From assembly GCF_002934625.1 (NCBI RefSeq), contig NZ_PTJD01000004.1, positions 248,001-312,000 on the forward strand: DNA of 64,000 nucleotides, read 5' to 3'. Each line of letters opens with the position of its first letter. The first letter of the stretch is position 1. A program made the position numbers and the translations under genes. Below are positions 1 to 64,000 of the stretch, piece by piece. This stretch comes from Kineococcus xinjiangensis. GTDB taxonomy: Bacteria > Actinomycetota > Actinomycetes > Actinomycetales > Kineococcaceae. The notes beneath the pieces are model-generated. The model ran no database searches, was not told the DNA's origin, and worked only from the letters and a program-made list of their open reading frames with translations.

Positions 1-78
1 GTCGTGGGCAGCCTCGCGGAGGCCGGCTCCTACGAGTCGGACCTGGACTTCGAGAGCACCGCCTCCCTCCTGGCCTGA
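1..78 (+). CDS. C-terminal end of an unidentified protein (partial)
   Basis: The first 78 bases are an open frame closing at TGA (76-78), encoding 25 residues that end in STASLLA. The tail is acidic (ESDLDFES) and shows no recognisable domain. It lies 121 nt upstream of the helicase gene in the same direction. Helicase-associated proteins often neighbour actinobacterial XPB genes, but nothing visible proves that identity here. The start is outside the window. Confidence 0.55.
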   Translation, partial: VVGSLAEAGSYESDLDFESTASLLA

Positions 79-199
79 GGCCCTCGCTCCACGGCGCGGC
101 GCGCCCCGGCGGAAGCAGGGGGCGTGCCGCGCTGTTGCACCGGGGACGCCCCGGCTGCGACCAGCCGGCCCCGCACCACCCCGCACAGGCAGGAGCCGC

Positions 200-1876
200 G
201 TGAACGACGGACCCCTCATCGTCCAGAGCGACAAGACGCTGCTGCTGGAGGTCGACCACGACCGGGCACGCGCGTGCCGGGCGGCCATCGCCCCCTTCGC
301 CGAGCTGGAGCGCGCCCCGGAGCACGTCCACACCTACCGGCTGACGCCGCTGGGGCTGTGGAACGCCCGGGCGGCCGGCCACGACGCCGAGCAGGTCGTC
401 GACACGCTGCTGGAGTTCTCCCGCTACCCCGTGCCGCACGCCCTCCTCGTCGACGTGGCGGAGACGATGGCGCGCTACGGCCGCTTGCAGCTGCTCAACG
501 ACCCCGCGCACGGCCTCGTGCTGCACGCGCTGGACACGCCGGTGCTGGAGGAGGTGCTGCGCTCGCGGAAGGTCGCCCCGCTCGTCGGTGCGCGCATCGC
601 CCCGGACGCGGTCGTCGTCCACCCCAGCGAGCGCGGCAACCTGAAGCAGGTGCTGCTGAAGCTCGGCTGGCCGGCGGAGGACCTCGCGGGCTACGTCGAC
701 GGCGAGGCGCACCCCATCGAGCTCGCGGAGGACGGCTGGTCGCTGCGCCCCTACCAGCAGGAGGCCGTGGAGGGGTTCTGGCACGGCGGCTCCGGCGTCG
801 TCGTGCTGCCCTGCGGGGCGGGCAAGACGCTGGTGGGCGCGGGGGCGATGGCGCAGGCGAAGGCGACGACGCTGATCCTGGTGACCAACACCGTCTCGGC
901 GCGGCAGTGGCGCGACGAGCTGCTCAAGCGCACCTCGCTCACCGAGGACGAGATCGGCGAGTACTCGGGGGCGCGCAAGGAGATCCGCCCGGTGACGATC
1001 GCCACGTACCAGGTGGTGACGACGAAGCGGAAGGGCGCCTATCCGCACCTGGAGCTGTTCGACGCGCGCGACTGGGGCCTGATCCTCTACGACGAGGTGC
1101 ACCTGCTGCCCGCGCCGATCTTCCGGATGACCGCCGACCTGCAGGCGCGCCGCCGCCTGGGGCTGACGGCCACGCTGGTGCGCGAGGACGGGCGGGAGGG
1201 CGACGTGTTCTCCCTCATCGGCCCGAAGCGCTACGACGCGCCGTGGAAGGACATCGAGGCGCAGGGCTACATCGCACCCGCGGACTGCGTGGAGGTGCGG
1301 GTGACGCTGCCGGAGTCGGAGCGGCTGCTGTACGCGACGGCCGAGGACGAGGACCGCTACCGGCTGTGCTCGACGTCGCCGGCGAAGTCGCGGGTGGTGG
1401 AGAAGCTGGTGAAGCAGCACCGCGGGGAGCCCACGCTGGTGATCGGGCAGTACATCGACCAGCTCGACGACCTCGCGGAGCGCCTGGACGCGCCCGTCAT
1501 CAAGGGCGAGACGACGGTGCGCGAGCGGCAGCGGCTGTTCGAGGCGTTCCGCACCGGTGAGATCAGCACGCTGGTGGTGAGCAAGGTGGCGAACTTCTCC
1601 ATCGACCTGCCGGAGGCGAAGGTGGCCATCCAGGTGTCGGGGTCGTTCGGGTCGCGGCAGGAGGAGGCGCAGCGGCTGGGACGGGTGCTGCGGCCCAAGG
1701 GCGACGGCGGCACGGCGCGCTTCTACACGGTGGTCTCGCGGGACACGAAGGACCAGGACTTCGCCGCGCACCGGCAGCGCTTCCTGGCCGAGCAGGGCTA
1801 CGCGTACCGGATCGTGGACGCCGACGACCTCGACCACGGGGTGCCGGACTCCGACGGGGTCCTGCCCGACGCCTGA
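200..1876 (+). CDS. XPB/ERCC3-type superfamily 2 DNA helicase
   Basis: This 558-residue protein is a bacterial XPB-like helicase, an ATP-driven DNA translocase linked to repair by family membership. An N-terminal domain of about 180 residues precedes the SF2 core. Walker A PCGAGKT lies near residues 204-210, the DEVH box at 298-301, motif III GLTATLVRE follows, and motif VI QRLGRVLRP is near 491-500. The GTG at 200 is chosen because AGGAG sits just upstream and the protein then has the family's usual length. The gene ends at a strong bidirectional hairpin shared with the convergent glycerophosphodiesterase. A longer open frame in another phase over the 5' half is a GC-rich shadow. Confidence 0.93.
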   Translation: MNDGPLIVQSDKTLLLEVDHDRARACRAAIAPFAELERAPEHVHTYRLTPLGLWNARAAGHDAEQVVDTLLEFSRYPVPHALLVDVAETMARYGRLQLLNDPAHGLVLHALDTPVLEEVLRSRKVAPLVGARIAPDAVVVHPSERGNLKQVLLKLGWPAEDLAGYVDGEAHPIELAEDGWSLRPYQQEAVEGFWHGGSGVVVLPCGAGKTLVGAGAMAQAKATTLILVTNTVSARQWRDELLKRTSLTEDEIGEYSGARKEIRPVTIATYQVVTTKRKGAYPHLELFDARDWGLILYDEVHLLPAPIFRMTADLQARRRLGLTATLVREDGREGDVFSLIGPKRYDAPWKDIEAQGYIAPADCVEVRVTLPESERLLYATAEDEDRYRLCSTSPAKSRVVEKLVKQHRGEPTLVIGQYIDQLDDLAERLDAPVIKGETTVRERQRLFEAFRTGEISTLVVSKVANFSIDLPEAKVAIQVSGSFGSRQEEAQRLGRVLRPKGDGGTARFYTVVSRDTKDQDFAAHRQRFLAEQGYAYRIVDADDLDHGVPDSDGVLPDA

Positions 1877-1890
1877 GCAGGCACGCCCCT

Positions 1891-1941
1891 CGACGCGGCC
1901 CGCCCGCCTCCGGAGGTTCCGGGGGCGGGCGGGCCGCGTCG
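1891..1941. terminator. Bidirectional terminator between helicase and GDPD genes
   Basis: An 18-bp perfect stem (CGACGCGGCCCGCCCGCC at 1891-1908 pairing with 1924-1941) encloses a loop that can itself fold as CCGGA/TCCGG. It lies between two convergent stop codons and could end transcription from both sides. There is no clear T-tract, as is common in high-GC actinobacteria. Confidence 0.75.
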
Positions 1942-1966
1942 TGCGGGGTGTCGTGCGGGGGCGGGC

Positions 1967-2920
1967 TCAGGCGGCGGCCGCCCGGGTGATCTGGGCCTCG
2001 GCGGTGGCGCGGGCGCGGGCGCCCTGGTTGAGGGCGGTGAGCAGCAGGTCCGAGGACGCGGGCAGGGCGGCCTCCTGGCGGGCCTCCAGCCAGCCCTTGA
2101 GCCCGTCGGGGCGGTTCGTGATGACCCCGTCCACCCCGGAGTCGAGCACGGAGCGCCACAGCACGGACTGGTCGACCGTCCACGTCCACACCGCCAGGCC
2201 AGCCTCGTGCAGCTCGGCGACGGCCTCGGGGCGTGCGATCAGGGAGGCGACGCCGGGGTTGCAGGCGATGACGCCGAGGTCGCGGCGCAGCGCCCGGCCC
2301 TGGGCGAGGGCGTCGAGGTCGGGGGCCTCCAGCAGGACGGCGCGGCGGATGTCGGGGGCGACGTCGCGCACGTGCTCCAGGGTGGCGATCTCGAAGCTCT
2401 GCAGGACGACCTGCTCGGCGGCGCCGGCCCGGCGGACGGCCTCGACGGCGGTGGTCACCTGCTCCGCGGTCCAGACCTCCTTCAGCTCCAGCAGGAGCTG
2501 GGCGCCGGGGTGCTCGGTGACGAGGTCGAGGAGGTCTGCGAGCAGGGGCACGCGCTGGCCGCGGTAGGCCGGGGAGAACCAGGCGCCCGCGTCGAGGCTG
2601 GCGAGCTCGGCGGCGGCGAGGTCGCTGACGCGGCCGTGCCCGCCGGTGGTGGCGTCGACGTCCTCGTCGTGGATGAGCACCACGGAGCCGTCGGCGGTGG
2701 GGTGCAGGTCCGTCTCGATCATGTCCGCGCCGCAGCGCAGCGCGGCCTCGAAGGCGGCGAGGGTGTTCTCCGGGGCCACCGAGGAGTACCCGCGGTGGGC
2801 GATGACGAGGGGCGAGTCGACCGGGGAGGTGCTGGCCACGTCGCCACGCTGGCGGGGCAGCGCGTCCGGGAGGTGGCCCGCGGGCGGACTCTGCGTGACG
2901 GTCCTGCGACGCTTCCCCAT
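1967..2920 (-). CDS. Glycerophosphodiester phosphodiesterase family protein
   Basis: The 317-residue product has the GDPD TIM-barrel signature: IAHRG with H42-R43, E51-N52 in APENT, ETDLH with E69, D71 and H73, and a later LELKE strand. The family hydrolyses glycerophosphodiesters to glycerol-3-phosphate and an alcohol. No signal peptide is evident, so a cytosolic location is likely. The ATG at 2920 is preferred over an in-frame start 60 nt upstream because GGAGGGG lies 5 nt before it. The first ~30 residues are poorly structured and basic. The C-terminus is Ala-rich. Confidence 0.9.
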   Translation of the reverse strand: MGKRRRTVTQSPPAGHLPDALPRQRGDVASTSPVDSPLVIAHRGYSSVAPENTLAAFEAALRCGADMIETDLHPTADGSVVLIHDEDVDATTGGHGRVSDLAAAELASLDAGAWFSPAYRGQRVPLLADLLDLVTEHPGAQLLLELKEVWTAEQVTTAVEAVRRAGAAEQVVLQSFEIATLEHVRDVAPDIRRAVLLEAPDLDALAQGRALRRDLGVIACNPGVASLIARPEAVAELHEAGLAVWTWTVDQSVLWRSVLDSGVDGVITNRPDGLKGWLEARQEAALPASSDLLLTALNQGARARATAEAQITRAAAA

Positions 2921-3189
2921 GACAACCCCTCCGCCGCTCTGGGCTTGGTCGCCGGGGTGGGTGGGCTCCGGCGTGTACACACGAACTGCCTCGGCAGAAG
3001 CCCGCGGGAGCTGAAGCGGCCGCTTCCGGCGGGTGCGGCCACCCGGGTGGTGTCGCCACCCGTGCGGGTGGTGGCGGCGCGGGGCGGGGCCGGGCGGGAG
3101 ACGCTGTCCGGGCGGGGCCGGCCGAGAATCCCTCGCGCGGGCGGCCGTCGTGCGCTGCCATGGACCGCCGCCCTCGAACAGGAGACCGA

Positions 3190-4266
3190 TTGCACGCCCC
3201 GATCACCGTGACCCCCGCCCGGCTGCCCGAGCTGCTGCTGGCCGTCGCCACCGTCCGCCCCGTGTTCCTGTGGGGGCAGCCGGGCATCGGCAAGTCGTCG
3301 CTGGTGGAGCAGTTCGCCGCGGCGCTGGGGATGGAGTGCGTCAGCCTGCTGGGGACGCAGCTCGCGCCGGAGGACCTCATCGGGGTGCCGACCATCCAGG
3401 ACGGCCTGAGCTGCTTCTGCCCACCGGCGGTGGTCGCCCGCCCGGAGCCGTACGTGCTGTTCCTCGACGAGCTCAACGCCTCCAGCCACGAGGTCCAGAA
3501 GTCGTTCTACTCCCTCATCCTCGAGGGGCGCCTGGGCGAGTACCGGCTGCCCGCCGGGTCGGTCGTGGTCGGCGCGGGCAACCGGGCGCAGGACTCGGCG
3601 ATCGTGCGCCCGATGAGCTCGGCGCTGGTGAACCGCATGGTGCACCTGCACCTGGTGGCCAGCCCGCGGGACTGGCTGCAGTGGGCGGCGGGGGCCGGCA
3701 TCCACCCGTGGGTGGTGGACTACGTCCGCGCCCGCCCGGACCACCTGGTCAGCCCGGCGCCGAAGACGGAGGAGCCGTTCTCCACGCCGCGCAGCTGGCA
3801 CGTGCTCAGCGACGTGCTGACCTCGCTGGGACCCGACGTGAGCGAGGACGACGTGCGCACGGTCGCGCTGGGGTGCGTCTCGCCCGTGCACGCGCGGCAG
3901 TTCACGGCCTCGGTGGCGCTGCTGCGCCACGCCTACGACCTGGACGCCATCCTCAAGGGCAACCTGCGCTGGCCCGCCGACCCGGCGCAGCGCGACGTCC
4001 TGTACTTCCTCGCGCAGTCGCTGCGCGCGCGGCTGGGCAAGGAGCTGCCCCGGCAGCGGCGCGGCGGCAGCGCCGAGTCGCAGGCGCTGGCGCACCGGGC
4101 GAAGGGCCTGCTCACGGAGCTGGCGGAGATCTCCCTGGAGGTCGCGCAGCTGGTGGTCGCGGGCGGCGGGGAGGACGGCGACGGCGGCGACGGGCAGGGG
4201 CTGCCGGCGTGGTTCCTCAGCGAGGTGGTGCGGGACCTGCCGCGGCTGGCGGCGGCGCGCGCGTGA
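3190..4266 (+). CDS. MoxR-type AAA+ ATPase
   Basis: This 358-residue AAA+ protein resembles MoxR chaperone-like ATPases, which usually activate or load metal centres onto a partner carrying a VWA domain. Walker A GQPGIGKS is at residues 29-36, Walker B VLFLDE ends at D93-E94, and GAGNRAQD resembles the sensor-1 strand. I place the start at TTG 3190, which has AGGAG five bases upstream; an in-frame ATG at 3160 has no clear ribosome site. Its stop overlaps the GTG of the next gene (GTGA), so the two are very probably translated together. Confidence 0.87.
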   Translation: MHAPITVTPARLPELLLAVATVRPVFLWGQPGIGKSSLVEQFAAALGMECVSLLGTQLAPEDLIGVPTIQDGLSCFCPPAVVARPEPYVLFLDELNASSHEVQKSFYSLILEGRLGEYRLPAGSVVVGAGNRAQDSAIVRPMSSALVNRMVHLHLVASPRDWLQWAAGAGIHPWVVDYVRARPDHLVSPAPKTEEPFSTPRSWHVLSDVLTSLGPDVSEDDVRTVALGCVSPVHARQFTASVALLRHAYDLDAILKGNLRWPADPAQRDVLYFLAQSLRARLGKELPRQRRGGSAESQALAHRAKGLLTELAEISLEVAQLVVAGGGEDGDGGDGQGLPAWFLSEVVRDLPRLAAARA

Positions 4267-6092
4267 GCCGCGGGCGGCAGGGGCAGCGCCTCGACCCGGT
4301 GCTGGAGGCCCGCCGGCAGGGGCTGGCGGCGGTGGCGCACCACCCGCTGTTCGCGCCCCTGCTGGAGCACGCCGGTGTGGTGGCGGGGGACGACCGGCCG
4401 TGGGGGCCGGAGGGCATGGTCGTGGTGGACTCCGCGGGCACGCTGCGCTACAACCCGCGCCTGCGGGCGGATCCGCAGCAGTGGCAGTGGGCGTTCGCGC
4501 ACGGGCTGCTGCACCTCGGGTTCGAGCACTTCCGCGACGACCGTCGCGGCGCGGGCGGCTGGTCGCCGGCGTGGCGGGCGGCGGCCTGCGCGGGCGCCGA
4601 CCAGTTCCTCACCCACCTGAAGGTGGGCCGGCGTCCGTCGTGGGCGCTGCTGGACAGCGAGCTGGGCGACGAGGAGAAGCTGTTCCTGCACTACGCGGAC
4701 CTGCTCGCGGCGGGGCGGATGCCGCGGGGCCGGCGGGGCACCGCGGACGGGTTCGCCGACTTCGTCGACGCCGCCGGGGGTGACCGCCCGCCGCAGCGCT
4801 GGGGGGTGCCGCTGCAGCGCTCGTGGGGCGACCTGCTGGCGGACGGGCTCGCCGCCGCGGTGGACGCCGCCGTCGCGGTGGCCGGGCGGGAGATCAGCGA
4901 CCTCTCGGGCACGCGGGGGACGAAGACGCGCTGGGCGCGCGCCCTGGAGTGGTTCGTCTCCTCGTACCCGCTGCTGGGCGCGCTGGCGTCGGGTTTCGAG
5001 CTGGTGGAGGACGCCGCCGTCTGCACCGCCCAGTCGATCTCGGTGGCGGCGGTGAGCCCGGCCGCGGCGCAGATCTACGTGAACCCCCGGGCGGGGCTGG
5101 GGGTGGAGGAGTGCCGCTTCGTCATCGCCCACGAGCTGCTGCACGCGGGGCTGCGGCACGACACGCGCCGCGGGGGGCGGCACCCGGAGCTGTGGAACTA
5201 CGCCTGCGACTACGCCGTCAACGGGTGGCTGGTGGAGATGGGTGTCGGCGCGATGCCCGAGGGCTGCCTCTACGACCCGGCGCTGAAGGGGATGAGCAGC
5301 GAGGAGGTCTACGACCGGATGGCGCGGGACACCCGCCGCATCCGCAAGCTGGCCACCCTGCGGGGCACCGGCCTCGGCGACGTGCTCGGCGAGCGGGTGG
5401 GGCACGCCGCGGAGGCGGAGGCGGGCGTGGACCTCGACGAGTTCTACCGCCGGGCGATCGCGCAGGGGCTGGAGCACCACCGCGGCGCCGGGCGCGGCCT
5501 GCTGCCGGCGGGGCTGGAGCAGGAGATCCGGGCGCTGGGGCAGCCGCCGGTGCCGTGGGACGTGGAGCTGGCCCGCTGGTTCGACGAGCACTTCCCCGCC
5601 GTGGAGGCGCGGCGCTCCTACGCGCGGGCCTCGCGGCGGCAGGCGGCCACCCCGGACATCCCGCGGCCGAGCTGGGTGGTGCCGCGGGAGCTGGTGGCGC
5701 GGCGGACGTTCGCGGTGGTGCTGGACACGTCGGGGTCGATGCCCGCTCAGCTGCTCGGCAAGGCGCTGGGGGCGATCGCCTCCTACGCGGTGAGCCACGA
5801 CGTGCCGGCGGTGCGGGTGGTGTTCTGCGACGCGGTGGCCTACGACGCGGGGTTCCTGGAGGTGACGGAGATCGCGCGGCGGGTCCGGGTGCGCGGGCGC
5901 GGCGGGACGGTGCTGCAGCCGGGGGTGGACCTGGTGGAGTCGGCCCGGGACTTCCCCGAGGACGGGCCGGTCCTCGTCATCACCGACGGCGAGTGCGACG
6001 TGGTGCGCATCCGGCGGGAGCACGCGTTCCTGGTGCCGGTGGGAGCGCGGCTGCCGTTCTCCCCGCGCGGTCCGGTGTTCCGGTTCGCATGA
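4263..6092 (+). CDS. DUF2201-type metallopeptidase/VWA protein, partner of MoxR ATPase
   Basis: The 609-residue protein matches the layout of the putative metallopeptidase plus VWA-like family (DUF2201). HELLH at residues 290-294 with H300 and the following WNYACDYAVN form a zinc-peptidase site. A C-terminal VWA-like domain starts with a MIDAS DTSGS at D488, then GGT and ITDGECD. The N-terminal 130 residues look like a second, degenerate copy of the peptidase region: RYNPR then AHGLLHLGFEH (H80, H84, H89) mirrors YVNPR then AHELLHAGLRH, but the catalytic Glu is Gly. The start GTG overlaps the ATPase stop, and its own stop overlaps the next ATG. The natural substrate is unknown. Confidence 0.87.
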   Translation: MSRGRQGQRLDPVLEARRQGLAAVAHHPLFAPLLEHAGVVAGDDRPWGPEGMVVVDSAGTLRYNPRLRADPQQWQWAFAHGLLHLGFEHFRDDRRGAGGWSPAWRAAACAGADQFLTHLKVGRRPSWALLDSELGDEEKLFLHYADLLAAGRMPRGRRGTADGFADFVDAAGGDRPPQRWGVPLQRSWGDLLADGLAAAVDAAVAVAGREISDLSGTRGTKTRWARALEWFVSSYPLLGALASGFELVEDAAVCTAQSISVAAVSPAAAQIYVNPRAGLGVEECRFVIAHELLHAGLRHDTRRGGRHPELWNYACDYAVNGWLVEMGVGAMPEGCLYDPALKGMSSEEVYDRMARDTRRIRKLATLRGTGLGDVLGERVGHAAEAEAGVDLDEFYRRAIAQGLEHHRGAGRGLLPAGLEQEIRALGQPPVPWDVELARWFDEHFPAVEARRSYARASRRQAATPDIPRPSWVVPRELVARRTFAVVLDTSGSMPAQLLGKALGAIASYAVSHDVPAVRVVFCDAVAYDAGFLEVTEIARRVRVRGRGGTVLQPGVDLVESARDFPEDGPVLVITDGECDVVRIRREHAFLVPVGARLPFSPRGPVFRFA

Positions 6093-6574
6093 GCCGCGGC
6101 GATTCCCCGGCGTCGGCGGGGGCGGGTTCGCGCAGGCCGGTGCGGGCGCTGGCGGGGGTCACGGCCGCGGCCCCGGCGTGCGGGGTGCTGGTGGGCTGGC
6201 CGGTGTACCGGCTGGCGCTGCTCGAGGTGTCGGATCCGGGGGGCTGGGGGCGGCTGAGCGCCTCCCTGCTGGCGCTCGGCGTCGGAGGTGCGGTCTGGGT
6301 GGTGGCGCTGCTGGGGGGCACGGTGCTCGCGGCGCGCCGCACGGTTCCCCCCGGGCGCCGGGCGGGGGTGGTGGCGGCGGCGGTGGGGGTCGCGGTGGCC
6401 GCCGTGGTGGTGGGGTGGCGGTTCGTGCCCCCGGCGTTCCTGGTGGTGCCGCTGGCTCCGGTGGCGGGGGGTCTGCTCGTGCTGGGCAGCCGGGGCGTGC
6501 GGTGGGCGACGGCCGTGCTGCTGGTGGCCCTGCCGCTGCTCTACGAGGCGCTGGGGCGGCTGACGAGCTCGTGA
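6089..6574 (+). CDS. Four-helix membrane protein of the MoxR/VWA cassette
   Basis: A 161-residue protein starts at an ATG overlapping the stop of the VWA protein (ATGA). It has a short polar N-terminus and about four hydrophobic segments, near residues 20-45, 60-82, 92-110 and 113-155. No known domain is recognised. Its tight overlap with the ATPase/metallopeptidase pair suggests a membrane partner or anchor, but this is inferred from position only. Confidence 0.75.
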   Translation: MSRGDSPASAGAGSRRPVRALAGVTAAAPACGVLVGWPVYRLALLEVSDPGGWGRLSASLLALGVGGAVWVVALLGGTVLAARRTVPPGRRAGVVAAAVGVAVAAVVVGWRFVPPAFLVVPLAPVAGGLLVLGSRGVRWATAVLLVALPLLYEALGRLTSS

Positions 6575-6577
6575 GCA

Positions 6578-6598
6578 TTGACAGACCGAGCGCTCGGT
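6578..6598 (+). promoter_or_regulatory. TetR-like palindrome fused to a consensus -35, no regulator beside it
   Basis: TTGACA (6578-6583) is followed one base later by the perfect 14-bp palindrome ACCGAGCGCTCGGT (6585-6598). This arrangement is typical of self-regulating TetR promoters. No -10 appears at the expected distance (bases 6601-6606 read GGCTGG) and no regulator gene follows before the convergent gene ending at 6697. It may be a relic or a target of a regulator encoded elsewhere. Confidence 0.45.
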
Positions 6599-6696
6599 TC
6601 GGCTGGACGGCGACGTCTCCACGGTCGAGACGCTGATCGCCCGGGTCCTGCGCTACACCGGGCCCGGAGCCCCGGAACCCCGCGCCGCCCGGGACC

Positions 6697-7311
6697 TCAG
6701 AGCACGGAGAAACCCGGCGGGAGCCCGGCCCGGCCGGTGAGGGCGAGCAGCAGCGGGCCGGCGCGTCCGTCCCCGAGCGCGAGAGCACCCGCGAGGGCGA
6801 GCGCCTGCTCCCCGGCGCCGGCGGGCACGTCCACCGGCAGGTCGAGGGCGGTGCAGAGGTCGGCGGTGTGGACGGTGAGCTCGAACGTGCGCGTCGGCAG
6901 GTAGTCCGCCAGCCGCATGCCTCCGGCGACGGTGCTCAGCAGTTCGCGGCCGTCTCGGGCGTCCACGAGGGCGACCACCCGGGCGGCGGTCCCCGCGACG
7001 GCCGCCGCGGGGTCCTCGCCCAGCGCCGCGCCCGCCTCGACGCCGCGCGCCGTCACGTCCGGGCCCGCGGCGATCGTCCGGGTGGCGCGGTAGTACGCGG
7101 CCGCGGAGGCGACCTCCACCGCGGCGGCGGGGCGCGTCAGGTACGTCTCCACGGTCAGCAGGGCGCGGCTGGTGTGCCCGGTCAGCGCCCGCACGTCCCA
7201 CTCCCCCAGCCCGGGGAGGTCCCAGCGACCGGCCACCCGCACGGCCGTCGCCGTGAACCAGTCCGCCGCCTCCGCGAAGGCGCGGCGGGAGTCGTCCCAG
7301 GAGGACCTCAT
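6697..7311 (-). CDS. Maleylpyruvate isomerase-like (mycothiol-dependent/DinB fold) protein
   Basis: The 204-residue protein resembles the TIGR03083/maleylpyruvate isomerase metal-binding family of actinobacteria. Family-type ligands are visible: His in ALTGHTSRA near residue 46 and Glu and His in TFELTVHTADL near residue 143-148. These place it in the DinB-like four-helix fold that binds a divalent metal, often in mycothiol-dependent enzymes. The substrate cannot be read from sequence. The ATG at 7311 has AGGA-like bases upstream. A CRP-like inverted repeat lies about 75 nt upstream. Confidence 0.8.
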   Translation of the reverse strand: MRSSWDDSRRAFAEAADWFTATAVRVAGRWDLPGLGEWDVRALTGHTSRALLTVETYLTRPAAAVEVASAAAYYRATRTIAAGPDVTARGVEAGAALGEDPAAAVAGTAARVVALVDARDGRELLSTVAGGMRLADYLPTRTFELTVHTADLCTALDLPVDVPAGAGEQALALAGALALGDGRAGPLLLALTGRAGLPPGFSVL

Positions 7312-7628
7312 GCGGCGAGGCTACGCGCGCTCGCCGGGATCCCCCGGACGGGTCCGCGGTCCCGTCCACGCCGGTGCGCCAAGCCTGTGACCGCCGTCAC
7401 CGGGCGACGCCCGGCGGGGAGGGAAGGGCGCGCGACCGGATGCGGTTGAGAAGAGTGGCGGTGCCCGTCTCGCACCCCGGACTCCCCCCTCTCCGGGTGA
7501 CCACCGCGCCGAGCCGGCGCCGGGAGGGCATCGCCACCCGGACCAGCGCCCCACCGGCGACGCCGCCCGGTGGGGCGCTGCCCACGCCCCGACCGGGACC
7601 GCCGGGAACGCCCGGGACCGGTGACGGC
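7312..7628. other. 317-nt intergenic region with one CRP-like inverted repeat
   Basis: No convincing coding sequence is visible here; short frames on both strands lack ribosome sites and family resemblance. The only notable element is TGTGA-N6-TCACC at 7386-7401, one base from the CRP/GlxR consensus TGTGA-N6-TCACA, with the inner arms GTGAC and GTCAC perfectly complementary. It could control the gene starting at 7311, but the match is short. Confidence 0.4.
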
Positions 7629-7751
7629 CTACGCGTGCGGCTCCGTGTCCGGTTCCGCCCGTGCCACGTCGGCGACGTCCTCCTCGGGGCGGGGCGCCAC
7701 CGCCTCGTCCTGCTCCAGCTCCGGGATCTCGGGCGTCTCCGTCTCGCTCAT
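7629..7751 (-). CDS. Small acidic hypothetical protein (40 aa)
   Basis: An open frame from ATG 7751 to TAG 7629 encodes 40 residues, MSETETPEIPELEQ and onward, about a third of them acidic. Almost every third codon position is G or C, which supports coding. No transmembrane segment or domain is present. It lies 62 nt downstream of the zinc peptidase gene on the same strand and may be cotranscribed. The ribosome site is weak, and function is unknown. Confidence 0.5.
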   Translation of the reverse strand: MSETETPEIPELEQDEAVAPRPEEDVADVARAEPDTEPHA

Positions 7752-7813
7752 GCCGCCACGCTAGGCCCGCTCGCCGGTGCCCGCGAGGAGAGGCCCGCGG
7801 GAACGGGCGGTCC

Positions 7814-8716
7814 TCACCCCAGGTCGGAGACCGCGAAGGTGTCGCACCGCTCCGGGTCGCCGGTCCGGTAGCCGATGCTGAACCAGAGCCGGCGCTGCTC
7901 GGAGGTGCCGTGGGTGAAGGAGCCCGGGTCGGCGCTGCCGTCGCCGAGGTTGTTCTGGATGAAGTCGTCACCGATGCGGCCCGCGGTGTCCAGGGCGCGC
8001 ACGACATCCTCCTCGGTGATCTCGCTGATGAGCGGTGCCCCCGAGTCGTCGGGAACCGTGGTCGCGTGGTGGGCCCACGCCCCGGCGTAGCAGTCGGCCT
8101 GCAGCTCCAGCCGCACGCTCCCGCTCTCGGGTCCGGCCTCCCCCGGCCGCACCGCCGCGGTCGTCCCGAGCAGGTGCTGGACGTGGTGGGCGTACTCGTG
8201 GGCGAGGATGTAGGCGTTGACGAAGGTCCCGCCCTGCGCGCCGAACCGGGTGCGGAGGTCGCCGAAGAACGACAGGTCGATGTAGACGAGCTCGTCGGCG
8301 GGGCAGTAGAACGGCCCGGTGCCCGAAGACGCTGCACCGCAGCCTGTCTGGGTGCCTTCCGCGAAGAAGACCGTGTCGGTGGGGACGTAGCGCCCGCCGA
8401 GCTGGCCCTGCCAGAAGTCCTGGACCGACTCGATGTTCGCGACGACGGCGCACTCCTCGCTCCGGTTGGCGTCGGCGCCGGTGCGGCAGGAGGCGCTCAG
8501 GTCCTCCCCGCTGGCGATCTGCCCCGGCCCGAGGTCCAGGCCGCTCGAACCCAGCGGCGGCACCGCCCCGCCGCCACCGAGGACCTGCAGCAGCACGAGC
8601 ACGAGCACGCCGACGAGGCCGAGACCCCCTCCGCCGATCGCCACGGCCCGGCCGCCACCACCACGGCGGTCCCGCACGTTGCCGACGTCCAGGCTCGCGT
8701 CGTCCCGGTACCTCAT
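7814..8716 (-). CDS. YpfJ/KPN_02809-type neutral zinc metallopeptidase
   Basis: The 300-residue protein has a short cytosolic N-terminus rich in Arg and Gly, one membrane helix near residues 24-48, and an extracytoplasmic domain with AHEYAHHVQ (H174, E175, H178). This HExxH context is typical of the neutral zinc metallopeptidase family related to YpfJ. Four Cys in the outer domain may form disulfides. The ATG at 8716 has GAGGGG nearby; a further in-frame start 48 nt upstream is less likely. Its protein substrate is unknown. Confidence 0.87.
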   Translation of the reverse strand: MRYRDDASLDVGNVRDRRGGGGRAVAIGGGGLGLVGVLVLVLLQVLGGGGAVPPLGSSGLDLGPGQIASGEDLSASCRTGADANRSEECAVVANIESVQDFWQGQLGGRYVPTDTVFFAEGTQTGCGAASSGTGPFYCPADELVYIDLSFFGDLRTRFGAQGGTFVNAYILAHEYAHHVQHLLGTTAAVRPGEAGPESGSVRLELQADCYAGAWAHHATTVPDDSGAPLISEITEEDVVRALDTAGRIGDDFIQNNLGDGSADPGSFTHGTSEQRRLWFSIGYRTGDPERCDTFAVSDLG

Positions 8717-8886
8717 GACCGTCCCCTCACCCGTGGGCGCCCGCCGTCCGCCGCCCTGCGGCACAGCTTGAGGGCATCACCGCGTCCTCGCCCGTCGTCG
8801 CCCGCCGCGCCCGACCGGCCGGAGCGCGACCGTCAGAGCAGCGGCAGCACCCGAGCGCCCAGGTCGTCGCGCGTGGGGGCGTGTCG

Positions 8887-9738
8887 TCAGCGGTCGGTGC
8901 CGGGGCTCCCGAAGCGGGCGGTGCAGTGCCAGACGCGTTTGAGGACCTGCGCGTCGAAGCGCCCGCTGCGAACCGCCTCGCCGATGATCCGGGCGTCGAG
9001 CACGCCGCCCCGGGCGACGCGTGCCGCGGCGGCGACCACGTCCGCGCCGCGGTACTCCGGGTGCGCGGCGACCTCGGCGACCCGGGCGCGGAAGCCGGGG
9101 TGCCACTGCACGGGCACGCCGAGCAGGTGCGCATCGGCCTCGACGTCGGTGCCGCGGAAGCAGGGGTCCAGCACGAGAGCCTCGACGTCGCGGGCGAAGC
9201 AGACGCCGCCGTGCACGTGGGCCTCGACGTAGTCGTCCAGCGGTTCCTGGTCGTCGGCGTCGGCGAGCTCGGCCAGGCGGCAGCGGTCGGCCGTGCCGAC
9301 GTCGGCGGGTTCGAAGACGCTGTCGGGGTAGCAGAAGGTGGTGCGCGCCAGGGTGGCGGCGTTCAGGCGCAGGTGCGCCGAGCCGAAGCGCGGTGATCCG
9401 CCGGCGGGCCGGTGGCGGTGGTTCAGCGAGCCGTAGACCGGGCGCGCTGCTGCTGCGGCGGAGTCGTAGGCGCCGCCGAAGAGGCGGCTCTCCCAGCGCC
9501 AGCGGTCCCCGCCGGGGTGGGCGGTCAGGCCACCGTTGCTGGTGCCGGTGTCGAACTGCGAGCGGTAGCGGCAGTCTGCGGCCATGGCGCGCAGGATCGG
9601 CACCGTGCCTGCGAGGCGGTCGGGGTGGAAGTGCACCGTCACCCGCCAGGTCGGGTCGATCGGCCCGCCCCGGGCGAGGCTGCGCACGTGCGCCACGGCG
9701 GAGGCTGCCTGGGGCGGGGCCGCAGGGGAGCAGTTCAC
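8887..9738 (-). CDS. DUF3626 domain protein
   Basis: About 283 residues resemble DUF3626 proteins, including the recurrent VTVHFHPDR near residue 30, LNHRHRPAGGSPRFGSAHL and DDYVEAHVHGG. The many conserved His and Asp residues could bind metal, but the family has no established function. I use GTG 9738, which has GGAGG nine bases upstream; an in-frame start at 9792 would add 18 residues without similarity to the family. The neighbouring MFS gene is divergent and 125 nt away. Confidence 0.8.
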   Translation of the reverse strand: MNCSPAAPPQAASAVAHVRSLARGGPIDPTWRVTVHFHPDRLAGTVPILRAMAADCRYRSQFDTGTSNGGLTAHPGGDRWRWESRLFGGAYDSAAAAARPVYGSLNHRHRPAGGSPRFGSAHLRLNAATLARTTFCYPDSVFEPADVGTADRCRLAELADADDQEPLDDYVEAHVHGGVCFARDVEALVLDPCFRGTDVEADAHLLGVPVQWHPGFRARVAEVAAHPEYRGADVVAAAARVARGGVLDARIIGEAVRSGRFDAQVLKRVWHCTARFGSPGTDR

Positions 9739-9863
9739 GCGGGGAGCCCTCCAGCAGTTCCACGGGTCGGTCCCGGCCCCACACTGCACCATCCGCCGTC
9801 CGCCCCGGGCGCGACGCCGCCGGGGGCCCCCGTGCTCTCCGGGGCACCCCCTAGCCTGCCCTG

Positions 9864-11120
9864 GTGCGCAGCCCGTTCCGCGGCCTTCCCCGCGAGGTCG
9901 CCGTCCTCGTGGCTGTCGCCTTCGCCGTGGCCCTCGGCTTCGGCGTCGTCGCCCCCGCCATCCCGCTGTTCGCCCGCGAGTTCGGGGTGGGCCGCGCGGC
10001 GGCGGGGGCCGTCATCTCCGCGTTCGCCGCGATGCGCCTGGCGTCGGCGCTGCTCGGCGGCCGGCTCGTGGACCGCTTCGGCGAGCGGAAGGTGCTGGCG
10101 ACCGGCATCGGCATCGTCGCCGTCTCCAGCGTGCTCGCAGGGCTGGCGCAGACCTACGCGCAGTTGCTCGTCCTGCGCTGCGCCGGTGGCGTCGGTTCCG
10201 CGATGTTCACCGTCTCCGCGTTCAGCCTCCTGCTGCGGGTGGTCGGCCCCGGCCAGCGCGCCCGCGCGACCAGCCTCTACCAGTCGGGTTTCCTCCTGGG
10301 CGGTGTCGCCGGGCCCGCGTTCGGCGGGGCGCTGGCGGGGGCGTCGCTGCGGACGCCGTTCTTCGTCTACGCGGTGACCCTCGCCGCGGCCGGGACCATC
10401 GGGATGGTGTTCCTGCGCCGCCCGCCCGCCGCGCCGGGGGCCGGGGCTGCGGGCGCGGAACCGGTGACCGTCCCGGAGCCCACGACGCTGCGCCGGTCCC
10501 TGTCCTCGCCCGCCTACCGGGCGGCGCTGGTGGCGAACCTCAGCGTGGGCTGGATGCTGCTCGGAGTGCAGGCCGCGATGCTGCCGCTGTTCGTCGTGGA
10601 GGGGCTGCGCCGGGAACCCTTCTGGGCCGGTGTCGGACTGGTCGCCTCGGCCGGGACGCAGGCGGCGGTCCTGCTGCCCGCCGGGCGGTTCGCGGACTCC
10701 ACCGGGCGCAGACCCGCGATGCTGCTCGGGGGTTCCCTGGCCCTGGCCTCCGTGACGACCCTGGTGGTGACGGCGTTCACCGCCTCCCCCGGGTCCGTCG
10801 CCTCCGTCGTGGCGTTCGTCGTGGCGATGTCGGCCTTCGGGGCCGGGTTCGCCTTCCTCAGCACCGCACCCGCAGCCGTCGTGGGCGACGTGGCCCCCGG
10901 GCGCGGGGGCACCTCGGTCGCGGCGTTCCAGATGGCCGGGGACCTGGGTTCCATGCTCGGCCCGCTCGTCGCCGGACTGCTCGCCGACGCGGCCTCCTAC
11001 GGCGCGGCGTTCGGCAGCGGCGCGCTCGTGCTGCTGGCCGGTCTGCTGCTCACCGTGGCGATGCCGGAGACGCGCGGGGGCCAGGGCGCGCGCCGCGCGG
11101 GCGAGGACGCCCGCGACTGA
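9864..11120 (+). CDS. MFS transporter, 12-helix type
   Basis: This 418-residue protein has the major facilitator layout, with about 12 hydrophobic helices in two halves separated by a polar Ala/Pro/Glu-rich loop near residues 190-215. The loop after helix 2 carries GGRLVDRFGERKV, the classic MFS motif A. The transported compound cannot be inferred; general similarity is to drug or metabolite exporters. The GTG at 9864 is preceded by a weak ribosome site. Its 3' end is followed by a small membrane-protein gene on the same strand. Confidence 0.88.
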   Translation: MRSPFRGLPREVAVLVAVAFAVALGFGVVAPAIPLFAREFGVGRAAAGAVISAFAAMRLASALLGGRLVDRFGERKVLATGIGIVAVSSVLAGLAQTYAQLLVLRCAGGVGSAMFTVSAFSLLLRVVGPGQRARATSLYQSGFLLGGVAGPAFGGALAGASLRTPFFVYAVTLAAAGTIGMVFLRRPPAAPGAGAAGAEPVTVPEPTTLRRSLSSPAYRAALVANLSVGWMLLGVQAAMLPLFVVEGLRREPFWAGVGLVASAGTQAAVLLPAGRFADSTGRRPAMLLGGSLALASVTTLVVTAFTASPGSVASVVAFVVAMSAFGAGFAFLSTAPAAVVGDVAPGRGGTSVAAFQMAGDLGSMLGPLVAGLLADAASYGAAFGSGALVLLAGLLLTVAMPETRGGQGARRAGEDARD

Positions 11121-11194
11121 CGGCACCACCGGCCTGTGCGGCGCATCACGTCCGCGCCGTGTCACACCCGTGTCCGTCGTCCCGTCCTCCCGGT

Positions 11195-11704
11195 GTGAAC
11201 CCTCGATCCGCGCGAGCCGTCCTGACCCTGCTGGCGCTGTCCACCGCCTTCGTCGGCGTGTGGGCGCTGCTCGCGCCGGTGTCCTTCTACAGCGGTTTCC
11301 CCGCCGGGCGCGGCTGGGTGCGGCAGGACGGCGCGTTCAACGAGCACCTGATCCGCGACGTCGGTGGCCTGCACCTGGCGCTGGCCGTGGTCAGCGCCTG
11401 GGCGGCGGCGCGGCCCCGGCCGGGCTCCGCGCGCCTGGCCGGAGCGGCGTGGCTGGTGTTCGCGGTCCCCCACCTGCTGTACCACGCTCGGCACCTGCCC
11501 CCCGCGCCGGTGGACGCCGTCGGGAACCTCGTGCTGCTCGGGGGGAGCGCCGCCCTGGCCGTCACCGCCTGCCTGCCGTGGCGAGGTTCCAGGGGTGGTC
11601 CTGCAGGTGGTCCCGGTCGTGTGCAGCCTCTGCGGGCACGAGGCGCCCGTCGCGCAGCCGCAGGACGCGGTCGACGAGGTCCAGGCCCTCACGGCGGTGG
11701 GTGA
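11195..11704 (+). CDS. Small four-helix membrane protein, overlaps cydDC 3' end
   Basis: A 169-residue protein from GTG 11195 has four hydrophobic helices (residues about 8-28, 52-70, 78-95 and 108-128) and a conserved-looking FYSGFPAGRGWV then FNEHLIRDVGGLHLAL. Similar short membrane proteins occur in actinobacteria without assigned function. The membrane part ends near base 11580. The last 40 residues are low-complexity and read across the antisense 3' end of cydDC for 143 nt, so this tail may be accidental readthrough of a frame lacking an earlier stop. Confidence 0.7.
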   Translation: MNPRSARAVLTLLALSTAFVGVWALLAPVSFYSGFPAGRGWVRQDGAFNEHLIRDVGGLHLALAVVSAWAAARPRPGSARLAGAAWLVFAVPHLLYHARHLPPAPVDAVGNLVLLGGSAALAVTACLPWRGSRGGPAGGPGRVQPLRARGARRAAAGRGRRGPGPHGGG

Positions 11705-14700
11705 GGAGCAGGACGCTGCGCCCCGCGCCGGCCTCCAGCAGGTCCGCCACCAGAGCGCGCGCCGTGGGCTCGTCCAGGCCCTCGGTGGGTTCGTCGAGGA
11801 CGAGCACCGCCGGGTCGGCGAGCAGGGCTCGGGCCACGAGCAGCCGCCGCCGCTCCCCGCCGGAGACGGTGCTGCCGTCCTCCCCCAGCCAGGTGTCCAG
11901 GCCGTGCGGCAGTCGCGTCAGCCAGCTCCCCAGCCGCACCCGGCGCAGCACCTCCACCAGGTCCGCGTCGGAGGCGCCGGGCCGGGCCAGCCGCAGGTTC
12001 TCCCGCACCGTGGAGGCGAACACGTGGCCGGTGTCGTCACCGACCCAGGTGATGCGCCGGCGCACGTCGTCGCCGCGCAGGGAGGTGATCTCCTGCCCGC
12101 CGAGGGTGGCCGAGCCGCCCACCGGGTCGAGGAAGCGCACGAGGACGGCGGCCAGGGTGGACTTGCCCGAGCCGGAGGTCCCGGTCACGGCGATGCGGCC
12201 GCCCGGAGGCAGGTCGAGGTCGGCGCCGGCCAGTGCGGGGCGCTGCGGGTCCCAGCCCGCCACGAGACCCCGCAGCCGCAGGCCCGGCCCGGCGGGCGGG
12301 GCCACGGGGTCCGTGGGCTCCGAGGCCGCGGGAGCGGCGGCGGCCAGCTCGGTCAGGCGCGCCCGGGCCCCGGTGGCGCGGCGGCGGGCGACGGCAGCCT
12401 CCGGCAGGACGAGCAGGGGCTCGGCGAGCGCGACGAGCCCCAGCACCAGCGCCGCGGCGACCTCCACGGTGAGCCGCCCGGCGTCGACGGCCTGCGCGGC
12501 TGCCACGGCGGTGCCGGCGACCCACAGCCCGTGCCCGGCGACGGCGACCGCGGCGGCGAGACCGGCGGTGGTGGCGGCCCGGGCCTCGGCGCGGGCCAGG
12601 GCGCGGCCGGCGCGCTCGGGAACCACGAGGGCGAGATCCCCGGCGTGGGCGAGTTCCTCGGCGCCGTCGAGGGTCTCCAGCACCGCCTCGGCCGTGCGGG
12701 CGCGGGCGGCGGCGCACAGGGAGTCCTCCCGTCGCGCCTGGCGCGCCGCCAGCACGGGCGCGACCACGGCGGCGAGCAGCGCCCCGGCACACGCTGCGGG
12801 CACGGCGGCGGGCAGCAGGACCGCTCCGGCGGCCAGCGCCGCCAGCACGGGCACGGCCGCCGCGGCGGCGGGCAGGCTGCCGCGCAGCAACCCGTCCACC
12901 CGGGCGTCGACGTCGGCGACGACCCGGGTGAGCAGTTCCCCGCGCCGCCGCGACACCGCCGACGGGATGCGCGGCACCAGGTCGGCGTAGACCTGCGAGC
13001 GCCAGGCGGCGAGGCGGGAGAACGCCGCCTCGTGGCCGGCGAGGCGCTCGGCGTAGCGCAGCAGGGGGCGCGCCACGGCCGCGGCGCGCACGGTGACCAC
13101 GGCGGCGGAGAGCGTGAGCACGGGAGGCATGGCGGCCGCACGGGCCAGCAGCCACGCCGCGGCGGCGGTGAGGGTGAGGGCCGCCAGCCACGACGAGGCG
13201 CCGAGGAGCACCACGGAACCCGGGCGCGCGGTGAGCCGGGAGAGGGTCCGGGCCCCGGGGAGCCCGGCGGGCTCGCCTGCCGCGCGGGGGGCCTGCGGCC
13301 GGACGTCCGGCGGGGGCAGGGGTTCCGCCGTCTGCACCGCCGCACCGGGCGGGGGCGGCGCCCCGATGCGCACGTGGCGGTCGGCGGCCGCGAGCAGGGC
13401 GGGGCGGTGGGCGACGACGAGCACCGCGCAGCCGCGGTCGGCAGCGGCGCGCAACTGCGCCACCACGACCTCCTCGGCGTCCGGGTCCAGGTGGGCGGTG
13501 GGTTCGTCGAGCAGCAGCACCCGGGGTTCGCCGGCCGCCGCGCGCAGCAGCCGGGCCAGCGCCAGGCGCTGACGCTGCCCCGCCGAGAGCCCCCGTCCCC
13601 GCTCCCCCAGCGGCGCGTCGAGTCCGCCCGGCAGCGCCGACACCTCCGCGTCGAGGCCGACGCGGGCCAGCGCCGCGAGCAGTTCCTCCCGCGGGAGCGA
13701 GGTCTCCCCGTCGAGGGAGAGGGCCCCGGCGACGGTGCGGGCGTGCGTCAGGGCGGGGTGCTGGGGCAGGTGCAGGGGTTCGGGGCCCGCGACCAGGGCC
13801 TCCCCCGCGGTCAGCGGCTGGACTCCGGCGAGGACCCGCAGCGCCGTCGTCTTGCCCGCACCGGAGGCACCGTGCAGCGCGACGAGTTCCCCGCCGCGGA
13901 CCCGCAACCCCGCCAGCCGCAGCGCGTCGGCGGGGGCGCCGGGGTGGCGCACGCGGAGGTCGCGCGCCTCGACGGCGGGAGTTCCCGCGGACCGGGCACG
14001 CCGCCGGGCGGGGGCCTCGCCGCGCAGGACCGCGTCGACGTCCGCGACCACCGCCGAGGCGTCGGCGCCGGCGTGGAAGCGGGCTCCGACCTCCCGCAGG
14101 GGCCGGTACGCCTCCGGGGCGAGGAGGATGGCGAACAACGCCGGCGCCAGGTCGAGGGAACCGGCCGCGACGCGCAGCCCCGCCTGCACCGCGACGATGC
14201 CCACGGACAGGGTGGCGACCAGGTCGAGGGCCGTGGAGCTGAGGAACGCCAGGCGCAGCACCCGCAGGGTGGCGTCGCGGTGGCGCTCCGTCGTGCGGGC
14301 CACGGCGGCCACCTGCCGCTCGGCGCGGCCGAACAGGCGCAGCGTCGGCAGACCGCGGACCACGTCGAGGAAGTGCCCGGCCAGGACGGCGCCGGCCTGC
14401 CAGCGCTCCTCCGACCGGGCGCGCGTGGCGAGGCCGATGAGGACGGCGAAGACGGGCACGAACGGCAGGGTGAGCGCGACGGCCACCGCGGAGGGCGCGT
14501 CGGTGAGTGCGAGCACCACCAGCACGCACGGCGGGAGCACCGCGGCGAGCACCAGCGCGGGCAGGTAGCCGCTGAACCACGGCCGCAACCCGTCCAGGCC
14601 ACCCGTCAGCAGCGCCGCCAGCCGCCCCGCGCCGGCCGAGGCGATCCAGGCCGGCCCGCGGCCCAGGGCGGCGGTGAGCACCTTGCGGCGCAGCTCGTCG

Positions 14701-15047
14701 CCGGCCCTGGCCGCCGTGCGCTGCGCGAGCGCCTGCTCGGCCCAGGTCAGCGCGGCGCGCAGCACGAAGGCGGCGGCGACGAACACCGCGGCACCGGTTC
14801 CGCCGGTTCCGCCGGTTCCCGCGGCACCGGCCAGCCCGGCCACGGCCTGCGCCAGCCCCCACGCCAGCGCCACGGTGAGCGCTGCCTGCACCGCACCGAG
14901 GAGGACGAGCCCCGCGATGCCGGGCCGGCTGCTGCGGGCGTGGGCGAGGAGGCGGCGGTCGAGCGGACCGCCGCGGCGCTGCGCTGCGGGTTCGGCTGCC
15001 GGTCCGGGTCCAGGTCCGGCTGCGGGTGCGGACGGGTCCGCGCTCAT
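11562..15047 (-). CDS. cydDC: Fused CydD-CydC thiol reductant ABC exporter
   Basis: This 1161-residue polypeptide joins two ABC exporter halves. The CydD-like half has six membrane helices, then Walker A GASGAGKTT, signature LSAGQRQRL and Walker B VLLLDEPTAHLD. The CydC-like half has another membrane domain, Walker A GTSGSGKST, signature VSGGERRRL and Walker B VLVLDEPTEGLD. CydDC exports glutathione/cysteine-type reductants needed for cytochrome bd assembly; actinobacteria often fuse the halves. In the second half the Q-loop reads WVGDDTGHVF, with Gly where Gln is expected. The ATG at 15047 overlaps the cydB stop by four bases. The 3' end overlaps an opposing small gene. Confidence 0.95.
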   Translation of the reverse strand: MSADPSAPAAGPGPGPAAEPAAQRRGGPLDRRLLAHARSSRPGIAGLVLLGAVQAALTVALAWGLAQAVAGLAGAAGTGGTGGTGAAVFVAAAFVLRAALTWAEQALAQRTAARAGDELRRKVLTAALGRGPAWIASAGAGRLAALLTGGLDGLRPWFSGYLPALVLAAVLPPCVLVVLALTDAPSAVAVALTLPFVPVFAVLIGLATRARSEERWQAGAVLAGHFLDVVRGLPTLRLFGRAERQVAAVARTTERHRDATLRVLRLAFLSSTALDLVATLSVGIVAVQAGLRVAAGSLDLAPALFAILLAPEAYRPLREVGARFHAGADASAVVADVDAVLRGEAPARRRARSAGTPAVEARDLRVRHPGAPADALRLAGLRVRGGELVALHGASGAGKTTALRVLAGVQPLTAGEALVAGPEPLHLPQHPALTHARTVAGALSLDGETSLPREELLAALARVGLDAEVSALPGGLDAPLGERGRGLSAGQRQRLALARLLRAAAGEPRVLLLDEPTAHLDPDAEEVVVAQLRAAADRGCAVLVVAHRPALLAAADRHVRIGAPPPPGAAVQTAEPLPPPDVRPQAPRAAGEPAGLPGARTLSRLTARPGSVVLLGASSWLAALTLTAAAAWLLARAAAMPPVLTLSAAVVTVRAAAVARPLLRYAERLAGHEAAFSRLAAWRSQVYADLVPRIPSAVSRRRGELLTRVVADVDARVDGLLRGSLPAAAAAVPVLAALAAGAVLLPAAVPAACAGALLAAVVAPVLAARQARREDSLCAAARARTAEAVLETLDGAEELAHAGDLALVVPERAGRALARAEARAATTAGLAAAVAVAGHGLWVAGTAVAAAQAVDAGRLTVEVAAALVLGLVALAEPLLVLPEAAVARRRATGARARLTELAAAAPAASEPTDPVAPPAGPGLRLRGLVAGWDPQRPALAGADLDLPPGGRIAVTGTSGSGKSTLAAVLVRFLDPVGGSATLGGQEITSLRGDDVRRRITWVGDDTGHVFASTVRENLRLARPGASDADLVEVLRRVRLGSWLTRLPHGLDTWLGEDGSTVSGGERRRLLVARALLADPAVLVLDEPTEGLDEPTARALVADLLEAGAGRSVLLLTHRREGLDLVDRVLRLRDGRLVPAEAAHDRDHLQDHPWNLATAGRR

Positions 15048-16054
15048 GCCGTGCGCTCGCTGCCGACACGGCGGCGGAACACCCAGTACGACAGCGCCTG
15101 GTAGGCCACCACCCCGGGCAGGACGACCACCGCGAAGGCGCTGACGAGGCGCAGGGCGGAGTCCGTGGCGGCGGCCGAGGAGCGGGTGAGGGAGGCAGCC
15201 GGGTCGAGGGTGCTGGGCAGCACCACGTCGCCGTTGGCGGTGAAGAGGAGCACCACGGCGAGCGCGGTCAGGCCGCAGGCGAGCCCGAACGCCGCGGCCT
15301 CCCGGCGGTGGTGTGCGAGGACCGCCAGCAGGACGAGCGCGGCGGCTGCGGCGGAGGCGGTTCCTGCGGCGGTCCAGCCCGCCGCAGCCACGAGCAGCGC
15401 CACCGCGGCCGCCCCGAGCGGCACCCGCACCGCGACCCGTCGGGCGCGCTCGCGCACCGGGCCGGTCGTGCGCAGCCCGAGGAACGTGGCGCCGAGCAGC
15501 ACCGCCACGAGCAGCGCGAGCACCGCCCCGGCGCCCGCCTCGGGGCTCAGCAGGGGCGCGGTGCTGCGGCCGAGCCCGGCGAGGGCGCCGGGGCGGGAGG
15601 CGACCTCGCCGTCGGGCCCGAGGGGCAGGCCGACGGCGAGGACGGCCAGCACCGCCCCGAGGAGGGCGACGACCCCGGCGGAGCACAGGGCCAGCGCGGC
15701 GTCGCAGCGGCGCCGCCAGCGGAGGCCGTCACCCTTGGCGCGGAACTCCAGCGCCACGCCGCGGCCGGCGAGCAGCAGCAGGAACAGCGCGAACGGCAGG
15801 TACAGCCCGGAGAGCATCGCGGCGTACCAGTCGGGGAAGGCGGCGAAGGTCACGCCGATCGCGGCGACGAGCCAGACCTCGTTGCCGTCCCAGAACGGGC
15901 CGACGGTGCGCACCACCGCGCCGCGCTCGGAGTCGTCGCGGCCGAGCACGGGCGCGAGCACGCCGACGCCGAAGTCGAACCCCTCCAGGACGCAGAACAG
16001 CACCCAGCAGAGCACGACGAGGGCGAACCAGACGGTCACGAGGTCCACGGCCAT
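15044..16054 (-). CDS. cydB: Cytochrome bd ubiquinol oxidase subunit II
   Basis: CydB of 336 residues, a membrane protein with about eight to nine helices. The N-terminus VLEGFDFGVGVL and the following GPFWDGNEVWL are diagnostic for the family. It pairs with CydA to form the high-affinity terminal oxidase that reduces oxygen at low tension. The gene starts 34 nt after the cydA stop and its TGA overlaps the cydDC ATG, so cydA-cydB-cydDC is one transcription unit. Confidence 0.96.
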   Translation of the reverse strand: MAVDLVTVWFALVVLCWVLFCVLEGFDFGVGVLAPVLGRDDSERGAVVRTVGPFWDGNEVWLVAAIGVTFAAFPDWYAAMLSGLYLPFALFLLLLAGRGVALEFRAKGDGLRWRRRCDAALALCSAGVVALLGAVLAVLAVGLPLGPDGEVASRPGALAGLGRSTAPLLSPEAGAGAVLALLVAVLLGATFLGLRTTGPVRERARRVAVRVPLGAAAVALLVAAAGWTAAGTASAAAAALVLLAVLAHHRREAAAFGLACGLTALAVVLLFTANGDVVLPSTLDPAASLTRSSAAATDSALRLVSAFAVVVLPGVVAYQALSYWVFRRRVGSERTA

Positions 16055-16087
16055 CTCCAGTCAGCAGGTCCGGTCGGCAGGGTCCGG

Positions 16088-17584
16088 TCAGTAGGCGGGG
16101 ACGTCGGCGGGCAGCGGCCGGTCCGCGGCGTGCGACCCGGGGGCGGTGCCGGGTTCGGGAGCGGTTCCGGGTTCGGAGGCGGTGCGCTGGGCCACGACGG
16201 CCGGAGCGCGCAGCGGCAGGTCCTGGCGGCCCAGGTGCAGGACGAGCTTCAGCCAGGCGATCGCGAGGATCCCGTAGACGAGCGTGAACCCGGCCAGCGA
16301 CAGCAGGACCTCGGCTGCGGTGAGGCCCGGGGAGATCCCCTCGGCGGTGCGGGTGAGGCCGAACGCGAGCCACGGCTGGCGGGCGGTCTCGGTGAAGACC
16401 CAGCCGAAGGTGTTCGCCGCGGTGGGCAGGAGCGGCAGCAGGGGCAGGGCCCGCAGCAGCGCCCGCCCGGCGCGACCCGCGCCCGGGGTGCGGCCTCGCC
16501 GCGTCAGCCAGAGGTAGGCGGCGGCGAGTCCCGCGGCGAGCATCCCGGCGCCGATCATGCCGCGGAACGCCCAGTACGCCAGGGGCACGACGGGCACGTA
16601 GTTCCCGGGGCCGAACTGCCCGGAGTACTGCGCCTGGAGGTCGTCGATGCCCTGCACCTGTGCCGTGGGGTCGCCCGTGGCGAGCACGGAGAGCAGGTAG
16701 GGGATCTCCAGGCTGAACAGCGGCTCGCCGCCGCCGGGGCGGCCGACGGCGAACAGCGAGAAGGGCGCGCCGGAGGTGGTGGAGTACAGCGCCTCCGCGG
16801 CGGCCATCTTCATGGGCTGCACGCGCGTCATGACCTTGCCGAGGACGTCGCCGCTGACGGCGGTGAGCACGCCGGCGACCACCGTCGTCCAGGCCCCGGC
16901 GCGGGCCAGCAGCGCGAAGGCGCCCGCCTGCCGGGGGTCGCCGTCGGCGGGCCGGGTCCAGGTGCGCCAGGCCCCGATCGCGAGCAGCAGCGAGCCGCCC
17001 ACCATCGCGGCGCCGGCGATCGTGTGGGGGAAGGCGGCGAGGCCGACCTCGTTGAGCATGAGCTCGGAGAAGCTCGTCAGCCGGGCGCGGCCGGTCTCCT
17101 CGTCGAGGGCGTAGGCCACGGGGTTCTGCATGAAGCTGTTGGCGGCGAGGATGACGTAGGCGGAGATGAGGGTGCCCACCGCGACGGTCCAGATCGTGGC
17201 CAGGTGCAGGCGGGGCGGGATGCGGCCCCAGCCGAAGAACCACAGCCCGAGGAACGTCGCCTCGAGGAAGAAGGCGAGCATGCCCTCGATGGCGAGGGTG
17301 GGGCCGAAGACGTCGCCGTAGAAGCGCGCGAAGGCGCTCCAGGCCATGCCGAACTGGAACTCCTGGACGAGGCCGGTCACGACGCCGACGGCGAAGGTGA
17401 CGAGCAGGAGCTTGCCGACGAGGAGGGTGAGGGCGCGGTGACGCTCGTCGCCGCTGCGCAGCCAGGCGGTGTGCAGGCAGGCGGCGGCCGCGGACAGGCT
17501 GATGGACAGCGGCACGAACAGGTAGTGGTAGATCGTCACCACCGCGAACTGCAGGCGGGTCAGGTCCAGCACGTCGAGAGCCAT
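16088..17584 (-). CDS. cydA: Cytochrome bd ubiquinol oxidase subunit I
   Basis: CydA of 498 residues, carrying the three hemes of bd oxidase. Heme ligands sit in IYHYLFVPLSI (H20) and AAFPHTIAG (near residue 186), and GWVFTETARQPW marks the conserved GRQPW-like region. The region between helices is short, as in the S-type Q-loop class. The C-terminal 45 residues are Pro/Ala/Glu-rich with an EPGTAP repeat and lie in the cytoplasm by prediction. GGAAGGG lies before ATG 17584. Two inverted repeats upstream probably bind the divergent BlaI-type repressor. Confidence 0.96.
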   Translation of the reverse strand: MALDVLDLTRLQFAVVTIYHYLFVPLSISLSAAAACLHTAWLRSGDERHRALTLLVGKLLLVTFAVGVVTGLVQEFQFGMAWSAFARFYGDVFGPTLAIEGMLAFFLEATFLGLWFFGWGRIPPRLHLATIWTVAVGTLISAYVILAANSFMQNPVAYALDEETGRARLTSFSELMLNEVGLAAFPHTIAGAAMVGGSLLLAIGAWRTWTRPADGDPRQAGAFALLARAGAWTTVVAGVLTAVSGDVLGKVMTRVQPMKMAAAEALYSTTSGAPFSLFAVGRPGGGEPLFSLEIPYLLSVLATGDPTAQVQGIDDLQAQYSGQFGPGNYVPVVPLAYWAFRGMIGAGMLAAGLAAAYLWLTRRGRTPGAGRAGRALLRALPLLPLLPTAANTFGWVFTETARQPWLAFGLTRTAEGISPGLTAAEVLLSLAGFTLVYGILAIAWLKLVLHLGRQDLPLRAPAVVAQRTASEPGTAPEPGTAPGSHAADRPLPADVPAY

Positions 17585-17606
17585 GGTGTCCCTTCCGGAC
17601 AGCTCG

Positions 17607-17627
17607 TCTACGACCTCTTGTCGTAGA
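17607..17627. promoter_or_regulatory. Inverted repeat operator 1 between cydA and blaI-like gene
   Basis: TCTACGAC and GTCGTAGA are perfect arms around a 5-nt spacer. The site is 23 nt upstream of the cydA start and directly abuts a second inverted repeat. BlaI/MecI-family repressors bind such dyads, so the adjacent BlaI-type protein is the best candidate ligand. Confidence 0.6.
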
Positions 17628-17644
17628 TACTACTCGACGTAGTA
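17628..17644. promoter_or_regulatory. Inverted repeat operator 2 (BlaI-like TACTAC/GTAGTA)
   Basis: TACTAC-N5-GTAGTA is a perfect dyad that resembles BlaI-type operators of actinobacteria more closely than the neighbouring one. It ends 44 nt upstream of the blaI-like ATG and could serve for autoregulation and for control of cydA together with operator 1. Confidence 0.65.
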
Positions 17645-17688
17645 CGACCCACCCCGTAGACCTTCGTGAGCTGGGTTACAGTGGCCGG

Positions 17689-18066
17689 ATGGTGGGCCTG
17701 GGGGATCTCGAGCGCGACGTCATGGCCCGGCTCTGGGACGCCGGGCAGCCGCTGACCGTCCGCCAGGTGCACGAGCGCCTCAGCCCGGAGCGCGACCTCG
17801 CCTACACGACCGTCATGACGGTGCTCGACCGCCTCGCCAAGAAGGGCGTCGTCCGGCAGGAGCGCGCCGACCGCGCCTACCGCTACGCCCCGACCCAGAC
17901 GCGCGAGGAGATGACCGCGGCGCTCATGCTGGAGGCGCTGGGCGCCACCCCCGACGGCGCCGCGCGCGACGCGGCCCTCGTCCACTTCGTCGGCCGGGTC
18001 GGCCCGGAGGGTGCCGCCGCACTGCGTGCAGCCCTGGACCGCACCGCGCGCGGCTCCCTCCCCTGA
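17689..18066 (+). CDS. BlaI/MecI/CopY-family transcriptional repressor
   Basis: A 125-residue winged-helix protein with the family pattern LGDLERDVMARLWDAG, then VRQVHERL and the recognition region LAYTTVMTVLDRLAKKG. Family repressors dimerise on dyads and are usually inactivated by proteolysis through a partner M56 membrane peptidase, which is encoded 37 nt downstream. No beta-lactamase gene is nearby. The divergent cydABDC operon and the two dyads between suggest a respiratory target. Confidence 0.92.
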   Translation: MVGLGDLERDVMARLWDAGQPLTVRQVHERLSPERDLAYTTVMTVLDRLAKKGVVRQERADRAYRYAPTQTREEMTAALMLEALGATPDGAARDAALVHFVGRVGPEGAAALRAALDRTARGSLP

Positions 18067-18103
18067 CCCGCCGGCCGAGCCGCGTCCCGGGACACCGTCC
18101 GCG

Positions 18104-19033
18104 ATGACCGCGCTCCTGCTGGGCGCCCTCGGGCTGGCGCTCTCCCGCTTCGTGCCCCCCGCCCTCGCCCGCGCCCGCTGGACCAGCCGCGAACCGCGCG
18201 CCGCGATCGTGCTCTGGCAGGCCGTCACCCTCGCCTCGGTGCTCTCCGCGATCGGCGTGGTCCTCGCCGCCCCGGAGGAGTACGTCCGGGCCCGCGGCGC
18301 CGGGCCGCTCGGCGCGGAGTGGATCCTCCTCGGCGCCCTCGCCGTCGCCGGGTTCATCGTCGCCCGGCTCCTCGCCGCACTGGTCGCCGTCACCGGTGGC
18401 TCCCGCCGGCGCCGCGCCCGGCACCGCATGCTCGTCGACCTGCTGGACCGCGCGGAGCAGCACGGCGACGTCGAGGGACACCTGCCCGCGGGCAGCCTGC
18501 GGGTGCTCGACGGCGAGGTGCCCTTCGCCTACTGCCTGCCCGGGCGCTCCCCCCGCGTCGTCGTCAGCGGTGGGGCGCTGCGCGCGCTGACCCGCGAGGA
18601 GCTGGCCGCGGTCCTCGACCACGAGCACGCGCACCTGCGGGCCCGCCACGACCTCGTCCTGGAGGCCTTCGCGGCCGTCCACCGCGCCGTGCCGCGCCCC
18701 CTGCGCAGCCGCACCGCGCTCGACGCCGTCCACCTGCTCCTGGAGATGGCCGCCGACGACGCCGCCCGCAGGCACCACGGCGACCAGCCCCTCCGCGGGG
18801 CGCTGGCCACCATGGGTGGGGCCGTCGCCGCGCCCCCGGAGGCCGCCGGCACCGGCCGCGACGCCGAGCGCGAGCGCCTGCGCCGGCTCGACCGGCTCTC
18901 CCCCGGCGCCCCCCGCCCCTCCCGGGCGGCCGGCGCCGCGATGTGCGCGCTGGCCGCCGCGGTGCTGCTGCTGCCGACCGTGGCCCTCGTCCTGCCGTGG
19001 CTGCTGCAGGCCCGGGCCGGCTGGCCGCTGTGA
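18104..19033 (+). CDS. M56-family (BlaR1-like) membrane metallopeptidase
   Basis: A 309-residue membrane protein with about four helices and [13 protein letters not shown], giving HExxH at H173-H177, flanked by helices as in M56 peptidases. It lacks the extracytoplasmic penicillin-binding sensor domain of BlaR1, so any signal it senses is not a beta-lactam by that route. It most likely processes or inactivates the BlaI-type repressor encoded just upstream. The ATG at 18104 follows the repressor stop by 37 nt. Confidence 0.9.
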
Positions 19034-19260
19034 GCACGGCGCCCGTGAGCGGTCCTCAGCCGGCCGCCCCGAGGTGGCGCAGGACCGTTCGGGGCGCCAC
19101 CCGACTCGGGGGCCCCGCAGCGTGCTACGGTCGTCATCAGTCGCAGTTCTCGATGTGCAGCAGTCGCCCCGGGATCTTCACGAGGGCACTCGCTCGCCTC
19201 TTTCTGGCCAGCCCCTCGGCGACGAGCTCCTCGTGGAGCGTCGATCCTGGAGGATCAAAC
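19034..19260 (+). promoter_or_regulatory. Intergenic hairpin and long leader of the cold-shock gene
   Basis: A hairpin GGTGGCGC/GCGCCACC (19073-19080 with 19094-19101) may terminate the M56 transcript. The remaining ~160 nt up to the ATG contains no coding sequence and is comparatively rich in A and T near 19130-19240. Long leaders are usual for cspA-type genes, where they fold differently in the cold. GGAGG sits just before ATG 19261. Confidence 0.45.
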
Positions 19261-19464
19261 ATGGCTCAGGGCACCGTGAAGTGGTTCAACGGCGAGAAGG
19301 GCTTCGGCTTCATCGCCCCCAACGACGGCAGCGCCGACGTGTTCGTCCACTTCAGCGAGATCGCCGGCGACGGCTACCGCAGCCTCGACGAGAACGACCG
19401 CGTCGAGTACACGGTCACGCAGGGCCAGAAGGGCCTGCAGGCCAGCCAGGTGACCAGGCTCTGA
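19261..19464 (+). CDS. Cold-shock domain protein
   Basis: A 67-residue CspA-type protein. The RNA-binding motifs RNP1 (KGFGFIAP) and RNP2 (VFVHFSEI) are intact, as is the starting AQGTVKWFN. It acts as a single-stranded nucleic acid chaperone. A second, divergent copy lies at 37066-37269; this one is the closer match to the classic family. It is monocistronic, bounded by a strong terminator. Confidence 0.97.
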
Positions 19465-19481
19465 CGAGCCCGTCCCGCGCC

Positions 19482-19517
19482 ACGCGCCCCTCACCGGACC
19501 TCCGGTGGGGGGCGCGT
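19482..19517. terminator. Terminator after cold-shock gene
   Basis: A 16-bp stem, ACGCGCCCCTCACCGG with CCGGTGGGGGGCGCGT, has one T-G wobble and a 4-nt loop. It lies between the cold-shock stop and the convergent gene's stop, and could work in both directions. Confidence 0.75.
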
Positions 19518-19530
19518 TCGCGTGCCCCGC

Positions 19531-20133
19531 TCAGCGACTGCCTGCGAGCGGTCCCCGCACACCGGCAGGGCCTGCGCACCGGCGCGCGACGGCCCTCAGC
19601 ACGCTGCGCCGGATCAGGCCGACGCCTGGGCGGATGAGGAACCAGTAGGCGGCGAACACCCGGCGCGATGCCGGGTCGGCCGTCCGGATGCGGGTCTCGG
19701 TGACCAGCCGGGAACCGGCCCCCTCCGGAACCACCTCGTGGAGCACGACGGCCTTGGAGAGGCCGGGGGCGGTCCAGGCGGCGAAGCCCCGGGCGTCCTG
19801 CACCGCGGAGGGTCCGTCCGGAACGGGGCTGGAGAACCGGGCGGCGCGCCCGACGAGGATCAGGCGCCCGGGTTCCTCCACCAGCGTGATCCAGCGCCCG
19901 TCCGCCCGGAACAGCTCCGCGAGAGGCGCGGAACCGCCCAGGACACCGGCCCCGCCGCCGCGCAGTCGCTGCGGCAGCGACCGCAGCGCCATGAGGAGGC
20001 GCGGCAGCGGCAGCTCCGCCGGGGTGAGGGCCATCGCCTCCGCCCACACCCGCTCCGGAGGCGCCGCGAGGCGGATCTCGTGGACGGCGCGGTGGTCGTG
20101 GACGGGCAGGAACTGCTCGATCGGGTCGCTCAT
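19531..20133 (-). CDS. SRPBCC-like hypothetical protein coupled to TetR gene
   Basis: A 200-residue protein with an ERVWAEAMALTPAELPLPRLL start and a long beta-rich middle (WITLVEEPGRLILVGRAARF, RLVTETRIRT) followed by FAAYWFLIRPGVGLIRR. This arrangement is like StAR/Bet v1-type (SRPBCC) ligand-binding proteins, but assignment is moderate. ATG 20133 follows GGAGG at 8 nt and overlaps the TetR stop by four bases, so it is translationally coupled to the regulator and probably repressed by it. Confidence 0.75.
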   Translation of the reverse strand: MSDPIEQFLPVHDHRAVHEIRLAAPPERVWAEAMALTPAELPLPRLLMALRSLPQRLRGGGAGVLGGSAPLAELFRADGRWITLVEEPGRLILVGRAARFSSPVPDGPSAVQDARGFAAWTAPGLSKAVVLHEVVPEGAGSRLVTETRIRTADPASRRVFAAYWFLIRPGVGLIRRSVLRAVARRCAGPAGVRGPLAGSR

Positions 20134-20738
20134 CGGGGGGCCTCCTCGGCCTGTCGGGGTGCGTCGGCGAGCAGCAGGGTGAGGACGGAGTCCACGTAGG
20201 CGGGCAGTCCTCCCGCCCTGTCCAGGGGAAGGGTTCCGGGCAGTCGGGTCTCGAGCTCCCCGTGACCGAGGTAGGCGGTGTGCGCGAGCATCGCCCGGCG
20301 CGCCGCCTCCGCGGGGCCGAAGCCGATCTCCTCGAACAACCCGACGAGGTAGCCCACCCGGCGCTGCATCACGCGCCGCAGCACGGGGGCGACCGTGTCG
20401 TTCGTGGCGGCCGCCCGGACGGCGAGCTCGGCGGGGTTGCCCTCGCCGCGGCCGGCGGCTCGCGTGAACAGCATCCGCAGCCGCTGCACCGGGTCGGCTT
20501 CGACGGTCAGGGAGGCGATGGTGGCCTCGGTGGAGCGCCGCTCCCACAGTTCCAGAGCGGCGGTCACGAGGGCCTCCCGGTTGGCGAAGTGCCAGTAGAA
20601 GCTGCCCTTGGTCGCACCGAGCCGTGCCGCCAGCGGCTCCACCGCCACGGCCGCGAGGCCGCCGTCGCCGAGCGCCTGAAGCGCGGCCTCGGCCCAGTCC
20701 TCGGCGCTGAGCCTGCGTCTTTCACGTGCCATGTCCAT
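20130..20738 (-). CDS. TetR/AcrR-family regulator
   Basis: A 202-residue TetR protein. The N-terminal helix-turn-helix is visible as AVAVEPLAARLGATKGSFYWHFANREALV, whose recognition part GATKGSFYWHF is family-typical. The C-terminal ligand domain is unassigned. The start may be ATG 20738 or the second Met at 20732; a perfect palindrome begins at the first ATG, so the shorter form or a leaderless message is possible. It controls, by inference, its own operon and the divergent SRPBCC gene. Confidence 0.9.
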   Translation of the reverse strand: MDMARERRRLSAEDWAEAALQALGDGGLAAVAVEPLAARLGATKGSFYWHFANREALVTAALELWERRSTEATIASLTVEADPVQRLRMLFTRAAGRGEGNPAELAVRAAATNDTVAPVLRRVMQRRVGYLVGLFEEIGFGPAEAARRAMLAHTAYLGHGELETRLPGTLPLDRAGGLPAYVDSVLTLLLADAPRQAEEAPR

Positions 20739-20749
20739 ACGCTAGCGTA
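20738..20749. promoter_or_regulatory. TetR operator palindrome
   Basis: TACGCTAGCGTA is a perfect 12-bp palindrome in the 54-nt gap between divergent TetR and SRPBCC genes. Its location at the regulator's own start makes it the likely autoregulatory and divergent operator. Confidence 0.65.
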
Positions 20750-20792
20750 CGGTTGGCGGCACCCGCTCTCCCGCAACGCCTCGGAGGTCCAG

Positions 20793-21308
20793 ATGCGCAA
20801 CATCCAGGAACGGCGGATCCACGCACCGGCGCAACGGCTCGGCGAGCTCATGGCCGAACTGGCCACGCCGGACGACCGCGTCTGGCCCAGCCCCGCGTGG
20901 CCGCGCCTGCGCCTCGACGCCGGCCTCACCCCCGGCTCCCGCGGCGGCCACGGCCCCATCCGCTACCACGTCGCCGAGTACGAACCCGGTCGCCGCCTGC
21001 GGTTCGCCTTCGACCCGCGGATCGGCCTCGACGGCCACCACGAACTGCTGATCGTCCCCGAGGGGCCGCACCGCTGCCGCCTCGTCCACACCGTGGCGGG
21101 CCGCTGCGGCGGCGCGATGGTGCTGCTGTGGCCCCTCGTCATCCGCTGGCTGCACGAGGCGCTGGTGCAGGACCTCTTCGACAACGCCGAACTCGCCGCC
21201 ACGGGGCGCCCACCCACCAGCCCGGCCCGCTGGTCGGCCCGGGTCCGGCTCCTGCGCAGGGCGCGCGGGCTCCCCGCGACCCGCTCGCGCTCCGCTACTC
21301 CTGCGTGA
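20793..21308 (+). CDS. SRPBCC-family protein
   Basis: A 171-residue protein from ATG 20793, which has GGAGG five bases upstream. The sequence MRNIQERRIHAPAQRLGELM, YHVAEYEPGRRLRFAF and HHELLIVPEG fits a polyketide-cyclase/SRPBCC fold with a hydrophobic ligand pocket. It is divergent from the TetR operon, whose second gene also looks SRPBCC-like, suggesting shared control of two related binding proteins. The last 14 nt overlap the convergent peptidase gene. Confidence 0.8.
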   Translation: MRNIQERRIHAPAQRLGELMAELATPDDRVWPSPAWPRLRLDAGLTPGSRGGHGPIRYHVAEYEPGRRLRFAFDPRIGLDGHHELLIVPEGPHRCRLVHTVAGRCGGAMVLLWPLVIRWLHEALVQDLFDNAELAATGRPPTSPARWSARVRLLRRARGLPATRSRSATPA

Positions 21309-23364
21309 GCCCCCGGCGCTGCAGCAGCGGCTCGATCCGCGCGTCCCGCCCCCGGAACTCCCGGTACGCCGCCAGCGGGTCGGTGCTGCCGCCGCGGGCC
21401 AGGACGAGCCGCCGGAACCGCGAGCCGTTCTCCAGCGACAGCCCGCCGTTCTCCCCGAACCACTCCACCGTGTCGGCGTCGAGGACCTCGCTCCAGAGGT
21501 AGGAGTAGTAGGCGGCCGCGTAGCCACCGCCGAAGACGTGGTTGAAGTAGGTGCTGCGGTAGCGCGGCGGCACCTCCTCCAGCGCCACCCCCGCCGCCTC
21601 CAGCGCCCGCGCCTCGAACTCCTCGACGTCCTCCGCGCCCATCCCGTCCAGCTCGCCCGGCGCCACGCGGTGCCACGCCTGGTCCAGCAGCGCCGCCGCC
21701 AGGTACTCCGTCGTGGCGAACCCCTGCCCGAACCGCTGCGCCGCGGCCAACGCGCGCACGGTCTCCGCCGGCAGCGGCTCCCCGCTGCCGTGGTGGCGGG
21801 CGTAGCGGGGCAGGACGTCCGGGTGGAAGGCCCACATCTCGTTGACCTGCGAGGGGAACTCCACGAAGTCGCGGGGCACGGACGTTCCGGAGAAGCGGGG
21901 GTAGCGCACGTCGGAGAGCAGCCCGTGCAGCGCGTGCCCGAACTCGTGGAAGAGCGTCGTGACCTCGTCCAGGCTCAGCAGCGCGGGCTCCCCCGGCGCC
22001 GGCTTGGGCACGTTGAGCACGTTGAGGACGACGGGACGGGAGCCGAGCAGCGACGACTGCTCGACGAACGACGTCATCCACGCCCCGCCCCGCTTGGACG
22101 GCCGCGCGAACAGGTCCAGCAGGAACAGCCCCAGCGAGGACCCGTCGACGTCGCGCACCTCGAACACCCGCACGTCCGGGTGGTAGCGGGGAAGGTCCGC
22201 CCGTTCCGTGAACCCGAGCCCGTAGAGGCGGCTCGCCGTGGCCAGGACCCCGTCGGCCAGGACCGCCTCCGCCTCGAAGTAGGGGCGCAGCGCCTCCGCG
22301 TCCAGGGAGAGCACCCGCCCCCGCAGCCGCTCCGCGCAGAAGGCCCAGTCCCAGGCCCGCAGCGGCCCCTGCTCCCCCGCGGCGGCGAGGACCTCCGTCA
22401 GCTCACGGGCCTCCCGCCGGGCGTTGGCGACGGCGGCGGGCGCCAGGCGCGCGAGCATCGCCTGCGCGGCCTCGGCCGTCCCCGCCGTCTCGTCGGCCAC
22501 GACGTGGTCGGCGTGGCCGGCGAAGCCGAGCAGCGCGGCGCGCTCGGCGCGCAGCGACGCGATGCGCAGGAGCGTGCTGCGGGTGTCGTGCGCGCCACCC
22601 CGGGCGCCGCGGGCGACCGAGGCGCGGTGGATGCGCTCGCGCACGCGACGGGAGCGCAGCGCCGCGAGGACCGGCTGCGCCGTGGGCAGCACGAGGGAGA
22701 CCAGGTACCCGTCGAGGCCGCGGGCGCGGGCGGCCTCCCGTGCGGCGGAGAGCTCGCCGGCGCTCAGGCCGGCCAGCTCGGCGGCGTCGTCCACGTGCAC
22801 GGCGGAGGCGTTGGTGTCGGCCAGGAGCGCGTCGGAGAAGGCCGCCGTCAGCTCCGACAGCTGCGCGTTCAGCTCCCGCAGGCGCTCCTGCCGCTCGGGA
22901 GGCAGGAGGGCACCGGCGCGCTCCGCGTCGGAGCGCAGGCGCCGCAGGAGGAACAGCGTCTCCGCGTCGGCACCGAGGTCGTCGCGGCGCTCGTGCAGCG
23001 CCGCGATGCGCGCCACGATCCGCGGGTCCAGGCGCACGGCGTCGGCGTGGGCGGCCAGCCGGGGCGCGATCGAGGCGTGGAGCTCCTGCAGCTCCGGCGA
23101 GGAGTCCGCACCGACGAGGGCGAAGAACACCGCACCGACCCGGCCCAGCAGCCGCCCGGAGCGCTGCAGCGCCTCCAGGGTGTTCTCGACGTCGGGCTCG
23201 CGGGGATCGGTGGCGATCGCCTCGACCTCCGCGAGCTGCTCGGCCATGCCCGCCTCGAACGCCGGCGCGAAGTGCTCGAACCGGAGGGCACCGAAGGGCG
23301 GCAGCCCGTGCGGCAGCCCGCTCGGGACGGCGAAGGGGTTGTCGGCGGCCAGCTCAGCGGTCAC
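21295..23364 (-). CDS. M3-family zinc oligopeptidase
   Basis: A 689-residue peptidase of the thimet oligopeptidase/oligopeptidase A/Dcp group. The zinc site is FHEFGHALHG (H473, E474, H477). Length and the N-terminal NPFAVPSGLPHGLPPF match the family, and no signal peptide is seen, so it acts in the cytosol on short peptides. GTG 23364 has GAGGAGG upstream; the additional 39 residues of the longer open frame are low-complexity and likely untranslated. It is divergent from phoX with 352 nt between. Confidence 0.94.
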   Translation of the reverse strand: MTAELAADNPFAVPSGLPHGLPPFGALRFEHFAPAFEAGMAEQLAEVEAIATDPREPDVENTLEALQRSGRLLGRVGAVFFALVGADSSPELQELHASIAPRLAAHADAVRLDPRIVARIAALHERRDDLGADAETLFLLRRLRSDAERAGALLPPERQERLRELNAQLSELTAAFSDALLADTNASAVHVDDAAELAGLSAGELSAAREAARARGLDGYLVSLVLPTAQPVLAALRSRRVRERIHRASVARGARGGAHDTRSTLLRIASLRAERAALLGFAGHADHVVADETAGTAEAAQAMLARLAPAAVANARREARELTEVLAAAGEQGPLRAWDWAFCAERLRGRVLSLDAEALRPYFEAEAVLADGVLATASRLYGLGFTERADLPRYHPDVRVFEVRDVDGSSLGLFLLDLFARPSKRGGAWMTSFVEQSSLLGSRPVVLNVLNVPKPAPGEPALLSLDEVTTLFHEFGHALHGLLSDVRYPRFSGTSVPRDFVEFPSQVNEMWAFHPDVLPRYARHHGSGEPLPAETVRALAAAQRFGQGFATTEYLAAALLDQAWHRVAPGELDGMGAEDVEEFEARALEAAGVALEEVPPRYRSTYFNHVFGGGYAAAYYSYLWSEVLDADTVEWFGENGGLSLENGSRFRRLVLARGGSTDPLAAYREFRGRDARIEPLLQRRGLTQE

Positions 23365-23507
23365 GGCGCCCTCCTCGGCGGTCCTCGGCGCCGCCCGGCG
23401 CACTGCCGGCGGGCCGGTCCCGAACCTAGCGCCGTCGTCCACCGCGCGTCGCGCTCCCGCTCTCCGCCGTCGCCCCGTCACCCTCCGGCAACCTGGCGAT
23501 CTCGCGG

Positions 23508-23526
23508 TGAGGTGAGGCGCACCTCA
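23508..23526. promoter_or_regulatory. IdeR/DtxR-like iron box
   Basis: The 19-bp sequence beginning TGAGGTGAGGC and ending GCACCTCA matches the IdeR/DtxR box TTAGGTTAGGCTAACCTAA at 14 of 19 positions and keeps the diagnostic AGGT, AGGC and ACCT blocks with one break in dyad symmetry. It lies in the gap between the M3 peptidase and phoX, 33 nt upstream of the PHO box. Either gene could be the target. Confidence 0.5.
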
Positions 23527-23559
23527 GGAGAACGGCCGCCGCACCGTGCCTCTCAAGTG

Positions 23560-23603
23560 CTTCACGTCCGGTTCACCGCAGGGTCACCGTCACGTATCCG
23601 AAC
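23560..23603 (+). promoter_or_regulatory. PHO box of four 11-nt repeats upstream of phoX
   Basis: Four consecutive 11-nt units begin CTTCACG, GTTCACC, GGTCACC and CGTATCC. The second is the exact Streptomyces PhoP heptamer GTTCACC and the third differs by one base. A possible -10, TACCGT, lies at 23621-23626, 17 nt after the last unit. The position, 113 nt before the phoX start, fits phosphate-starvation activation by PhoP. Confidence 0.78.
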
Positions 23604-23716
23604 CCACCTGAAGGCGGGCTTACCGTCGGCGGCGAGCGCACGGGCGGACAACGCCGAGTGCGCGCACCACCCCGCCGGTGCCCCCTGAGGGCACCGGCTC
23701 GCGCACAGGAGGCGTC

Positions 23717-25741
23717 GTGACCATCGCACCCGAGAACCGACCCATGCTCACCCTCGCCCTCGCGGGGCACCAGCCCGCCGGCAAGCGCAGCCGGATGACG
23801 TGCCACTTCCGCTGCGGCGACGCCTGCGCCCAGCCCGTCCCCAACACCACGGGCAACGAGTACTTCGGCGACGTCGTGCGCTCCGCGGTCTCCCGCCGGG
23901 GCGTCCTCGCCGGCATCCTCGCCCTCGGCGCCGTCGGGGCCACCGCGGCCGGCGCCGACTCCGCCGCCGCGGCCGCACCGGACGACCTGCTCGCCCCGCA
24001 GGCCGACCCGTACGCCCCCCGGCGCGCCCTCGACTTCCAGGCGATCGCCCCGGTGCCCGACACCGTCGACTCCTTCGAGGTGCCCACGGGCTGGACGTGG
24101 GCCCCCCTCATCGCCTGGGGCGACCCGATCCTGCCCGGCGCTCCCGAGTTCGACCCGGAGCAGCAGACGGCCGAGGCGCAGGCCGGGCAGTTCGGCTACA
24201 ACAACGACTACACGACGATCCTGCCGCTGCAGGGCCGCAAGCGCGCCCTGCTGGTGTGCAACCACGAGTACACCAACGAGAAGTTCATGCACCGCGGCTG
24301 GACCAGCGCGACCGACGCCACCGACGAGCAGCTGCGCATCGCCATGGCGGCGCACGGCATGTCCGTCGTGGAGCTCCGCCGCCACAACAGCAAGTCCCCG
24401 TGGGCGTACCTGCGCGAGTCCGCCTTCAACCGCCGCGTCACCGCCACCACCGAGTTCCACGTGACCGGACCCGCTGCGGGCTCGAAGTACCTGCGCACCA
24501 AGGCCGACCACACCGGCCGCAAGGTCCTGGGAACCCTCAACAACTGCGCCGGCGGCACCACCCCGTGGGGCACCGTCCTGTCGGGCGAGGAGAACTTCAA
24601 CGGCTACTTCAAGGCCGTCCCCGGCTCCACCGACCCCGCGCTGGCGCGCTACGGCATCACGGGGTCCGGCCGCGGCTGGGAGCGCATCGACCCGCGCTTC
24701 GACGTGGCCGAGGAGCCGAACGAGCCCAACCGCTTCGGCTGGGTCGTCGAGATCGACCCCACCGACCCGCACTCCACCCCCCGCAAGCACACCGCGCTGG
24801 GCCGGATGAAGCACGAGGGGGCGACGATCTCCATCGCCGCCGACGGCCGCGCCGTGGCCTACATGGGCGACGACGAGCGGTTCGACTACCTCTACAAGTT
24901 CGTCTCCAGCAAGCGCTTCAAGCCGGGGAGGTCCGCCTCGGCCCGCCGGCACAACATGACGCTGCTGGAGGACGGCGACCTCTACGTCGCGGTGTTCACC
25001 GGCGACGGCACCGAGGACGGCCGCTACGACGGCACGGGCCGCTGGGTGCCCCTCGTGGAGGGTGGCCGCTCGAAGGTCCAGGGCTTCAGCGTCGAGGAGG
25101 TGCTCGTCCACACCCGCCTCGCGGCGGACGCCGTCGGCGCCACCAAGATGGACCGGCCCGAGGACGTGGAGCGCAACCCCGTCAACGGCCGCGTCTACGT
25201 CGCCTGCACGAACAACACCCGGCGCGGCACCGCCGGCCGGCCCGGCCCCGACGAGGCGAACCCCCGCCCGCTCAACAAGGACGGGCACGTCGTGGAGATC
25301 ACCGAGGCGGGCGACGACGCCGCGGCCACCACGTTCTCGTGGAACCTCGTGCTCGTCTGCGGCGACCCGGCCGACCAGAGCACCTACTTCGGCGGGTTCG
25401 ACAAGAACCAGGTGTCGCCGATCTCCTGCCCGGACAACGTCGCGTTCGACTCCACCGGGAACCTGTGGATCTCCACCGACGGTAACGCCCTCGGCCACAA
25501 CGACGGGCTCTACGAGGTCGTCGTGGACGGGCCCGACCGCGGCCGGGTGCGGCAGTTCCTGTCGGTGCCCGTGGGAGCCGAGACCTGCGGTCCCGTCATC
25601 ACCGACGACAGCCGGGTCTTCGTCGCCGTGCAGCACCCCGGCGAGGTCGACGGGGCGAGCATCGAGGCGCCCGCCTCGCTGTTCCCCTACGACGGCACGC
25701 GCCGCCCGCGGCCGGCCGTCGCGCAGGTCTGGCGCGACTGA
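23717..25741 (+). CDS. phoX: PhoX-type alkaline phosphatase, Tat-exported
   Basis: A 674-residue PhoX/DUF839 protein. The start of the mature family region is recognisable in MTCHFRCGDACAQPVPN and NEYFGDVV, followed by SRRGVLAGILALGAVGATA, a Tat signal with paired Arg; the late signal position is usual for this subgroup. PhoX enzymes release phosphate from organic esters and use an Fe/Ca centre. Later conserved parts include GTVLSGEENFNGYF, KHTALGRMKHEGA and RPEDVERNPVNGRVYVA. GTG 23717 follows AGGAGG at four bases; a Met 22 residues on is an alternative. PHO and iron boxes lie upstream. Confidence 0.9.
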   Translation: MTIAPENRPMLTLALAGHQPAGKRSRMTCHFRCGDACAQPVPNTTGNEYFGDVVRSAVSRRGVLAGILALGAVGATAAGADSAAAAAPDDLLAPQADPYAPRRALDFQAIAPVPDTVDSFEVPTGWTWAPLIAWGDPILPGAPEFDPEQQTAEAQAGQFGYNNDYTTILPLQGRKRALLVCNHEYTNEKFMHRGWTSATDATDEQLRIAMAAHGMSVVELRRHNSKSPWAYLRESAFNRRVTATTEFHVTGPAAGSKYLRTKADHTGRKVLGTLNNCAGGTTPWGTVLSGEENFNGYFKAVPGSTDPALARYGITGSGRGWERIDPRFDVAEEPNEPNRFGWVVEIDPTDPHSTPRKHTALGRMKHEGATISIAADGRAVAYMGDDERFDYLYKFVSSKRFKPGRSASARRHNMTLLEDGDLYVAVFTGDGTEDGRYDGTGRWVPLVEGGRSKVQGFSVEEVLVHTRLAADAVGATKMDRPEDVERNPVNGRVYVACTNNTRRGTAGRPGPDEANPRPLNKDGHVVEITEAGDDAAATTFSWNLVLVCGDPADQSTYFGGFDKNQVSPISCPDNVAFDSTGNLWISTDGNALGHNDGLYEVVVDGPDRGRVRQFLSVPVGAETCGPVITDDSRVFVAVQHPGEVDGASIEAPASLFPYDGTRRPRPAVAQVWRD

Positions 25742-25752
25742 CCGGGACGGGG

Positions 25753-25795
25753 GGCGGCGGGCGCGCACGGGGTCACCCCCGGCGCGCCCGCCGCC
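25753..25795. terminator. Terminator between phoX and the VanZ-like gene
   Basis: A perfect 14-bp stem GGCGGCGGGCGCGC/GCGCGCCCGCCGCC with a 15-nt loop lies 11 nt after the phoX stop. Its right arm codes for the Arg-rich C-terminus of the convergent VanZ-like gene, so the two genes share this sequence. Confidence 0.7.
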
Positions 25796-26144
25796 TCCGC
25801 ACGGCGCGGGCCAGCAGCAGCGCCGCTCCCGCGCCGGCGCAGTCGGCGACCACGTCGGCGGCGTCGCCGGAGCGGCGGGGCAGCAGGACGTGCTGCACGA
25901 CCTCGCTGCCGACGGCGTACACCACGCACCCGGCGAGCACCGCCCGCAGCCGCCCGAACAGCCACGCCGCTGTCCCGGCGAGCAGGGCGAAGACGGCGAC
26001 GTGGACCACCTTGTCCAGGTGCGGCACGTCCCAGCCCGAACCGGAACGGGGCGCGAAGAGGACCACGGCGCTGACGGTGACGGCGAACGCGAACGCCACC
26101 GCCGGCACGGCCCGCCACCGGCGCCGGGACGCGCTCGCCCTCAC
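25773..26144 (-). CDS. VanZ-family membrane protein
   Basis: A 123-residue protein with three to four helices and the VanZ-like signature DKVVHVAVFALLAGTAA and SEVVQHVLLPRRSGDAADV, a His-Asp pattern shared by the family. Despite the name, there are no vancomycin-resistance genes around it and most such proteins have unknown roles at the membrane. Its GTG start (26144) overlaps the DUF3037 stop by four bases, making a three-gene unit with DUF3037 and the HipA-like gene. Confidence 0.85.
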   Translation of the reverse strand: MRASASRRRWRAVPAVAFAFAVTVSAVVLFAPRSGSGWDVPHLDKVVHVAVFALLAGTAAWLFGRLRAVLAGCVVYAVGSEVVQHVLLPRRSGDAADVVADCAGAGAALLLARAVRRRRARRG

Positions 26145-26536
26145 GAGCCCACCAGCGCCCCGAACAGCCGCTCCAGCTCCGCCGCCGGGTCCCGGGTCAG
26201 GCCGCAGTGCACGCCCGACGTCTGCAGGACGGTGCTGCGCGGCGCCGTCAGCCAGCGGAAGCGCTGCCCCGGCGCCTCCCGGGCGGGAGCCCCCGCCCCG
26301 TCCGCGCCCGCGCACACCCGCTCCAGCGCCTCGACGTGGCGGCGGACCGCCTCGACGTCCGCGTCCGGCGCCAGCATCCGCAGCCGGGCCTCGTCCAGCC
26401 CCGTGCGGGCGCCGAGGAACTCCGCCGAGCGGCACCACAGCAGCACCCCGGCGTTGAGGAACTCCGCTCGCTCCACCCGCGGCACGACCCGCAGCACCGC
26501 GTACTCGTACAGCACCGCCCCCGAGCGCTCAGCCAC
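26141..26536 (-). CDS. DUF3037 domain protein
   Basis: A 131-residue protein beginning VAERSGAVLYEYAVLRVVPR followed by EFLNAGVLLWCRSAEFLGAR, the hallmark of DUF3037. No enzymatic motif is evident. DUF3037 genes commonly sit next to HipA-like kinases, as here, with an 8-nt overlap. This suggests a functional pair, though the role of DUF3037 is unknown. The GTG at 26536 is inferred from the conserved start region. Confidence 0.87.
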   Translation of the reverse strand: MAERSGAVLYEYAVLRVVPRVERAEFLNAGVLLWCRSAEFLGARTGLDEARLRMLAPDADVEAVRRHVEALERVCAGADGAGAPAREAPGQRFRWLTAPRSTVLQTSGVHCGLTRDPAAELERLFGALVGS

Positions 26537-27329
26537 GACCGTCCCCCTGCCGGGCGGCCTGCCGCTGCACGTCCGCGAGGTCCGCCACCCACGGCCGCCC
26601 CTGCGCCAGCCGCGCGGCGAACCACCCGGCGTAGGCGTCGCGCAGTGCCTGCGGCGAGTCGTACCCCGGCTCGTCCTCCAGCCACACCTGCGGGACCTCC
26701 GCCAGCACCGCACGCACCACCTCCTCCGGCAGCCGGGCGGCCAGCTCCGCGTCGGCCTCCTCCACCGGGGCCGCCGCCCGCAGCAGCAGGTGGTCCGCGG
26801 CGTGCCGCAGCGGCCGCTGCACGCCCGCCGCGGCGCGCGGCCAGTCGTGGTGGAAGTACAGCGACGCCCCGTGGTCGATGAGCCAGGCCCGCCCGCCCCA
26901 CCACAGCGCGTTCGGGTTGCGCCAGGACCGGTCGACGTTGAGGACCAGCGCGTCGAGCCACAGCACCCGCACCGCCCAGTCCGCGTCCACCGGGTCCACC
27001 GCCGGGTCCAGCGACAGCGCCCCGGGCAGGAAGTCCATGCCCAGGTTGGTCCCCGGCGAGCGCAGCAGGAGGTCCTGCACCTCCTCGTCGGGCTCGCTGC
27101 GGCCGATGACGGGGTCGACCTCGACGGTCACCAGCTCCGGCACCTCGAGGTCCAGGGCGGCGGCAATCCCGGCGGCCACGACCTCCGCCACGAGCACCCG
27201 CCGCCCCTGCCCCGCGCCGTGGAACTTCACGACGTAGGTGCCGTCGTCGTCGGCCTCGCAGAGCCCCGGGAGGCTGCCCCCCTCGCGCAGCGGGGCCACG
27301 TAGCGCACAGCCAGGACGTCGCGGAGCAC
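26529..27329 (-). CDS. HipA-like Ser/Thr kinase-fold protein
   Basis: A 266-residue protein starting VLRDVLAVRYVAPLREGGSL, as in the actinobacterial HipA-like family. TYVVKFHGAGQG supplies the ATP-binding Lys, LNVDRSWRNPN the catalytic Asp/Asn, and WLIDHGASL a DFG-like metal site. It is shorter than HipA of E. coli and has no adjacent HipB antitoxin; its partner here is DUF3037. I use GTG 27329 because the family begins there; GTG 27350 is another in-frame option. The target protein is unknown. Confidence 0.82.
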   Translation of the reverse strand: MLRDVLAVRYVAPLREGGSLPGLCEADDDGTYVVKFHGAGQGRRVLVAEVVAAGIAAALDLEVPELVTVEVDPVIGRSEPDEEVQDLLLRSPGTNLGMDFLPGALSLDPAVDPVDADWAVRVLWLDALVLNVDRSWRNPNALWWGGRAWLIDHGASLYFHHDWPRAAAGVQRPLRHAADHLLLRAAAPVEEADAELAARLPEEVVRAVLAEVPQVWLEDEPGYDSPQALRDAYAGWFAARLAQGRPWVADLADVQRQAARQGDGRG

Positions 27330-27387
27330 CCCCGCAGTCTGCCGCAGCACCCTGGCGGTCCCCGGGGCACCTCCCTAGGCTGCGCGC

Positions 27388-28323
27388 ATGAGCATCGAGC
27401 CCGAGCAGTCCGGCGGCGCGGCACCGGTGGCCGCTCCGCGCCCCGTCGTCGACGGCCTGCCCGGTCCGGTGAGGACCGTGTGCGTCACCGGCGCCAGCGG
27501 CCGGGTCGGGGGCGCCGTCGTCGCCGACCTCCTGGCCAACGGCTACCGCGTCCGCGCCACCGACGAGCGCGACCCCGGCAGGGACCTGGGGGCGCCCTTC
27601 CTGCGCGCCGACCTCACCGACTTCGGCCAGGCCGTGGAACTGCTCGACGGCGTGGACGCCGTCGTGCACCTGGCCAACATCCCTGCCCCCGGCCTGCTGC
27701 CCGACTCGGTGACCTTCGCCGACAACACGACCATGAACTACAACGTGTTCACCGCCTCCGCGCGCGCCGGCCTGGAACGCGTCGTGTGGGCCTCCAGCGA
27801 GACGACGCTGGGCCTGCCCTTCGAGAACCCGCCGGACTACGTGCCCGTGGACGAGGACCACTACCCCCGCCCGGAGTCGGCGTACGCGCTGTCGAAGGTG
27901 GCCAGCGAGATCGTCGCCGAGCAGGTCTCCCGCTGGAGCGGCATCCCCTTCGTCGCGCTGCGCTTCTCCAACGTCCTGACCCCCGAGGACTACCAGCACT
28001 TCCCCGAGGTGTGGCGCCGCCCGACGCTGCGGCGGTGGAACCTGTGGGGCTACGTCGACTCCCGCGACGCCGCCGCGGCGTGCCGGCTGGGGCTGGAGGC
28101 GCCGCTGGACGGGGCGCAGTCGTTCATCATCGCCGCCGCCGACACGGTCCTGGACCGCCCCTCCCTCGACGCCCTGCGCGAGGAGTTCCCCGGCGTGGAG
28201 GTCATCGAGGACGTCCCCGGCCACCAGACGCTGCTGTCCATCGACCGCGCCCGCGAACTGCTCGGCTACGAGCCGAAGCACTCCTGGCGCGACCACGTGG
28301 AACCGGCGCTGCGGCGCTCCTGA
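27388..28323 (+). CDS. NAD-dependent epimerase/dehydratase-family protein
   Basis: A 311-residue extended short-chain dehydrogenase. The Rossmann motif TGASGRVGG lies near residue 34-42, Ser-type WASSETTLG in the middle, and YALSK near residue 166 gives the catalytic Tyr-Lys pair. The substrate is probably a sugar or nucleotide sugar but cannot be fixed. It diverges from the HipA-like gene and is 47 nt upstream of the response regulator, so it may share that transcript. Confidence 0.88.
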   Translation: MSIEPEQSGGAAPVAAPRPVVDGLPGPVRTVCVTGASGRVGGAVVADLLANGYRVRATDERDPGRDLGAPFLRADLTDFGQAVELLDGVDAVVHLANIPAPGLLPDSVTFADNTTMNYNVFTASARAGLERVVWASSETTLGLPFENPPDYVPVDEDHYPRPESAYALSKVASEIVAEQVSRWSGIPFVALRFSNVLTPEDYQHFPEVWRRPTLRRWNLWGYVDSRDAAAACRLGLEAPLDGAQSFIIAAADTVLDRPSLDALREEFPGVEVIEDVPGHQTLLSIDRARELLGYEPKHSWRDHVEPALRRS

Positions 28324-28370
28324 GACGCCCGGATCCGGTGCCCCGCGGGGAGGAGGAGCAGACTGGGCGC

Positions 28371-29090
28371 GTGCAGCGCCCACCGTCCACCCCCGAAGCC
28401 CGGCTCCTCGTGGTCGACGACGAGCCCAGCATCCGCGAGCTCCTCGCGACCAGCCTGCGCTTCGCGGGCTTCGAGGTCGAGGCCGCCAAGGACGGCGCCG
28501 AGGCGCTGCACCTGGCCGGCCGGCAGCGGCCCGACCTCGTGGTCCTCGACGTCATGCTGCCCGACATGGACGGCTTCACGGTGACCCGCAAGCTGCGGCA
28601 GCGAGGCGCGGACGTGCCGGTGCTGTTCCTCACCGCCCGCGACGACACCGCGGACAAGGTGGCCGGGCTCACCGCGGGCGGCGACGACTACGTGACCAAG
28701 CCGTTCAGCCTGGAGGAGGTCGTGGCCCGCATCCGCGCGGTGCTGCGGCGCACCGGCGGCCCGGGCGCGGCGTCGGCCGGCCGCCTGGTGTTCCACGACC
28801 TCGAGCTCGACGACGCCTCCCACGAGGTGCGGCGCGCGGGACGGGCCGTGGAGCTGTCCCCCACCGAGTTCAAGCTGCTGCGCTACCTCATGGAGAACCC
28901 GAACCGGGTCCTGTCGAAGGCGCAGATCCTCGACCACGTCTGGGAGTACGACTTCAACGGCGACGCGCAGATCGTGGAGTCCTACATCTCCTACCTGCGG
29001 CGGAAGCTGGACACCGAGGGCCTCGCCCCGCTCATCCACACCCGGCGCGGGGTGGGGTACGTGCTGCGCCTGCCCCCCGATGCCGGCTGA
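28371..29090 (+). CDS. OmpR/PhoB-type response regulator, MprA-like
   Basis: A 239-residue response regulator. The receiver has DDEPSIRE near the N-terminus, phospho-acceptor D60 in VVLDVMLPDMDGF, Thr in FLTARDD and Lys in TKPFS. The C-terminal winged helix includes ELSPTEFKLLRYLMENPNRV and RRGVGYVLRL. With the downstream kinase and HtrA protease it parallels the mycobacterial mprA-mprB-pepD order, an envelope-stress system. GTG 28371 has a purine-rich GGAGGAGG about 12 nt upstream; a nearer start is not evident. Confidence 0.9.
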   Translation: MQRPPSTPEARLLVVDDEPSIRELLATSLRFAGFEVEAAKDGAEALHLAGRQRPDLVVLDVMLPDMDGFTVTRKLRQRGADVPVLFLTARDDTADKVAGLTAGGDDYVTKPFSLEEVVARIRAVLRRTGGPGAASAGRLVFHDLELDDASHEVRRAGRAVELSPTEFKLLRYLMENPNRVLSKAQILDHVWEYDFNGDAQIVESYISYLRRKLDTEGLAPLIHTRRGVGYVLRLPPDAG

Positions 29091-29128
29091 GCGGTACCGG
29101 CCGGGCACTGCCGGATGAGGAGGGCCCG

Positions 29129-30628
29129 GTGAGCGGGGTCCCGCTGCGCGCGCTGCCCGCCGAGCTGCGGCAGAGGCTGGCCGCGACGCCGCTGCGCGTG
29201 CGCCTGCCCGCGCTCGTCGCGGCGCTGCTGCTGGCCGCCATGACCGCCACGGGCGTCGCGTCCCTGCACCTGCTGCGCAGCGCGCTGGAGGCGCGCGTGG
29301 ACGAGCGGCTGGTGCAGTCGGGGCCGTCCATCGTGCGCTCCGTCGTCCTGCCCGGCGCGGCGGGCGACGACCAGCTCCTGCCCAGCGACTTCTACGTGCA
29401 GTTCAGCACCCTCGACGGGCAGGTCGTGGGGGCCTACCAGCCGCAGCAGCCGGGCGGTCCGGTCCGCCCGGACCTGCCGCCCGTGACGGCCGACCTCGTG
29501 GAGCGCGCCGGCGAGCGGCCCTTCACCGTCGGCTCCGCCGGGGACGACGGGCGGTGGCGGGTCACGGCCCACCTGACCACCACCGGCCACGCGGTCGCCG
29601 TCGCCCTCCCGCTGGCCGAGGTCGAGCGCACCGTCGACGCCTTCCGCACCATCCAGCTGCTCGTCGGCGCCGCGGTCCTCGTGGCGGGCACCGCACTCGG
29701 GGCCGTGGCCATCCACCGCGCCTTCCGGCCGCTGGTGCAGATCGAGGGCACCGCCTCCGCCATCGCCGCCGGAGACCTCTCCCAGCGGGTCCCCGGGGCC
29801 GCGCCCGCGACGGAGGTCGGGCGGCTGTCCGGGGCCCTCAACGAGATGCTCGGCCACGTCGAGCGGGCGTTCCGCGCCCGGCAGCGCTCGGAGGAGCAGA
29901 TGCGGCGTTTCGTCGCCGACGCCAGCCACGAGCTGCGCACCCCCCTGGCGGCCATCCGCGGCTTCGCCGAGCTGCACCGGATGGGGGCCCTGCAGCAGCC
30001 CGAGGACGTCGCACGCGCCATGGAGCGGATCGAGGCGGAGTCGACCCGGCTGGGGGGCCTCGTGGAGGACCTGCTGGCCCTGGCCCGGCTGGAGGAGGCG
30101 CAGCGGCGCCGCTCGGCACCGCGCGAGCCGGTGGACCTGGCGGTGCTCGCCTCCGACGCCGTCCACGACGCCCGCGCCCTGGCCCCCGAGCGCGGGGTGC
30201 GGCTCGTGGGCCTGCCCGAGGGGGCGCCCGTGCGGCCGACGGTGGTGGCGGGCGACGACGCGGCCCTGCGCCAGGTCCTCACCAACCTGGTGGCCAACGC
30301 CCTGCACCACACCCCCGAGGGCACGCCGGTGGAGGTCGCCGTCGGCCCGGTGCAGGGGCCCAGCGGGCCCGAGGCCGTCGTGGAGGTCCGCGACCACGGC
30401 CCGGGCGTGCCGGAGGAGGACGCCGCCAGGGTCTTCGAGCGCTTCTACCGGGTCGACGCCTCCCGCCGGCGCGGCACCGGCGGCGGCTCGGGACTGGGGC
30501 TGGCGATCGCTGCGACGATCGTGGAGGGCCACGCGGGGACGGTGGCGGTGACGGCGACGCCGGGCGGCGGGGCCACCTTCAGGCTGCGCTTCCGGCTGGC
30601 CCCCCCGGCCGGGACGCCCACCTCCTGA
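29129..30628 (+). CDS. Sensor histidine kinase, MprB-like
   Basis: A 499-residue membrane kinase with helices near residues 27-50 and 172-195 enclosing an extracytoplasmic domain, then HAMP, a dimerisation box DASHELRTPLAAI with H267, and an HATPase domain with TNLVANALHHTP, DHGPGVP and GSGLGLAIA. It would phosphorylate the regulator encoded 38 nt upstream. GTG 29129 is supported by GAGGAGG. The order and its HtrA neighbour suggest sensing of envelope damage. Confidence 0.93.
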   Translation: MSGVPLRALPAELRQRLAATPLRVRLPALVAALLLAAMTATGVASLHLLRSALEARVDERLVQSGPSIVRSVVLPGAAGDDQLLPSDFYVQFSTLDGQVVGAYQPQQPGGPVRPDLPPVTADLVERAGERPFTVGSAGDDGRWRVTAHLTTTGHAVAVALPLAEVERTVDAFRTIQLLVGAAVLVAGTALGAVAIHRAFRPLVQIEGTASAIAAGDLSQRVPGAAPATEVGRLSGALNEMLGHVERAFRARQRSEEQMRRFVADASHELRTPLAAIRGFAELHRMGALQQPEDVARAMERIEAESTRLGGLVEDLLALARLEEAQRRRSAPREPVDLAVLASDAVHDARALAPERGVRLVGLPEGAPVRPTVVAGDDAALRQVLTNLVANALHHTPEGTPVEVAVGPVQGPSGPEAVVEVRDHGPGVPEEDAARVFERFYRVDASRRRGTGGGSGLGLAIAATIVEGHAGTVAVTATPGGGATFRLRFRLAPPAGTPTS

Positions 30629-30809
30629 GCACGGCCCCGGAGACGACGACGGGCCCGTTCGGGGGCACCGGGGGCGTGCAGGAATCGCGGCGCCCGGTGG
30701 GATGCGCCAGATTCACAGGAAACATCCAGCTCCGGCCGGGCTTCGTTCCAGGCGGGGAACCGTTGATGGACGTACCGACGCACGCCGCACCGACCCCGAG
30801 GTGAGCACC

Positions 30810-32264
30810 ATGACCAGCCCCGCCGACCGCGAGCCGCAGCAGCCCTCGACCCCCTGGGGCAACCCCACGCCCACCGGCCCGCACGGCTACGGGCAGCAGG
30901 CGCACGGATCGCGCTACGGCACCCCCGAGGTCGGCTTCACCGGACCGCGCCAGCACGCACCGGCCGACCCGTACGCCCGGGTCCAGGGCGACCCCTACTC
31001 CCCCGGCTACGCCCAGGGCGACCCCTACGCCAACGGCTACAGCGACCAGTACGGCGGGTACGGCGACCCGTACGCGAACCGGACGCAGCCGCTGCAGGCG
31101 TTCGCCCCGCCGCCGGCCCCGCGCCGCGAGCGCCGCCGTCCCGGCTGGCTGGCCCTCACCGCGGGGATGCTGGGCAGCGCGGTCGCCGCGAGCGCCCTCA
31201 CCGGTGCCCTCGTCGCCGGTGGCGACCAGGGCCTCGCCGAGCTCAGCGCCCGTCCTGACTCGGGCGCCGCAGCGCCGGTGGAGCCGGGGACGGGAGTCAC
31301 GGCCCCCGACTGGCGCAAGGTCGTCTCCTCGGTGGCCCAGAGCGTCGTGGCCGTGGCCGTCAGCGCCGAGGGCGGTGCCGGTGAGGGCTCCGGTGTCGTC
31401 TGGGACGACCGCGGGCGCATCATCACCAACCACCACGTCATCTCCGGCGGCGGCAGCGGCGCGCGGATCACCGTCACGCTCGACGACGGCCGCCAGTTCG
31501 CGGCGAGCATCGTCGGCACCGACCCCGGCACCGACCTCGCCATCATCGAGATCGACAACCCGCCCGAGGGGCTCAAGCCGGCCGTCTTCGCCGACTCCGA
31601 CCAGGTCTCGCCGGGTCAGCCGGTGATGGCGCTGGGGAACCCGCTGGGCCTGTCGCAGACCGCGACGACGGGCATCATCAGCGCCGTCGACCGTCCGGTC
31701 ACCACCCGGCAGGAGCCCAGCGACTCCCTCGGGGCGGGCGGGGAGAGCGCAGTCACCAACGCCATCCAGACCGACGCGGCGGTGAACCCGGGCAACAGCG
31801 GCGGTGCGCTGCTGGACTCCAGCGGCCGGGTGATCGGCATCAACTCCTCGATCGCCTCCCTCGGGAGCGCCAGCGGCGGGACGTCGGGCAGCATCGGCCT
31901 GGGCTTCGCCATCCCGTCCAACCAGGCCAAGCTCATCGGTGACCAGCTCGCCGAGAAGGGCACCGCGCAGCACGCGCGCCTCGGTGTCGGGCTGGCCCCG
32001 CGGGACGCGAGCGTGGAGGTGGACGGGGCCCGCCGCTCCGCCGCCCAGGTCGCCCAGGTGGAGCCGGGAACCGCGGCCGCCGAGGGGGGTCTGCGCGACG
32101 GTGACGCGATCATCGCCGTCGACGGTGAGGAGGTCACCGGTGGTGAGGACCTCATCGCCACGATCCGGGAGCGGGCCGTGGGGCAGGTCGTCACGGTGAC
32201 CGTCGTGCGCGACGGCGCGCGCGAGGACCTGGAGGTCACCCTGGGGGCGCGCCCGCAGGAGTGA
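30810..32264 (+). CDS. HtrA/PepD-like membrane serine protease with PDZ domain
   Basis: A 484-residue protein. A 115-residue cytosolic tail rich in Tyr, Gly and Pro (DPYSPGYAQG repeats) precedes one membrane helix near residues 112-135, then the trypsin fold with H209 (TNHHV), D242 (GTDLAI) and S330 (GNSGGAL), and a C-terminal PDZ domain ending VTVVRDGARED. It is a protein quality-control protease anchored outside. ATG 30810 has GAGGTGA upstream. It lies downstream of the two-component genes after 181 nt, so it may have its own promoter. Confidence 0.93.
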   Translation: MTSPADREPQQPSTPWGNPTPTGPHGYGQQAHGSRYGTPEVGFTGPRQHAPADPYARVQGDPYSPGYAQGDPYANGYSDQYGGYGDPYANRTQPLQAFAPPPAPRRERRRPGWLALTAGMLGSAVAASALTGALVAGGDQGLAELSARPDSGAAAPVEPGTGVTAPDWRKVVSSVAQSVVAVAVSAEGGAGEGSGVVWDDRGRIITNHHVISGGGSGARITVTLDDGRQFAASIVGTDPGTDLAIIEIDNPPEGLKPAVFADSDQVSPGQPVMALGNPLGLSQTATTGIISAVDRPVTTRQEPSDSLGAGGESAVTNAIQTDAAVNPGNSGGALLDSSGRVIGINSSIASLGSASGGTSGSIGLGFAIPSNQAKLIGDQLAEKGTAQHARLGVGLAPRDASVEVDGARRSAAQVAQVEPGTAAAEGGLRDGDAIIAVDGEEVTGGEDLIATIRERAVGQVVTVTVVRDGAREDLEVTLGARPQE

Positions 32265-32280
32265 CCTCAGCCCGCGCAGT

Positions 32281-32319
32281 CGCACGGTGCCCCCGGGAAG
32301 CTCCCGGGGGCACCGTGCG
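32281..32319. terminator. Terminator after htrA-like gene
   Basis: A perfect 18-bp stem (CGCACGGTGCCCCCGGGA with its complement) with a 3-nt loop begins 16 nt after the protease stop. It is followed by two further imperfect GTGCGC(T)TCGGGCA repeats up to about 32365, of unknown meaning. Confidence 0.85.
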
Positions 32320-32356
32320 CGTTCGGGCATCATGTGCGCTCGGGCACTGTGTGCGC

Positions 32357-33013
32357 TCAGGGGCCGGTTCCGCCGGCGGGCGGCAGGATCCCCGCGGCCA
32401 CCAGCAGCGGCGACCACCAGCGCGGGGGCAGGTCCCCGAACGGGGTCCAGGCGGCGCCGGCCGCGGGGGCGAGGTCCACCCGGAGCAGTCCGTCGTGGAC
32501 CAGGACGCGGCGGCCCCCCTGCAGCCGCCAGGTCCGGCGGAATCCGAGGACCTCGCCGTGCGCGTCCTCGTGCGGGTCCCCCGGCGCGGCGACGGGCAGG
32601 TCGGCGCCGCTGGGGGTGGGCACGGTCCGCAGCCGCCGTCCCGGGGCGTCGAGCTGCACCAGGTGCCGGCTGCCGTGCGGGTGGGGCAGCCGCGCGGAGA
32701 GGACGACGTCGATCCGCAGGTCCCCGGCGTCCCGGCTGCTCACGACCTTCTCGCCGCGTCGCTTGGGTCGCCGCAGCCCGGCCGCCCGCAGGCGGGTGAG
32801 CAGCTCGCGGGTGCTGACGGCGCGGGCGCCGGCCGCCACGGCGCGGGCGTGCAGGTCGGCGGGGACGTCGTAGTGGTCGCCCTCGAAGGCCCGGCGCGGC
32901 ACGCCGAGGCGCGCCGCGAACGCGTGCAGTTCCGCGTAGGAGTCGTCGCTGGCCAGGTGGGACCACTGCCGGCCGTGGGCGTGCCAGGCGGGCGGGTCGA
33001 TGAGCAGCGTCAT
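32357..33013 (-). CDS. DUF4031 domain protein
   Basis: A 218-residue protein beginning MTLLIDPPAWHAHGRQWSHL and continuing GVPRRAFEGDHYDVP, the signature of DUF4031. The N-terminal part is the conserved region; the rest, which has LRTVPTPSG and GFRRTWRLQGGRR, is less characteristic. No function is established. The ATG at 33013 lies in a sequence without a clear ribosome site but coincides with the family start; a longer frame begins at 33073. Confidence 0.85.
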   Translation of the reverse strand: MTLLIDPPAWHAHGRQWSHLASDDSYAELHAFAARLGVPRRAFEGDHYDVPADLHARAVAAGARAVSTRELLTRLRAAGLRRPKRRGEKVVSSRDAGDLRIDVVLSARLPHPHGSRHLVQLDAPGRRLRTVPTPSGADLPVAAPGDPHEDAHGEVLGFRRTWRLQGGRRVLVHDGLLRVDLAPAAGAAWTPFGDLPPRWWSPLLVAAGILPPAGGTGP

Positions 33014-33174
33014 CGAGGTGTGCACAACCCCGGTGCCGCAGCGGCCTCGGGCCGGTGCTGTGGACGGCGGCACCGCACGGGGGCGCCCTCCCTACGGTCG
33101 CGGGCAGCGAGGGCGACCGTCGTCCTCGCTCGCCGCGGAGGGAACCCGCGGCTTCCCGAGCGGAGGAGCTTGCC

Positions 33175-33465
33175 ATGAGCCGGTTCGAGGTCGACAGCGC
33201 ACGGGTGGGTCAGGCCAGCGCCGCGGTGCAGACGTCGGTGGGGGCGATCACGGCGGAGGTGGACCGGATGATGCGCAACCTGCTGGACCTGCAGTCGAGC
33301 TGGAAGGGGCAGGCCGCCAACGGCTTCCAGGGCGTCGCCGCGGAGTGGCGCGGGACCCAGGAGCGGGTGCGGCAGTCGCTTGAGGAGATCCAGCGGGCGC
33401 TCGCCTCGGCGGGTCAGCAGTACGCCGACGTGGAGGCGGCCAACGCGCGGATGTTCGCCCGCTGA
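33175..33465 (+). CDS. WXG100-family (ESAT-6-like) protein
   Basis: A 96-residue all-helical protein with a central WKG turn (SSWKGQAANGF near residues 42-52) between two amphipathic helices, the WXG100 pattern. Such proteins are substrates of type VII secretion. A C-terminal YxxxD/E-like element is present as YADVEAAN. No EccC, EccB or other secretion genes are in the window, so this is an orphan locus. ATG 33175 follows GGAGGAG. Confidence 0.9.
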   Translation: MSRFEVDSARVGQASAAVQTSVGAITAEVDRMMRNLLDLQSSWKGQAANGFQGVAAEWRGTQERVRQSLEEIQRALASAGQQYADVEAANARMFAR

Positions 33466-33535
33466 CAGCGGGTGCTGGTGCGCACGACCCCGCCGTGCGC
33501 ACCAGCACCCGCGTCAGTGCTGCGCACGTGCGGTG

Positions 33536-33715
33536 TCAGGCAGCGCGCGGGGTGGGTACGTCGAGCGCGCGCCGCGAGACGGACCACTGCATGCTCAGGC
33601 GCCGGCGCCCGTCGGGGCCGACGGTCGGAACCCAGTGAGCGGTGGGCACGGGTCGCGGGGCACGGCGGACCGGCGTTGCGACCTGGACAGCGGGGGAAAC
33701 CTTCGCGTTGTACAT
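33536..33715 (-). CDS. Small conserved-looking protein (59 aa) next to a PHO box
   Basis: A 59-residue basic protein with HWVPTVGPDGRRRLSMQWSV in its second half, a pattern seen in small actinobacterial proteins of unknown function. AGGAG lies seven bases before ATG 33715. An in-frame GTG at 33733 lies inside the PHO box. Two GTTCACC repeats sit directly upstream of the ribosome site, suggesting phosphate control, probably repression. Confidence 0.6.
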   Translation of the reverse strand: MYNAKVSPAVQVATPVRRAPRPVPTAHWVPTVGPDGRRRLSMQWSVSRRALDVPTPRAA

Positions 33716-33727
33716 GATGCATCTCCT

Positions 33728-33749
33728 GTTCACCTTGCGTTCACCTTGA
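33728..33749 (+). promoter_or_regulatory. Second PHO box (two perfect GTTCACC repeats)
   Basis: GTTCACCTTGC at 33728-33738 is followed immediately by GTTCACCTTGA at 33739-33749. Both carry the exact PhoP heptamer with 11-nt spacing. The box sits next to the ribosome site of the minus-strand small gene, too close to its start for normal activation, so repression is more likely. Confidence 0.68.
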
Positions 33750-33840
33750 AGGTACCGGAGGACGGCAGCGCCCGCCAGCGCTGGAGATCACGATGTGCTA
33801 ACCGCTCGCGCCGCCCCTCACGGGTGGCGGGCACCGGGCC

Positions 33841-34323
33841 TCAGGGGCAGGCGACCCACTCGCTGGTGCCGTCGGAGAAGTGCTGGTGCTTCCAGACGGG
33901 CAACCGGCGCTTCACCTCGTCGACGAGCAGCGCCGCAGCCTCGAACGCCTCACGACGGTGCGCCGCGGAGACGGCCACGGCGAGCGCGCAGTCCCCCACC
34001 GCCAGGTGCCCGACGCGGTGGCTGACGGCCACGGCGTCGACCCGGCAGCGCCGGGCCACGTCCTGCGCCACCTCCGCCAGCACGTCCCCCGCCGAGGGGT
34101 GGGCGACGTACTCCAGGCGCTCGACGGCGCGGCCGTGGTCGTGGTCGCGCACCACTCCCGCGAACGTCACCACGGCTCCCGCCACGACGTCCGCGACGGC
34201 CGCGGCGTGCTCGGAGACGTCCAGGGCCGAGTCCCCCACGTCCGCGCGCACGACCCGGCGGGCCGGCTCCGTCACGCGCGAGGCGTCGGGCTGCGGGCCG
34301 TCCTGCGCAGGCGGTGTGCTCAC
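33841..34323 (-). CDS. moaE: Molybdopterin synthase catalytic subunit MoaE
   Basis: A 160-residue MoaE, which with MoaD converts precursor Z to molybdopterin. Visible family parts are GAVVTFAGVVRDHDHGR, LEYVAHPSA, VAVSHRVGHLAVGD and AFEAAALLVDEVKRRLPVWKHQHF, with the catalytic Lys pattern KRRLPVWK. No MoaD or other cofactor genes are adjacent. The N-terminus has about 20 extra residues before the conserved part. The GTG at 34323 is the only plausible near start. Confidence 0.93.
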   Translation of the reverse strand: MSTPPAQDGPQPDASRVTEPARRVVRADVGDSALDVSEHAAAVADVVAGAVVTFAGVVRDHDHGRAVERLEYVAHPSAGDVLAEVAQDVARRCRVDAVAVSHRVGHLAVGDCALAVAVSAAHRREAFEAAALLVDEVKRRLPVWKHQHFSDGTSEWVACP

Positions 34324-34357
34324 ACGTCGACCCTAGCGACGCAGCGCCCGGGAGCCG

Positions 34358-34996
34358 TCAGTCCCCGACCGCCAGGCGCACCCCGAAGCCGGCGATGACG
34401 GTGCCGGCGACGCGGTCCAGGAACCGACGGGTCGCCGGGCGCTGCAGGACGCCGCGCATCCGCCGCGCGCAGAGGATGAGCACCGACGACCACGCCAGAC
34501 CCAGCCCGATGTGGATGCAGGTCAGGAGCACCCCCCACGCCAGGTGGTTCGCGCCGGCGGGGATGAAGTGCGGCAGCACCGCGACGTAGAAGGCGCCCAC
34601 CTTGGGGTTGAGCAGGTTGGTCAGCAGCCCTCGGCGCCAGCCGCCGCGGACGTCGTCCCCCGCGCCGGGCGTCACCCCGGGCACCGGTTCCGGTCCGGGC
34701 CGGCGACGGATCGTGCCCCAGACCATCCCGACGCCGATCCACACCAGGTAGCAGGCCCCCGCCCACCGCAGCACCTCGTACGCCACGGCGGAGGCGGTCA
34801 GCAGCGCCGCGAGGCCCGCAGAGGCCAGGACGCCCCACGCCAGGGTGCCGCTCTGGATGCCCATGACCACGCCCCAGGCCCGCCGGGGCGCACCGACCGC
34901 CGCCGTGCGCAGGATGAGGGCGGTGTCCATGCCCGGGGTGATGGTGAGCAGGCCGACCCCCAGGGTGAACGCCCACAGGCCGGTGTCCGCCGTCAC
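34358..34996 (-). CDS. LysE/RhtB-family exporter
   Basis: A 212-residue membrane protein with about five to six helices and the LysE signature LLTITPGMDTALILRTAA near residue 16-33, GVVMGIQSG and LLTNLLNPKVGAFY. The family exports amino acids or related compounds; the substrate is not determinable. It is on the same strand as moaE with 34 nt between, but no functional link is evident. Confidence 0.9.
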   Translation of the reverse strand: MTADTGLWAFTLGVGLLTITPGMDTALILRTAAVGAPRRAWGVVMGIQSGTLAWGVLASAGLAALLTASAVAYEVLRWAGACYLVWIGVGMVWGTIRRRPGPEPVPGVTPGAGDDVRGGWRRGLLTNLLNPKVGAFYVAVLPHFIPAGANHLAWGVLLTCIHIGLGLAWSSVLILCARRMRGVLQRPATRRFLDRVAGTVIAGFGVRLAVGD

Positions 34997-35094
34997 GGGC
35001 GCGAGGCTAGCCGCAGCGGCCGGGAACCGGCGCCGCGGTCGATCGACCCCCGCGGGGACACGACGGGGTCACGGGGGCCGGCCCCGCAACGCCG

Positions 35095-35128
35095 CGAGGG
35101 CGGCCTCCCCGTGGGGAGACCGCCCTCG
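35095..35128. terminator. Terminator after groEL
   Basis: A near-perfect stem (CGAGGGCGGCCTCCCC pairing with GGGGAGACCGCCCTCG, one C-A mismatch) with a 2-nt tight turn lies 25 nt beyond the groEL stop on the minus strand. Confidence 0.75.
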
Positions 35129-35152
35129 CAGTGGTGCTGGGTGCAGCGGGAC

Positions 35153-36856
<1,704 letters not shown>

Positions 36857-36930
36857 TCACGTCCCTCGCCGCGACGGGCCTCACCGGCCGACCGGGAGCT
36901 CTCAGCTCCCGGGTCGAGGTGCTGCTCGTG

Positions 36931-36957
36931 CTGTCACTCTCGACTCGAGAGTGCCAA
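36931..36957. promoter_or_regulatory. CIRCE element, promoter-proximal
   Basis: CTGTCACTC-N9-GAGTGCCAA matches the HrcA CIRCE consensus TTAGCACTC-N9-GAGTGCTAA with the CACTC/GAGTG core intact and imperfect outer arms. It lies 150 nt upstream of groEL. Confidence 0.8.
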
Positions 36958-36965
36958 CGGCCATG

Positions 36966-36992
36966 TTGGCACTCTCGCCTGCCGAGTGCAAA
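36966..36992. promoter_or_regulatory. CIRCE element, distal
   Basis: TTGGCACTC-N9-GAGTGCAAA is a better match to CIRCE, with only one or two changes per arm. Its centre is 35 nt from the first, about three helical turns, so two HrcA dimers could occupy the same face of the DNA. Confidence 0.9.
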
Positions 36993-37001
36993 CCCCCCTC
37001 G

Positions 37002-37045
37002 CGCGAACGGCGCCGCCCCCGTCGACGGGGGCGGCGCCGTTCGCG
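37002..37045. terminator. Perfect 44-bp palindrome, terminator of second cold-shock gene
   Basis: The stem CGCGAACGGCGCCGCCCCC (37002-37020) with its exact complement around a GTCGAC centre gives a 44-bp perfect palindrome. It is 21 nt beyond the cold-shock stop on the minus strand and just before the groEL CIRCE region, insulating the two units. Confidence 0.85.
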
Positions 37046-37065
37046 AGGCGCAGCGGCGGGAGTCC

Positions 37066-37269
37066 TCAGACCGCGCGGACCGCCTCGGCCTGCGGGCCCT
37101 TCTGCCCCTGGCCGACCTCGAACTGCACCCGCTGGCCCTCGTCGAGCGAGCGGTAGCCGTCCATCTCGATCGCGCTCCAGTGCACGAAGACGTCGGTCCC
37201 GCCGTCGTCCACGGTGATGAAGCCGAAGCCCTTCTCGGCGTTGAACCACTTCACGGTCCCCTGAGCCAT
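37066..37269 (-). CDS. Cold-shock domain protein (second copy)
   Basis: A 67-residue CspA-type protein, [17 protein letters not shown] with RNP1 KGFGFITV and RNP2 VFVHWSAI. The middle [18 protein letters not shown] differs from the copy at 19261, and the C-terminus is [11 protein letters not shown]. It has a roughly 130-215 nt leader region, as usual for such genes, and its own terminator. Cold regulation is inferred from the family. Confidence 0.96.
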
Positions 37270-37484
37270 TGCGTTCTCCATCTGGTGGTGCGGGCGGCAC
37301 CGCCGGCTCACCGGCAGCGGGTCTGCTCCGTCCGCACGGGCGAACGGCGGCACCCGGCACGGGCCCCGCGAGGGGTCTGCACACCGGGTGGCGCGACCGG
37401 TTCCCGATTATGGAGAGGTCCCCTGGGCCACCACAAGGATGATCGCGACCGCCTTTTCGGCGGCGCCGTCGAAGAGGCGGGGCC

Positions 37485-37634
37485 TCAGCGCAGCAGCTGC
37501 AGCCCCGCGGCCAGCGCGTCCCCGGCGAGCACCACGACCGCTGCGGCGGCGCCGGCCAGCAGCGCGAGGAGGAGCAGGGCGATCCCCGCGACGGCGGCCG
37601 GACTGCGCCTCGTGCGGTGCGCCCCCCGGCGCAC
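37485..37634 (-). CDS. Small single-helix membrane protein (49 aa)
   Basis: A 49-residue protein from GTG 37634 has an Arg-rich N-terminus, RRGAHRTRRSP, and one long hydrophobic helix (residues about 15-45). It follows the DUF3263 gene at 26 nt. In many actinobacteria DUF3263 precedes a LytR-C-terminal membrane protein, and this could be a shortened version, but only the helix is seen. A CTG four bases into the DUF3263 stop is an alternative coupled start. Confidence 0.5.
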   Translation of the reverse strand: MRRGAHRTRRSPAAVAGIALLLLALLAGAAAAVVVLAGDALAAGLQLLR

Positions 37635-37660
37635 CGGGACGGGCCCGCCGCTGTAGCGGC

Positions 37661-38002
37661 TCAGGACTCCGGCCCGAGGCGGCGCGCGGAACGGGCCCGC
37701 TGGCGGGTCGAGCGCATCCGCCGCAGCCGCTTGACGAGCATGGGGTCGTGCGCGAGCGCCTCGGGGGTGTCGATCAGGGCGTTGAGCAGCTGGTAGTAGC
37801 GCGTCGGGGTGAGGTCGAACATCTCCCGCACGGCCTGGTCCTTGGCGCCGGCGTACTTCCACCACTGGCGCTCGAACTCGAGGATCCGGGCGTCGCGTGC
37901 GCTCAGGCCACCCGGGCCCGTCTGCACCGAGAGCGAGTCGCCGCGGCTGACCGTCAGCGCCTCGTCGTGCACGACCCGGGCCGTTCCGCTCCCGCCGTCC
38001 AT
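37661..38002 (-). CDS. DUF3263 domain protein
   Basis: A 113-residue protein whose core LSARDARILEFERQWWKYAGAKDQAV and LTPTRYYQLLNALIDTPEAL defines DUF3263. The pattern suggests a small helix-turn-helix-like DNA-binding fold, but function is unproven. It is preserved across actinobacteria, usually before a LytR-type or membrane gene. ATG 38002 has GGGAGG upstream. The uracil-DNA glycosylase gene is divergent. Confidence 0.9.
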   Translation of the reverse strand: MDGGSGTARVVHDEALTVSRGDSLSVQTGPGGLSARDARILEFERQWWKYAGAKDQAVREMFDLTPTRYYQLLNALIDTPEALAHDPMLVKRLRRMRSTRQRARSARRLGPES

Positions 38003-38165
38003 CGCCGTTCCTCCCCGCGCGGCCGCACCGCCCGGCCCCCACGGCCGGGTCCGCGCCGACGTCCGCGCCCCTCTTCGGTCTCCACTGTAGGCACCGCGTG
38101 CGACACGTCCGGCCCTGCGCGCCGCGCGCCGCGCCGGGAGCGGGGTGCCCGGGTAGCGTCCGGCC

Positions 38166-38891
38166 GTGCCTCCCGCGCCGCCCCCGACCGCCGCAGCCGC
38201 CGACCCCGCGGGGCTCGGCATCGACGACCTCGACCCCGGCTGGGCGCGGGCGCTGCACGGGGTCCGCGCGGACCTGGAGCGCCTGTCCGCCGGGCTGGCC
38301 GCCGACGACGCCGCCGGGCGCTCCTGGCTGCCCCGGGCGGACCGGGTGCTGCGCGCCTTCCGCCGGCCCTTCGACGACGTGCGGGTCCTCCTCGTCGGCC
38401 AGGACCCCTACCCCACCCCCGGGCACGCCGTCGGCCTCGCCTTCTCCGTGGAGCCGGACGTGCGGCCGCTGCCGCGCAGCCTCGTCAACGTCTTCACGGA
38501 GCTGACGGCGGACACCGGGGCCCCGCCGCCCTCCACCGGGGACCTCGGCCCGTGGGCGGATCGCGGCGTCCTGCTGCTGAACAGGGTGCTCACCGTCGAG
38601 GAGGGGGCGGCGGGCTCCCACCGCCGGCGGGGCTGGGAGGCGGTCACCGACGCGGCCGTGCGCGCACTGGCCGCCCGCGGCACCCCGCTCGTGGCCGTGC
38701 TGTGGGGCAAGGACGCGCAGTCGGTGCGCCCCCTGCTGGACGGTGCGGAACCGTCCGCGGGGATCGTCGAGAGCGCCCACCCCAGCCCCCTGTCGGCCAG
38801 GCGCGGGTTCTTCGGCTCCCGGCCCTTCAGCCGGGTCGACGAGCTCCTCGCCGCCCGTGGTGCCGCACCGGTGGACTGGTCGCTGCCCTGA
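38166..38891 (+). CDS. ung: Family-1 uracil-DNA glycosylase
   Basis: A 241-residue UDG that removes uracil from DNA at the start of base-excision repair. The water-activating motif [13 protein letters not shown] includes D80, and the leucine-loop motif [17 protein letters not shown] starts with H205. Both are intact. [11 protein letters not shown] and [10 protein letters not shown] complete the core. The first ~40 residues are an Ala/Pro-rich extension. ATG 38166 is about 160 nt from the divergent DUF3263 start. Confidence 0.96.
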
Positions 38892-38931
38892 GCGCCGGCG
38901 GTCCGGGCCCGGGGACCCCGAGCGCCACCAC

Positions 38932-38951
38932 CGCCGGGCCGCAACCCGGCG
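38932..38951. terminator. Possible short terminator after ung
   Basis: CGCCGGG and CCCGGCG pair across six bases in the 69-nt gap between convergent ung and CsbD genes. The stem is short, so the call is tentative. Confidence 0.4.
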
Positions 38952-38960
38952 GGGCCGGCG

Positions 38961-39134
38961 TCAGTGCTTGAAGACGTCCTTGACGTGCTCCCCGGCCTGC
39001 TTGACGCTCGCGGACTGCTGGTCGGTGTGCCCCTCCGCCTCCAGCGACGGGTCACCCGTGGCGCGACCGGCCGCCTCCTTGGCCTTGCCCGCCGCCTTCT
39101 GCGCCGCGTTCTGGATCTTGTCGGTGCCGCTCAT
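38961..39134 (-). CDS. CsbD-family stress protein
   Basis: A 57-residue helical protein with the CsbD pattern TDKIQNAAQKAAGKAKEAAG, TGDPSLEAEGHTDQQS and VKQAGEHVKDV. CsbD proteins are general-stress (sigma-B) induced and intrinsically flexible, with unknown mechanism. ATG 39134 has GAGGAGA upstream. The repeat pattern resembles the hendecad proteins at the right edge, although the family is different. Confidence 0.9.
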   Translation of the reverse strand: MSGTDKIQNAAQKAAGKAKEAAGRATGDPSLEAEGHTDQQSASVKQAGEHVKDVFKH

Positions 39135-39244
39135 CGCGATCTCCTCACGGGATCCGGGTCCGGGCGCACCGCCCGGACCAGCCACGCTACGCGCCTCACC
39201 CCCCGCCCGCCCGGGCGGCGAGTGGCGTGCGTCACCATGCAGCC

Positions 39245-40351
39245 ATGAGTTCGACTTCCGCACCGGCTGAGACCGCCGGCACCAGCTGTGAGACGTTCGG
39301 CCGGACGAGCAGCGGCGAGGACGTGCAGCGCTGGCTGCTGAGCACGCCCGCCGGCGCCGAGGCCGCGGTGCTCTCGCTGGGCGGCACGCTGCACTCCCTG
39401 CGGGTGCCGGGCGCCGGCGGGGACGTCGAGCTGGTGGCCGGGCTGCCGGACGTGGCGGCGATCGAGGCCAGCGGCAGCTTCTTCGGCGCGACCGTCGGCC
39501 GCTTCGCCAACCGGATCGCGAACGCCCGCTTCTCCCTCGGCGGCGTGGAGCACCACATCCCCTCCGGCGACGCGGAGCACGCGCTGCACGGCGGCGCCCA
39601 GGGCTTCGACCGCAAGGTCTGGACGGTGGAGCCGGTGCCCGGCGAGGCGGCGGTGCGGCTGCGGCTGACGAGCCCGGACGGCGACATGGGCTTCCCCGGC
39701 ACGCTGGAGGTGGAGGTCGTCTACACCCTCTCCGACCTGCCCGGCGGCGGCGGCGAGCTGCGGATCGACTACCTGGCGACCACCGACGCCCCCACCCCGG
39801 TCAGCCTCACCAACCACGCCTACTACAACGTCGACGGCGTCGGCTCCGGCACGATCGAGCCCCACCTGCTGCGGCTGGCGGCCAGCCGGTACCTGCCCGT
39901 CGGGGAGGGGCTCATCCCGACCGGGGAGCTGCGCCCGGTCGCGGGGACGCCGTTCGACTTCACCGAGCCGCGCCGCATCGGCGAGCGCCTGCGCGAGGCG
40001 GACCCGCAGATCGTCGCCGCCCAGGGCTACGACCACTGCTGGGTCCTCGACGCCACGTTCGAGGCCGCCCCCGCGGAGCCGGCGCTCGTGGCGGAGGTGA
40101 CGGGAACCAGCGGGCGGGTGCTGCAGGTGCTCACGGACCGCCCGGGGATGCAGTTCTACTCCGGCAACTTCCTCGACGGCTCCGACGCCGACGCCGAGGG
40201 CCACACGGTGCGCCAGTCCGACACCCTCTGCCTGGAGACGCAGGCTCTGCCGGACGCGGTGAACCAGCCGCACTTCGGGGACGTCGTGCTGCAGCCGGGG
40301 CAGGAGTGGCGCTCCACCACGGTCATGCGGGTCCTGCCGCCGCGCTCCTGA
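39245..40351 (+). CDS. galM: Aldose 1-epimerase
   Basis: A 368-residue galactose mutarotase that interconverts alpha and beta anomers of aldoses. Key parts are GRFANRIANARFSL, HALHGG, the catalytic His in TNHAYYN (H191) and the general base Glu in LETQALPDA (E331). No signal peptide is present. It is not within the arabinoside cluster but could assist it. ATG 39245 is well placed; a frame 18 nt upstream is unneeded. Confidence 0.95.
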   Translation: MSSTSAPAETAGTSCETFGRTSSGEDVQRWLLSTPAGAEAAVLSLGGTLHSLRVPGAGGDVELVAGLPDVAAIEASGSFFGATVGRFANRIANARFSLGGVEHHIPSGDAEHALHGGAQGFDRKVWTVEPVPGEAAVRLRLTSPDGDMGFPGTLEVEVVYTLSDLPGGGGELRIDYLATTDAPTPVSLTNHAYYNVDGVGSGTIEPHLLRLAASRYLPVGEGLIPTGELRPVAGTPFDFTEPRRIGERLREADPQIVAAQGYDHCWVLDATFEAAPAEPALVAEVTGTSGRVLQVLTDRPGMQFYSGNFLDGSDADAEGHTVRQSDTLCLETQALPDAVNQPHFGDVVLQPGQEWRSTTVMRVLPPRS

Positions 40352-40360
40352 CGCACCCGG

Positions 40361-40401
40361 GGCGCCGGTCCGGGGTGGCGCTGCCGCCCCGGACCGGCGC
40401 C
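40361..40401. terminator. Terminator between galM and asparaginase
   Basis: A perfect 15-bp stem GGCGCCGGTCCGGGG/CCCCGGACCGGCGCC with an 11-nt loop lies between the convergent stops at 40351 and 40404. Confidence 0.8.
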
Positions 40402-40403
40402 GC

Positions 40404-41375
40404 TCACCCCTGCGGGAGCAGCTCCGGGACCGGCGCCAGCACGCCGAGCTGCCGCCCGCCGCCGAGGACGGGGCTGGAGGTCAGGTCCCGCGCGCCGCTC
40501 ACGTCGGCGCCCAGCCGCGCCAGCGCCGCCACCGCGACCATGGTCGTGGCGCGGGAGCCGCCGTCGGACACCTTCACCGCGACGGCCTGCCCGGTGGCGG
40601 CGACGACGACGAGCACACCTTCGTAGCCGCCCTTGGCGAGCAGCCCCGGCACCCGCTGCATGAGGACGGTGTTGGGCTGGCCGGGGCCCGCGACGGCCTC
40701 GGGGTGGGCGCGCATCGCGTCCGCCACGGCCCTCGCCTCCCCGTCCGGGGCGAGCGCGACGGCGCGGATCGCCCGGGCCAGCCCGGCCACGGACGTCCCG
40801 AACAGCGGTGCACCGCAGCCGTCGACGGTGGCGGCCCGGACCGGCTCGCCGGTGAGGCGCTCGACCTCGGCGTGGACGGCGAGCTGCAGGGGGTGGTCCT
40901 GCTCCAGGTAGGTGGCGGTGGGCCAGCCGGAGGCGACGCAGGCGGCGAGCATGGCGGCGTGCTTCCCGGAGCAGTTGTGCCGGGCGCGGGTGCGGCCCTC
41001 ACCGCCGGCGAGGGCGTGCGCGAAGGCCTCCTCGTCCATCGGCAGGTCGGCGGGGCACTGCAGGTCGTCCTCGGCGAGGCCGGCCCGGCTGAGCACCTCG
41101 CGCGTGGTCGCGGCGTGGGGGTCGGTGCCGGAGTGGCTGGCGGCGGCGAGGGCGAGGGCGTAGCCGGAGACGGGGGCGCCGGCGCGCAGGGCGACGAGGG
41201 CCTGGACGGGCTTGAGGGAGGAGCGGGGCAGGACGGTGGCGTCGGGGTCGCCGAGCGCGAGGGCCACCTCCCCTGCGGCGTCGAGCCCCACGAGGACACC
41301 TCGGTGGAGGCTCTCCCGGACGCCGTCGCGCACGAGGACGGCGAGTGCGGCGGTGGAGTCGGCGGCTTCGGGCAC
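40404..41375 (-). CDS. Asparaginase, Rhizobium-type (class 3/AnsA-like)
   Basis: A 323-residue asparaginase of the Rhizobium etli-related family, converting asparagine to aspartate and ammonia. Diagnostic segments are PRSSLKPVQ (Ser-Lys pair), ARHNCSGKHAAM with CSGKH, and VDGCGAPLFG. They match the metal-dependent Cys/Lys/Ser site of that class, which is unrelated to the E. coli type. No signal peptide is seen. The start ATG at 41375 is convincing. Confidence 0.9.
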   Translation of the reverse strand: MPEAADSTAALAVLVRDGVRESLHRGVLVGLDAAGEVALALGDPDATVLPRSSLKPVQALVALRAGAPVSGYALALAAASHSGTDPHAATTREVLSRAGLAEDDLQCPADLPMDEEAFAHALAGGEGRTRARHNCSGKHAAMLAACVASGWPTATYLEQDHPLQLAVHAEVERLTGEPVRAATVDGCGAPLFGTSVAGLARAIRAVALAPDGEARAVADAMRAHPEAVAGPGQPNTVLMQRVPGLLAKGGYEGVLVVVAATGQAVAVKVSDGGSRATTMVAVAALARLGADVSGARDLTSSPVLGGGRQLGVLAPVPELLPQG

Positions 41376-41494
41376 GGGTGCTCCTGGGGTGCGGGCGGGT
41401 CGGTGGTCGGGGCCACTGTGCCGGACGCCCGGAATCCGGGGGCGGGGGGCCGGGGTTTACGCTCGCGTCCCGAGCGAGCGGTGAGAGGAACCCG

Positions 41495-41683
41495 ATGAGC
41501 GAGAGCGCGCCCCTGGCCTACCGGCTGCTGACCGGCCCCGACGACCGCTCCTTCTGCGAGCGGGTGAGCGAGGCGCTGGCCTCCGGCTACCGCCTGCACG
41601 GGGACCCCGCCATCACGTCGGTGGACGGCCGGGTCGTGGTGGCGCAGGCCGTGGTGCTGGTGGACGGCCCCGGGGACGCCTGA
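41495..41683 (+). CDS. DUF1737 domain protein
   Basis: A 62-residue protein: YRLLTGPDDRSFCERVSEALASGYRLHG then VAQAVVL. The pattern, Lys/Arg-Leu-Leu-Thr-Gly plus LASGYxLHG, is DUF1737. Function is unknown. It is the only gene on this strand between asparaginase and the XRE-cupin regulator. ATG 41495 follows GAGGAA. Confidence 0.85.
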   Translation: MSESAPLAYRLLTGPDDRSFCERVSEALASGYRLHGDPAITSVDGRVVVAQAVVLVDGPGDA

Positions 41684-41698
41684 CCCGCCGGCACGGCC

Positions 41699-42280
41699 TC
41701 AGCGGGGCGGGACGGTGACGCGGACGAAGCGGACCGTCTCGCCCCCGTCGTTGCGGTAGGCGTAGGCGCGGTCGCTGGTGAGGCGGGCGGCGGTTCCCGC
41801 GGGGAGGTCCTCGCGCGCGCCGTCCACCTCCAGCAGCAGGGTGCCCGCGAGGACGAGGAGGAGCTCCTCGGAGCCGGCGGGGTCGGGCTCCGAGGCGTAG
41901 GCGTCGCCGGGGGCGAGGTTCCACTCCCACAGCTCCGGCGCGGCGGTCCGCGAGCCCGCGACGTGCAGGAGCGCGGCGCTGCCGGCAGGGCTGGCCCACG
42001 CGGTCACGGGCCCGGGTGGGCGGTGCAGCGCGCTGGCCCCGCCGGCGGCGGCCCCGGCGAGGGTGGGGAAGTCGACGCCCAGGGCCCGGGCCAGCTTGTC
42101 GACGGTGACCATGCTGGGGTTGGCCTGCCCGAGCTCGACCTGCGTGAGCATGCGGCGGCTGACGCCGGCTCGGTCGGCGAGCTGCTGGACGGTGAGGTCG
42201 GCCGCGCGCCGCCGGTCGCGGACCTGCTGTCCCAGCTGGGCGAGGAAGGGCGCGGCTGCCCCGAGCTCTTCGGCCGACAT
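41699..42280 (-). CDS. XRE-type regulator with cupin domain
   Basis: A 193-residue protein joining an XRE helix-turn-helix (RRAADLTVQQLADRAGVSRR, residues ~23-75) to a C-terminal cupin beta-barrel (LLLVLAGTLLLEVDG). This architecture is typical of small-molecule-responsive repressors, often of amino-acid or amine metabolism. It is divergent from an EamA exporter with dyads between, so self-control and control of export are likely. Start ATG 42280. Confidence 0.9.
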   Translation of the reverse strand: MSAEELGAAAPFLAQLGQQVRDRRRAADLTVQQLADRAGVSRRMLTQVELGQANPSMVTVDKLARALGVDFPTLAGAAAGGASALHRPPGPVTAWASPAGSAALLHVAGSRTAAPELWEWNLAPGDAYASEPDPAGSEELLLVLAGTLLLEVDGAREDLPAGTAARLTSDRAYAYRNDGGETVRFVRVTVPPR

Positions 42281-42322
42281 CGCTACCTCCTGCGCAGTCC
42301 AGTGCCCATTCGGCGCAACGAG

Positions 42323-42340
42323 TGAGCACTGAAGTGCTCA
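42323..42340. promoter_or_regulatory. Operator dyad for XRE-cupin regulator
   Basis: TGAGCACT and AGTGCTCA are perfect arms around GA, 43 nt upstream of the regulator start. A related half, AGTGCCCA, lies just before it. Confidence 0.65.
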
Positions 42341-42351
42341 TGGGCGATATA

Positions 42352-42369
42352 GTGCTCAACGGTAAGCAC
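42352..42369. promoter_or_regulatory. Second operator half-site pair
   Basis: GTGCT-N8-AGCAC repeats the GTGCTC/GAGCAC elements of the neighbouring dyad, with centre about 29 nt away. The two would place bound dimers on the same DNA face and cover the divergent promoters. Confidence 0.55.
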
Positions 42370-42467
42370 AACGCTGCGCACGCCTCCGTCTCATCGTAGG
42401 AGTCCCGCAGCGGGCGCCCGGCCCTGGGACGGGACGGCGCCCCCGACGGCCCGAGGAGCACCACCCC

Positions 42468-43514
42468 ATGCCCGCCCGCACCACCCCCCAGGCACGCGCC
42501 GGGGTCCCCGCGCCCGCACTCGCCCTCGCGGCGATGCTCTCCGTCCAGGTCGGCGTCGCCGCCTCGACCCCGCTCTTCGAGCAGCTCGGCGGCGCCGGCA
42601 CGGCGTGGGTGCGGCTGTGCTGGGCAGCCCTCTTCCTCACGCTCGCCGTCCGGCTGCCCTGGTGGCGGCTGCCGCGCCGGGCCCTCGGTGGTGCGGCGCT
42701 GCTCGGGGTCGCCAGCGCCGCGATGACGCTCTGCTACTTCGAGGCGGTGGCGCGCATCCCGCTCGGCACCGCCAGCGCGCTGGAGTTCTGCGGTCCCCTC
42801 GCGGTGGCGCTCTTCGCCCGCGGGCGGGGCGGCGGCCTCCTCTGGCCGCTGCTGGCGACGGCCGGGGTGGTGCTCCTGACCCGGCCGTGGAGCGGCGCCC
42901 TGGATCCGGCCGGGGTGGCCTTCGCGCTCCTGGCGGCCGCCGCGTGCGCCGCCTACATCCTGCTGACCCAGCGGATGGGCACGGTCCTCAGCGGCCTGCA
43001 GACGCTGGCGGTCTCCTTCCCCGTCGCGGCCCTCACCGCCACCGCCGTCGCCGCACCGGCCACCGCCGCGGACCTGACCTGGCACGCCGTCTGGGTGGCG
43101 GCCGCCGCGGCCATGCTCGTCCCCGTCATCCCCTACGTGCTGGAGCTGGTGGCGCTGCGGAGGATGAGCGCCTCGGCGTTCGGGACCCTCACCAGCGCCG
43201 ACCCCGCGCTCGCGGCCCTCGTGGGCCTCCTCCTGCTCGCGGAGGAGCCGTCCGCCTGGCAGGCCGCGGGCATCGCGCTGGTCGTCGCCGCGGGCGTCGG
43301 GTCGCAGTGGGGGCCGCGGCGCGGGCGCCCCGCACCGGCCCCCCGGGTGCTGACGGCGCCACCGGTCACCCGCGCGGACATCGCCCGGGCCGCCGCCGAG
43401 CGCGCAGCGCTGCCGGGGCCGGGGCTCCCGCGGTCGAGCGGAGCGCGGCCGGCCGGGGCGGTGCCGACGGCCGGGGCGGTGCCGACGGCCGGGGCGGTGC
43501 CGACAGCCGGGTGA
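42468..43514 (+). CDS. EamA/RhtA-type exporter
   Basis: A 348-residue drug/metabolite transporter with ten helices in two EamA halves (for example ASTPLFEQLGGAGTAWVRL and SAFGTLTSADPALAALVGLLLL). RhtA-like proteins export amino acids such as threonine or homoserine. After the membrane part lies a 60-residue soluble tail ending in an AGAVPT repeat that is encoded by an 18-bp tandem repeat. The gene is divergent from the XRE-cupin regulator. ATG 42468 has GGAG upstream. Confidence 0.9.
   Translation: MPARTTPQARAGVPAPALALAAMLSVQVGVAASTPLFEQLGGAGTAWVRLCWAALFLTLAVRLPWWRLPRRALGGAALLGVASAAMTLCYFEAVARIPLGTASALEFCGPLAVALFARGRGGGLLWPLLATAGVVLLTRPWSGALDPAGVAFALLAAAACAAYILLTQRMGTVLSGLQTLAVSFPVAALTATAVAAPATAADLTWHAVWVAAAAAMLVPVIPYVLELVALRRMSASAFGTLTSADPALAALVGLLLLAEEPSAWQAAGIALVVAAGVGSQWGPRRGRPAPAPRVLTAPPVTRADIARAAAERAALPGPGLPRSSGARPAGAVPTAGAVPTAGAVPTAG
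43452..43505 (+). repeat. 18-bp tandem repeat at the 3' end of the exporter gene
   Basis: Three copies of GCCGGGGCGGTGCCGACG encode AGAVPT units at the C-terminus. A partial copy follows. Such in-frame arrays may vary in length. Confidence 0.85.
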
Positions 43515-43536
43515 GGCCCCGGCCCCGCCCGGCCGC

Positions 43537-44499
43537 TCACGGCTGCAGGAGCAGCTTCCCGGTGGTGCGCCTGCCCTGCAGGTCCTCGTGGGCGCGCCGC
43601 GCGTCCGCCAGGGGGTAGCGGTGGCCGACGCGCACGTCGAGGCGCCCGCTCGCCACCCACCCGAAGAGGTCCGCGGCGCGCGCCCGCAGCTCCGCGGGGT
43701 CGGAGGCGTAGTGCACCAGCGTGGGACGGGTGACGTACAGGGAGCCGGCCGGGTTGAGGCGCTGCAGGTCGAAGGGCGGCACCTGGCCGCTGGAGGCGCC
43801 GAAGAGGGCCATCAGCCCGCGCGGGCGCAGCGCCTGCAGGCCCGCGTCGAACGTGGCGCGCCCGACCCCGTCGTAGACGACGTCGACCCCGCGGCCGCCG
43901 GTGAGCTCGCGGGCACGGGCCGCGAAGTCGTCGTAGCCGGCGACCTCGTCGGCGCCCGCCGCCCGCGCCAGCTCGGCCTTCTCCGGCGTGGAGGTGGTGG
44001 CGAGGACGTGCCCCCCGTGCAGCTTGACGATCTGGGTGAGCAGCAGCCCCACTCCCCCGGCCCCGGCGTGGACGACGGCCCACTCGCCCTCGGCGACGGG
44101 GTGCGTGGAGGTGGCGAGGTAGTGGGCGGTCAGCCCCTGCAGCAGCAGCGCGGCGGCGGTGTCGGGCTCCACGCCCTCCGGCACGGGCACGAGTTCCGCG
44201 GCGGGGACGACGACCTGCTCGGCGTAGCTGCCCGGGGCGGCCTTCCACGCCACGAGGTCGCCCTCCGCGAAGCCCTCGACCCCCGCCCCGAGCGCGCGGA
44301 CCCGGCCGGCGCCCTCCAGCCCGGGGCGGAACGGCAGCGGCTGCGGGTAGGTGCCGTCGCGGTGGTAGGTGTCGATGTAGTTGACGCCGGCCGCGGCCAC
44401 GTCGACGAGGACCTCGCCGTCGCCGGGCGCGGGCTCCTCGACGTCGGCGCGGGTGAGGACCTCCGGTCCCCCGGTGCGTTCGATGATGATCGCCTTCAT
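43537..44499 (-). CDS. NADPH:quinone reductase (zinc-free MDR family)
   Basis: A 320-residue medium-chain reductase. MKAIIIERTGGPEVL is the family start, GVNYIDTYHRDGTYP is typical of quinone reductases, and AGAGGVGLLLTQIVK is the Rossmann NADPH site. No catalytic Zn Cys are present, which distinguishes it from alcohol dehydrogenases. ATG 44499 is preferred to a start 54 nt upstream, because the longer version has a basic tail not seen in the family. It detoxifies quinones by family function. Confidence 0.92.
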   Translation of the reverse strand: MKAIIIERTGGPEVLTRADVEEPAPGDGEVLVDVAAAGVNYIDTYHRDGTYPQPLPFRPGLEGAGRVRALGAGVEGFAEGDLVAWKAAPGSYAEQVVVPAAELVPVPEGVEPDTAAALLLQGLTAHYLATSTHPVAEGEWAVVHAGAGGVGLLLTQIVKLHGGHVLATTSTPEKAELARAAGADEVAGYDDFAARARELTGGRGVDVVYDGVGRATFDAGLQALRPRGLMALFGASSGQVPPFDLQRLNPAGSLYVTRPTLVHYASDPAELRARAADLFGWVASGRLDVRVGHRYPLADARRAHEDLQGRRTTGKLLLQP

Positions 44500-44587
44500 G
44501 GCCGCGGCAACCGCCGCACCGCGCCGCTTCTTCCGCGCCGGACCCGGCGACACGCCCGCGACGAGGAGGCAGCCCGCGGGCCGGCTG

Positions 44588-45604
44588 TCAGCCGCAGGTG
44601 CTCTCGCGCACCACGAGCCGGTGGGGCGCGATGGCTGTGCGGGGCGGGGAGTCGTCGCCCCCGATCCGCCGGATCAGCAGGTCCAGGGCGGTCTCGGCGA
44701 TGAAGGCCCGGTCGATGGCGACGGTGGAGAGGGTGGGTGCGGCGTAGCTCGCCTCGGCGATGTCGTCGACACCGACGACCGCGACGTCGTCGGGCACCCG
44801 GCGCCCGTGCCGGCGCAGCGAGCGCAGCGCCCCCAGCGCCATGACGTCGTTGGGCGCGAAGACGGCGTCGACGTCCGGCGCCTGCTCCAGCAGGAGGTCG
44901 GTGGAGCGCTCCCCCTCCTCCCGTCCCCATCCGTCGGTGGGGCTGAGCAGGGCGGGGTCGGCGGGCACCCCGGCGTCGTCGAGGGCACGGCGGTACCCGG
45001 CGTGGCGGTCGGTGGCGACGAGGTGGGGCGAGCGCAGCTTGGTGCCGATCATGCCGATCCGTCGGCGTCCGCAGTCCAGGAGGTGGGCGGTGGCGAGCCG
45101 CCCGATCTCGACGCTGTCGTTGGAGACGCGGTCGATGCCGGTGTCGCGGCCGTGCTCGCCGACGAGGACGACCGGGGTGCGGTCGCGGCGCTGGGCCAGC
45201 TCCGCGTCGGGGAGGTTGAGGGGGCTGAAGACCAGGCCGTCGACGATGCGGACCGGGAAGCCGGCGGCCACCTCCCGCTCCCGCTCGGCCAGGCCGTCGG
45301 TCTGCTCCACGAGGACGGTGAGCCCGCGGGAGCGCGCGGCCGCGACGAGGTTGCAGGCGAGTTCCGCGAAGTAGGGCATGTCCATCTGCGGCACGGCGAG
45401 GGCGAGCATGCCGGTGCGGCCGTGGCGCAGCTGCCTGCCGATGGCCTGCGGCCGGTAGTCGAGGCGCTCGATCACGGCGAGGACCCGCTCGCGCATCTCC
45501 GGGCGCACGTGGGGGTGGTCGTTGACGACGTTGGAGACCGTCTTGATGGACACCCCGGCCGCCTCGGCGACGTCGCGCAGGGTGGTGGCACGCGGCGCTG
45601 GCAT
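44588..45604 (-). CDS. LacI-family transcriptional regulator
   Basis: A 338-residue LacI protein with ATTLRDVAEAAGVSIKTVSN (HTH) followed by HVRPEMRERVLAVIERLDYRP and a sugar-binding periplasmic-like domain. It is divergent from the ABC importer and arabinosidase genes and is presumably their repressor, releasing DNA when the imported sugar is present. The perfect inverted repeat 88 nt upstream of its ATG is its likely operator. Confidence 0.94.
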   Translation of the reverse strand: MPAPRATTLRDVAEAAGVSIKTVSNVVNDHPHVRPEMRERVLAVIERLDYRPQAIGRQLRHGRTGMLALAVPQMDMPYFAELACNLVAAARSRGLTVLVEQTDGLAEREREVAAGFPVRIVDGLVFSPLNLPDAELAQRRDRTPVVLVGEHGRDTGIDRVSNDSVEIGRLATAHLLDCGRRRIGMIGTKLRSPHLVATDRHAGYRRALDDAGVPADPALLSPTDGWGREEGERSTDLLLEQAPDVDAVFAPNDVMALGALRSLRRHGRRVPDDVAVVGVDDIAEASYAAPTLSTVAIDRAFIAETALDLLIRRIGGDDSPPRTAIAPHRLVVRESTCG

Positions 45605-45691
45605 GCCCGGATCCTCCCACTCGCCGGGCCCCGCGCCGGGGAACTCACCGGCGCGGGCTCTTGACCATGGGCCGCCAGGACGGCATCCTCC

Positions 45692-45718
45692 CTCCAACGT
45701 TGTAATGCAACGTTGGAG
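45692..45718. promoter_or_regulatory. LacI operator between lacI-type and ABC genes
   Basis: CTCCAACGTTG and CAACGTTGGAG are perfect 11-bp arms separated by TAATG, giving a 27-bp dyad. It contains two AACGTT half-sites typical of LacI family operators, and lies 27 nt upstream of the solute-binding gene. Confidence 0.85.
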
Positions 45719-45744
45719 ACGCGTTGCAGACCTGGAGGTCGACG

Positions 45745-47052
45745 ATGACCGCAACGACCCGGAGGGCGTTCCTGCGTGGAGCGGCCCTCGCCGGCGGGGC
45801 GAGCGCGGCGGGACTGTCCCTCAGCTCCTGCGCCACCCCCATCACCGCCGCAGGGAGCGAGAGCAACCTGCAGTACTGGAACTTCTTCGGCGGCGGCGAC
45901 GGCGAGCGCATGATCGCTCTCGTCGACACGTTCCGCACCGAGCGCCCCGAGATCGACCTCACCGCCACGACCCTCGCGTGGGGGTCGCCGTACTACACGA
46001 AGCTGGCCATGGCGGCGGCTGGTGGCCGCCCGCCGGACATCGCCACGATCCACCTCTCCCGCCTCCCCACCTTCGCCGAGCACCTGCTCGACCCGTGGGA
46101 CCTCGACAAGCTCGCCGAGCTCGGCATCCAGGAGGCCGACTTCCCCGCGCCCCTGTGGGAGATGGCCACCCGCGACGGCGAGCTCTTCGCGGTCCCGCTG
46201 GACGTGCACCCCCTCGTGACCTTCGCGAACACCGACATCTGCGCGGAGGCCGGGCTGCTGGACGCCGACGGCGGACTCAAGCCGATCACCAGTCCGGAGG
46301 AGCTCCTCGCCGCCGCCAAGGCGTGCGCCGAGGTGACCGGCGGGATCGGCATCGCCTACCCCGCGGCCGACGGGTTCGTGTCGTGGATGCTCTTCTGGAC
46401 GCTGTACCGCCAGCTCGGCGGCACGTTCGACCTCCCGCCCGGCGGCAAGGTCGGCGTGGACGAGGAGAAGCTCCTCACGGTCTTCCGCTTCCTCCGCGAG
46501 TTCACCGACGGGGAGGCGGTCCCCACGACCCTCGACGCGGCCGGGTCCATCGCCCTGTTCGCCAGCGGCAAGGCGGGGCTCTGCTTCACCGGTGACTGGG
46601 AGGTCACCACCTACCTCAACTCCGAGATCCCCTTCACGATGGTCCCGTTCCCGCCCGTCTTCGGCGAGAACCGCGTCCGGGCCGACGGCCACGCCCTCGT
46701 GCTCCCGCAGCAGATCGAGGTCGACCAGGGCAGGGAGAACGCCTACCTGTTCGCGGCGTCCCTGCTGAAGAACAGCCTCGGCTGGGCCGCGGGCGGGCAC
46801 ATCCCCGCCTACGGCCCCGTGGCCGACAGCGACGAGTACCTCGCCATGCAGCCCCAGTCGAACATCCGCGAGGTCGCGGACACCGTCCAGTTCGACCCGA
46901 TCGCCTACTTCTCCGGCACGGGCTCGAACCTCATGTGGGAGGCCGGGCGGATCCTGTTCTCGGTGCACTCCGGCACCGTCACCCCGGAACAGGCTGTCGA
47001 CCAGCTGGTGTCCTGGATGCAGAAGCAGCTCGACACCCCCAGTCCGGTCTGA
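45745..47052 (+). CDS. Sugar ABC transporter solute-binding lipoprotein
   Basis: A 435-residue extracellular binding protein. The signal TRRAFLRGAALAGGASAAG has a twin-Arg start, and a lipobox-like LSSC near residue 29-32 suggests lipid anchoring after Tat export. The mature domain fits family-1 sugar-binding proteins. It starts the importer operon; the order binding protein, permease, permease is CUT1-like. No ATPase gene is nearby, so a shared MsmK-type ATPase is likely. ATG 45745 follows GGAGG. Confidence 0.92.
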   Translation: MTATTRRAFLRGAALAGGASAAGLSLSSCATPITAAGSESNLQYWNFFGGGDGERMIALVDTFRTERPEIDLTATTLAWGSPYYTKLAMAAAGGRPPDIATIHLSRLPTFAEHLLDPWDLDKLAELGIQEADFPAPLWEMATRDGELFAVPLDVHPLVTFANTDICAEAGLLDADGGLKPITSPEELLAAAKACAEVTGGIGIAYPAADGFVSWMLFWTLYRQLGGTFDLPPGGKVGVDEEKLLTVFRFLREFTDGEAVPTTLDAAGSIALFASGKAGLCFTGDWEVTTYLNSEIPFTMVPFPPVFGENRVRADGHALVLPQQIEVDQGRENAYLFAASLLKNSLGWAAGGHIPAYGPVADSDEYLAMQPQSNIREVADTVQFDPIAYFSGTGSNLMWEAGRILFSVHSGTVTPEQAVDQLVSWMQKQLDTPSPV

Positions 47053-47066
47053 GAGGAGGATCGAGG

Positions 47067-48032
47067 ATGGCTACCACCACGATCCAGACGACACCCCCGG
47101 CGCTGGTCCCCGGCCAGCCGCCGCGCGCACGCAAGGGCCGCAGCCTCGCGACGAACAGGGGCGGCTTCTGGTTCGTCCTGCCGTTCTTCGTCGTCTACGC
47201 GGTCTTCCTCCTGTGGCCGGTGGTCTACGGCCTCGGGATGAGCTTCTTCGACACCAGCCTCGCCCGGCCGGAGTCGGACTTCGTGGGCCTCGCCAACTAC
47301 CGGGAGCTCCTCGGCGACCCGCTGGTGTGGCGGACCCTCGGGCACACGCTCCTCTTCACCGTCATGAGCACGATCCCCCTCGTGCTGGTGGCACTGCTCA
47401 TGGCCCTGCTGGTGCAGACCGGCGTGCGCGGGCAGTGGCTGTGGCGCTTCTCGTTCTTCGCCCCCTTCCTCATGCCCGTCGCCACGGTCGTCCTGATCTG
47501 GCAGTGGCTCTTCCAGTACGACTTCGGCTTCATCAACGCCACCCTGGGGCAGCTCGGCCTGGAGCCCGTGGGCTGGCTGACCACCGAGGAGATGGCGATC
47601 GCCTCCGTGGTGATCCTCACCGTCTGGTGGACCGTCGGGTTCAACTTCCTGCTGTACCTGTCCGCGCTGCAGGCCATCCCCGAGAGCCTCTACGAAGCCG
47701 CCGCCCTCGACGGCGCCGGCGGCTGGCGGCGGCTGGTGTCCATCACCCTGCCGCTGCTGAGCCGGACGACCGGCCTCGTGATCGTCCTGCAGGTCCTCGC
47801 GTCGCTGAAGGTGTTCGACCAGATCTACATCCTCTTCGGCGGGGGCGGTGGCCCCGACGGCGCTGCGGCACCGCTGCTGCAGTACGTCTACGACACCGGT
47901 TTCGTCAGCTACCGCCTGGGCTACGCCTCGGCGATCTCGTACATGTTCTTCGCCCTCATCATCGTGTTCTCGCTCGGGCAGCTGTGGCTCAGCAACCGTC
48001 GCGGGACCAGCCAGAAGGGAGGGGCGGCGTGA
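47067..48032 (+). CDS. Sugar ABC transporter permease (MalF-type)
   Basis: A 321-residue permease with six helices and the EAA loop EAAALDGAGGWRRLVSITLPLL, which contacts the ATPase. ATG 47067 has GAGGA upstream, 15 nt after the binding-protein stop. The stop overlaps the next GTG by four bases. Confidence 0.94.
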   Translation: MATTTIQTTPPALVPGQPPRARKGRSLATNRGGFWFVLPFFVVYAVFLLWPVVYGLGMSFFDTSLARPESDFVGLANYRELLGDPLVWRTLGHTLLFTVMSTIPLVLVALLMALLVQTGVRGQWLWRFSFFAPFLMPVATVVLIWQWLFQYDFGFINATLGQLGLEPVGWLTTEEMAIASVVILTVWWTVGFNFLLYLSALQAIPESLYEAAALDGAGGWRRLVSITLPLLSRTTGLVIVLQVLASLKVFDQIYILFGGGGGPDGAAAPLLQYVYDTGFVSYRLGYASAISYMFFALIIVFSLGQLWLSNRRGTSQKGGAA

Positions 48033-48934
48033 GCACCATCGCACCCCAGGCGCCCGCACCGCGGGTCGCCCGCAAGGAGGCCACCGACCGGCGCTCCTCC
48101 GCCCAGCGCTCACCGCTGGGCGTCCGGGTCGGCGTGGTCACCGCCCTGGCCGTCGTCGCGCTGCTGTGGCTGGCCCCCCTGCTGTGGGCCCTGGACACGT
48201 CGCTGAAGCTGGAGTCGGAGACCACGGCGGTGCCGCCGCAGTGGATCCCCGAGAGCGGGTTCACCCTGGAGGCGTACCGCTCCGTCCTCGCCAGCGATGA
48301 CCTGATCACCTGGTTCGTCAACTCCACGGTCATCTCCGTGGCCGTGACGCTGCTGACGGTCCTCGTCTCGGCGCTGGCCGCCTACGGCTTCTCCCGCTGC
48401 GAGTTCCGCGGCCGCGGGGTCCTGCTGGCCCTGACGGTGGCCGGCATCATGGTGCCCCCGCAGATCCTCATCGTGCCGCTGTACCGGCAGATGATCGCCA
48501 TGGGTCTCGTGGACACCTACTGGGGCGTCATCCTCCCCCAGCTCGTCGCGCCGGCGATGGTGTTCATCCTGAAGAAGTTCTTCGACGGCATCCCCCGGGA
48601 GCTGGAGGAGGCCGCACGGGTCGACGGCGCGGGGTCCTTCCGGATCTTCTGGCAGATCGTGCTGCCGCTGTCGCGCTCCATCCTCGCGGCCGTCGCGATC
48701 TTCGTCTTCATCGGCGCGTGGAACAACTTCCTCTGGCCGTTCATCGTGACCTCCAACCCCGACCTGATGACGCTGCCGGTGGGCCTGGTGACGGTGCAGA
48801 GCACGTTCGGCGTCCGCTACGCGCAGGTGATGGCCGCGGCCATCCTGGCCGGGCTCCCGCTGATCATCGTGTTCATGCTGTTCCAGCGGCAGATCATCCG
48901 CGGAGTGGCGACCACCGGCCTCGGCGGCCAGTGA
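48029..48934 (+). CDS. Sugar ABC transporter permease (MalG-type)
   Basis: A 301-residue permease with six helices and the EAA loop EEAARVDGAGSFRIFWQIVLPL. It starts at a GTG overlapping the first permease's TGA. Together they form the channel of the CUT1-type importer. A strong terminator follows. Confidence 0.94.
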   Translation: MSTIAPQAPAPRVARKEATDRRSSAQRSPLGVRVGVVTALAVVALLWLAPLLWALDTSLKLESETTAVPPQWIPESGFTLEAYRSVLASDDLITWFVNSTVISVAVTLLTVLVSALAAYGFSRCEFRGRGVLLALTVAGIMVPPQILIVPLYRQMIAMGLVDTYWGVILPQLVAPAMVFILKKFFDGIPRELEEAARVDGAGSFRIFWQIVLPLSRSILAAVAIFVFIGAWNNFLWPFIVTSNPDLMTLPVGLVTVQSTFGVRYAQVMAAAILAGLPLIIVFMLFQRQIIRGVATTGLGGQ

Positions 48935-48949
48935 CCCGCTCCTCCTGAC

Positions 48950-48991
48950 CGGCCGGGGTTCCGCGAGGACCGTCCCGCGGAACCCCGGCCG
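48950..48991. terminator. Terminator after ABC importer
   Basis: A perfect 16-bp stem CGGCCGGGGTTCCGCG/CGCGGAACCCCGGCCG with a 10-nt loop lies 16 nt after the last permease stop. The arabinosidase gene starts 47 nt later, so it may need its own promoter or partial readthrough. Confidence 0.82.
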
Positions 48992-49037
48992 CACTTACGG
49001 CGCCCAGCCGTTCGAGACACTCCCCGGAAGGACCCCC

Positions 49038-50561
49038 GTGCGCAACGCCCACCTGACCCTCGACCCGGCCTTCACCGTGGGCCCCGTCCCGCACCGGCTC
49101 TTCGGCTCGTTCGTGGAGCACATGGGCCGCTGCGTCTACACCGGCATCTACGAGCCGGGCCACGCCGCCGCCGACGACCGCGGCTTCCGCACCGACGTGC
49201 TGCAGATGGTCCGCGAGCTCGGCCCGACGGTGGTGCGCTACCCCGGTGGCAACTTCGTGTCCGGGTTCGACTGGGAGGACTCCGTCGGCCCCCGCGCGGA
49301 GCGGCCCCGGCGCATCGACCGGGCCTGGCGCTCGGTGGAGACCAACCAGTTCGGCCTCGCGGAGTTCGACGAGTGGGCGCGGGAGGTCGGCACCGAGACG
49401 ATGATGGCGGTCAACCTCGGCACGCGCGGCCTGCAGGACGCCTGCAACCTGCTGGAGTACACCAACCACGCCGGCGGCACGAAGTACTCGGACCTGCGCA
49501 TCGCCCACGGCACCAAGGACCCGCTGGACATCAAGCTGTGGTGCCTGGGCAACGAGATGGACGGCCCCTGGCAGGTCGGGCACAAGACCGCCCACGAGTA
49601 CGCCCGCCTCGCCGCGGAGACCGGCCGGGCGATGCGCCTCATCGACCCCGACATCGAGCTCGTCGCCTGCGGCAGCTCCTCCCGGGCCATGCCGACGTTC
49701 GGCTCCTGGGAGTCCACGGTCCTCGAGGAGTGCTACGACGTCGTCGACTACGTCTCCTGCCACGCCTACTACGAGGAGTCCGAGGGCGACGTCGGCAGCT
49801 TCCTCGCCAGCGCGGTCGACATGGACGCCTTCATCGAGGAGGTCGTGGCGACGGCCGACGCGGTGCGGGCCCGCGGCAAGCACCGGAAGCGCATCAACAT
49901 CTCCTTCGACGAGTGGAACGTCTGGTACATCTCCCGGCCGCACCACGACCCCAGCGCGAAGCCGTGGGACGTGGCGCCGCGCGTCATCGAGGACGAGTAC
50001 TCCGTCACCGACGCCGTCGTCGTCGGCACCCTGCTGAACTCCCTGCTGCGCCACGGCGACCGCGTCACCATCGGCTGCCAGGCCCAGCTCGTCAACGTCA
50101 TCGGCCTGCTGCGCAGCGAGCCGGACGGCCCGGCGTGGAAGCAGACCATCGCGCACCCCTTCGAGCAGGTCCGGCACCTGGCCAAGGGCGAGATCCTGCA
50201 GGTCCAGGCGTCCGGGGACCGCTACGAGTCGGCGAAGTACGGCGACGCGGAGATCGTGGACGCCGCCGCCACGCACGACCCCGAGACCGGCACCGTGACC
50301 CTGTTCCTGGCCAACCGCGACCTGGAGCAGCCGGCCCGGGTCGAGGTGGGCCTGCGGGGCTTCGGCGCCGAGCGCGTCGTCTCGGCCACCACCCTGCACG
50401 CCGGGGAGGACCAGGACCGGCACACCACGAACAACCAGGCGAACCCGACGGCGGTGCAGCCGCGCCCCCTCGCCGACGTGGAGCTGACCGGCGGCACCGC
50501 GACCGTCGTGCTGCCCCCGCTGTCGTGGAGCGTCGTGCAGTTCGCCGGCGCGCCCGCCTGA
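49038..50561 (+). CDS. abfA: GH51 alpha-L-arabinofuranosidase
   Basis: A 507-residue retaining arabinofuranosidase of GH51, releasing L-arabinose from arabinan or arabinoxylan fragments. The acid/base E173 lies in GNEMDGPWQ and the nucleophile E292 in SFDEWNVWY. There is no signal peptide, so it acts inside on imported oligosaccharides, which fits the neighbouring ABC importer. GTG 49038 has GGAAGGA upstream. Confidence 0.95.
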   Translation: MRNAHLTLDPAFTVGPVPHRLFGSFVEHMGRCVYTGIYEPGHAAADDRGFRTDVLQMVRELGPTVVRYPGGNFVSGFDWEDSVGPRAERPRRIDRAWRSVETNQFGLAEFDEWAREVGTETMMAVNLGTRGLQDACNLLEYTNHAGGTKYSDLRIAHGTKDPLDIKLWCLGNEMDGPWQVGHKTAHEYARLAAETGRAMRLIDPDIELVACGSSSRAMPTFGSWESTVLEECYDVVDYVSCHAYYEESEGDVGSFLASAVDMDAFIEEVVATADAVRARGKHRKRINISFDEWNVWYISRPHHDPSAKPWDVAPRVIEDEYSVTDAVVVGTLLNSLLRHGDRVTIGCQAQLVNVIGLLRSEPDGPAWKQTIAHPFEQVRHLAKGEILQVQASGDRYESAKYGDAEIVDAAATHDPETGTVTLFLANRDLEQPARVEVGLRGFGAERVVSATTLHAGEDQDRHTTNNQANPTAVQPRPLADVELTGGTATVVLPPLSWSVVQFAGAPA

Positions 50562-50592
50562 GCCGGGAAGCGCTGACGTAGGGTCCGGGGCC

Positions 50593-51537
50593 GTGACCGC
50601 TCCCCTGTTCCGCGACCCCGTGCACGACGGGGCGACCGACCCCGTGCTCGTGTGGAACCGGGGGACGTCCGAGTGGTGGCTGATCTACACCAGCCGCCGC
50701 GCGGGCGCCCCCGGTCCCGGGGTGGCGTGGGTGCACGGCAGCGACCTCGGCTACGCCACCTCGTCCGACGGCGTGGAGTTCACGTACCGGGGAACGCTGC
50801 AGGGCCTGGCGTTCGAGCCGGGGCACAACACGTACTGGGCGCCGGAGGTCTTCTGGCACGACGGGCGCTACCACATGTACGTCAGCTTCATCCGGGGCGT
50901 GCCGCGGACGTGGACGGGGCACGAGCGCACGATCCACCACTGCACGAGCGACGACCTGCTGAACTGGACGCACCACGGGGAGCTGCCCCTGTCGTCGCGG
51001 TACTGCATCGACGCCTGCGTCGCGGAGCTGCCCGGGGGCGGTTTCCGGCTCTGGTACAAGGACGAGGCCGCCGACTCCAGCACCTGGGCCGTGGACTCCG
51101 CCGACCTGGCCACCTGGCACTCGCCGCGGCAGGTGCTCTCCGGGCCGCCGCACGAGGGCCCGAACGTGTTCCGCTTCCGCGGCAGCTGGTGGATGCTCAC
51201 CGACGAGTGGTGCGGGCAGGCGGTGCACCGCTCCGACGACCTGGAGGGCTGGGAGCGCAGCGGCCGGATCCTGGACGTGCCCGGCTCCCGCCCCGACGAC
51301 GCCCGCTTCGGCCTGCACGCCGACGTGGTGGTGCAGGGGTCGGGGCAGGACGAGCGGGCCTTCGTCGTCTACTTCACCCACCCCGAGCGCGACGAGTCCG
51401 GCGGGCCGGGCACGTACGACGAGCGCAGCGCCCGGGAGCGGCGCAGCTCGGTCCAGATCGCGCCCCTGGACGTCGTGGACGGGGCGCTGGTCTGCGACCG
51501 GGACCGCGACGACGCGGTGCTCGCACCGGGGCCCTGA
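50593..51537 (+). CDS. GH43-like five-blade beta-propeller glycosidase
   Basis: A 314-residue protein from GTG 50593 with repeated blade signatures such as DPVHDGATDPVLVWN, YWAPEVFWHDGRYHMYVSF and CIDACVAELPGGGFRLWYKD. This resembles family 43 glycoside hydrolases (arabinosidase/xylosidase type), although which acids are catalytic is not certain. It lies 31 nt after abfA, with no secretion signal, and probably works with it inside the cell. Confidence 0.8.
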   Translation: MTAPLFRDPVHDGATDPVLVWNRGTSEWWLIYTSRRAGAPGPGVAWVHGSDLGYATSSDGVEFTYRGTLQGLAFEPGHNTYWAPEVFWHDGRYHMYVSFIRGVPRTWTGHERTIHHCTSDDLLNWTHHGELPLSSRYCIDACVAELPGGGFRLWYKDEAADSSTWAVDSADLATWHSPRQVLSGPPHEGPNVFRFRGSWWMLTDEWCGQAVHRSDDLEGWERSGRILDVPGSRPDDARFGLHADVVVQGSGQDERAFVVYFTHPERDESGGPGTYDERSARERRSSVQIAPLDVVDGALVCDRDRDDAVLAPGP

Positions 51538-51564
51538 GTCCCCCGGAAAGATCTTGGGCCGGGG

Positions 51565-51591
51565 TGTCGAAAGACGCCTCGCCCGCGCGTC
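51565..51591 (+). promoter_or_regulatory. Promoter matching ECF42 sigma-factor consensus
   Basis: TGTCGA (-35, 51565-51570), a 17-nt spacer and CGTC (-10, 51588-51591) match the TGTCGA and CG(A/T)C motifs described for ECF42-group promoters. The three genes downstream end with an ECF42-type sigma factor, so the operon is likely autoactivated. The first gene starts 54 nt after the -10. Confidence 0.8.
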
Positions 51592-51645
51592 GGTGAGGTG
51601 AGCGGGCGGCGACGGGCCTCCCGCACCGAGCTGGAGGCGCCTCCC

Positions 51646-52122
51646 ATGAGCACCACCACCCCCGCGCACGGCACCGCACCCCACGGCGCCGTCGAGCACC
51701 TGGACACCCCCACCGCCGTCGTCCGCCGCGTCGTCGTGGCCGCCCCGCCGGCGGAGGTCTTCGCCCTGCTGACCGACGCCTCCCGGCACGCGGAGCTGGA
51801 CGGCTCCGGCACCGTGCAGGGCGTGGTGGAGGCCCCGGCCCGGCTGGCGGCGGGTTCGGTGTTCCGGATGCGGATGAAGGGCTACACGACGACCAACACG
51901 GTCGTGGAGTTCTCCCCGGGCGCGCTCATCGCCTGGCGCCACCGCGGCCGGCACGTGTGGCGCTGGCAGGTCCGCGCGGTCCCCGGCGGCAGCGAGGTCA
52001 CCGAGACGTTCGACTACACCGCCAAGCGCGCCCACCGCCTCGTCCGCGCCCTCGGCGTCCCGCGTCGCGCCGGCACCGCGCTGGAGCTGACCCTCACCCG
52101 CCTGCAGCACCGCTTCGCCTGA
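51646..52122 (+). CDS. SRPBCC-family protein in ECF42 operon
   Basis: A 158-residue protein with [25 protein letters not shown] and [21 protein letters not shown], a clear SRPBCC ligand-binding fold. ATG 51646 has GGAGG upstream. It heads the unit controlled by the ECF42-like promoter and is followed after 41 nt by the DGPF protein. Ligand unknown. Confidence 0.85.
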
Positions 52123-52163
52123 AACCCCTCCCCTCCCCCACGCCCTCCGAGAGGCTGACCACC

Positions 52164-52514
52164 ATGCGCTACCTCCTCACCTCCAACATCGACCACTCCG
52201 TCGTCGCGGCGATGGCGCCGGAGGACCGCGAGCTCACCATGCAGCGGTTCGTCACGTTCACGCAGGCCCTGGCCCAGTCCGGCGTCCTGCGCGGCGCGGA
52301 GCACCTGCACCCCGCCGACACCGCCACCACGGTGCGCAACCGCGACGGGCAGACGCTGCTCACCGACGGCCCGTTCGCCGACATCGCCGAGGTGTTCGGG
52401 GGCTTCTGGATCGTCGAGGCACCCGACCTGGACGCCGCCCTCGCCCACGCCCGGGAGTGCCCCGCCGCCGACTGCGGCTCGGTGGAGGTCCGCGGCCTCG
52501 TCGAGCTCGGCTGA
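52164..52514 (+). CDS. DGPF/YCII-domain protein
   Basis: A 116-residue YCII-related protein with the diagnostic [24 protein letters not shown] proteins are the conserved genetic partners of ECF42 sigma factors and lie next to them in most genomes. Their biochemical role is unknown. ATG 52164 follows GAGGCTGACC. The next gene starts five bases after its stop. Confidence 0.9.
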
Positions 52515-52519
52515 GCGTC

Positions 52520-53785
52520 GTGACCCCGGTCGAGATCGCCCTGGAGCGCGCGCACCGCGAGGAGTGGCCGCTGCTGGTGGCGTCGCTGGCGCGCTGGTGC
52601 GGCGACCTCGACCGGGCCGAGGACGCTGCCGCCGACGCCGTCGCCGCCGCCTGGGAGTCCTGGCCGCGGGACGGCGTCCCCGAGCGGCCCGGGGCGTGGC
52701 TGCAGACCACGGCGCGGCGCAAGGTGCTGGACCGCCTCCGCCGCGACCGGACGGCCACCGGGAAGCTCGCCGCGCTGGCGGGGGAACTGCGCGACGAGCC
52801 CGGCGCCGACAGCGTCAGCGACCCCGACGACCCGTTCGGGGCGGTGCGCTGGTGCGACGCCGCCGCAGAGGACCTGCTGCGGCTGGTCTTCACCTGCTGC
52901 CACCCGGCCCTTGCCCCGTCCGCCTCCGTGGCCCTGGCGCTGCGGCTGCTGTGCGGGCTGTCCGCGGCCGAGAGCGCCCGGCTGCTGCAGACACCGGAGG
53001 CGACGGTGGCGCAGCGCATCGTCCGCGCCAAGCGGAAGATCCGCGACGCGGGCATCGCGCTGGAGGTGCCCGCCCGGGCGGCGTGGCCGGACCGCCTGGA
53101 CAGCGTGCTCGCCGTCGTGGGGCTCCTCTTCACCGAGGGACACGCGGCCACGGAGGGCGAGGACCTGCTGCGCTCACCGCTGTGCGACGAGGCGCTGCGG
53201 CTGTCCGCCCTGCTGCTGCGCCTGCTGCCCGACGAGCCGGAGGTGCTCGGCCTGGCGGCGCTGCTGCTGCTGAGCGACGCCCGGCGCGACGCCCGGCTGC
53301 GCGACGGCGAACTCGTCGTGCTCGCCGAGTCCGACCGGGCCCTGTGGCGCTGGGACGACGTGGGCCGCGGCCTGGACCTGGCCGGGCAGGCGCTGCGGCG
53401 CGCCGGGAGCAGGCCGGGGCGCTGGGTCCTGCAGGCGGCGATCGCGGCCCTGCAGGTGCAGCCGGCACCGGACGGACGGGCCGTGGTGGCCCTCTACGAC
53501 CGCCTCGCGGCCCTGGCGCCCTCACCGGCCGTGCTGGCGAACAGGGCCGCGGCGATCGCCCGCGCCGACGGTCCGGCCGCGGGGCTGGAGGCGGCCCGCG
53601 ATCTCCCGACCGCCGCCGGGGACCACCGGCTGCTGGTGCTGCGGGCGGAACTCACCGCGCAGCTGGGGCAGCGGGCGGCGGCCGCGGACCTCATGCGGCA
53701 GGCGGTCGCCGTGGCCCGCAACGCGGTCGAGCGCCGTCACCTGCAGCGGCGGCTGGAGGCGTGGGAGTCCGCGGGGGCCTCCTGA
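52520..53785 (+). CDS. ECF42-type sigma factor with C-terminal extension
   Basis: A 421-residue sigma factor. Region 2 includes [21 protein letters not shown] and [20 protein letters not shown]; region 4 includes [24 protein letters not shown]-terminal helical, tetratrico-like region of about 200 residues follows, which in ECF42 factors is needed for activity. No anti-sigma gene is nearby, as in that group. GTG 52520 is placed 5 nt after the DGPF stop. Confidence 0.93.
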
Positions 53786-53806
53786 CGGCTCACCGCCGCG
53801 CCCCCG

Positions 53807-54730
53807 TCACCAGACGACGTCGTCGGGGGCCGACACCCGCCGCCATCCCGCGGGGACGCCGGCGGCCCGGGCGGCGACGGCCGGCAGCCGGTCCGCGGCG
53901 GGCAGGGGCCCGAGGTCCAGCCCCGTCAGCAGCGCGACGTCGCGCACCGGCACCTGGAACGTGCGGTAGGGCTCCAGGTCCGGAACGCGCCCCGCCCGCT
54001 CGGCCCGGGCACCGAATCGCTCCACCATCGCCGACTGGTCGAGGAGGAACGCGCTCGCCGCCAGCTCCACCGTCCGGCCCGCCCGCAGGTGCGCGACGAC
54101 CTTGTAGAACCGCCGCGGCAGCGCCACCCCCCGGTAGACGGGGTCGTCGTCGGCGAAGACGGGGCCCGTGACGACGGCGAGGCGCTGGTCGTAGGTCTGC
54201 GCGTACTGCAGGACGTGGTCCTCCAGTCCGAGCCACAGCTCCTCGGACTGGTTGAACCCCGCGTGCTGCGGGGCGGCGTTGGTGTAGCAGAACGTGTCGG
54301 AGTTGGCCTGTGCCGCCTCCTCGGGCGTTCCCCACACCGGGTCGCGGCGGCGCACCAGGTGGCCGCGGTCGAGGTCGTTGCGCGCGTACACCTCGGGGCC
54401 GGTCTGCTGCTCCTGCGGAACCCGGGGGTCCAGCCACCACTGCGATCCGGCGCGGTCCACGTCGCGCAGCCGGGCACCGTCGACGGCCGCGACGGTGGCC
54501 ACCGCGAGGCGCCGGTCGGGTCGCAGCACGACCGTGAAGTGGGTGTAGGGCAGGACGACGACGGGGGGTGCGTGCGGGCCGGGCACGGGCAGCGGGACCG
54601 GCAGGAGCGGGCCGGGCGCCAGGAACCGCGGGTCGAACCCCGTCCTGCCTCGCAGTTCGACGTCGTCGCGGTGGACGGCGAGCCGCTCGGCGGCGGGTCC
54701 GGCGCTCGTCCAGGGCATGGCCTCGCTCAT
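53807..54730 (-). CDS. DNA/RNA non-specific endonuclease (NUC1-type)
   Basis: A 307-residue nuclease with the beta-beta-alpha metal motif DRGHLVRR (catalytic H124) and an Asn/Glu-containing NAAPQHAGFNQSEE helix. No signal peptide is visible, so it may act in the cytosol or be released by lysis. ATG 54730 is supported by family length. There is no immunity-type gene beside it. It is convergent with the ECF42 operon. Confidence 0.87.
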   Translation of the reverse strand: MSEAMPWTSAGPAAERLAVHRDDVELRGRTGFDPRFLAPGPLLPVPLPVPGPHAPPVVVLPYTHFTVVLRPDRRLAVATVAAVDGARLRDVDRAGSQWWLDPRVPQEQQTGPEVYARNDLDRGHLVRRRDPVWGTPEEAAQANSDTFCYTNAAPQHAGFNQSEELWLGLEDHVLQYAQTYDQRLAVVTGPVFADDDPVYRGVALPRRFYKVVAHLRAGRTVELAASAFLLDQSAMVERFGARAERAGRVPDLEPYRTFQVPVRDVALLTGLDLGPLPAADRLPAVAARAAGVPAGWRRVSAPDDVVW

Positions 54731-54859
54731 GGCAGAACTCTGCGCCAACGGTCGGACACCATGCGCAACGTCTGCGGGCCGATCCGGTGACCAACGGGTG
54801 AACGCCCGACGACCGCACCCGGCTGTCCGGAGCACCGGGCGGCAGACCACCATGGGCGC

Positions 54860-55714
54860 GTGGACCCGACGCCCGACGCCCTCTGCAGCGGCACCGCCGC
54901 GCGCTCCGGTGCCGCTCCCCGGCGCTTCGTCGCGGTGGGCGACTCCTTCACCGAGGGGTTCGTCGACGTCGACGAGTCCACCGGCGGCTACCGCGGCTGG
55001 GCGGACCGACTGGCCGAGCACCTGGCGGGGCTGTCGACCGCCGGCCGTCCGGACGGTGCGCTGACGCCGCTGGAGTACGCCAACCTCGCGGTGCGCGGAC
55101 GGCTGCTGCCGGAGATCGTCCGGGAGCAGCTGCCCCGCGCCCTGCGCCTGGACCCGGACCTCGTCAGCCTCATCGGCGGGGGCAACGACCTGCTGCGCCC
55201 GGGTGCCGACCCGGACGCGCTGGCGGAGCTGCTGGAGGACGCGGTGGTGCGGGTGCGGGCCATCGGCGCCGACGTGCTGCTCGCCACCGCGATGGACACC
55301 CGGCAGGCTCCGCTGCTGCGCCGCAACCGCGGGCTGACCGCCGTCTTCAGCGCCCACGTCTGGTCGATCGCGGCCCGCCACGGCTGCTCGGTGCTGGACC
55401 TGTGGGGGATGCGCTCGCTGCAGGACCGGCGGATGTGGGCCGCGGACCGCATCCACCTGACCCCCGCGGGCCACGAACGGGTGGCGCTGGCCGCGCTGGA
55501 GGCCCTCGGTGCTCCGCTGCCCTCGGAGGCGCCGGACTGGCGCGCACCGTTGCCGCCCGCTCCTGCGAGGGCGCGCGCCGCGGCGCTGTCGGAGGACGCG
55601 GCCTGGGTGCGCGAGCACGTGCTGCCCTGGGTGGGCCGGCGGTTGCGCCGCCGTTCCTCCGGGACGGGCCGGCACGGCAAGCGCCCCGACCCGGCGCCGG
55701 TGCGGCTGCCCTGA
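54860..55714 (+). CDS. SGNH/GDSL-family hydrolase
   Basis: A 284-residue esterase-like enzyme with all four SGNH blocks: GDSFTEG (S29), Gly in AVRGRLL, GGGND, and DRIHL with D196 and H199. No signal peptide is evident. The C-terminus is basic (RRRSSGTGRHGKR). It shares a 130-nt divergent gap with the nuclease. Substrate unknown, probably an ester. Confidence 0.92.
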   Translation: MDPTPDALCSGTAARSGAAPRRFVAVGDSFTEGFVDVDESTGGYRGWADRLAEHLAGLSTAGRPDGALTPLEYANLAVRGRLLPEIVREQLPRALRLDPDLVSLIGGGNDLLRPGADPDALAELLEDAVVRVRAIGADVLLATAMDTRQAPLLRRNRGLTAVFSAHVWSIAARHGCSVLDLWGMRSLQDRRMWAADRIHLTPAGHERVALAALEALGAPLPSEAPDWRAPLPPAPARARAAALSEDAAWVREHVLPWVGRRLRRRSSGTGRHGKRPDPAPVRLP

Positions 55715-55758
55715 GGGCGGTCCGCGGGCCGGTCGGTCCCTCGGGCGCGGTGGATCCC

Positions 55759-56682
55759 TCAGGCTCCGGGGACGGTCACGATGCGGGCCTGGACGACGCC
55801 GTCCACGACGCGGGTGTCGAAGCGCGGCTGGTGGGCGATGGCGGGGCCTCGCACCACCGATCCGGCCTCCAGCTCGAAGGCGCTGCCGTGCCACGGGCAG
55901 ACGATGCAGTCGCGGCCGCGGACCTGCTCGACGCTGCCCTCGGAGAGCGGCGCACCGAGGTGCGAGCAGCGGTCGGCCAGGACGCTCACCGCGTTCCCGC
56001 CGCGGCGCACCATCACGACGTCGACGTCGCCGCAGCGCCCGCGCACGGGCTCGCCCTCCACCAGCTCCGCCAGCGGGAGGAGGGGCTCCCAGTCCTTGGG
56101 CGCGCGGTGCGGCACGTCCTCGGCGTGGTTGGCCCCGACGGCCCACCGGGTCGCGAGGTGCCCGCCGATGAGGGCACCGAGGCTGGCCGCCGCCGTGCCC
56201 GCGAGGCGCCAGCGCCGGCCGCCGCGACCGCGCAGGTGGCGCACGACGCCGACCGAGACGAGGGCGACGGCCACCTCGTTCGCCGCGGCGTGCACGAGCC
56301 CCATGCGCTTCTGGTCGGAGTGCAGGTCGGACCAGTCGACGAGCCCGGCGAGGGCCGTGGGCAGCGCCGCGGCCACGCCCACGCCGGCGAGCAGCGCGGC
56401 GGCGGAGGCGCGCGACCTGGAGGGCGAGACCACGTCGGCGAGGTCGAGGACGGCGGAACTCAGCCACGCCCCCGCCGGCAGCATCGCCATGGCGGGGTGG
56501 GCGGGGTGGCCGAGGGGGACGCCGTGCAGGAGGTCGCGCACGGGGGCGGGAATGGTGCTGTGGACGAGGTCCGACAACCGCTCAGCGACGGGGTCGAGGG
56601 CGGTGAGCTCGGTGAGGCGGTCCATCCAGTCACCGAGGGGCGAGGCGCTTCCGGGTCGGGCGGTGCTCATGGAGGTGGTCAC
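55759..56682 (-). CDS. DUF2231 membrane plus Rieske [2Fe-2S] fusion protein
   Basis: A 307-residue protein. The N-terminal DUF2231-like membrane part has GHPAHPAMAMLP and about four helices; the C-terminal Rieske domain ligates its cluster by C239-H241 (CSHLG) and C262-H265 (CPWHG). It likely carries electrons at the membrane for an unknown oxidoreductase. The GTG at 56682 or the ATG at 56670 can both serve as start. Confidence 0.9.
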   Translation of the reverse strand: MTTSMSTARPGSASPLGDWMDRLTELTALDPVAERLSDLVHSTIPAPVRDLLHGVPLGHPAHPAMAMLPAGAWLSSAVLDLADVVSPSRSRASAAALLAGVGVAAALPTALAGLVDWSDLHSDQKRMGLVHAAANEVAVALVSVGVVRHLRGRGGRRWRLAGTAAASLGALIGGHLATRWAVGANHAEDVPHRAPKDWEPLLPLAELVEGEPVRGRCGDVDVVMVRRGGNAVSVLADRCSHLGAPLSEGSVEQVRGRDCIVCPWHGSAFELEAGSVVRGPAIAHQPRFDTRVVDGVVQARIVTVPGA

Positions 56683-56856
56683 ACCGCTGCAATGACCCGT
56701 GCGGCCCCCCCGAAACCCGTCCCGGCGCGCGGCGGCCCATCAGTGCACCAAGAGTGAGATTCCGCTACTTTCAGTGCAAGTTTCAGTTCGGCGACGGAGC
56801 GGGCCGGCCAGACCGGCCGGCCGGGAGCGGGAGCACATGCGGACGCGCCAGGCGAG

Positions 56857-57543
56857 ATGCCCCGCCCCACTCCACCGACACCCCGGACCGCGGCGGTGAC
56901 GCCGCGGGCAGCGGTCGTGGCCCTGGGCGTGGCCGCGGAGCTCGAGGCGACCGCCGGCGAGCTCGACGAGTGCCTCACGTGCCTCGTGGCCGCCGCGGAC
57001 GAGGCCTCGGCCAGCGGCGTCCCCGTCGTCCTCGTGGCGGGGCTGCGGGTTCCCGACGGCGCCTGCGCCCGCCTCGTCCACGGCTGGCGGGACCTGACCC
57101 GGCCCCTGGACGCCGTCACGTTCCTCGACCTGGCCGTGTGCCTGCCCGGCGCACGGCGCTGGGCGGTGGGCGCCGGGCTGGGGGCGCCGGCCGTGCGGGC
57201 GCTGCCGCGGCACGAGGTGGCGGTGCTGACGACGGAGTGCTCGACCACGGTCGGGACGGACTGGATCCTCGGCCACCTCGCGCACCTCGCCGACGGGCCG
57301 GTGGCCAGCACCGCCGCGGTCGTCCCCGGCGACGCGACGTCCGGCGGCGCCTTCCACGCCCGGGGGGCGAACATGGCGGTGCGCGCCGACGCCTACCTCG
57401 CCGCCGGTGGGTTCCCCGCCACCGACTCCGGGGAGGCCGAGGTGCTCTGGCAGGCGCTGCTGTCGGCCGGTCAGCGGGTGTGCCACGCGATGACGCCGGT
57501 GGTGACCCGCAGGGCCGCCTCCACCGCCCGCCTGCCCGGTTGA
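56857..57543 (+). CDS. GT-A glycosyltransferase-like protein, atypical
   Basis: A 228-residue protein whose second half, GGAFHARGANMAVRADAYLAAGGF, resembles the acceptor-side part of family-2 glycosyltransferases. The normal nucleotide-sugar motif is altered: the expected Asp-x-Asp strand reads TTECSTTVGTDWI. The protein is short for the family. It may be a degenerate or specialised relative. A comparatively A/T-rich 80-nt stretch upstream near 56735-56800 could hold its promoter. Confidence 0.6.
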   Translation: MPRPTPPTPRTAAVTPRAAVVALGVAAELEATAGELDECLTCLVAAADEASASGVPVVLVAGLRVPDGACARLVHGWRDLTRPLDAVTFLDLAVCLPGARRWAVGAGLGAPAVRALPRHEVAVLTTECSTTVGTDWILGHLAHLADGPVASTAAVVPGDATSGGAFHARGANMAVRADAYLAAGGFPATDSGEAEVLWQALLSAGQRVCHAMTPVVTRRAASTARLPG

Positions 57544-57562
57544 GGATCTTCCGCGGAACGGC

Positions 57563-58351
57563 TCAGGCGGCCTCGGCGTCCAGCTGGCGGCGCAGCTTCG
57601 CCAACACCTGCGACAGCAGCCGGGAGACCTGCATCTGCGTCACCCCGACGTCGTCGGCGATCTGCGACTGCGTCCAGCCGTGGTCGAAGCGCAGCGACAG
57701 GATCCGCTTGTCCCGCGGGGGGAGCTGCTTCAGCAGCGGCCGCAGGCTCACCGAGTCCACGACGTGCTCCAGCCGCGGGTCGGGCCCGCCGAGGGTCTCC
57801 GCCAGGGAGAGCTCCCCCGCGCTGTCCACCTGCTGGTCGACCGAGCGCACGTGGTACAGCTCCACGCTGGCCAGGCACTCGGTGACGTCCTCGATGTCGA
57901 CGTCGAGGTACCGCGCCACCTCCGACACCGTCGGCGAGCGGTCGAGGCGCTGCACGAGCACCTCCTGGGCGGCCTCGACGCTCGCCCGCAGTTCCTGGAT
58001 GCGCCGCGGCGGGCGGATGTCCCAGCCGCGGTCGCGGAAGTGCCGCTTGACCTCACCGGAGATGGTGGGGACCGCGTAGGCGAGGAAGTCGCGACCCCGG
58101 CCGGGGTCGTAGCCGTCCACCGCCTTGACCAGGCCCAGCGATGCGACCTGCACGAGGTCGTCGATGCTCTCCCCGCGCCCCCGGTACCGCATCGCGATGC
58201 TCGTCGCGACGGGCATGTTGAGGCGGATGACCTCCTCGCGCAGGCGCTGGCGCTGCTCCTCGCCGGCGTGCGTCATCTCCGTGAAGAGCCGCGCTGTCGC
58301 TTCTCGCCGCGCGTCGGTCTCCGACATCCCCTGCGCGTCCACGTGTGCCAC
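57563..58351 (-). CDS. SigB/SigF-type RNA polymerase sigma factor
   Basis: A 262-residue sigma factor of the stress/sporulation group. Region 2 has LNMPVATSIAMRYRGRG and DLVQVASLGLVKAVDGYDP, region 3 EVLVQRLDRSPTVSEVARYL, and region 4 GWTQSQIADDVGVTQMQVSR. No anti-sigma RsbW or anti-anti-sigma gene is next to it. I use GTG 58351, with AGGA 8 nt upstream; Met 58327 is an alternative. CsbD and hendecad proteins elsewhere in the window are the type of targets such factors control. Confidence 0.93.
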   Translation of the reverse strand: MAHVDAQGMSETDARREATARLFTEMTHAGEEQRQRLREEVIRLNMPVATSIAMRYRGRGESIDDLVQVASLGLVKAVDGYDPGRGRDFLAYAVPTISGEVKRHFRDRGWDIRPPRRIQELRASVEAAQEVLVQRLDRSPTVSEVARYLDVDIEDVTECLASVELYHVRSVDQQVDSAGELSLAETLGGPDPRLEHVVDSVSLRPLLKQLPPRDKRILSLRFDHGWTQSQIADDVGVTQMQVSRLLSQVLAKLRRQLDAEAA

Positions 58352-58660
58352 CCGACCGTCCTCGTGGGATCTTCCGCCGCCGTTCGCCCGACGGCCCCAC
58401 GGCACCACGCGGGGGGACCTCCCGCAACCCGATCATGGAGCAGGCTCGACGGCCACAGCCGTCCCGCCCGATGGCGGCGCTGCGGTCGCACGGGTCGCGG
58501 TGGTGGGGGAGGCTGGCCGCGACGTCCGTTCTGCCGTGTCTCTCCGTCGGCCCGTACCCGCCGCTCCCCCGCTCATGCACGTGGGAGCGGCACCGCCGAG
58601 GAGAGCACGGCGACGGAGTGGGGAGCCGCGCGCCTGCGGCCTGGACGAGGAGCCGTCGCC
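58352..58660. other. 309-nt intergenic region between sigma factor and epimerase
   Basis: This divergent gap has no coding frame of merit. It includes an A/T-poor region and GGGTAC at 58551-58556 on the minus strand, which resembles a SigB -10, but no GTTT -35 lies at the right distance. I see no other element. Confidence 0.4.
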
Positions 58661-59662
58661 GTGCGAGTGGTCGTGGTCGGAGCCAGCGGGAACGTCGGGT
58701 CGGCGCTGCTGCGCCGCCTGGCGGCCGACGAGACCGTGACGGGGGTCGTGGCCGTCGCCCGGCACGTGCCCGACCGGGCCTCGTGGCCGGCGGGCGTGGA
58801 GTGGGTCAGCGCGGACGTCTCCTCGCGGTGGTCGGAGTCGCGGCTCGTGGAGGCCGCCCGGGGTGCCGACCGCCTGGTGTCGCTCTCGTGGGGGATCCAA
58901 CCCGCCCACGACGAGGCGGCGCTGTGGCGCACGAACGTGGACGGGACCCTGCGGGTGCTGCGCGCCGCGCGGACGGCGGGTGTGGCGCACGCCGTCTACG
59001 TCTCCTCGATCGGCGCCTACGCCCCGCGGCCACCGGGGGACCCCGTGGCGGGCGCGGTCGGCGAGGACCACCCCGTCACCGGTGTCGGGACCTCCCAGTA
59101 CAGCCGCCAGAAGGCCTGGGTGGAGCAGTTCCTGCCCGCGGTGCGCGACCTGCCGCTGGCGGTGCTGCGCCCGGGGCTGGTGTTCCAGTCCAGCGCCGGT
59201 CACGAGGTCGTGCGGTACTTCCTCGGCAACCTGGTGCCCCGGGTGGTGCTGCGCCGGCGGGCCGTGCCCGTCCTGCCGCTGCCCGGCGACCTGGTCGTGC
59301 AGGCCGTCCACGCCGACGACCTCGCCGAGGCCATCCGCCTCGCCCTGCACGCCCGCGCCGAGGGGGCGTTCAACGTCGCGGCAGAACCCGTGCTCGGCCC
59401 GGCGCAGTTCGCGGAGGTCCTCGACGCGCGGCACGTGCCGGTCCCGGCGAAGGCGTTGCGGACGTTGGCGTCGGTCACGTTCCACGCGCACCTGCAGCCG
59501 TCGGAACCGGGCTGGATGGACCTCGCCCTGCTCTCACCGGTGATGCGGACCGACCGCATCCGCGCGGAACTCGGCTGGGAACCCACCTGCACCTCCACCG
59601 AGGCGCTGGCGGAACTGCTCGACGGGGTGCGGCGCGGAGCCCCGGACCGCCCGCCCCTGTGA
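58661..59662 (+). CDS. NAD-dependent epimerase/dehydratase-family protein
   Basis: A 333-residue SDR with VVVGASGNVGSAL at the start (Rossmann site), VYVSSIGAYAP as the Ser element, and YSRQK as the Tyr-Lys pair near residue 150. It resembles the epimerase at 27388 in general layout but not closely. GTG 58661 has GAGGAG upstream. Substrate unknown. Confidence 0.88.
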   Translation: MRVVVVGASGNVGSALLRRLAADETVTGVVAVARHVPDRASWPAGVEWVSADVSSRWSESRLVEAARGADRLVSLSWGIQPAHDEAALWRTNVDGTLRVLRAARTAGVAHAVYVSSIGAYAPRPPGDPVAGAVGEDHPVTGVGTSQYSRQKAWVEQFLPAVRDLPLAVLRPGLVFQSSAGHEVVRYFLGNLVPRVVLRRRAVPVLPLPGDLVVQAVHADDLAEAIRLALHARAEGAFNVAAEPVLGPAQFAEVLDARHVPVPAKALRTLASVTFHAHLQPSEPGWMDLALLSPVMRTDRIRAELGWEPTCTSTEALAELLDGVRRGAPDRPPL

Positions 59663-59693
59663 GGGCAGTCCAGGACCCTCACAGGGGGCGGGC
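59651..59693. terminator. Terminator overlapping epimerase stop
   Basis: CCGCCCCTGTGAGGG pairs with CCCTCACAGGGGGCGGG around a 10-nt loop, with one bulged G. The left arm contains the stop codon. Confidence 0.65.
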
Positions 59694-59775
59694 GCCGATC
59701 CGGCACCCGGAACCGGCCCGCACGTGATCCGCGCCGGCTGAGCGCGGGGACCGGGCCTGGGGCCGCGGTCCTGCG

Positions 59776-59925
59776 TCAGTCCTGGGTGTCGGCCTGCTCC
59801 GCCTCGTCGGCGAACCCGGTGTCGTTGCCGTAGCCGTCCGCGGTGGGTTCCTCCGCGGCTCCGGCCGAACCGGGGCGGTCGTCCTGGGCCTGCTGCGGCT
59901 GCGCGTCCTCGGGCTGCGTGCTCAT
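59776..59925 (-). CDS. Small acidic hydrophilic protein (49 aa)
   Basis: A 49-residue protein, MSTQPEDAQPQQAQDDRPG and onward, made almost wholly of Gln, Glu, Asp, Ala and Gly, which should be disordered. AGGAGAGGAG precedes ATG 59925, and third-codon positions are G/C-rich. No domain. Its composition is like the stress proteins nearby. Confidence 0.55.
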   Translation of the reverse strand: MSTQPEDAQPQQAQDDRPGSAGAAEEPTADGYGNDTGFADEAEQADTQD

Positions 59926-60027
59926 GGGGCTCCTCTCCTGGTGCGGGCACCGTCCCGCGGCACGTCGATCGTCGTGCAGGGGCACGCTGCGCGCACCCCG
60001 GCCCGGGTGCCGCACGGACACGCAGAG

Positions 60028-60071
60028 GCGCCCCGCCCCCGCCGGCGCGGGGGCCGGTGGGAGCGGGGCGC
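60028..60071. terminator. Possible terminator after yihY
   Basis: GCGCCCCGC (60028-60036) pairs with GCGGGGCGC (60063-60071) around a second inner GC-rich hairpin, 24 nt beyond the YihY stop on the minus strand. Confidence 0.5.
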
Positions 60072-60094
60072 GGAAACTGCCCCGGGGTGCTCGC

Positions 60095-61147
60095 TCAGGA
60101 GCGACCGCGGGACTTCTCCTCCATGCGGCGGTCCGCCGTCGCGGAGAGGGGCTGGTCGTCGCGCAGGTCGATGCTGCCGTCCGCGTTCGCCACGGTGTCG
60201 GCGGCGAGGGCGTCGCGATCCCCCATCGGCTGCGGCTCGCCCTGCGTGGTGTCTTCGGCCGTCTGGCGCTCGGACTCCGCGTTCACCTCGGCGCCGAGGA
60301 GGATGGCGTAGCTCGTGATCCACAGCCACACGAGCAGGATCACGACACCCGCGGAGGCGCCGTAGTTCTTGGTGTAGGAGCTCTGCCCCAGGACCGACAT
60401 GTAGAGCGTGAAGCCGATCGAGGCGACGATGAAGAGGGCGGTGGCGATGATGGCGCCCGTGCTCGTCCACTTGAACTGCGGAGCGTCGCGGTCGGGGGCG
60501 ACGCGGTAGAGCACGCCGAGGGCCGTCATGAGGATGGCGACGAGCAGCACCCAGCGAACCGCTGCCACCAGGAACCCGAGGGCGGTGCCGCTGAGACCGA
60601 CGGCGTCGAGCACCGGCGGGAGGATGGCGACGAGGGCGATCGCGAGCAGGAAGACGACGATCGCACCGACGGTGAGGGCCAGGGCGGTGGCCTTCTGCTT
60701 GATGAAGCCGCGGGTCTCCTGCTCGTCGTACGCCGCATTGATGGCGTCCATCATGTTCTGCACGCCGCTGGATGCGCTCCACAGGGCGATCGCGACGGCG
60801 AACGCGAGGCTCCAGCCGGCCGCCGCCTTGTTCTGGGCGATGGTCTCAGACTGGGTGACGACGATCTGGCGGGCCGCGTCCGGGATGGCGGGACCGAGGG
60901 CTTCGATCTGGGCCTTGATCTCCGCGGGGTCGCTGACCAGCTGCCAGATCAGGAACGCCGCCGTGAGCGCGGGGAACAGGGCGAGGAACGCCTTGAAGGC
61001 CACACCCGCCCCCAGCAGGGGGACCATGTCCGTCTTGGCCTCGCCCCAGGCGCGCTTGAGGATCTGGAACCACCCCTTGGCGGGGATCTGGGTCGGCTTC
61101 TTCGCGTCGTGTCCGGGCGCGAGGGCGCCCTCGGAACTCCTGCTCAT
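60095..61147 (-). CDS. YihY/BrkB-family membrane protein
   Basis: A 350-residue protein with six helices and the family patterns GVAFKAFLALFPALTAA, SASSGVQNMMDAINAAYDEQ and YGASAGVVILLVWLWITSYAILLGAE. The C-terminal 75 residues are acidic and cytosolic. YihY proteins were once called tRNA-processing enzymes in error; their role in the membrane is still not clear. ATG 61147. It lies downstream of the hendecad operon but after a terminator. Confidence 0.93.
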   Translation of the reverse strand: MSRSSEGALAPGHDAKKPTQIPAKGWFQILKRAWGEAKTDMVPLLGAGVAFKAFLALFPALTAAFLIWQLVSDPAEIKAQIEALGPAIPDAARQIVVTQSETIAQNKAAAGWSLAFAVAIALWSASSGVQNMMDAINAAYDEQETRGFIKQKATALALTVGAIVVFLLAIALVAILPPVLDAVGLSGTALGFLVAAVRWVLLVAILMTALGVLYRVAPDRDAPQFKWTSTGAIIATALFIVASIGFTLYMSVLGQSSYTKNYGASAGVVILLVWLWITSYAILLGAEVNAESERQTAEDTTQGEPQPMGDRDALAADTVANADGSIDLRDDQPLSATADRRMEEKSRGRS

Positions 61148-61293
61148 GCCTGTCGTCTACCCCGTAGACCGGCTTTCCATGCCGCCCCGGCGCGGGGAGA
61201 TGCCGCGCGGGGCCGTTTCACCCGAACGGGGGCGGCGCCACCGCGTTCGCCGTGCATCGGGACGACCCGTCTGATCGGCGCCCCGGTGCGCAC

Positions 61294-61332
61294 GACGGCG
61301 GGGCGGGTGCTGTCCGCACCCGCCCCGCCGTC
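61294..61332. terminator. Terminator of the hendecad operon
   Basis: A perfect 17-bp stem GACGGCGGGGCGGGTGC/GCACCCGCCCCGCCGTC with loop TGTCC lies 31 nt beyond the DUF3618 gene stop on the minus strand. Confidence 0.85.
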
Positions 61333-61362
61333 GCCCCCCGGTACCGGGGTGCAGTCCTCGGA

Positions 61363-62319
61363 CTACTGCTGCGTGCTGCCCCGAACCTCCTGGGTGGCCT
61401 CCTGCCCGTGCTGCTGCACGGTCGAGGCGGCTCCCTGGGCGTCACCACGCACCTGCTGGGTGGCCTCCTGGCCGTGCTGCTGCACGGTGGACGCCGCGCC
61501 CTGCGCGTCCTGCTTGACCGTGGAGGCGGCCTCCTGGCCGTGCTGCTGCACGGTGGCGGCTGCGCCCTGCGCGTCCTCCTTGACGGTGGACACGGCGCCC
61601 TGCGCGTCCTCCTTGACCGTCATGGCGGCGACCTGCGCGGTCTCCTGGACCGACTGGGCAGCCTCCTTGGCACGCTCGCCGAGGTTGCTGCCGATCTCCT
61701 GGGCCACGGACTTGGCCTCCTCGGCCACGCCCTGCCCGTGGGTCTTGGCAGCGTCCACGACCTTGGCGGTGGCCTGCGCCTCCGCCTTGGTGGCGGGCAG
61801 CAGCGCCGAGAGGAGCCAGCCCGCACCGAAAGCGACCAGACCCGCGGCCAGCGGGCTGCCCTGGGCGCGCTGCCGGGCGGCGGCGGCGGCCTGGCTGGTG
61901 GAGGGAACTCCCTGGCGGGCCGAGGAGAGCTTCTCCCCCACGCCGGAGGCGCCGGAGGAGACGCGCTCGCCGAGGCCGGAGGCACCGGAGGAGACGCGCT
62001 CGCCGAAGCCGGAGGCGCCCGCCGAGACGCGCTCGCCGAGGCCGGGGCCCGACGAGGTGTCGCTCTCACCGCTGCCGGAGAAGGCGCCGGTGACGCGCTC
62101 GTGGGTGACGGACAGCTTGTCCTGGGCGGTGGTGACCGTGTCGTGGGCGGTGCCCATGATGCGGTCCTTGACGCCCATGACGGCGCCCACGGCCCTCTCC
62201 TTCTGACGGGAGGCGATGTTGCTGGGGGTCAGACGCTGGGTCAGCTCGTCGAGGTCGGCCGTCAGCGAGCTGCGGGTCTCCTCGATGTCGCGCTTCAGCT
62301 CGTCGGGTGCTTCGCCCAC
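61363..62319 (-). CDS. DUF3618 membrane protein with hendecad repeats
   Basis: A 318-residue protein. The N-terminal DUF3618 region (DELKRDIEETRSSLTADLDE) is followed by a Gly/Ser linker made of three 11-residue GERVSSGASGL units, one helix SPLAAGLVAFGAGWLLSAL, and about seven 11-residue amphipathic repeats (TVKEDAQGAVS, TVQQHGQEAAS types). These resemble LEA/apolipoprotein hendecads that lie on membrane surfaces. GTG 62319 has AAGGAGG upstream and starts 25 nt inside the holin-like gene, so translation is coupled. Confidence 0.85.
   Translation of the reverse strand: MGEAPDELKRDIEETRSSLTADLDELTQRLTPSNIASRQKERAVGAVMGVKDRIMGTAHDTVTTAQDKLSVTHERVTGAFSGSGESDTSSGPGLGERVSAGASGFGERVSSGASGLGERVSSGASGVGEKLSSARQGVPSTSQAAAAARQRAQGSPLAAGLVAFGAGWLLSALLPATKAEAQATAKVVDAAKTHGQGVAEEAKSVAQEIGSNLGERAKEAAQSVQETAQVAAMTVKEDAQGAVSTVKEDAQGAAATVQQHGQEAASTVKQDAQGAASTVQQHGQEATQQVRGDAQGAASTVQQHGQEATQEVRGSTQQ
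61385..61620 (-). repeat. 66-nt (2 x 33) repeats coding for C-terminal hendecads
   Basis: The GGTGGCCTCCTG-type unit recurs at 66-nt spacing (near 61393, 61459 and, with changes, 61525). Each contains two 33-nt units for one Gln-His and one Lys/Arg-Asp hendecad. Confidence 0.75.
61958..62056 (-). repeat. Three 33-nt repeats in the DUF3618 protein linker
   Basis: GAGACGCGCTCGCCGA starts at 61958, 61991 and 62024, exactly 33 nt apart, encoding GERVSSGASGL units. Confidence 0.85.
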
Positions 62320-62726
62320 TGCACGTCCTCCTTCAGGGTGATGGTGGTCTTCTCCAGCGGCGGGGGGATCTTCTGGAACTCCTTCTTGCCGCGCATGGCG
62401 AGCACCGCGGCGACGATCCCCCAGATGAGGGTCACGATGAGCGTGGCCCAGCCGTAACCGATGAGGTCGCCGAGGACGAGCACCAGCAGGGCGGACAGGC
62501 ACATGAGGAACAGCAGTCCGGCGACCGCAGCCCCCGCGAACATCCCCGCGCCCTTGCCGGCCTTCTTGGCGTCCTCGCGGAGCTCCGTCTTGGCGAGCTG
62601 GACCTCCTTGCTGACCAGCGTGGAGAACTCGGTGGTGATGCTGCCGACGATCTCGCCGATGCTCCGCTCGCCGCCGTTGGCCCGCGATGTCGTGCCGGGG
62701 TCCTCGACCGGGTGCGATCCACTCAC
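62295..62726 (-). CDS. Holin-like (actinobacterial holin-X/DUF1469) membrane protein
   Basis: A 143-residue protein: an acidic N-terminus, the conserved IGEIVGSITTEFSTLVSKEVQLAKTEL helix region, two membrane helices (residues about 65-85 and 90-110) and a charged C-terminus. This matches the phage-holin-family label used for actinobacterial chromosomes, but no phage lysis genes are near. GTG 62726 overlaps the upstream gene's stop by four bases. It is the middle gene of the three-gene repeat-protein operon. Confidence 0.88.
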   Translation of the reverse strand: MSGSHPVEDPGTTSRANGGERSIGEIVGSITTEFSTLVSKEVQLAKTELREDAKKAGKGAGMFAGAAVAGLLFLMCLSALLVLVLGDLIGYGWATLIVTLIWGIVAAVLAMRGKKEFQKIPPPLEKTTITLKEDVQWAKHPTS

Positions 62727-64000
62727 GGCAGCTGTCCCTTCATGGTGTTGTCACCCGTCCGGCCCTCGTGGGACACGGACGGAACGTCGGAGGGGATGTG
62801 GTGGGGGAGCAGGTCCTCGTTGGGGTTGTCCCCCGTGCTCGGCTCGTAGGCGGTGCCGCCGCCGGACGGGCTGGACCACTCGCTCGAGGTGCCGACCGTG
62901 CTGGCCGCCGTCGTCGGGTAGGTGCTCGCCGTGGCGGTGGCCATCGACTCCGAGGCCGTGAGGTCCACGGTGGTGGCGCTGGTCGCGGTCCCGGTGCTGG
63001 CCGGCAGCTCGCCGGAGCTGCGGCGCTGCCCCAGGGGTGCGTCGTTGGTGCGGTCCGAGTTCGCGGTGGCGCTGCGGGTCACCCGCCCGGCGAGGACGCC
63101 CGCGGCGACCGCACCGAGGAGGAACGCGCCCGGCCGGCGCCGAGCGAGGGAACGGCTCTGCTCCAGGAGGTCGGCGGCGCCGGTGCCCTCCAGGTGGGTG
63201 CTCCACGTCTGGACGCGCTCGCCCAGCTGCCGCACGACCTGCGAGGCGTAGCCGGAGCGGCTGCTGGAGTCCGCCATCTCCTGGAACTCCTCGGCCACCT
63301 CCCGCAGCATCGAGGCGAGCCGGTCGCGCTGGCTCTCGCCCTGCTCGCTGATCTGCTTGCGCAGGTCCCCGAGCAGGTCGGCGGCGTGGGTCTTCACCTC
63401 GGCGACGACCTCGCCGGCCTGCTCACGGGCGGTCTGCGCGACGGAGGCGGCCTGCTCACGGGCGGTCCCCGCGACGGCGCTCGCCTGCTCCTTCGCGGTC
63501 CCCGCGACGGCGCTCGCCTGCTCCTTCGCGGAGCCGGCCACGGCCCCGGCCTGCTCCTTCGCGGTCCCCGCGACGGCGCTCGCGTGCTCCTTCGCGCTGC
63601 CCGCGACGGCGCTCGCCTGCTCCTTCGCGGTCCCCGCGACGGCCCCGGCCTGCTCCTTCGCCGTGCCCGCGACCTGCTGGGTGCGGCTGCCGGACTCCTG
63701 GTCGTCGCCCGCGGTCGTCGTGGCGTACTCGCCCGAGGCGTAGCCGGCGGCGTAGTGACCAGCCGCCGGGGTCGTCGACTCCAGCGAGCCGCCCTCGGTC
63801 GAAGCGGTCGTGGTCTCGCCGTAGCCGGTGCCGTAGGACCCGGCGCCGTAGGACGTGGTGCTGTTCTCGCTCGTCATCCCGCTCGTCGTCTCGTAGGAGG
63901 TCGTCTCGGTGGGGCTCGTGTAGGAGGTCCCCGTGCTGTAGGCGGACGTCGCGGCGGGCGTCTCGTAGCCCGTGCCGCTCGTCGCCCCGCCCTGGTAGGA
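62723..64000 (-). CDS. Hendecad-repeat membrane protein, 5' end outside window (partial)
   Basis: The frame is open from the stop at 62723 to the window edge. Residues encoded beyond the first Met at 63877 have the same Tyr/Thr/Ser/Gly composition (SYTSPTETTSYETTSG), so the real start lies beyond 64000. A low-complexity N-terminus is followed by eight 11-residue AGTAKEQASAV-type repeats, a helical coiled part, one helix (GAFLLGAVAAGVLAG) and a Ser/Thr-rich C-terminus. The repeats are LEA/apolipoprotein-like. It is translationally coupled to the holin-like gene. Function unknown; stress protection at the membrane is an inference. Confidence 0.85.
   Translation of the reverse strand, partial: SYQGGATSGTGYETPAATSAYSTGTSYTSPTETTSYETTSGMTSENSTTSYGAGSYGTGYGETTTASTEGGSLESTTPAAGHYAAGYASGEYATTTAGDDQESGSRTQQVAGTAKEQAGAVAGTAKEQASAVAGSAKEHASAVAGTAKEQAGAVAGSAKEQASAVAGTAKEQASAVAGTAREQAASVAQTAREQAGEVVAEVKTHAADLLGDLRKQISEQGESQRDRLASMLREVAEEFQEMADSSSRSGYASQVVRQLGERVQTWSTHLEGTGAADLLEQSRSLARRRPGAFLLGAVAAGVLAGRVTRSATANSDRTNDAPLGQRRSSGELPASTGTATSATTVDLTASESMATATASTYPTTAASTVGTSSEWSSPSGGGTAYEPSTGDNPNEDLLPHHIPSDVPSVSHEGRTGDNTMKGQLP
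63415..63675 (-). repeat. Eight 33-nt tandem repeats (hendecad array)
   Basis: In-frame 33-nt units such as the one containing GCGACGGCGCTCGCCTGC encode the AGTAKEQASAV hendecads. Central copies are very alike at DNA level, while the terminal ones diverge, suggesting recent expansion. Confidence 0.9.

Follow-up and report, generated by a model that had tools for sequence, protein, structure and literature searches.

A Glu-less duplicate of a putative zinc peptidase domain in an AAA ATPase-linked VWA protein of Kineococcus xinjiangensis and other bacteria

A gene of Kineococcus xinjiangensis encodes a 609-residue protein in which a putative zinc metallopeptidase domain is preceded by a related domain that lacks the catalytic Glu. 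That these two copies are homologous, with a conserved loss of the Glu in the first, is in our judgement close to certain. The gene lies in a stretch of 64,000 nucleotides that was analysed as a whole (the window), directly behind a gene for an AAA ATPase, and we lean towards explaining the whole as an ATPase-VWA-metallopeptidase pair that includes a pseudopeptidase, inactivated long ago and probably binding metal.

The gene pair and its domain layout

The following features were located in the window.

3160 to 4266, plus strand: AAA ATPase gene (MoxR-like, dynein-related AAA_5), the partner gene, from the open reading frame, its translation and Pfam AAA_5
4263 to 6092, plus strand: two-copy gene, 609 aa, with a GTG start placed by the overlap with the ATPase stop (GTGA, 4263 to 4266)
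4296 to 4712, plus strand: first copy, Glu-less zincin-like domain, residues 12-150, from profile comparison, model and fold matches
4500 to 4529, plus strand: first-copy motif HGLLHLGFEH, with H80, G81 in place of Glu, H84 and H89
4587 to 4589, plus strand: C109 of the first copy, a putative third metal-ligand position, aligned with D316 (column counts)
4734 to 4808, plus strand: residues 158-182, within the linker that joins the copies, with pLDDT below 50 in the full-length model
4926 to 5654, plus strand: second copy, DUF2201_N putative metallopeptidase domain, residues 222-464, from Pfam
5130 to 5159, plus strand: second-copy motif HELLHAGLRH, with H290, E291, H294 and H299
5208 to 5210, plus strand: D316 of the NxACD motif, an invariant column and a likely third metal ligand
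5712 to 6089, plus strand: VWA-like domain, residues 484-609, with a DTSGS...T...D (MIDAS-like) motif, from Pfam, fold search and translation

The Pfam search matched residues 222-464 to DUF2201_N (PF13203) with 104.6 bits against a cut-off of 23.2, and this second copy contains HExxH plus a downstream Asp (H290, E291, H294, and D316). The VWA-like family DUF2201 (PF09967) scored 26.1 bits at residues 484-575, where the cut-off is 26.4, and the full-length model matched VWA structures with a best Z of 12.6 over 130 residues (rmsd 2.6). Residues 1-215 of the window's protein matched no Pfam family, and NCBIfam gave no match above its cut-offs for the protein. The partner ATPase was matched by AAA_5 (46.5 bits, cut-off 22), and its translation contains the Walker A motif GQPGIGKSS and the Walker B motif VLFLDE. 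The protein query found one place in the source genome, and a search with the family found a second, different DUF2201_N protein there.

Relationship and conservation of the two copies

A set of 53 distinct two-copy proteins was compiled by requiring more than 80 bits with both copy profiles, which makes the presence of two copies true of the set by definition. Seven further two-copy proteins (L119, L122-L125, L128, and L129) brought the total to 60. Of the 48 loci of the homolog search, 41 were taken on (L043-L049 were left out), and alignment A1 comprised 33 of the 48 loci together with the window. Outside the 53 stand L031, with a first-copy fragment (HCLLH); L032, whose frame starts inside the second copy and has no first copy; L041, with a partial second copy and no first; L043-L047, with VWA pieces only; and L120, with broken frames and no first copy. 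Two members of the 53, L038 and L086, have a frame break inside the VWA domain.

The original prediction had drawn a parallel between RYNPR (residues 62-66) with HGLLHLGFEH (80-89) and YVNPR (272-276) with HELLHAGLRH (290-299), each followed by a W-A-C-A-L-VG pattern; all of these were found in place, the common tail W..AC....L...VG beginning at W104 and W311. In a Smith-Waterman comparison of the single sequence (BLOSUM62), residues 1-215 against 216-475 gave a score of 101, which none of 2000 shuffles reached (maximum 74). When homolog profiles were compared with hhalign, with 38 of 42 rows filled enough for the first copy and 41 for the second, residues 24-140 aligned with 232-349 (Prob 98.8%, E 1.1e-16, score 98.5), and the proposed duplication was thereby recovered over stretches longer than first given. 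The alignment persisted after the HxxxH stretch of the first copy had been masked (Prob 97.1%, E 6.4e-11), while the maximum over 200 column-shuffled profiles was a score of 22.6 and a probability of 7.2%. Control comparisons gave scores of 13.7 for the reversed second copy, 12.0 for the first copy versus the VWA domain, and 8.4 for the first copy versus residues 355-475.

Taken individually, 52 of the 53 two-copy proteins had a copy-to-copy score above all 200 of their own shuffles. The first-copy profile also matched the second copy in the same frame in whole-genome searches (E of about 1e-9 to 2e-16). The window's own second copy was absent from the list of the source genome for this profile; a local run gave it an E of 3e-13. 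With E values of up to 1, the Pfam model DUF2201_N matched the first copy of 25 of the 53 proteins, the best at 2.2e-8; the window's own first copy was unmatched, and DUF2201_N was the sole family with a strong match to first copies.

The whole protein was modelled by AlphaFold2 with a pLDDT of 76 and a pTM of 0.41, at which the arrangement of the domains is unreliable. VWA domains took up the fold search with the whole-protein model, and a separate model was therefore made of the first copy; it reached a pLDDT of 88.2 and a pTM of 0.87. The two copies share one order of elements, namely helix, helix, strand, two strands, motif helix, further helices, the second having one additional short helix. 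The best viral matches of the first-copy model include phage proteins named metallopeptidase or VWA-like; the top 11 had E from 2.7e-5 to 8e-4, with query TM values reaching 0.60 and a TM of up to 0.69 on a target of 153 residues, and the top one also heads the viral search with the full-length model. In the PDB, the top rows for the first copy were zincins at Z of 5.9 or lower, middling by the tool's own scale: 3e11 (a predicted zincin-like protease), selecase, ArdC, abylysin, Wss1, and a DPC-repair protease. A plain Foldseek search of the same model against the PDB returned nothing better than E 0.34. In the sequence search of solved structures, the second copy matched selecase (MJ1213) with an E of 0.68 for the single protein and 6.5e-6 for the full alignment, and the first copy had no match. 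The fold likeness of the copies is one of secondary-structure order and shared phage matches; a confidently modelled first copy with the element order of the second, and with metallopeptidase or zincin folds as its nearest, if in the PDB weak, neighbours, speaks against unrelated folds.

The motif of the first copy was conserved among homologs. All 60 first copies have HxxxH and none has the Glu, and all 60 second copies keep HExxH. The joining of a Glu-less half to an intact-looking half is strongly supported. The absence of Glu that had been read from the window's sequence is general; the Gly found there is particular to it, the position being occupied by Cys in 31 proteins, Leu in 18, Ala in 8, and Gly, Ser, and Asn in one each. 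By set, these are 27 Cys, 18 Leu, 6 Ala, 1 Gly, and 1 Ser among the 53, and 4 Cys, 2 Ala, and 1 Asn among the seven. An open count of distinct frames whose second copy scored above 100 bits gave 61, of which 59 had a full first copy, one a fragment, and one none; rows sharing an identical second-copy core were collapsed here, which makes the number 59 instead of 60.

The other positions of the presumed metal site are less uniform. The third His is retained in 49 of the 53 first copies and is deleted with the surrounding loop in four, from Saccharothrix/Lentzea. D316 is Asp in 53 of 53 second copies and in all 12 single-copy rows of the tree alignment (12 of 20 single-copy loci), and the corresponding position in the 53 first copies holds Asp in 21, Cys in 28, and Asn in four; over all 60 first copies it is Asp, Cys, Asn, or Glu, and Asp in all second copies counted. 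First copies evolve faster than second copies, with only W, H, and H invariant and a mean identity of 35%, as against 27 invariant columns and 62% in the second copy. That only two presumed metal-ligand His and one Trp are kept in a fast-evolving domain points to a metal having been retained, and we consider it probable, judging from these residues, that most first copies bind one. The proposal that the first copy binds metal thus has indirect support from its two invariant His; with the third position variable, a full metal site is putative. The status of the first copy as a pseudopeptidase would follow from the loss of the general base in its sequence, and that it does not cleave, like the suggestion of a regulatory or substrate-holding role, is something we infer.

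Genomic context, spread, and origin

A related ATPase gene lies directly upstream of the two-copy gene at 53 of 53 loci (the window's own counted through L001) and at seven of the seven further ones, with 11 to 133 bases between its end and the first-copy match at the 53 loci. Where frame and locus are whole, these ATPases score 418-540 bits against that of the window; L025 and L038 have a split ATPase frame beside them, and the ATPase next to L102 scores only 81 bits. At single-copy loci, a related ATPase lies upstream in 17 of 20, with 36-131 bits versus the window's; higher scores were seen at one further single-copy locus (195 bits, L130) and beside a diverged Deinococcus relative (208 bits, L121).

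No conserved third gene stands out at 34 loci with flanks of up to about 5 kb, shorter in several. The gene families present in at least four of these 34 loci consisted wholly or mostly of frames that overlie the pair, apart from two scattered families, in seven and five loci at varying places and strands, which we take to be an ABC transporter and a short-chain dehydrogenase; families in fewer than four loci were only partly listed. The ATPase gene and the two-copy gene look like a two-gene module. A defence system was considered and rejected: PADLOC has no family for the two-copy protein, its matches to the ATPase were weak (best E 0.0091), and no third gene is conserved.

By record titles, actinobacterial two-copy proteins come from Amycolatopsis, Saccharothrix, and other genera, and those outside the actinobacteria from, among others, Clostridium, Acetivibrio, Lysinibacillus, Hyella, Iningainema, an alphaproteobacterium, and a Herpetosiphonaceae MAG. 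Going by the genus names, with Hyella and Iningainema taken to be cyanobacteria, the records presumably span several bacterial phyla. The window's gene was also sought in a sample of 39 relatives, where the 38 genomes apart from the source had no match.

Rates from wider samples, each of which included its centre, are biased because the sample centres were chosen as gene carriers or their relatives and the first-look candidates were only partly scored. Two-copy genes were present in seven of 396 sampled genomes of the window's phylum and in four of 194 of the phylum of Iningainema. The phylum of Lysinibacillus macroides had them in three of 348 genomes, with three others matching by single-copy or unrelated proteins only, and that of the Clostridium MAG, whose sample overlaps the former, in three of 299, with four such others. 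The corresponding values were three of 201 for the phylum of the Herpetosiphonaceae MAG (eight others with single-copy or unrelated matches only), two of 118 for that of an Armatimonadetes MAG (one other), and one of 190, the centre itself, for the class of the alphaproteobacterium (one other). When 13 genomes were searched again for the first copy, nine were positive, one (G437) had the second copy only, and three (G439, G440, and G442) had neither.

With the window's first copy as query, tblastn matched four records in a plasmid set of 72,556 and no record in a phage set of 50,697. Divergent copies are missed by such a search, as is evident from an unverified faecal phage scaffold (L125), which covers 91% of the full protein and holds a first copy by profile.

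Into the phylogenetic tree went 24 first copies from the set of 53, their 24 second-copy counterparts, and 12 domains of single-copy proteins, and each group fell on one side of a branch, with supports of 100/100 for first copies, 96/79 for second copies, and 96/89 for single copies. One row has a long branch and three have an odd letter make-up. The tree is unrooted, so whether first and second copies are nearest relatives is not readable from it. Since the first copies form one clade, the Glu-less copy appears to be one old lineage rather than the result of repeated decay.

Interpretation and related systems

The closest known relatives are the single-copy DUF2201_N/DUF2201 proteins (PF13203 and PF09967), which share the second-copy domain, mostly the VWA-like domain, and usually an upstream ATPase. 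In 20 of 20 loci they have one HxxxH...H motif per frame and no first copy, and their ATPases score far lower against the window's (36-131 bits, 195 once) than those of two-copy loci (418-540). In the open-access literature, no duplicated or Glu-less first copy in the DUF2201_N family was found, and no characterised member of the DUF2201 metallopeptidase family was found in open-access full text.

Group 2.2 jumbo phages possess a MoxR-vWA pair in which an N-terminal metallopeptidase is fused before the vWA, according to the relevant passages of PMC7824862; an AAA ATPase with a vWA protein and a metallopeptidase before the vWA are, on that account, common to both. Among the 209 phage records matched, only one, the unverified faecal scaffold, reaches a coverage of 80% of the window's protein, and 11 rows among the best 20 of the 209, from Pseudomonas phages that may or may not belong to group 2.2, start at residue 216-217. 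MoxR-vWA ternary conflict systems, as outlined in the pertinent sections of PMC7159879, have an AAA ATPase and vWA core with inactive peptidase domains in the effector position, and the VWA domain of such pairs is described there as a metal-dependent adaptor. The pair studied here shares this core; it differs, as far as those sections go, in that no third component (VMAP, iSTAND, FtsH, or beta-propeller) is conserved at the 34 loci. Its match to bpMoxR is 22.7 bits, below the cut-off of 27.

Tandem active and inactive metallopeptidases are represented by the M16A/M16C peptidases and carboxypeptidase D, and the inactive MPP alpha subunit (M16B) is without the zinc-binding motif, while nearly all active-site residues of the third CPD domain are replaced (PMC11266112, in the parts that treat these enzymes). 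As portrayed there, they resemble the two-copy protein in that a single chain combines an active and an inactive version of the same peptidase domain; they belong to other peptidase families, and the two-copy protein differs in that its first copy keeps the His pair with the Glu gone. To the extent covered by these sources, the fusion of a metallopeptidase to vWA with a MoxR ATPase and the tandem arrangement elsewhere are already known.

In the explanation that we favour, the two genes would encode an AAA ATPase-VWA system whose second subunit is the two-copy gene product. This VWA subunit would carry an active-looking zinc peptidase, the second copy, preceded by an old duplicate without the catalytic Glu and with the His pair. 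The ATPase may remodel, move, unfold, or feed a protein substrate, the VWA domain may bind a peptide or partner via a metal (MIDAS) as an adaptor, and the second copy would cut the substrate. The first copy would be a metal-stabilised pseudopeptidase that docks the substrate, or that restrains or positions the active copy. That its role is docking or control, rather than purely structural, is a tentative reading, to which we give a little less than even weight.

The same features were weighed for other explanations. The first copy may serve as a structural spacer or dimer interface, its His pair holding a structural metal or simply packing, with no part in substrate handling or control; we consider this possible though rather unlikely. 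Its fast evolution (35% versus 62% mean identity), with nothing but W, H, and H invariant, would fit such a role, as would the four proteins in which the third His is missing together with its loop. Little speaks directly against it: 59 of 61 frames with a good second copy retain a full first copy, but retention cannot separate structure from regulation.

It is improbable that the first copy is catalytic by other means, for example as a YbeY-like hydrolase, whose HxxxH...H motif has no Glu, or by way of the Cys frequently found in place of Glu. The YbeY motif is HGxLHLxGxDH, with the spacing HxxxHxxxxxH, and HGLLHLGFEH resembles it; Cys does occupy the Glu position in 27 of the 53. However, the spacing here is HxxxHxxxxH, with the third His one residue closer, the Gly is unique to the window's protein, Cys is absent in 26 of the 53, and DUF2201_N is the only strongly matching family. 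Together with this spacing, the weak and rare matches of Pfam YbeY (four of the 53 first copies, best E 0.052) rule out a YbeY-like RNase as the family. A chance likeness of two unrelated His motifs would find support in the failure of the window's own first copy to match any Pfam family, but we give it a negligible probability, because significance holds with the motif masked, against shuffles, and in the independent Pfam library, and the tree is likewise against it; the masked profile comparison reported above refutes it.

Returning to the pseudopeptidase explanation, its boldest form would be a new type of peptidase driven by an AAA ATPase. In it, a pseudopeptidase with bound metal, of a single old origin and retained in different phyla, would serve the active copy of the same chain as substrate receptor or gate; we regard this as a speculative possibility and doubt it more than we credit it. 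The conserved Glu-less first copy suggests a helper domain in a little-studied ATPase-linked system. Two His in one domain and one Glu in the other offer separable handles by which the role of the pseudo-copy may be probed. If the pseudopeptidase reading is true, the protein would add a bacterial, ATPase-linked case to the tandem active and inactive metallopeptidases.

Other metallopeptidase-like proteins of the genome

Two further such proteins are encoded in the Kineococcus xinjiangensis genome:

G000:C10:13976-15673 (G000, genome of the window; loci L063 and L065): another DUF2201_N protein, motif HEVGHPLRGHH
7814-8764, minus strand: second zincin-like gene in the window, motif AHEYAHHVQH

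In the former, an insert some 250 residues long interrupts the DUF2201_N match; the latter looks like a YpfJ-type neutral zinc metallopeptidase.

Plasmid-borne relatives

On a Streptomyces plasmid (L120:1105-4029), the ATPase, the second copy and the VWA domain were each encoded in separate frames, and the first copy was looked for at this locus and not found. The same match pattern recurred in two more plasmid records (H6, H7).

The Deinococcus sp. QL22 plasmid carries a related VWA protein adjoining a MoxR ATPase (L121:1430-3733). Its second-copy motif reads AELALHLLLGH, whereas the others have AHExLH, and a profile search of this locus found no first copy. A degenerate GWIYVDPVRL...WWMYLAQ stretch was nevertheless discernible. 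This protein may be inactive in both copies.

Phage relatives and single-copy relatives

The 4263-6092 protein matched phrog_1314 (6.1e-45), which PHROG labels HNH endonuclease. Labels on the matched regions of phage relatives include homing endonuclease, DNA repair ATPase and hydrolase. On a metallopeptidase/VWA family, these endonuclease, ATPase and hydrolase labels look like annotation errors.

The Glu was replaced in four of the 20 single-copy frames (L050, L051, L052, L097), three reading HHVGHLLRDH or HHTGHLLRDH and one HTVLHCALGH. Loss of the Glu is also seen where there is no duplication.
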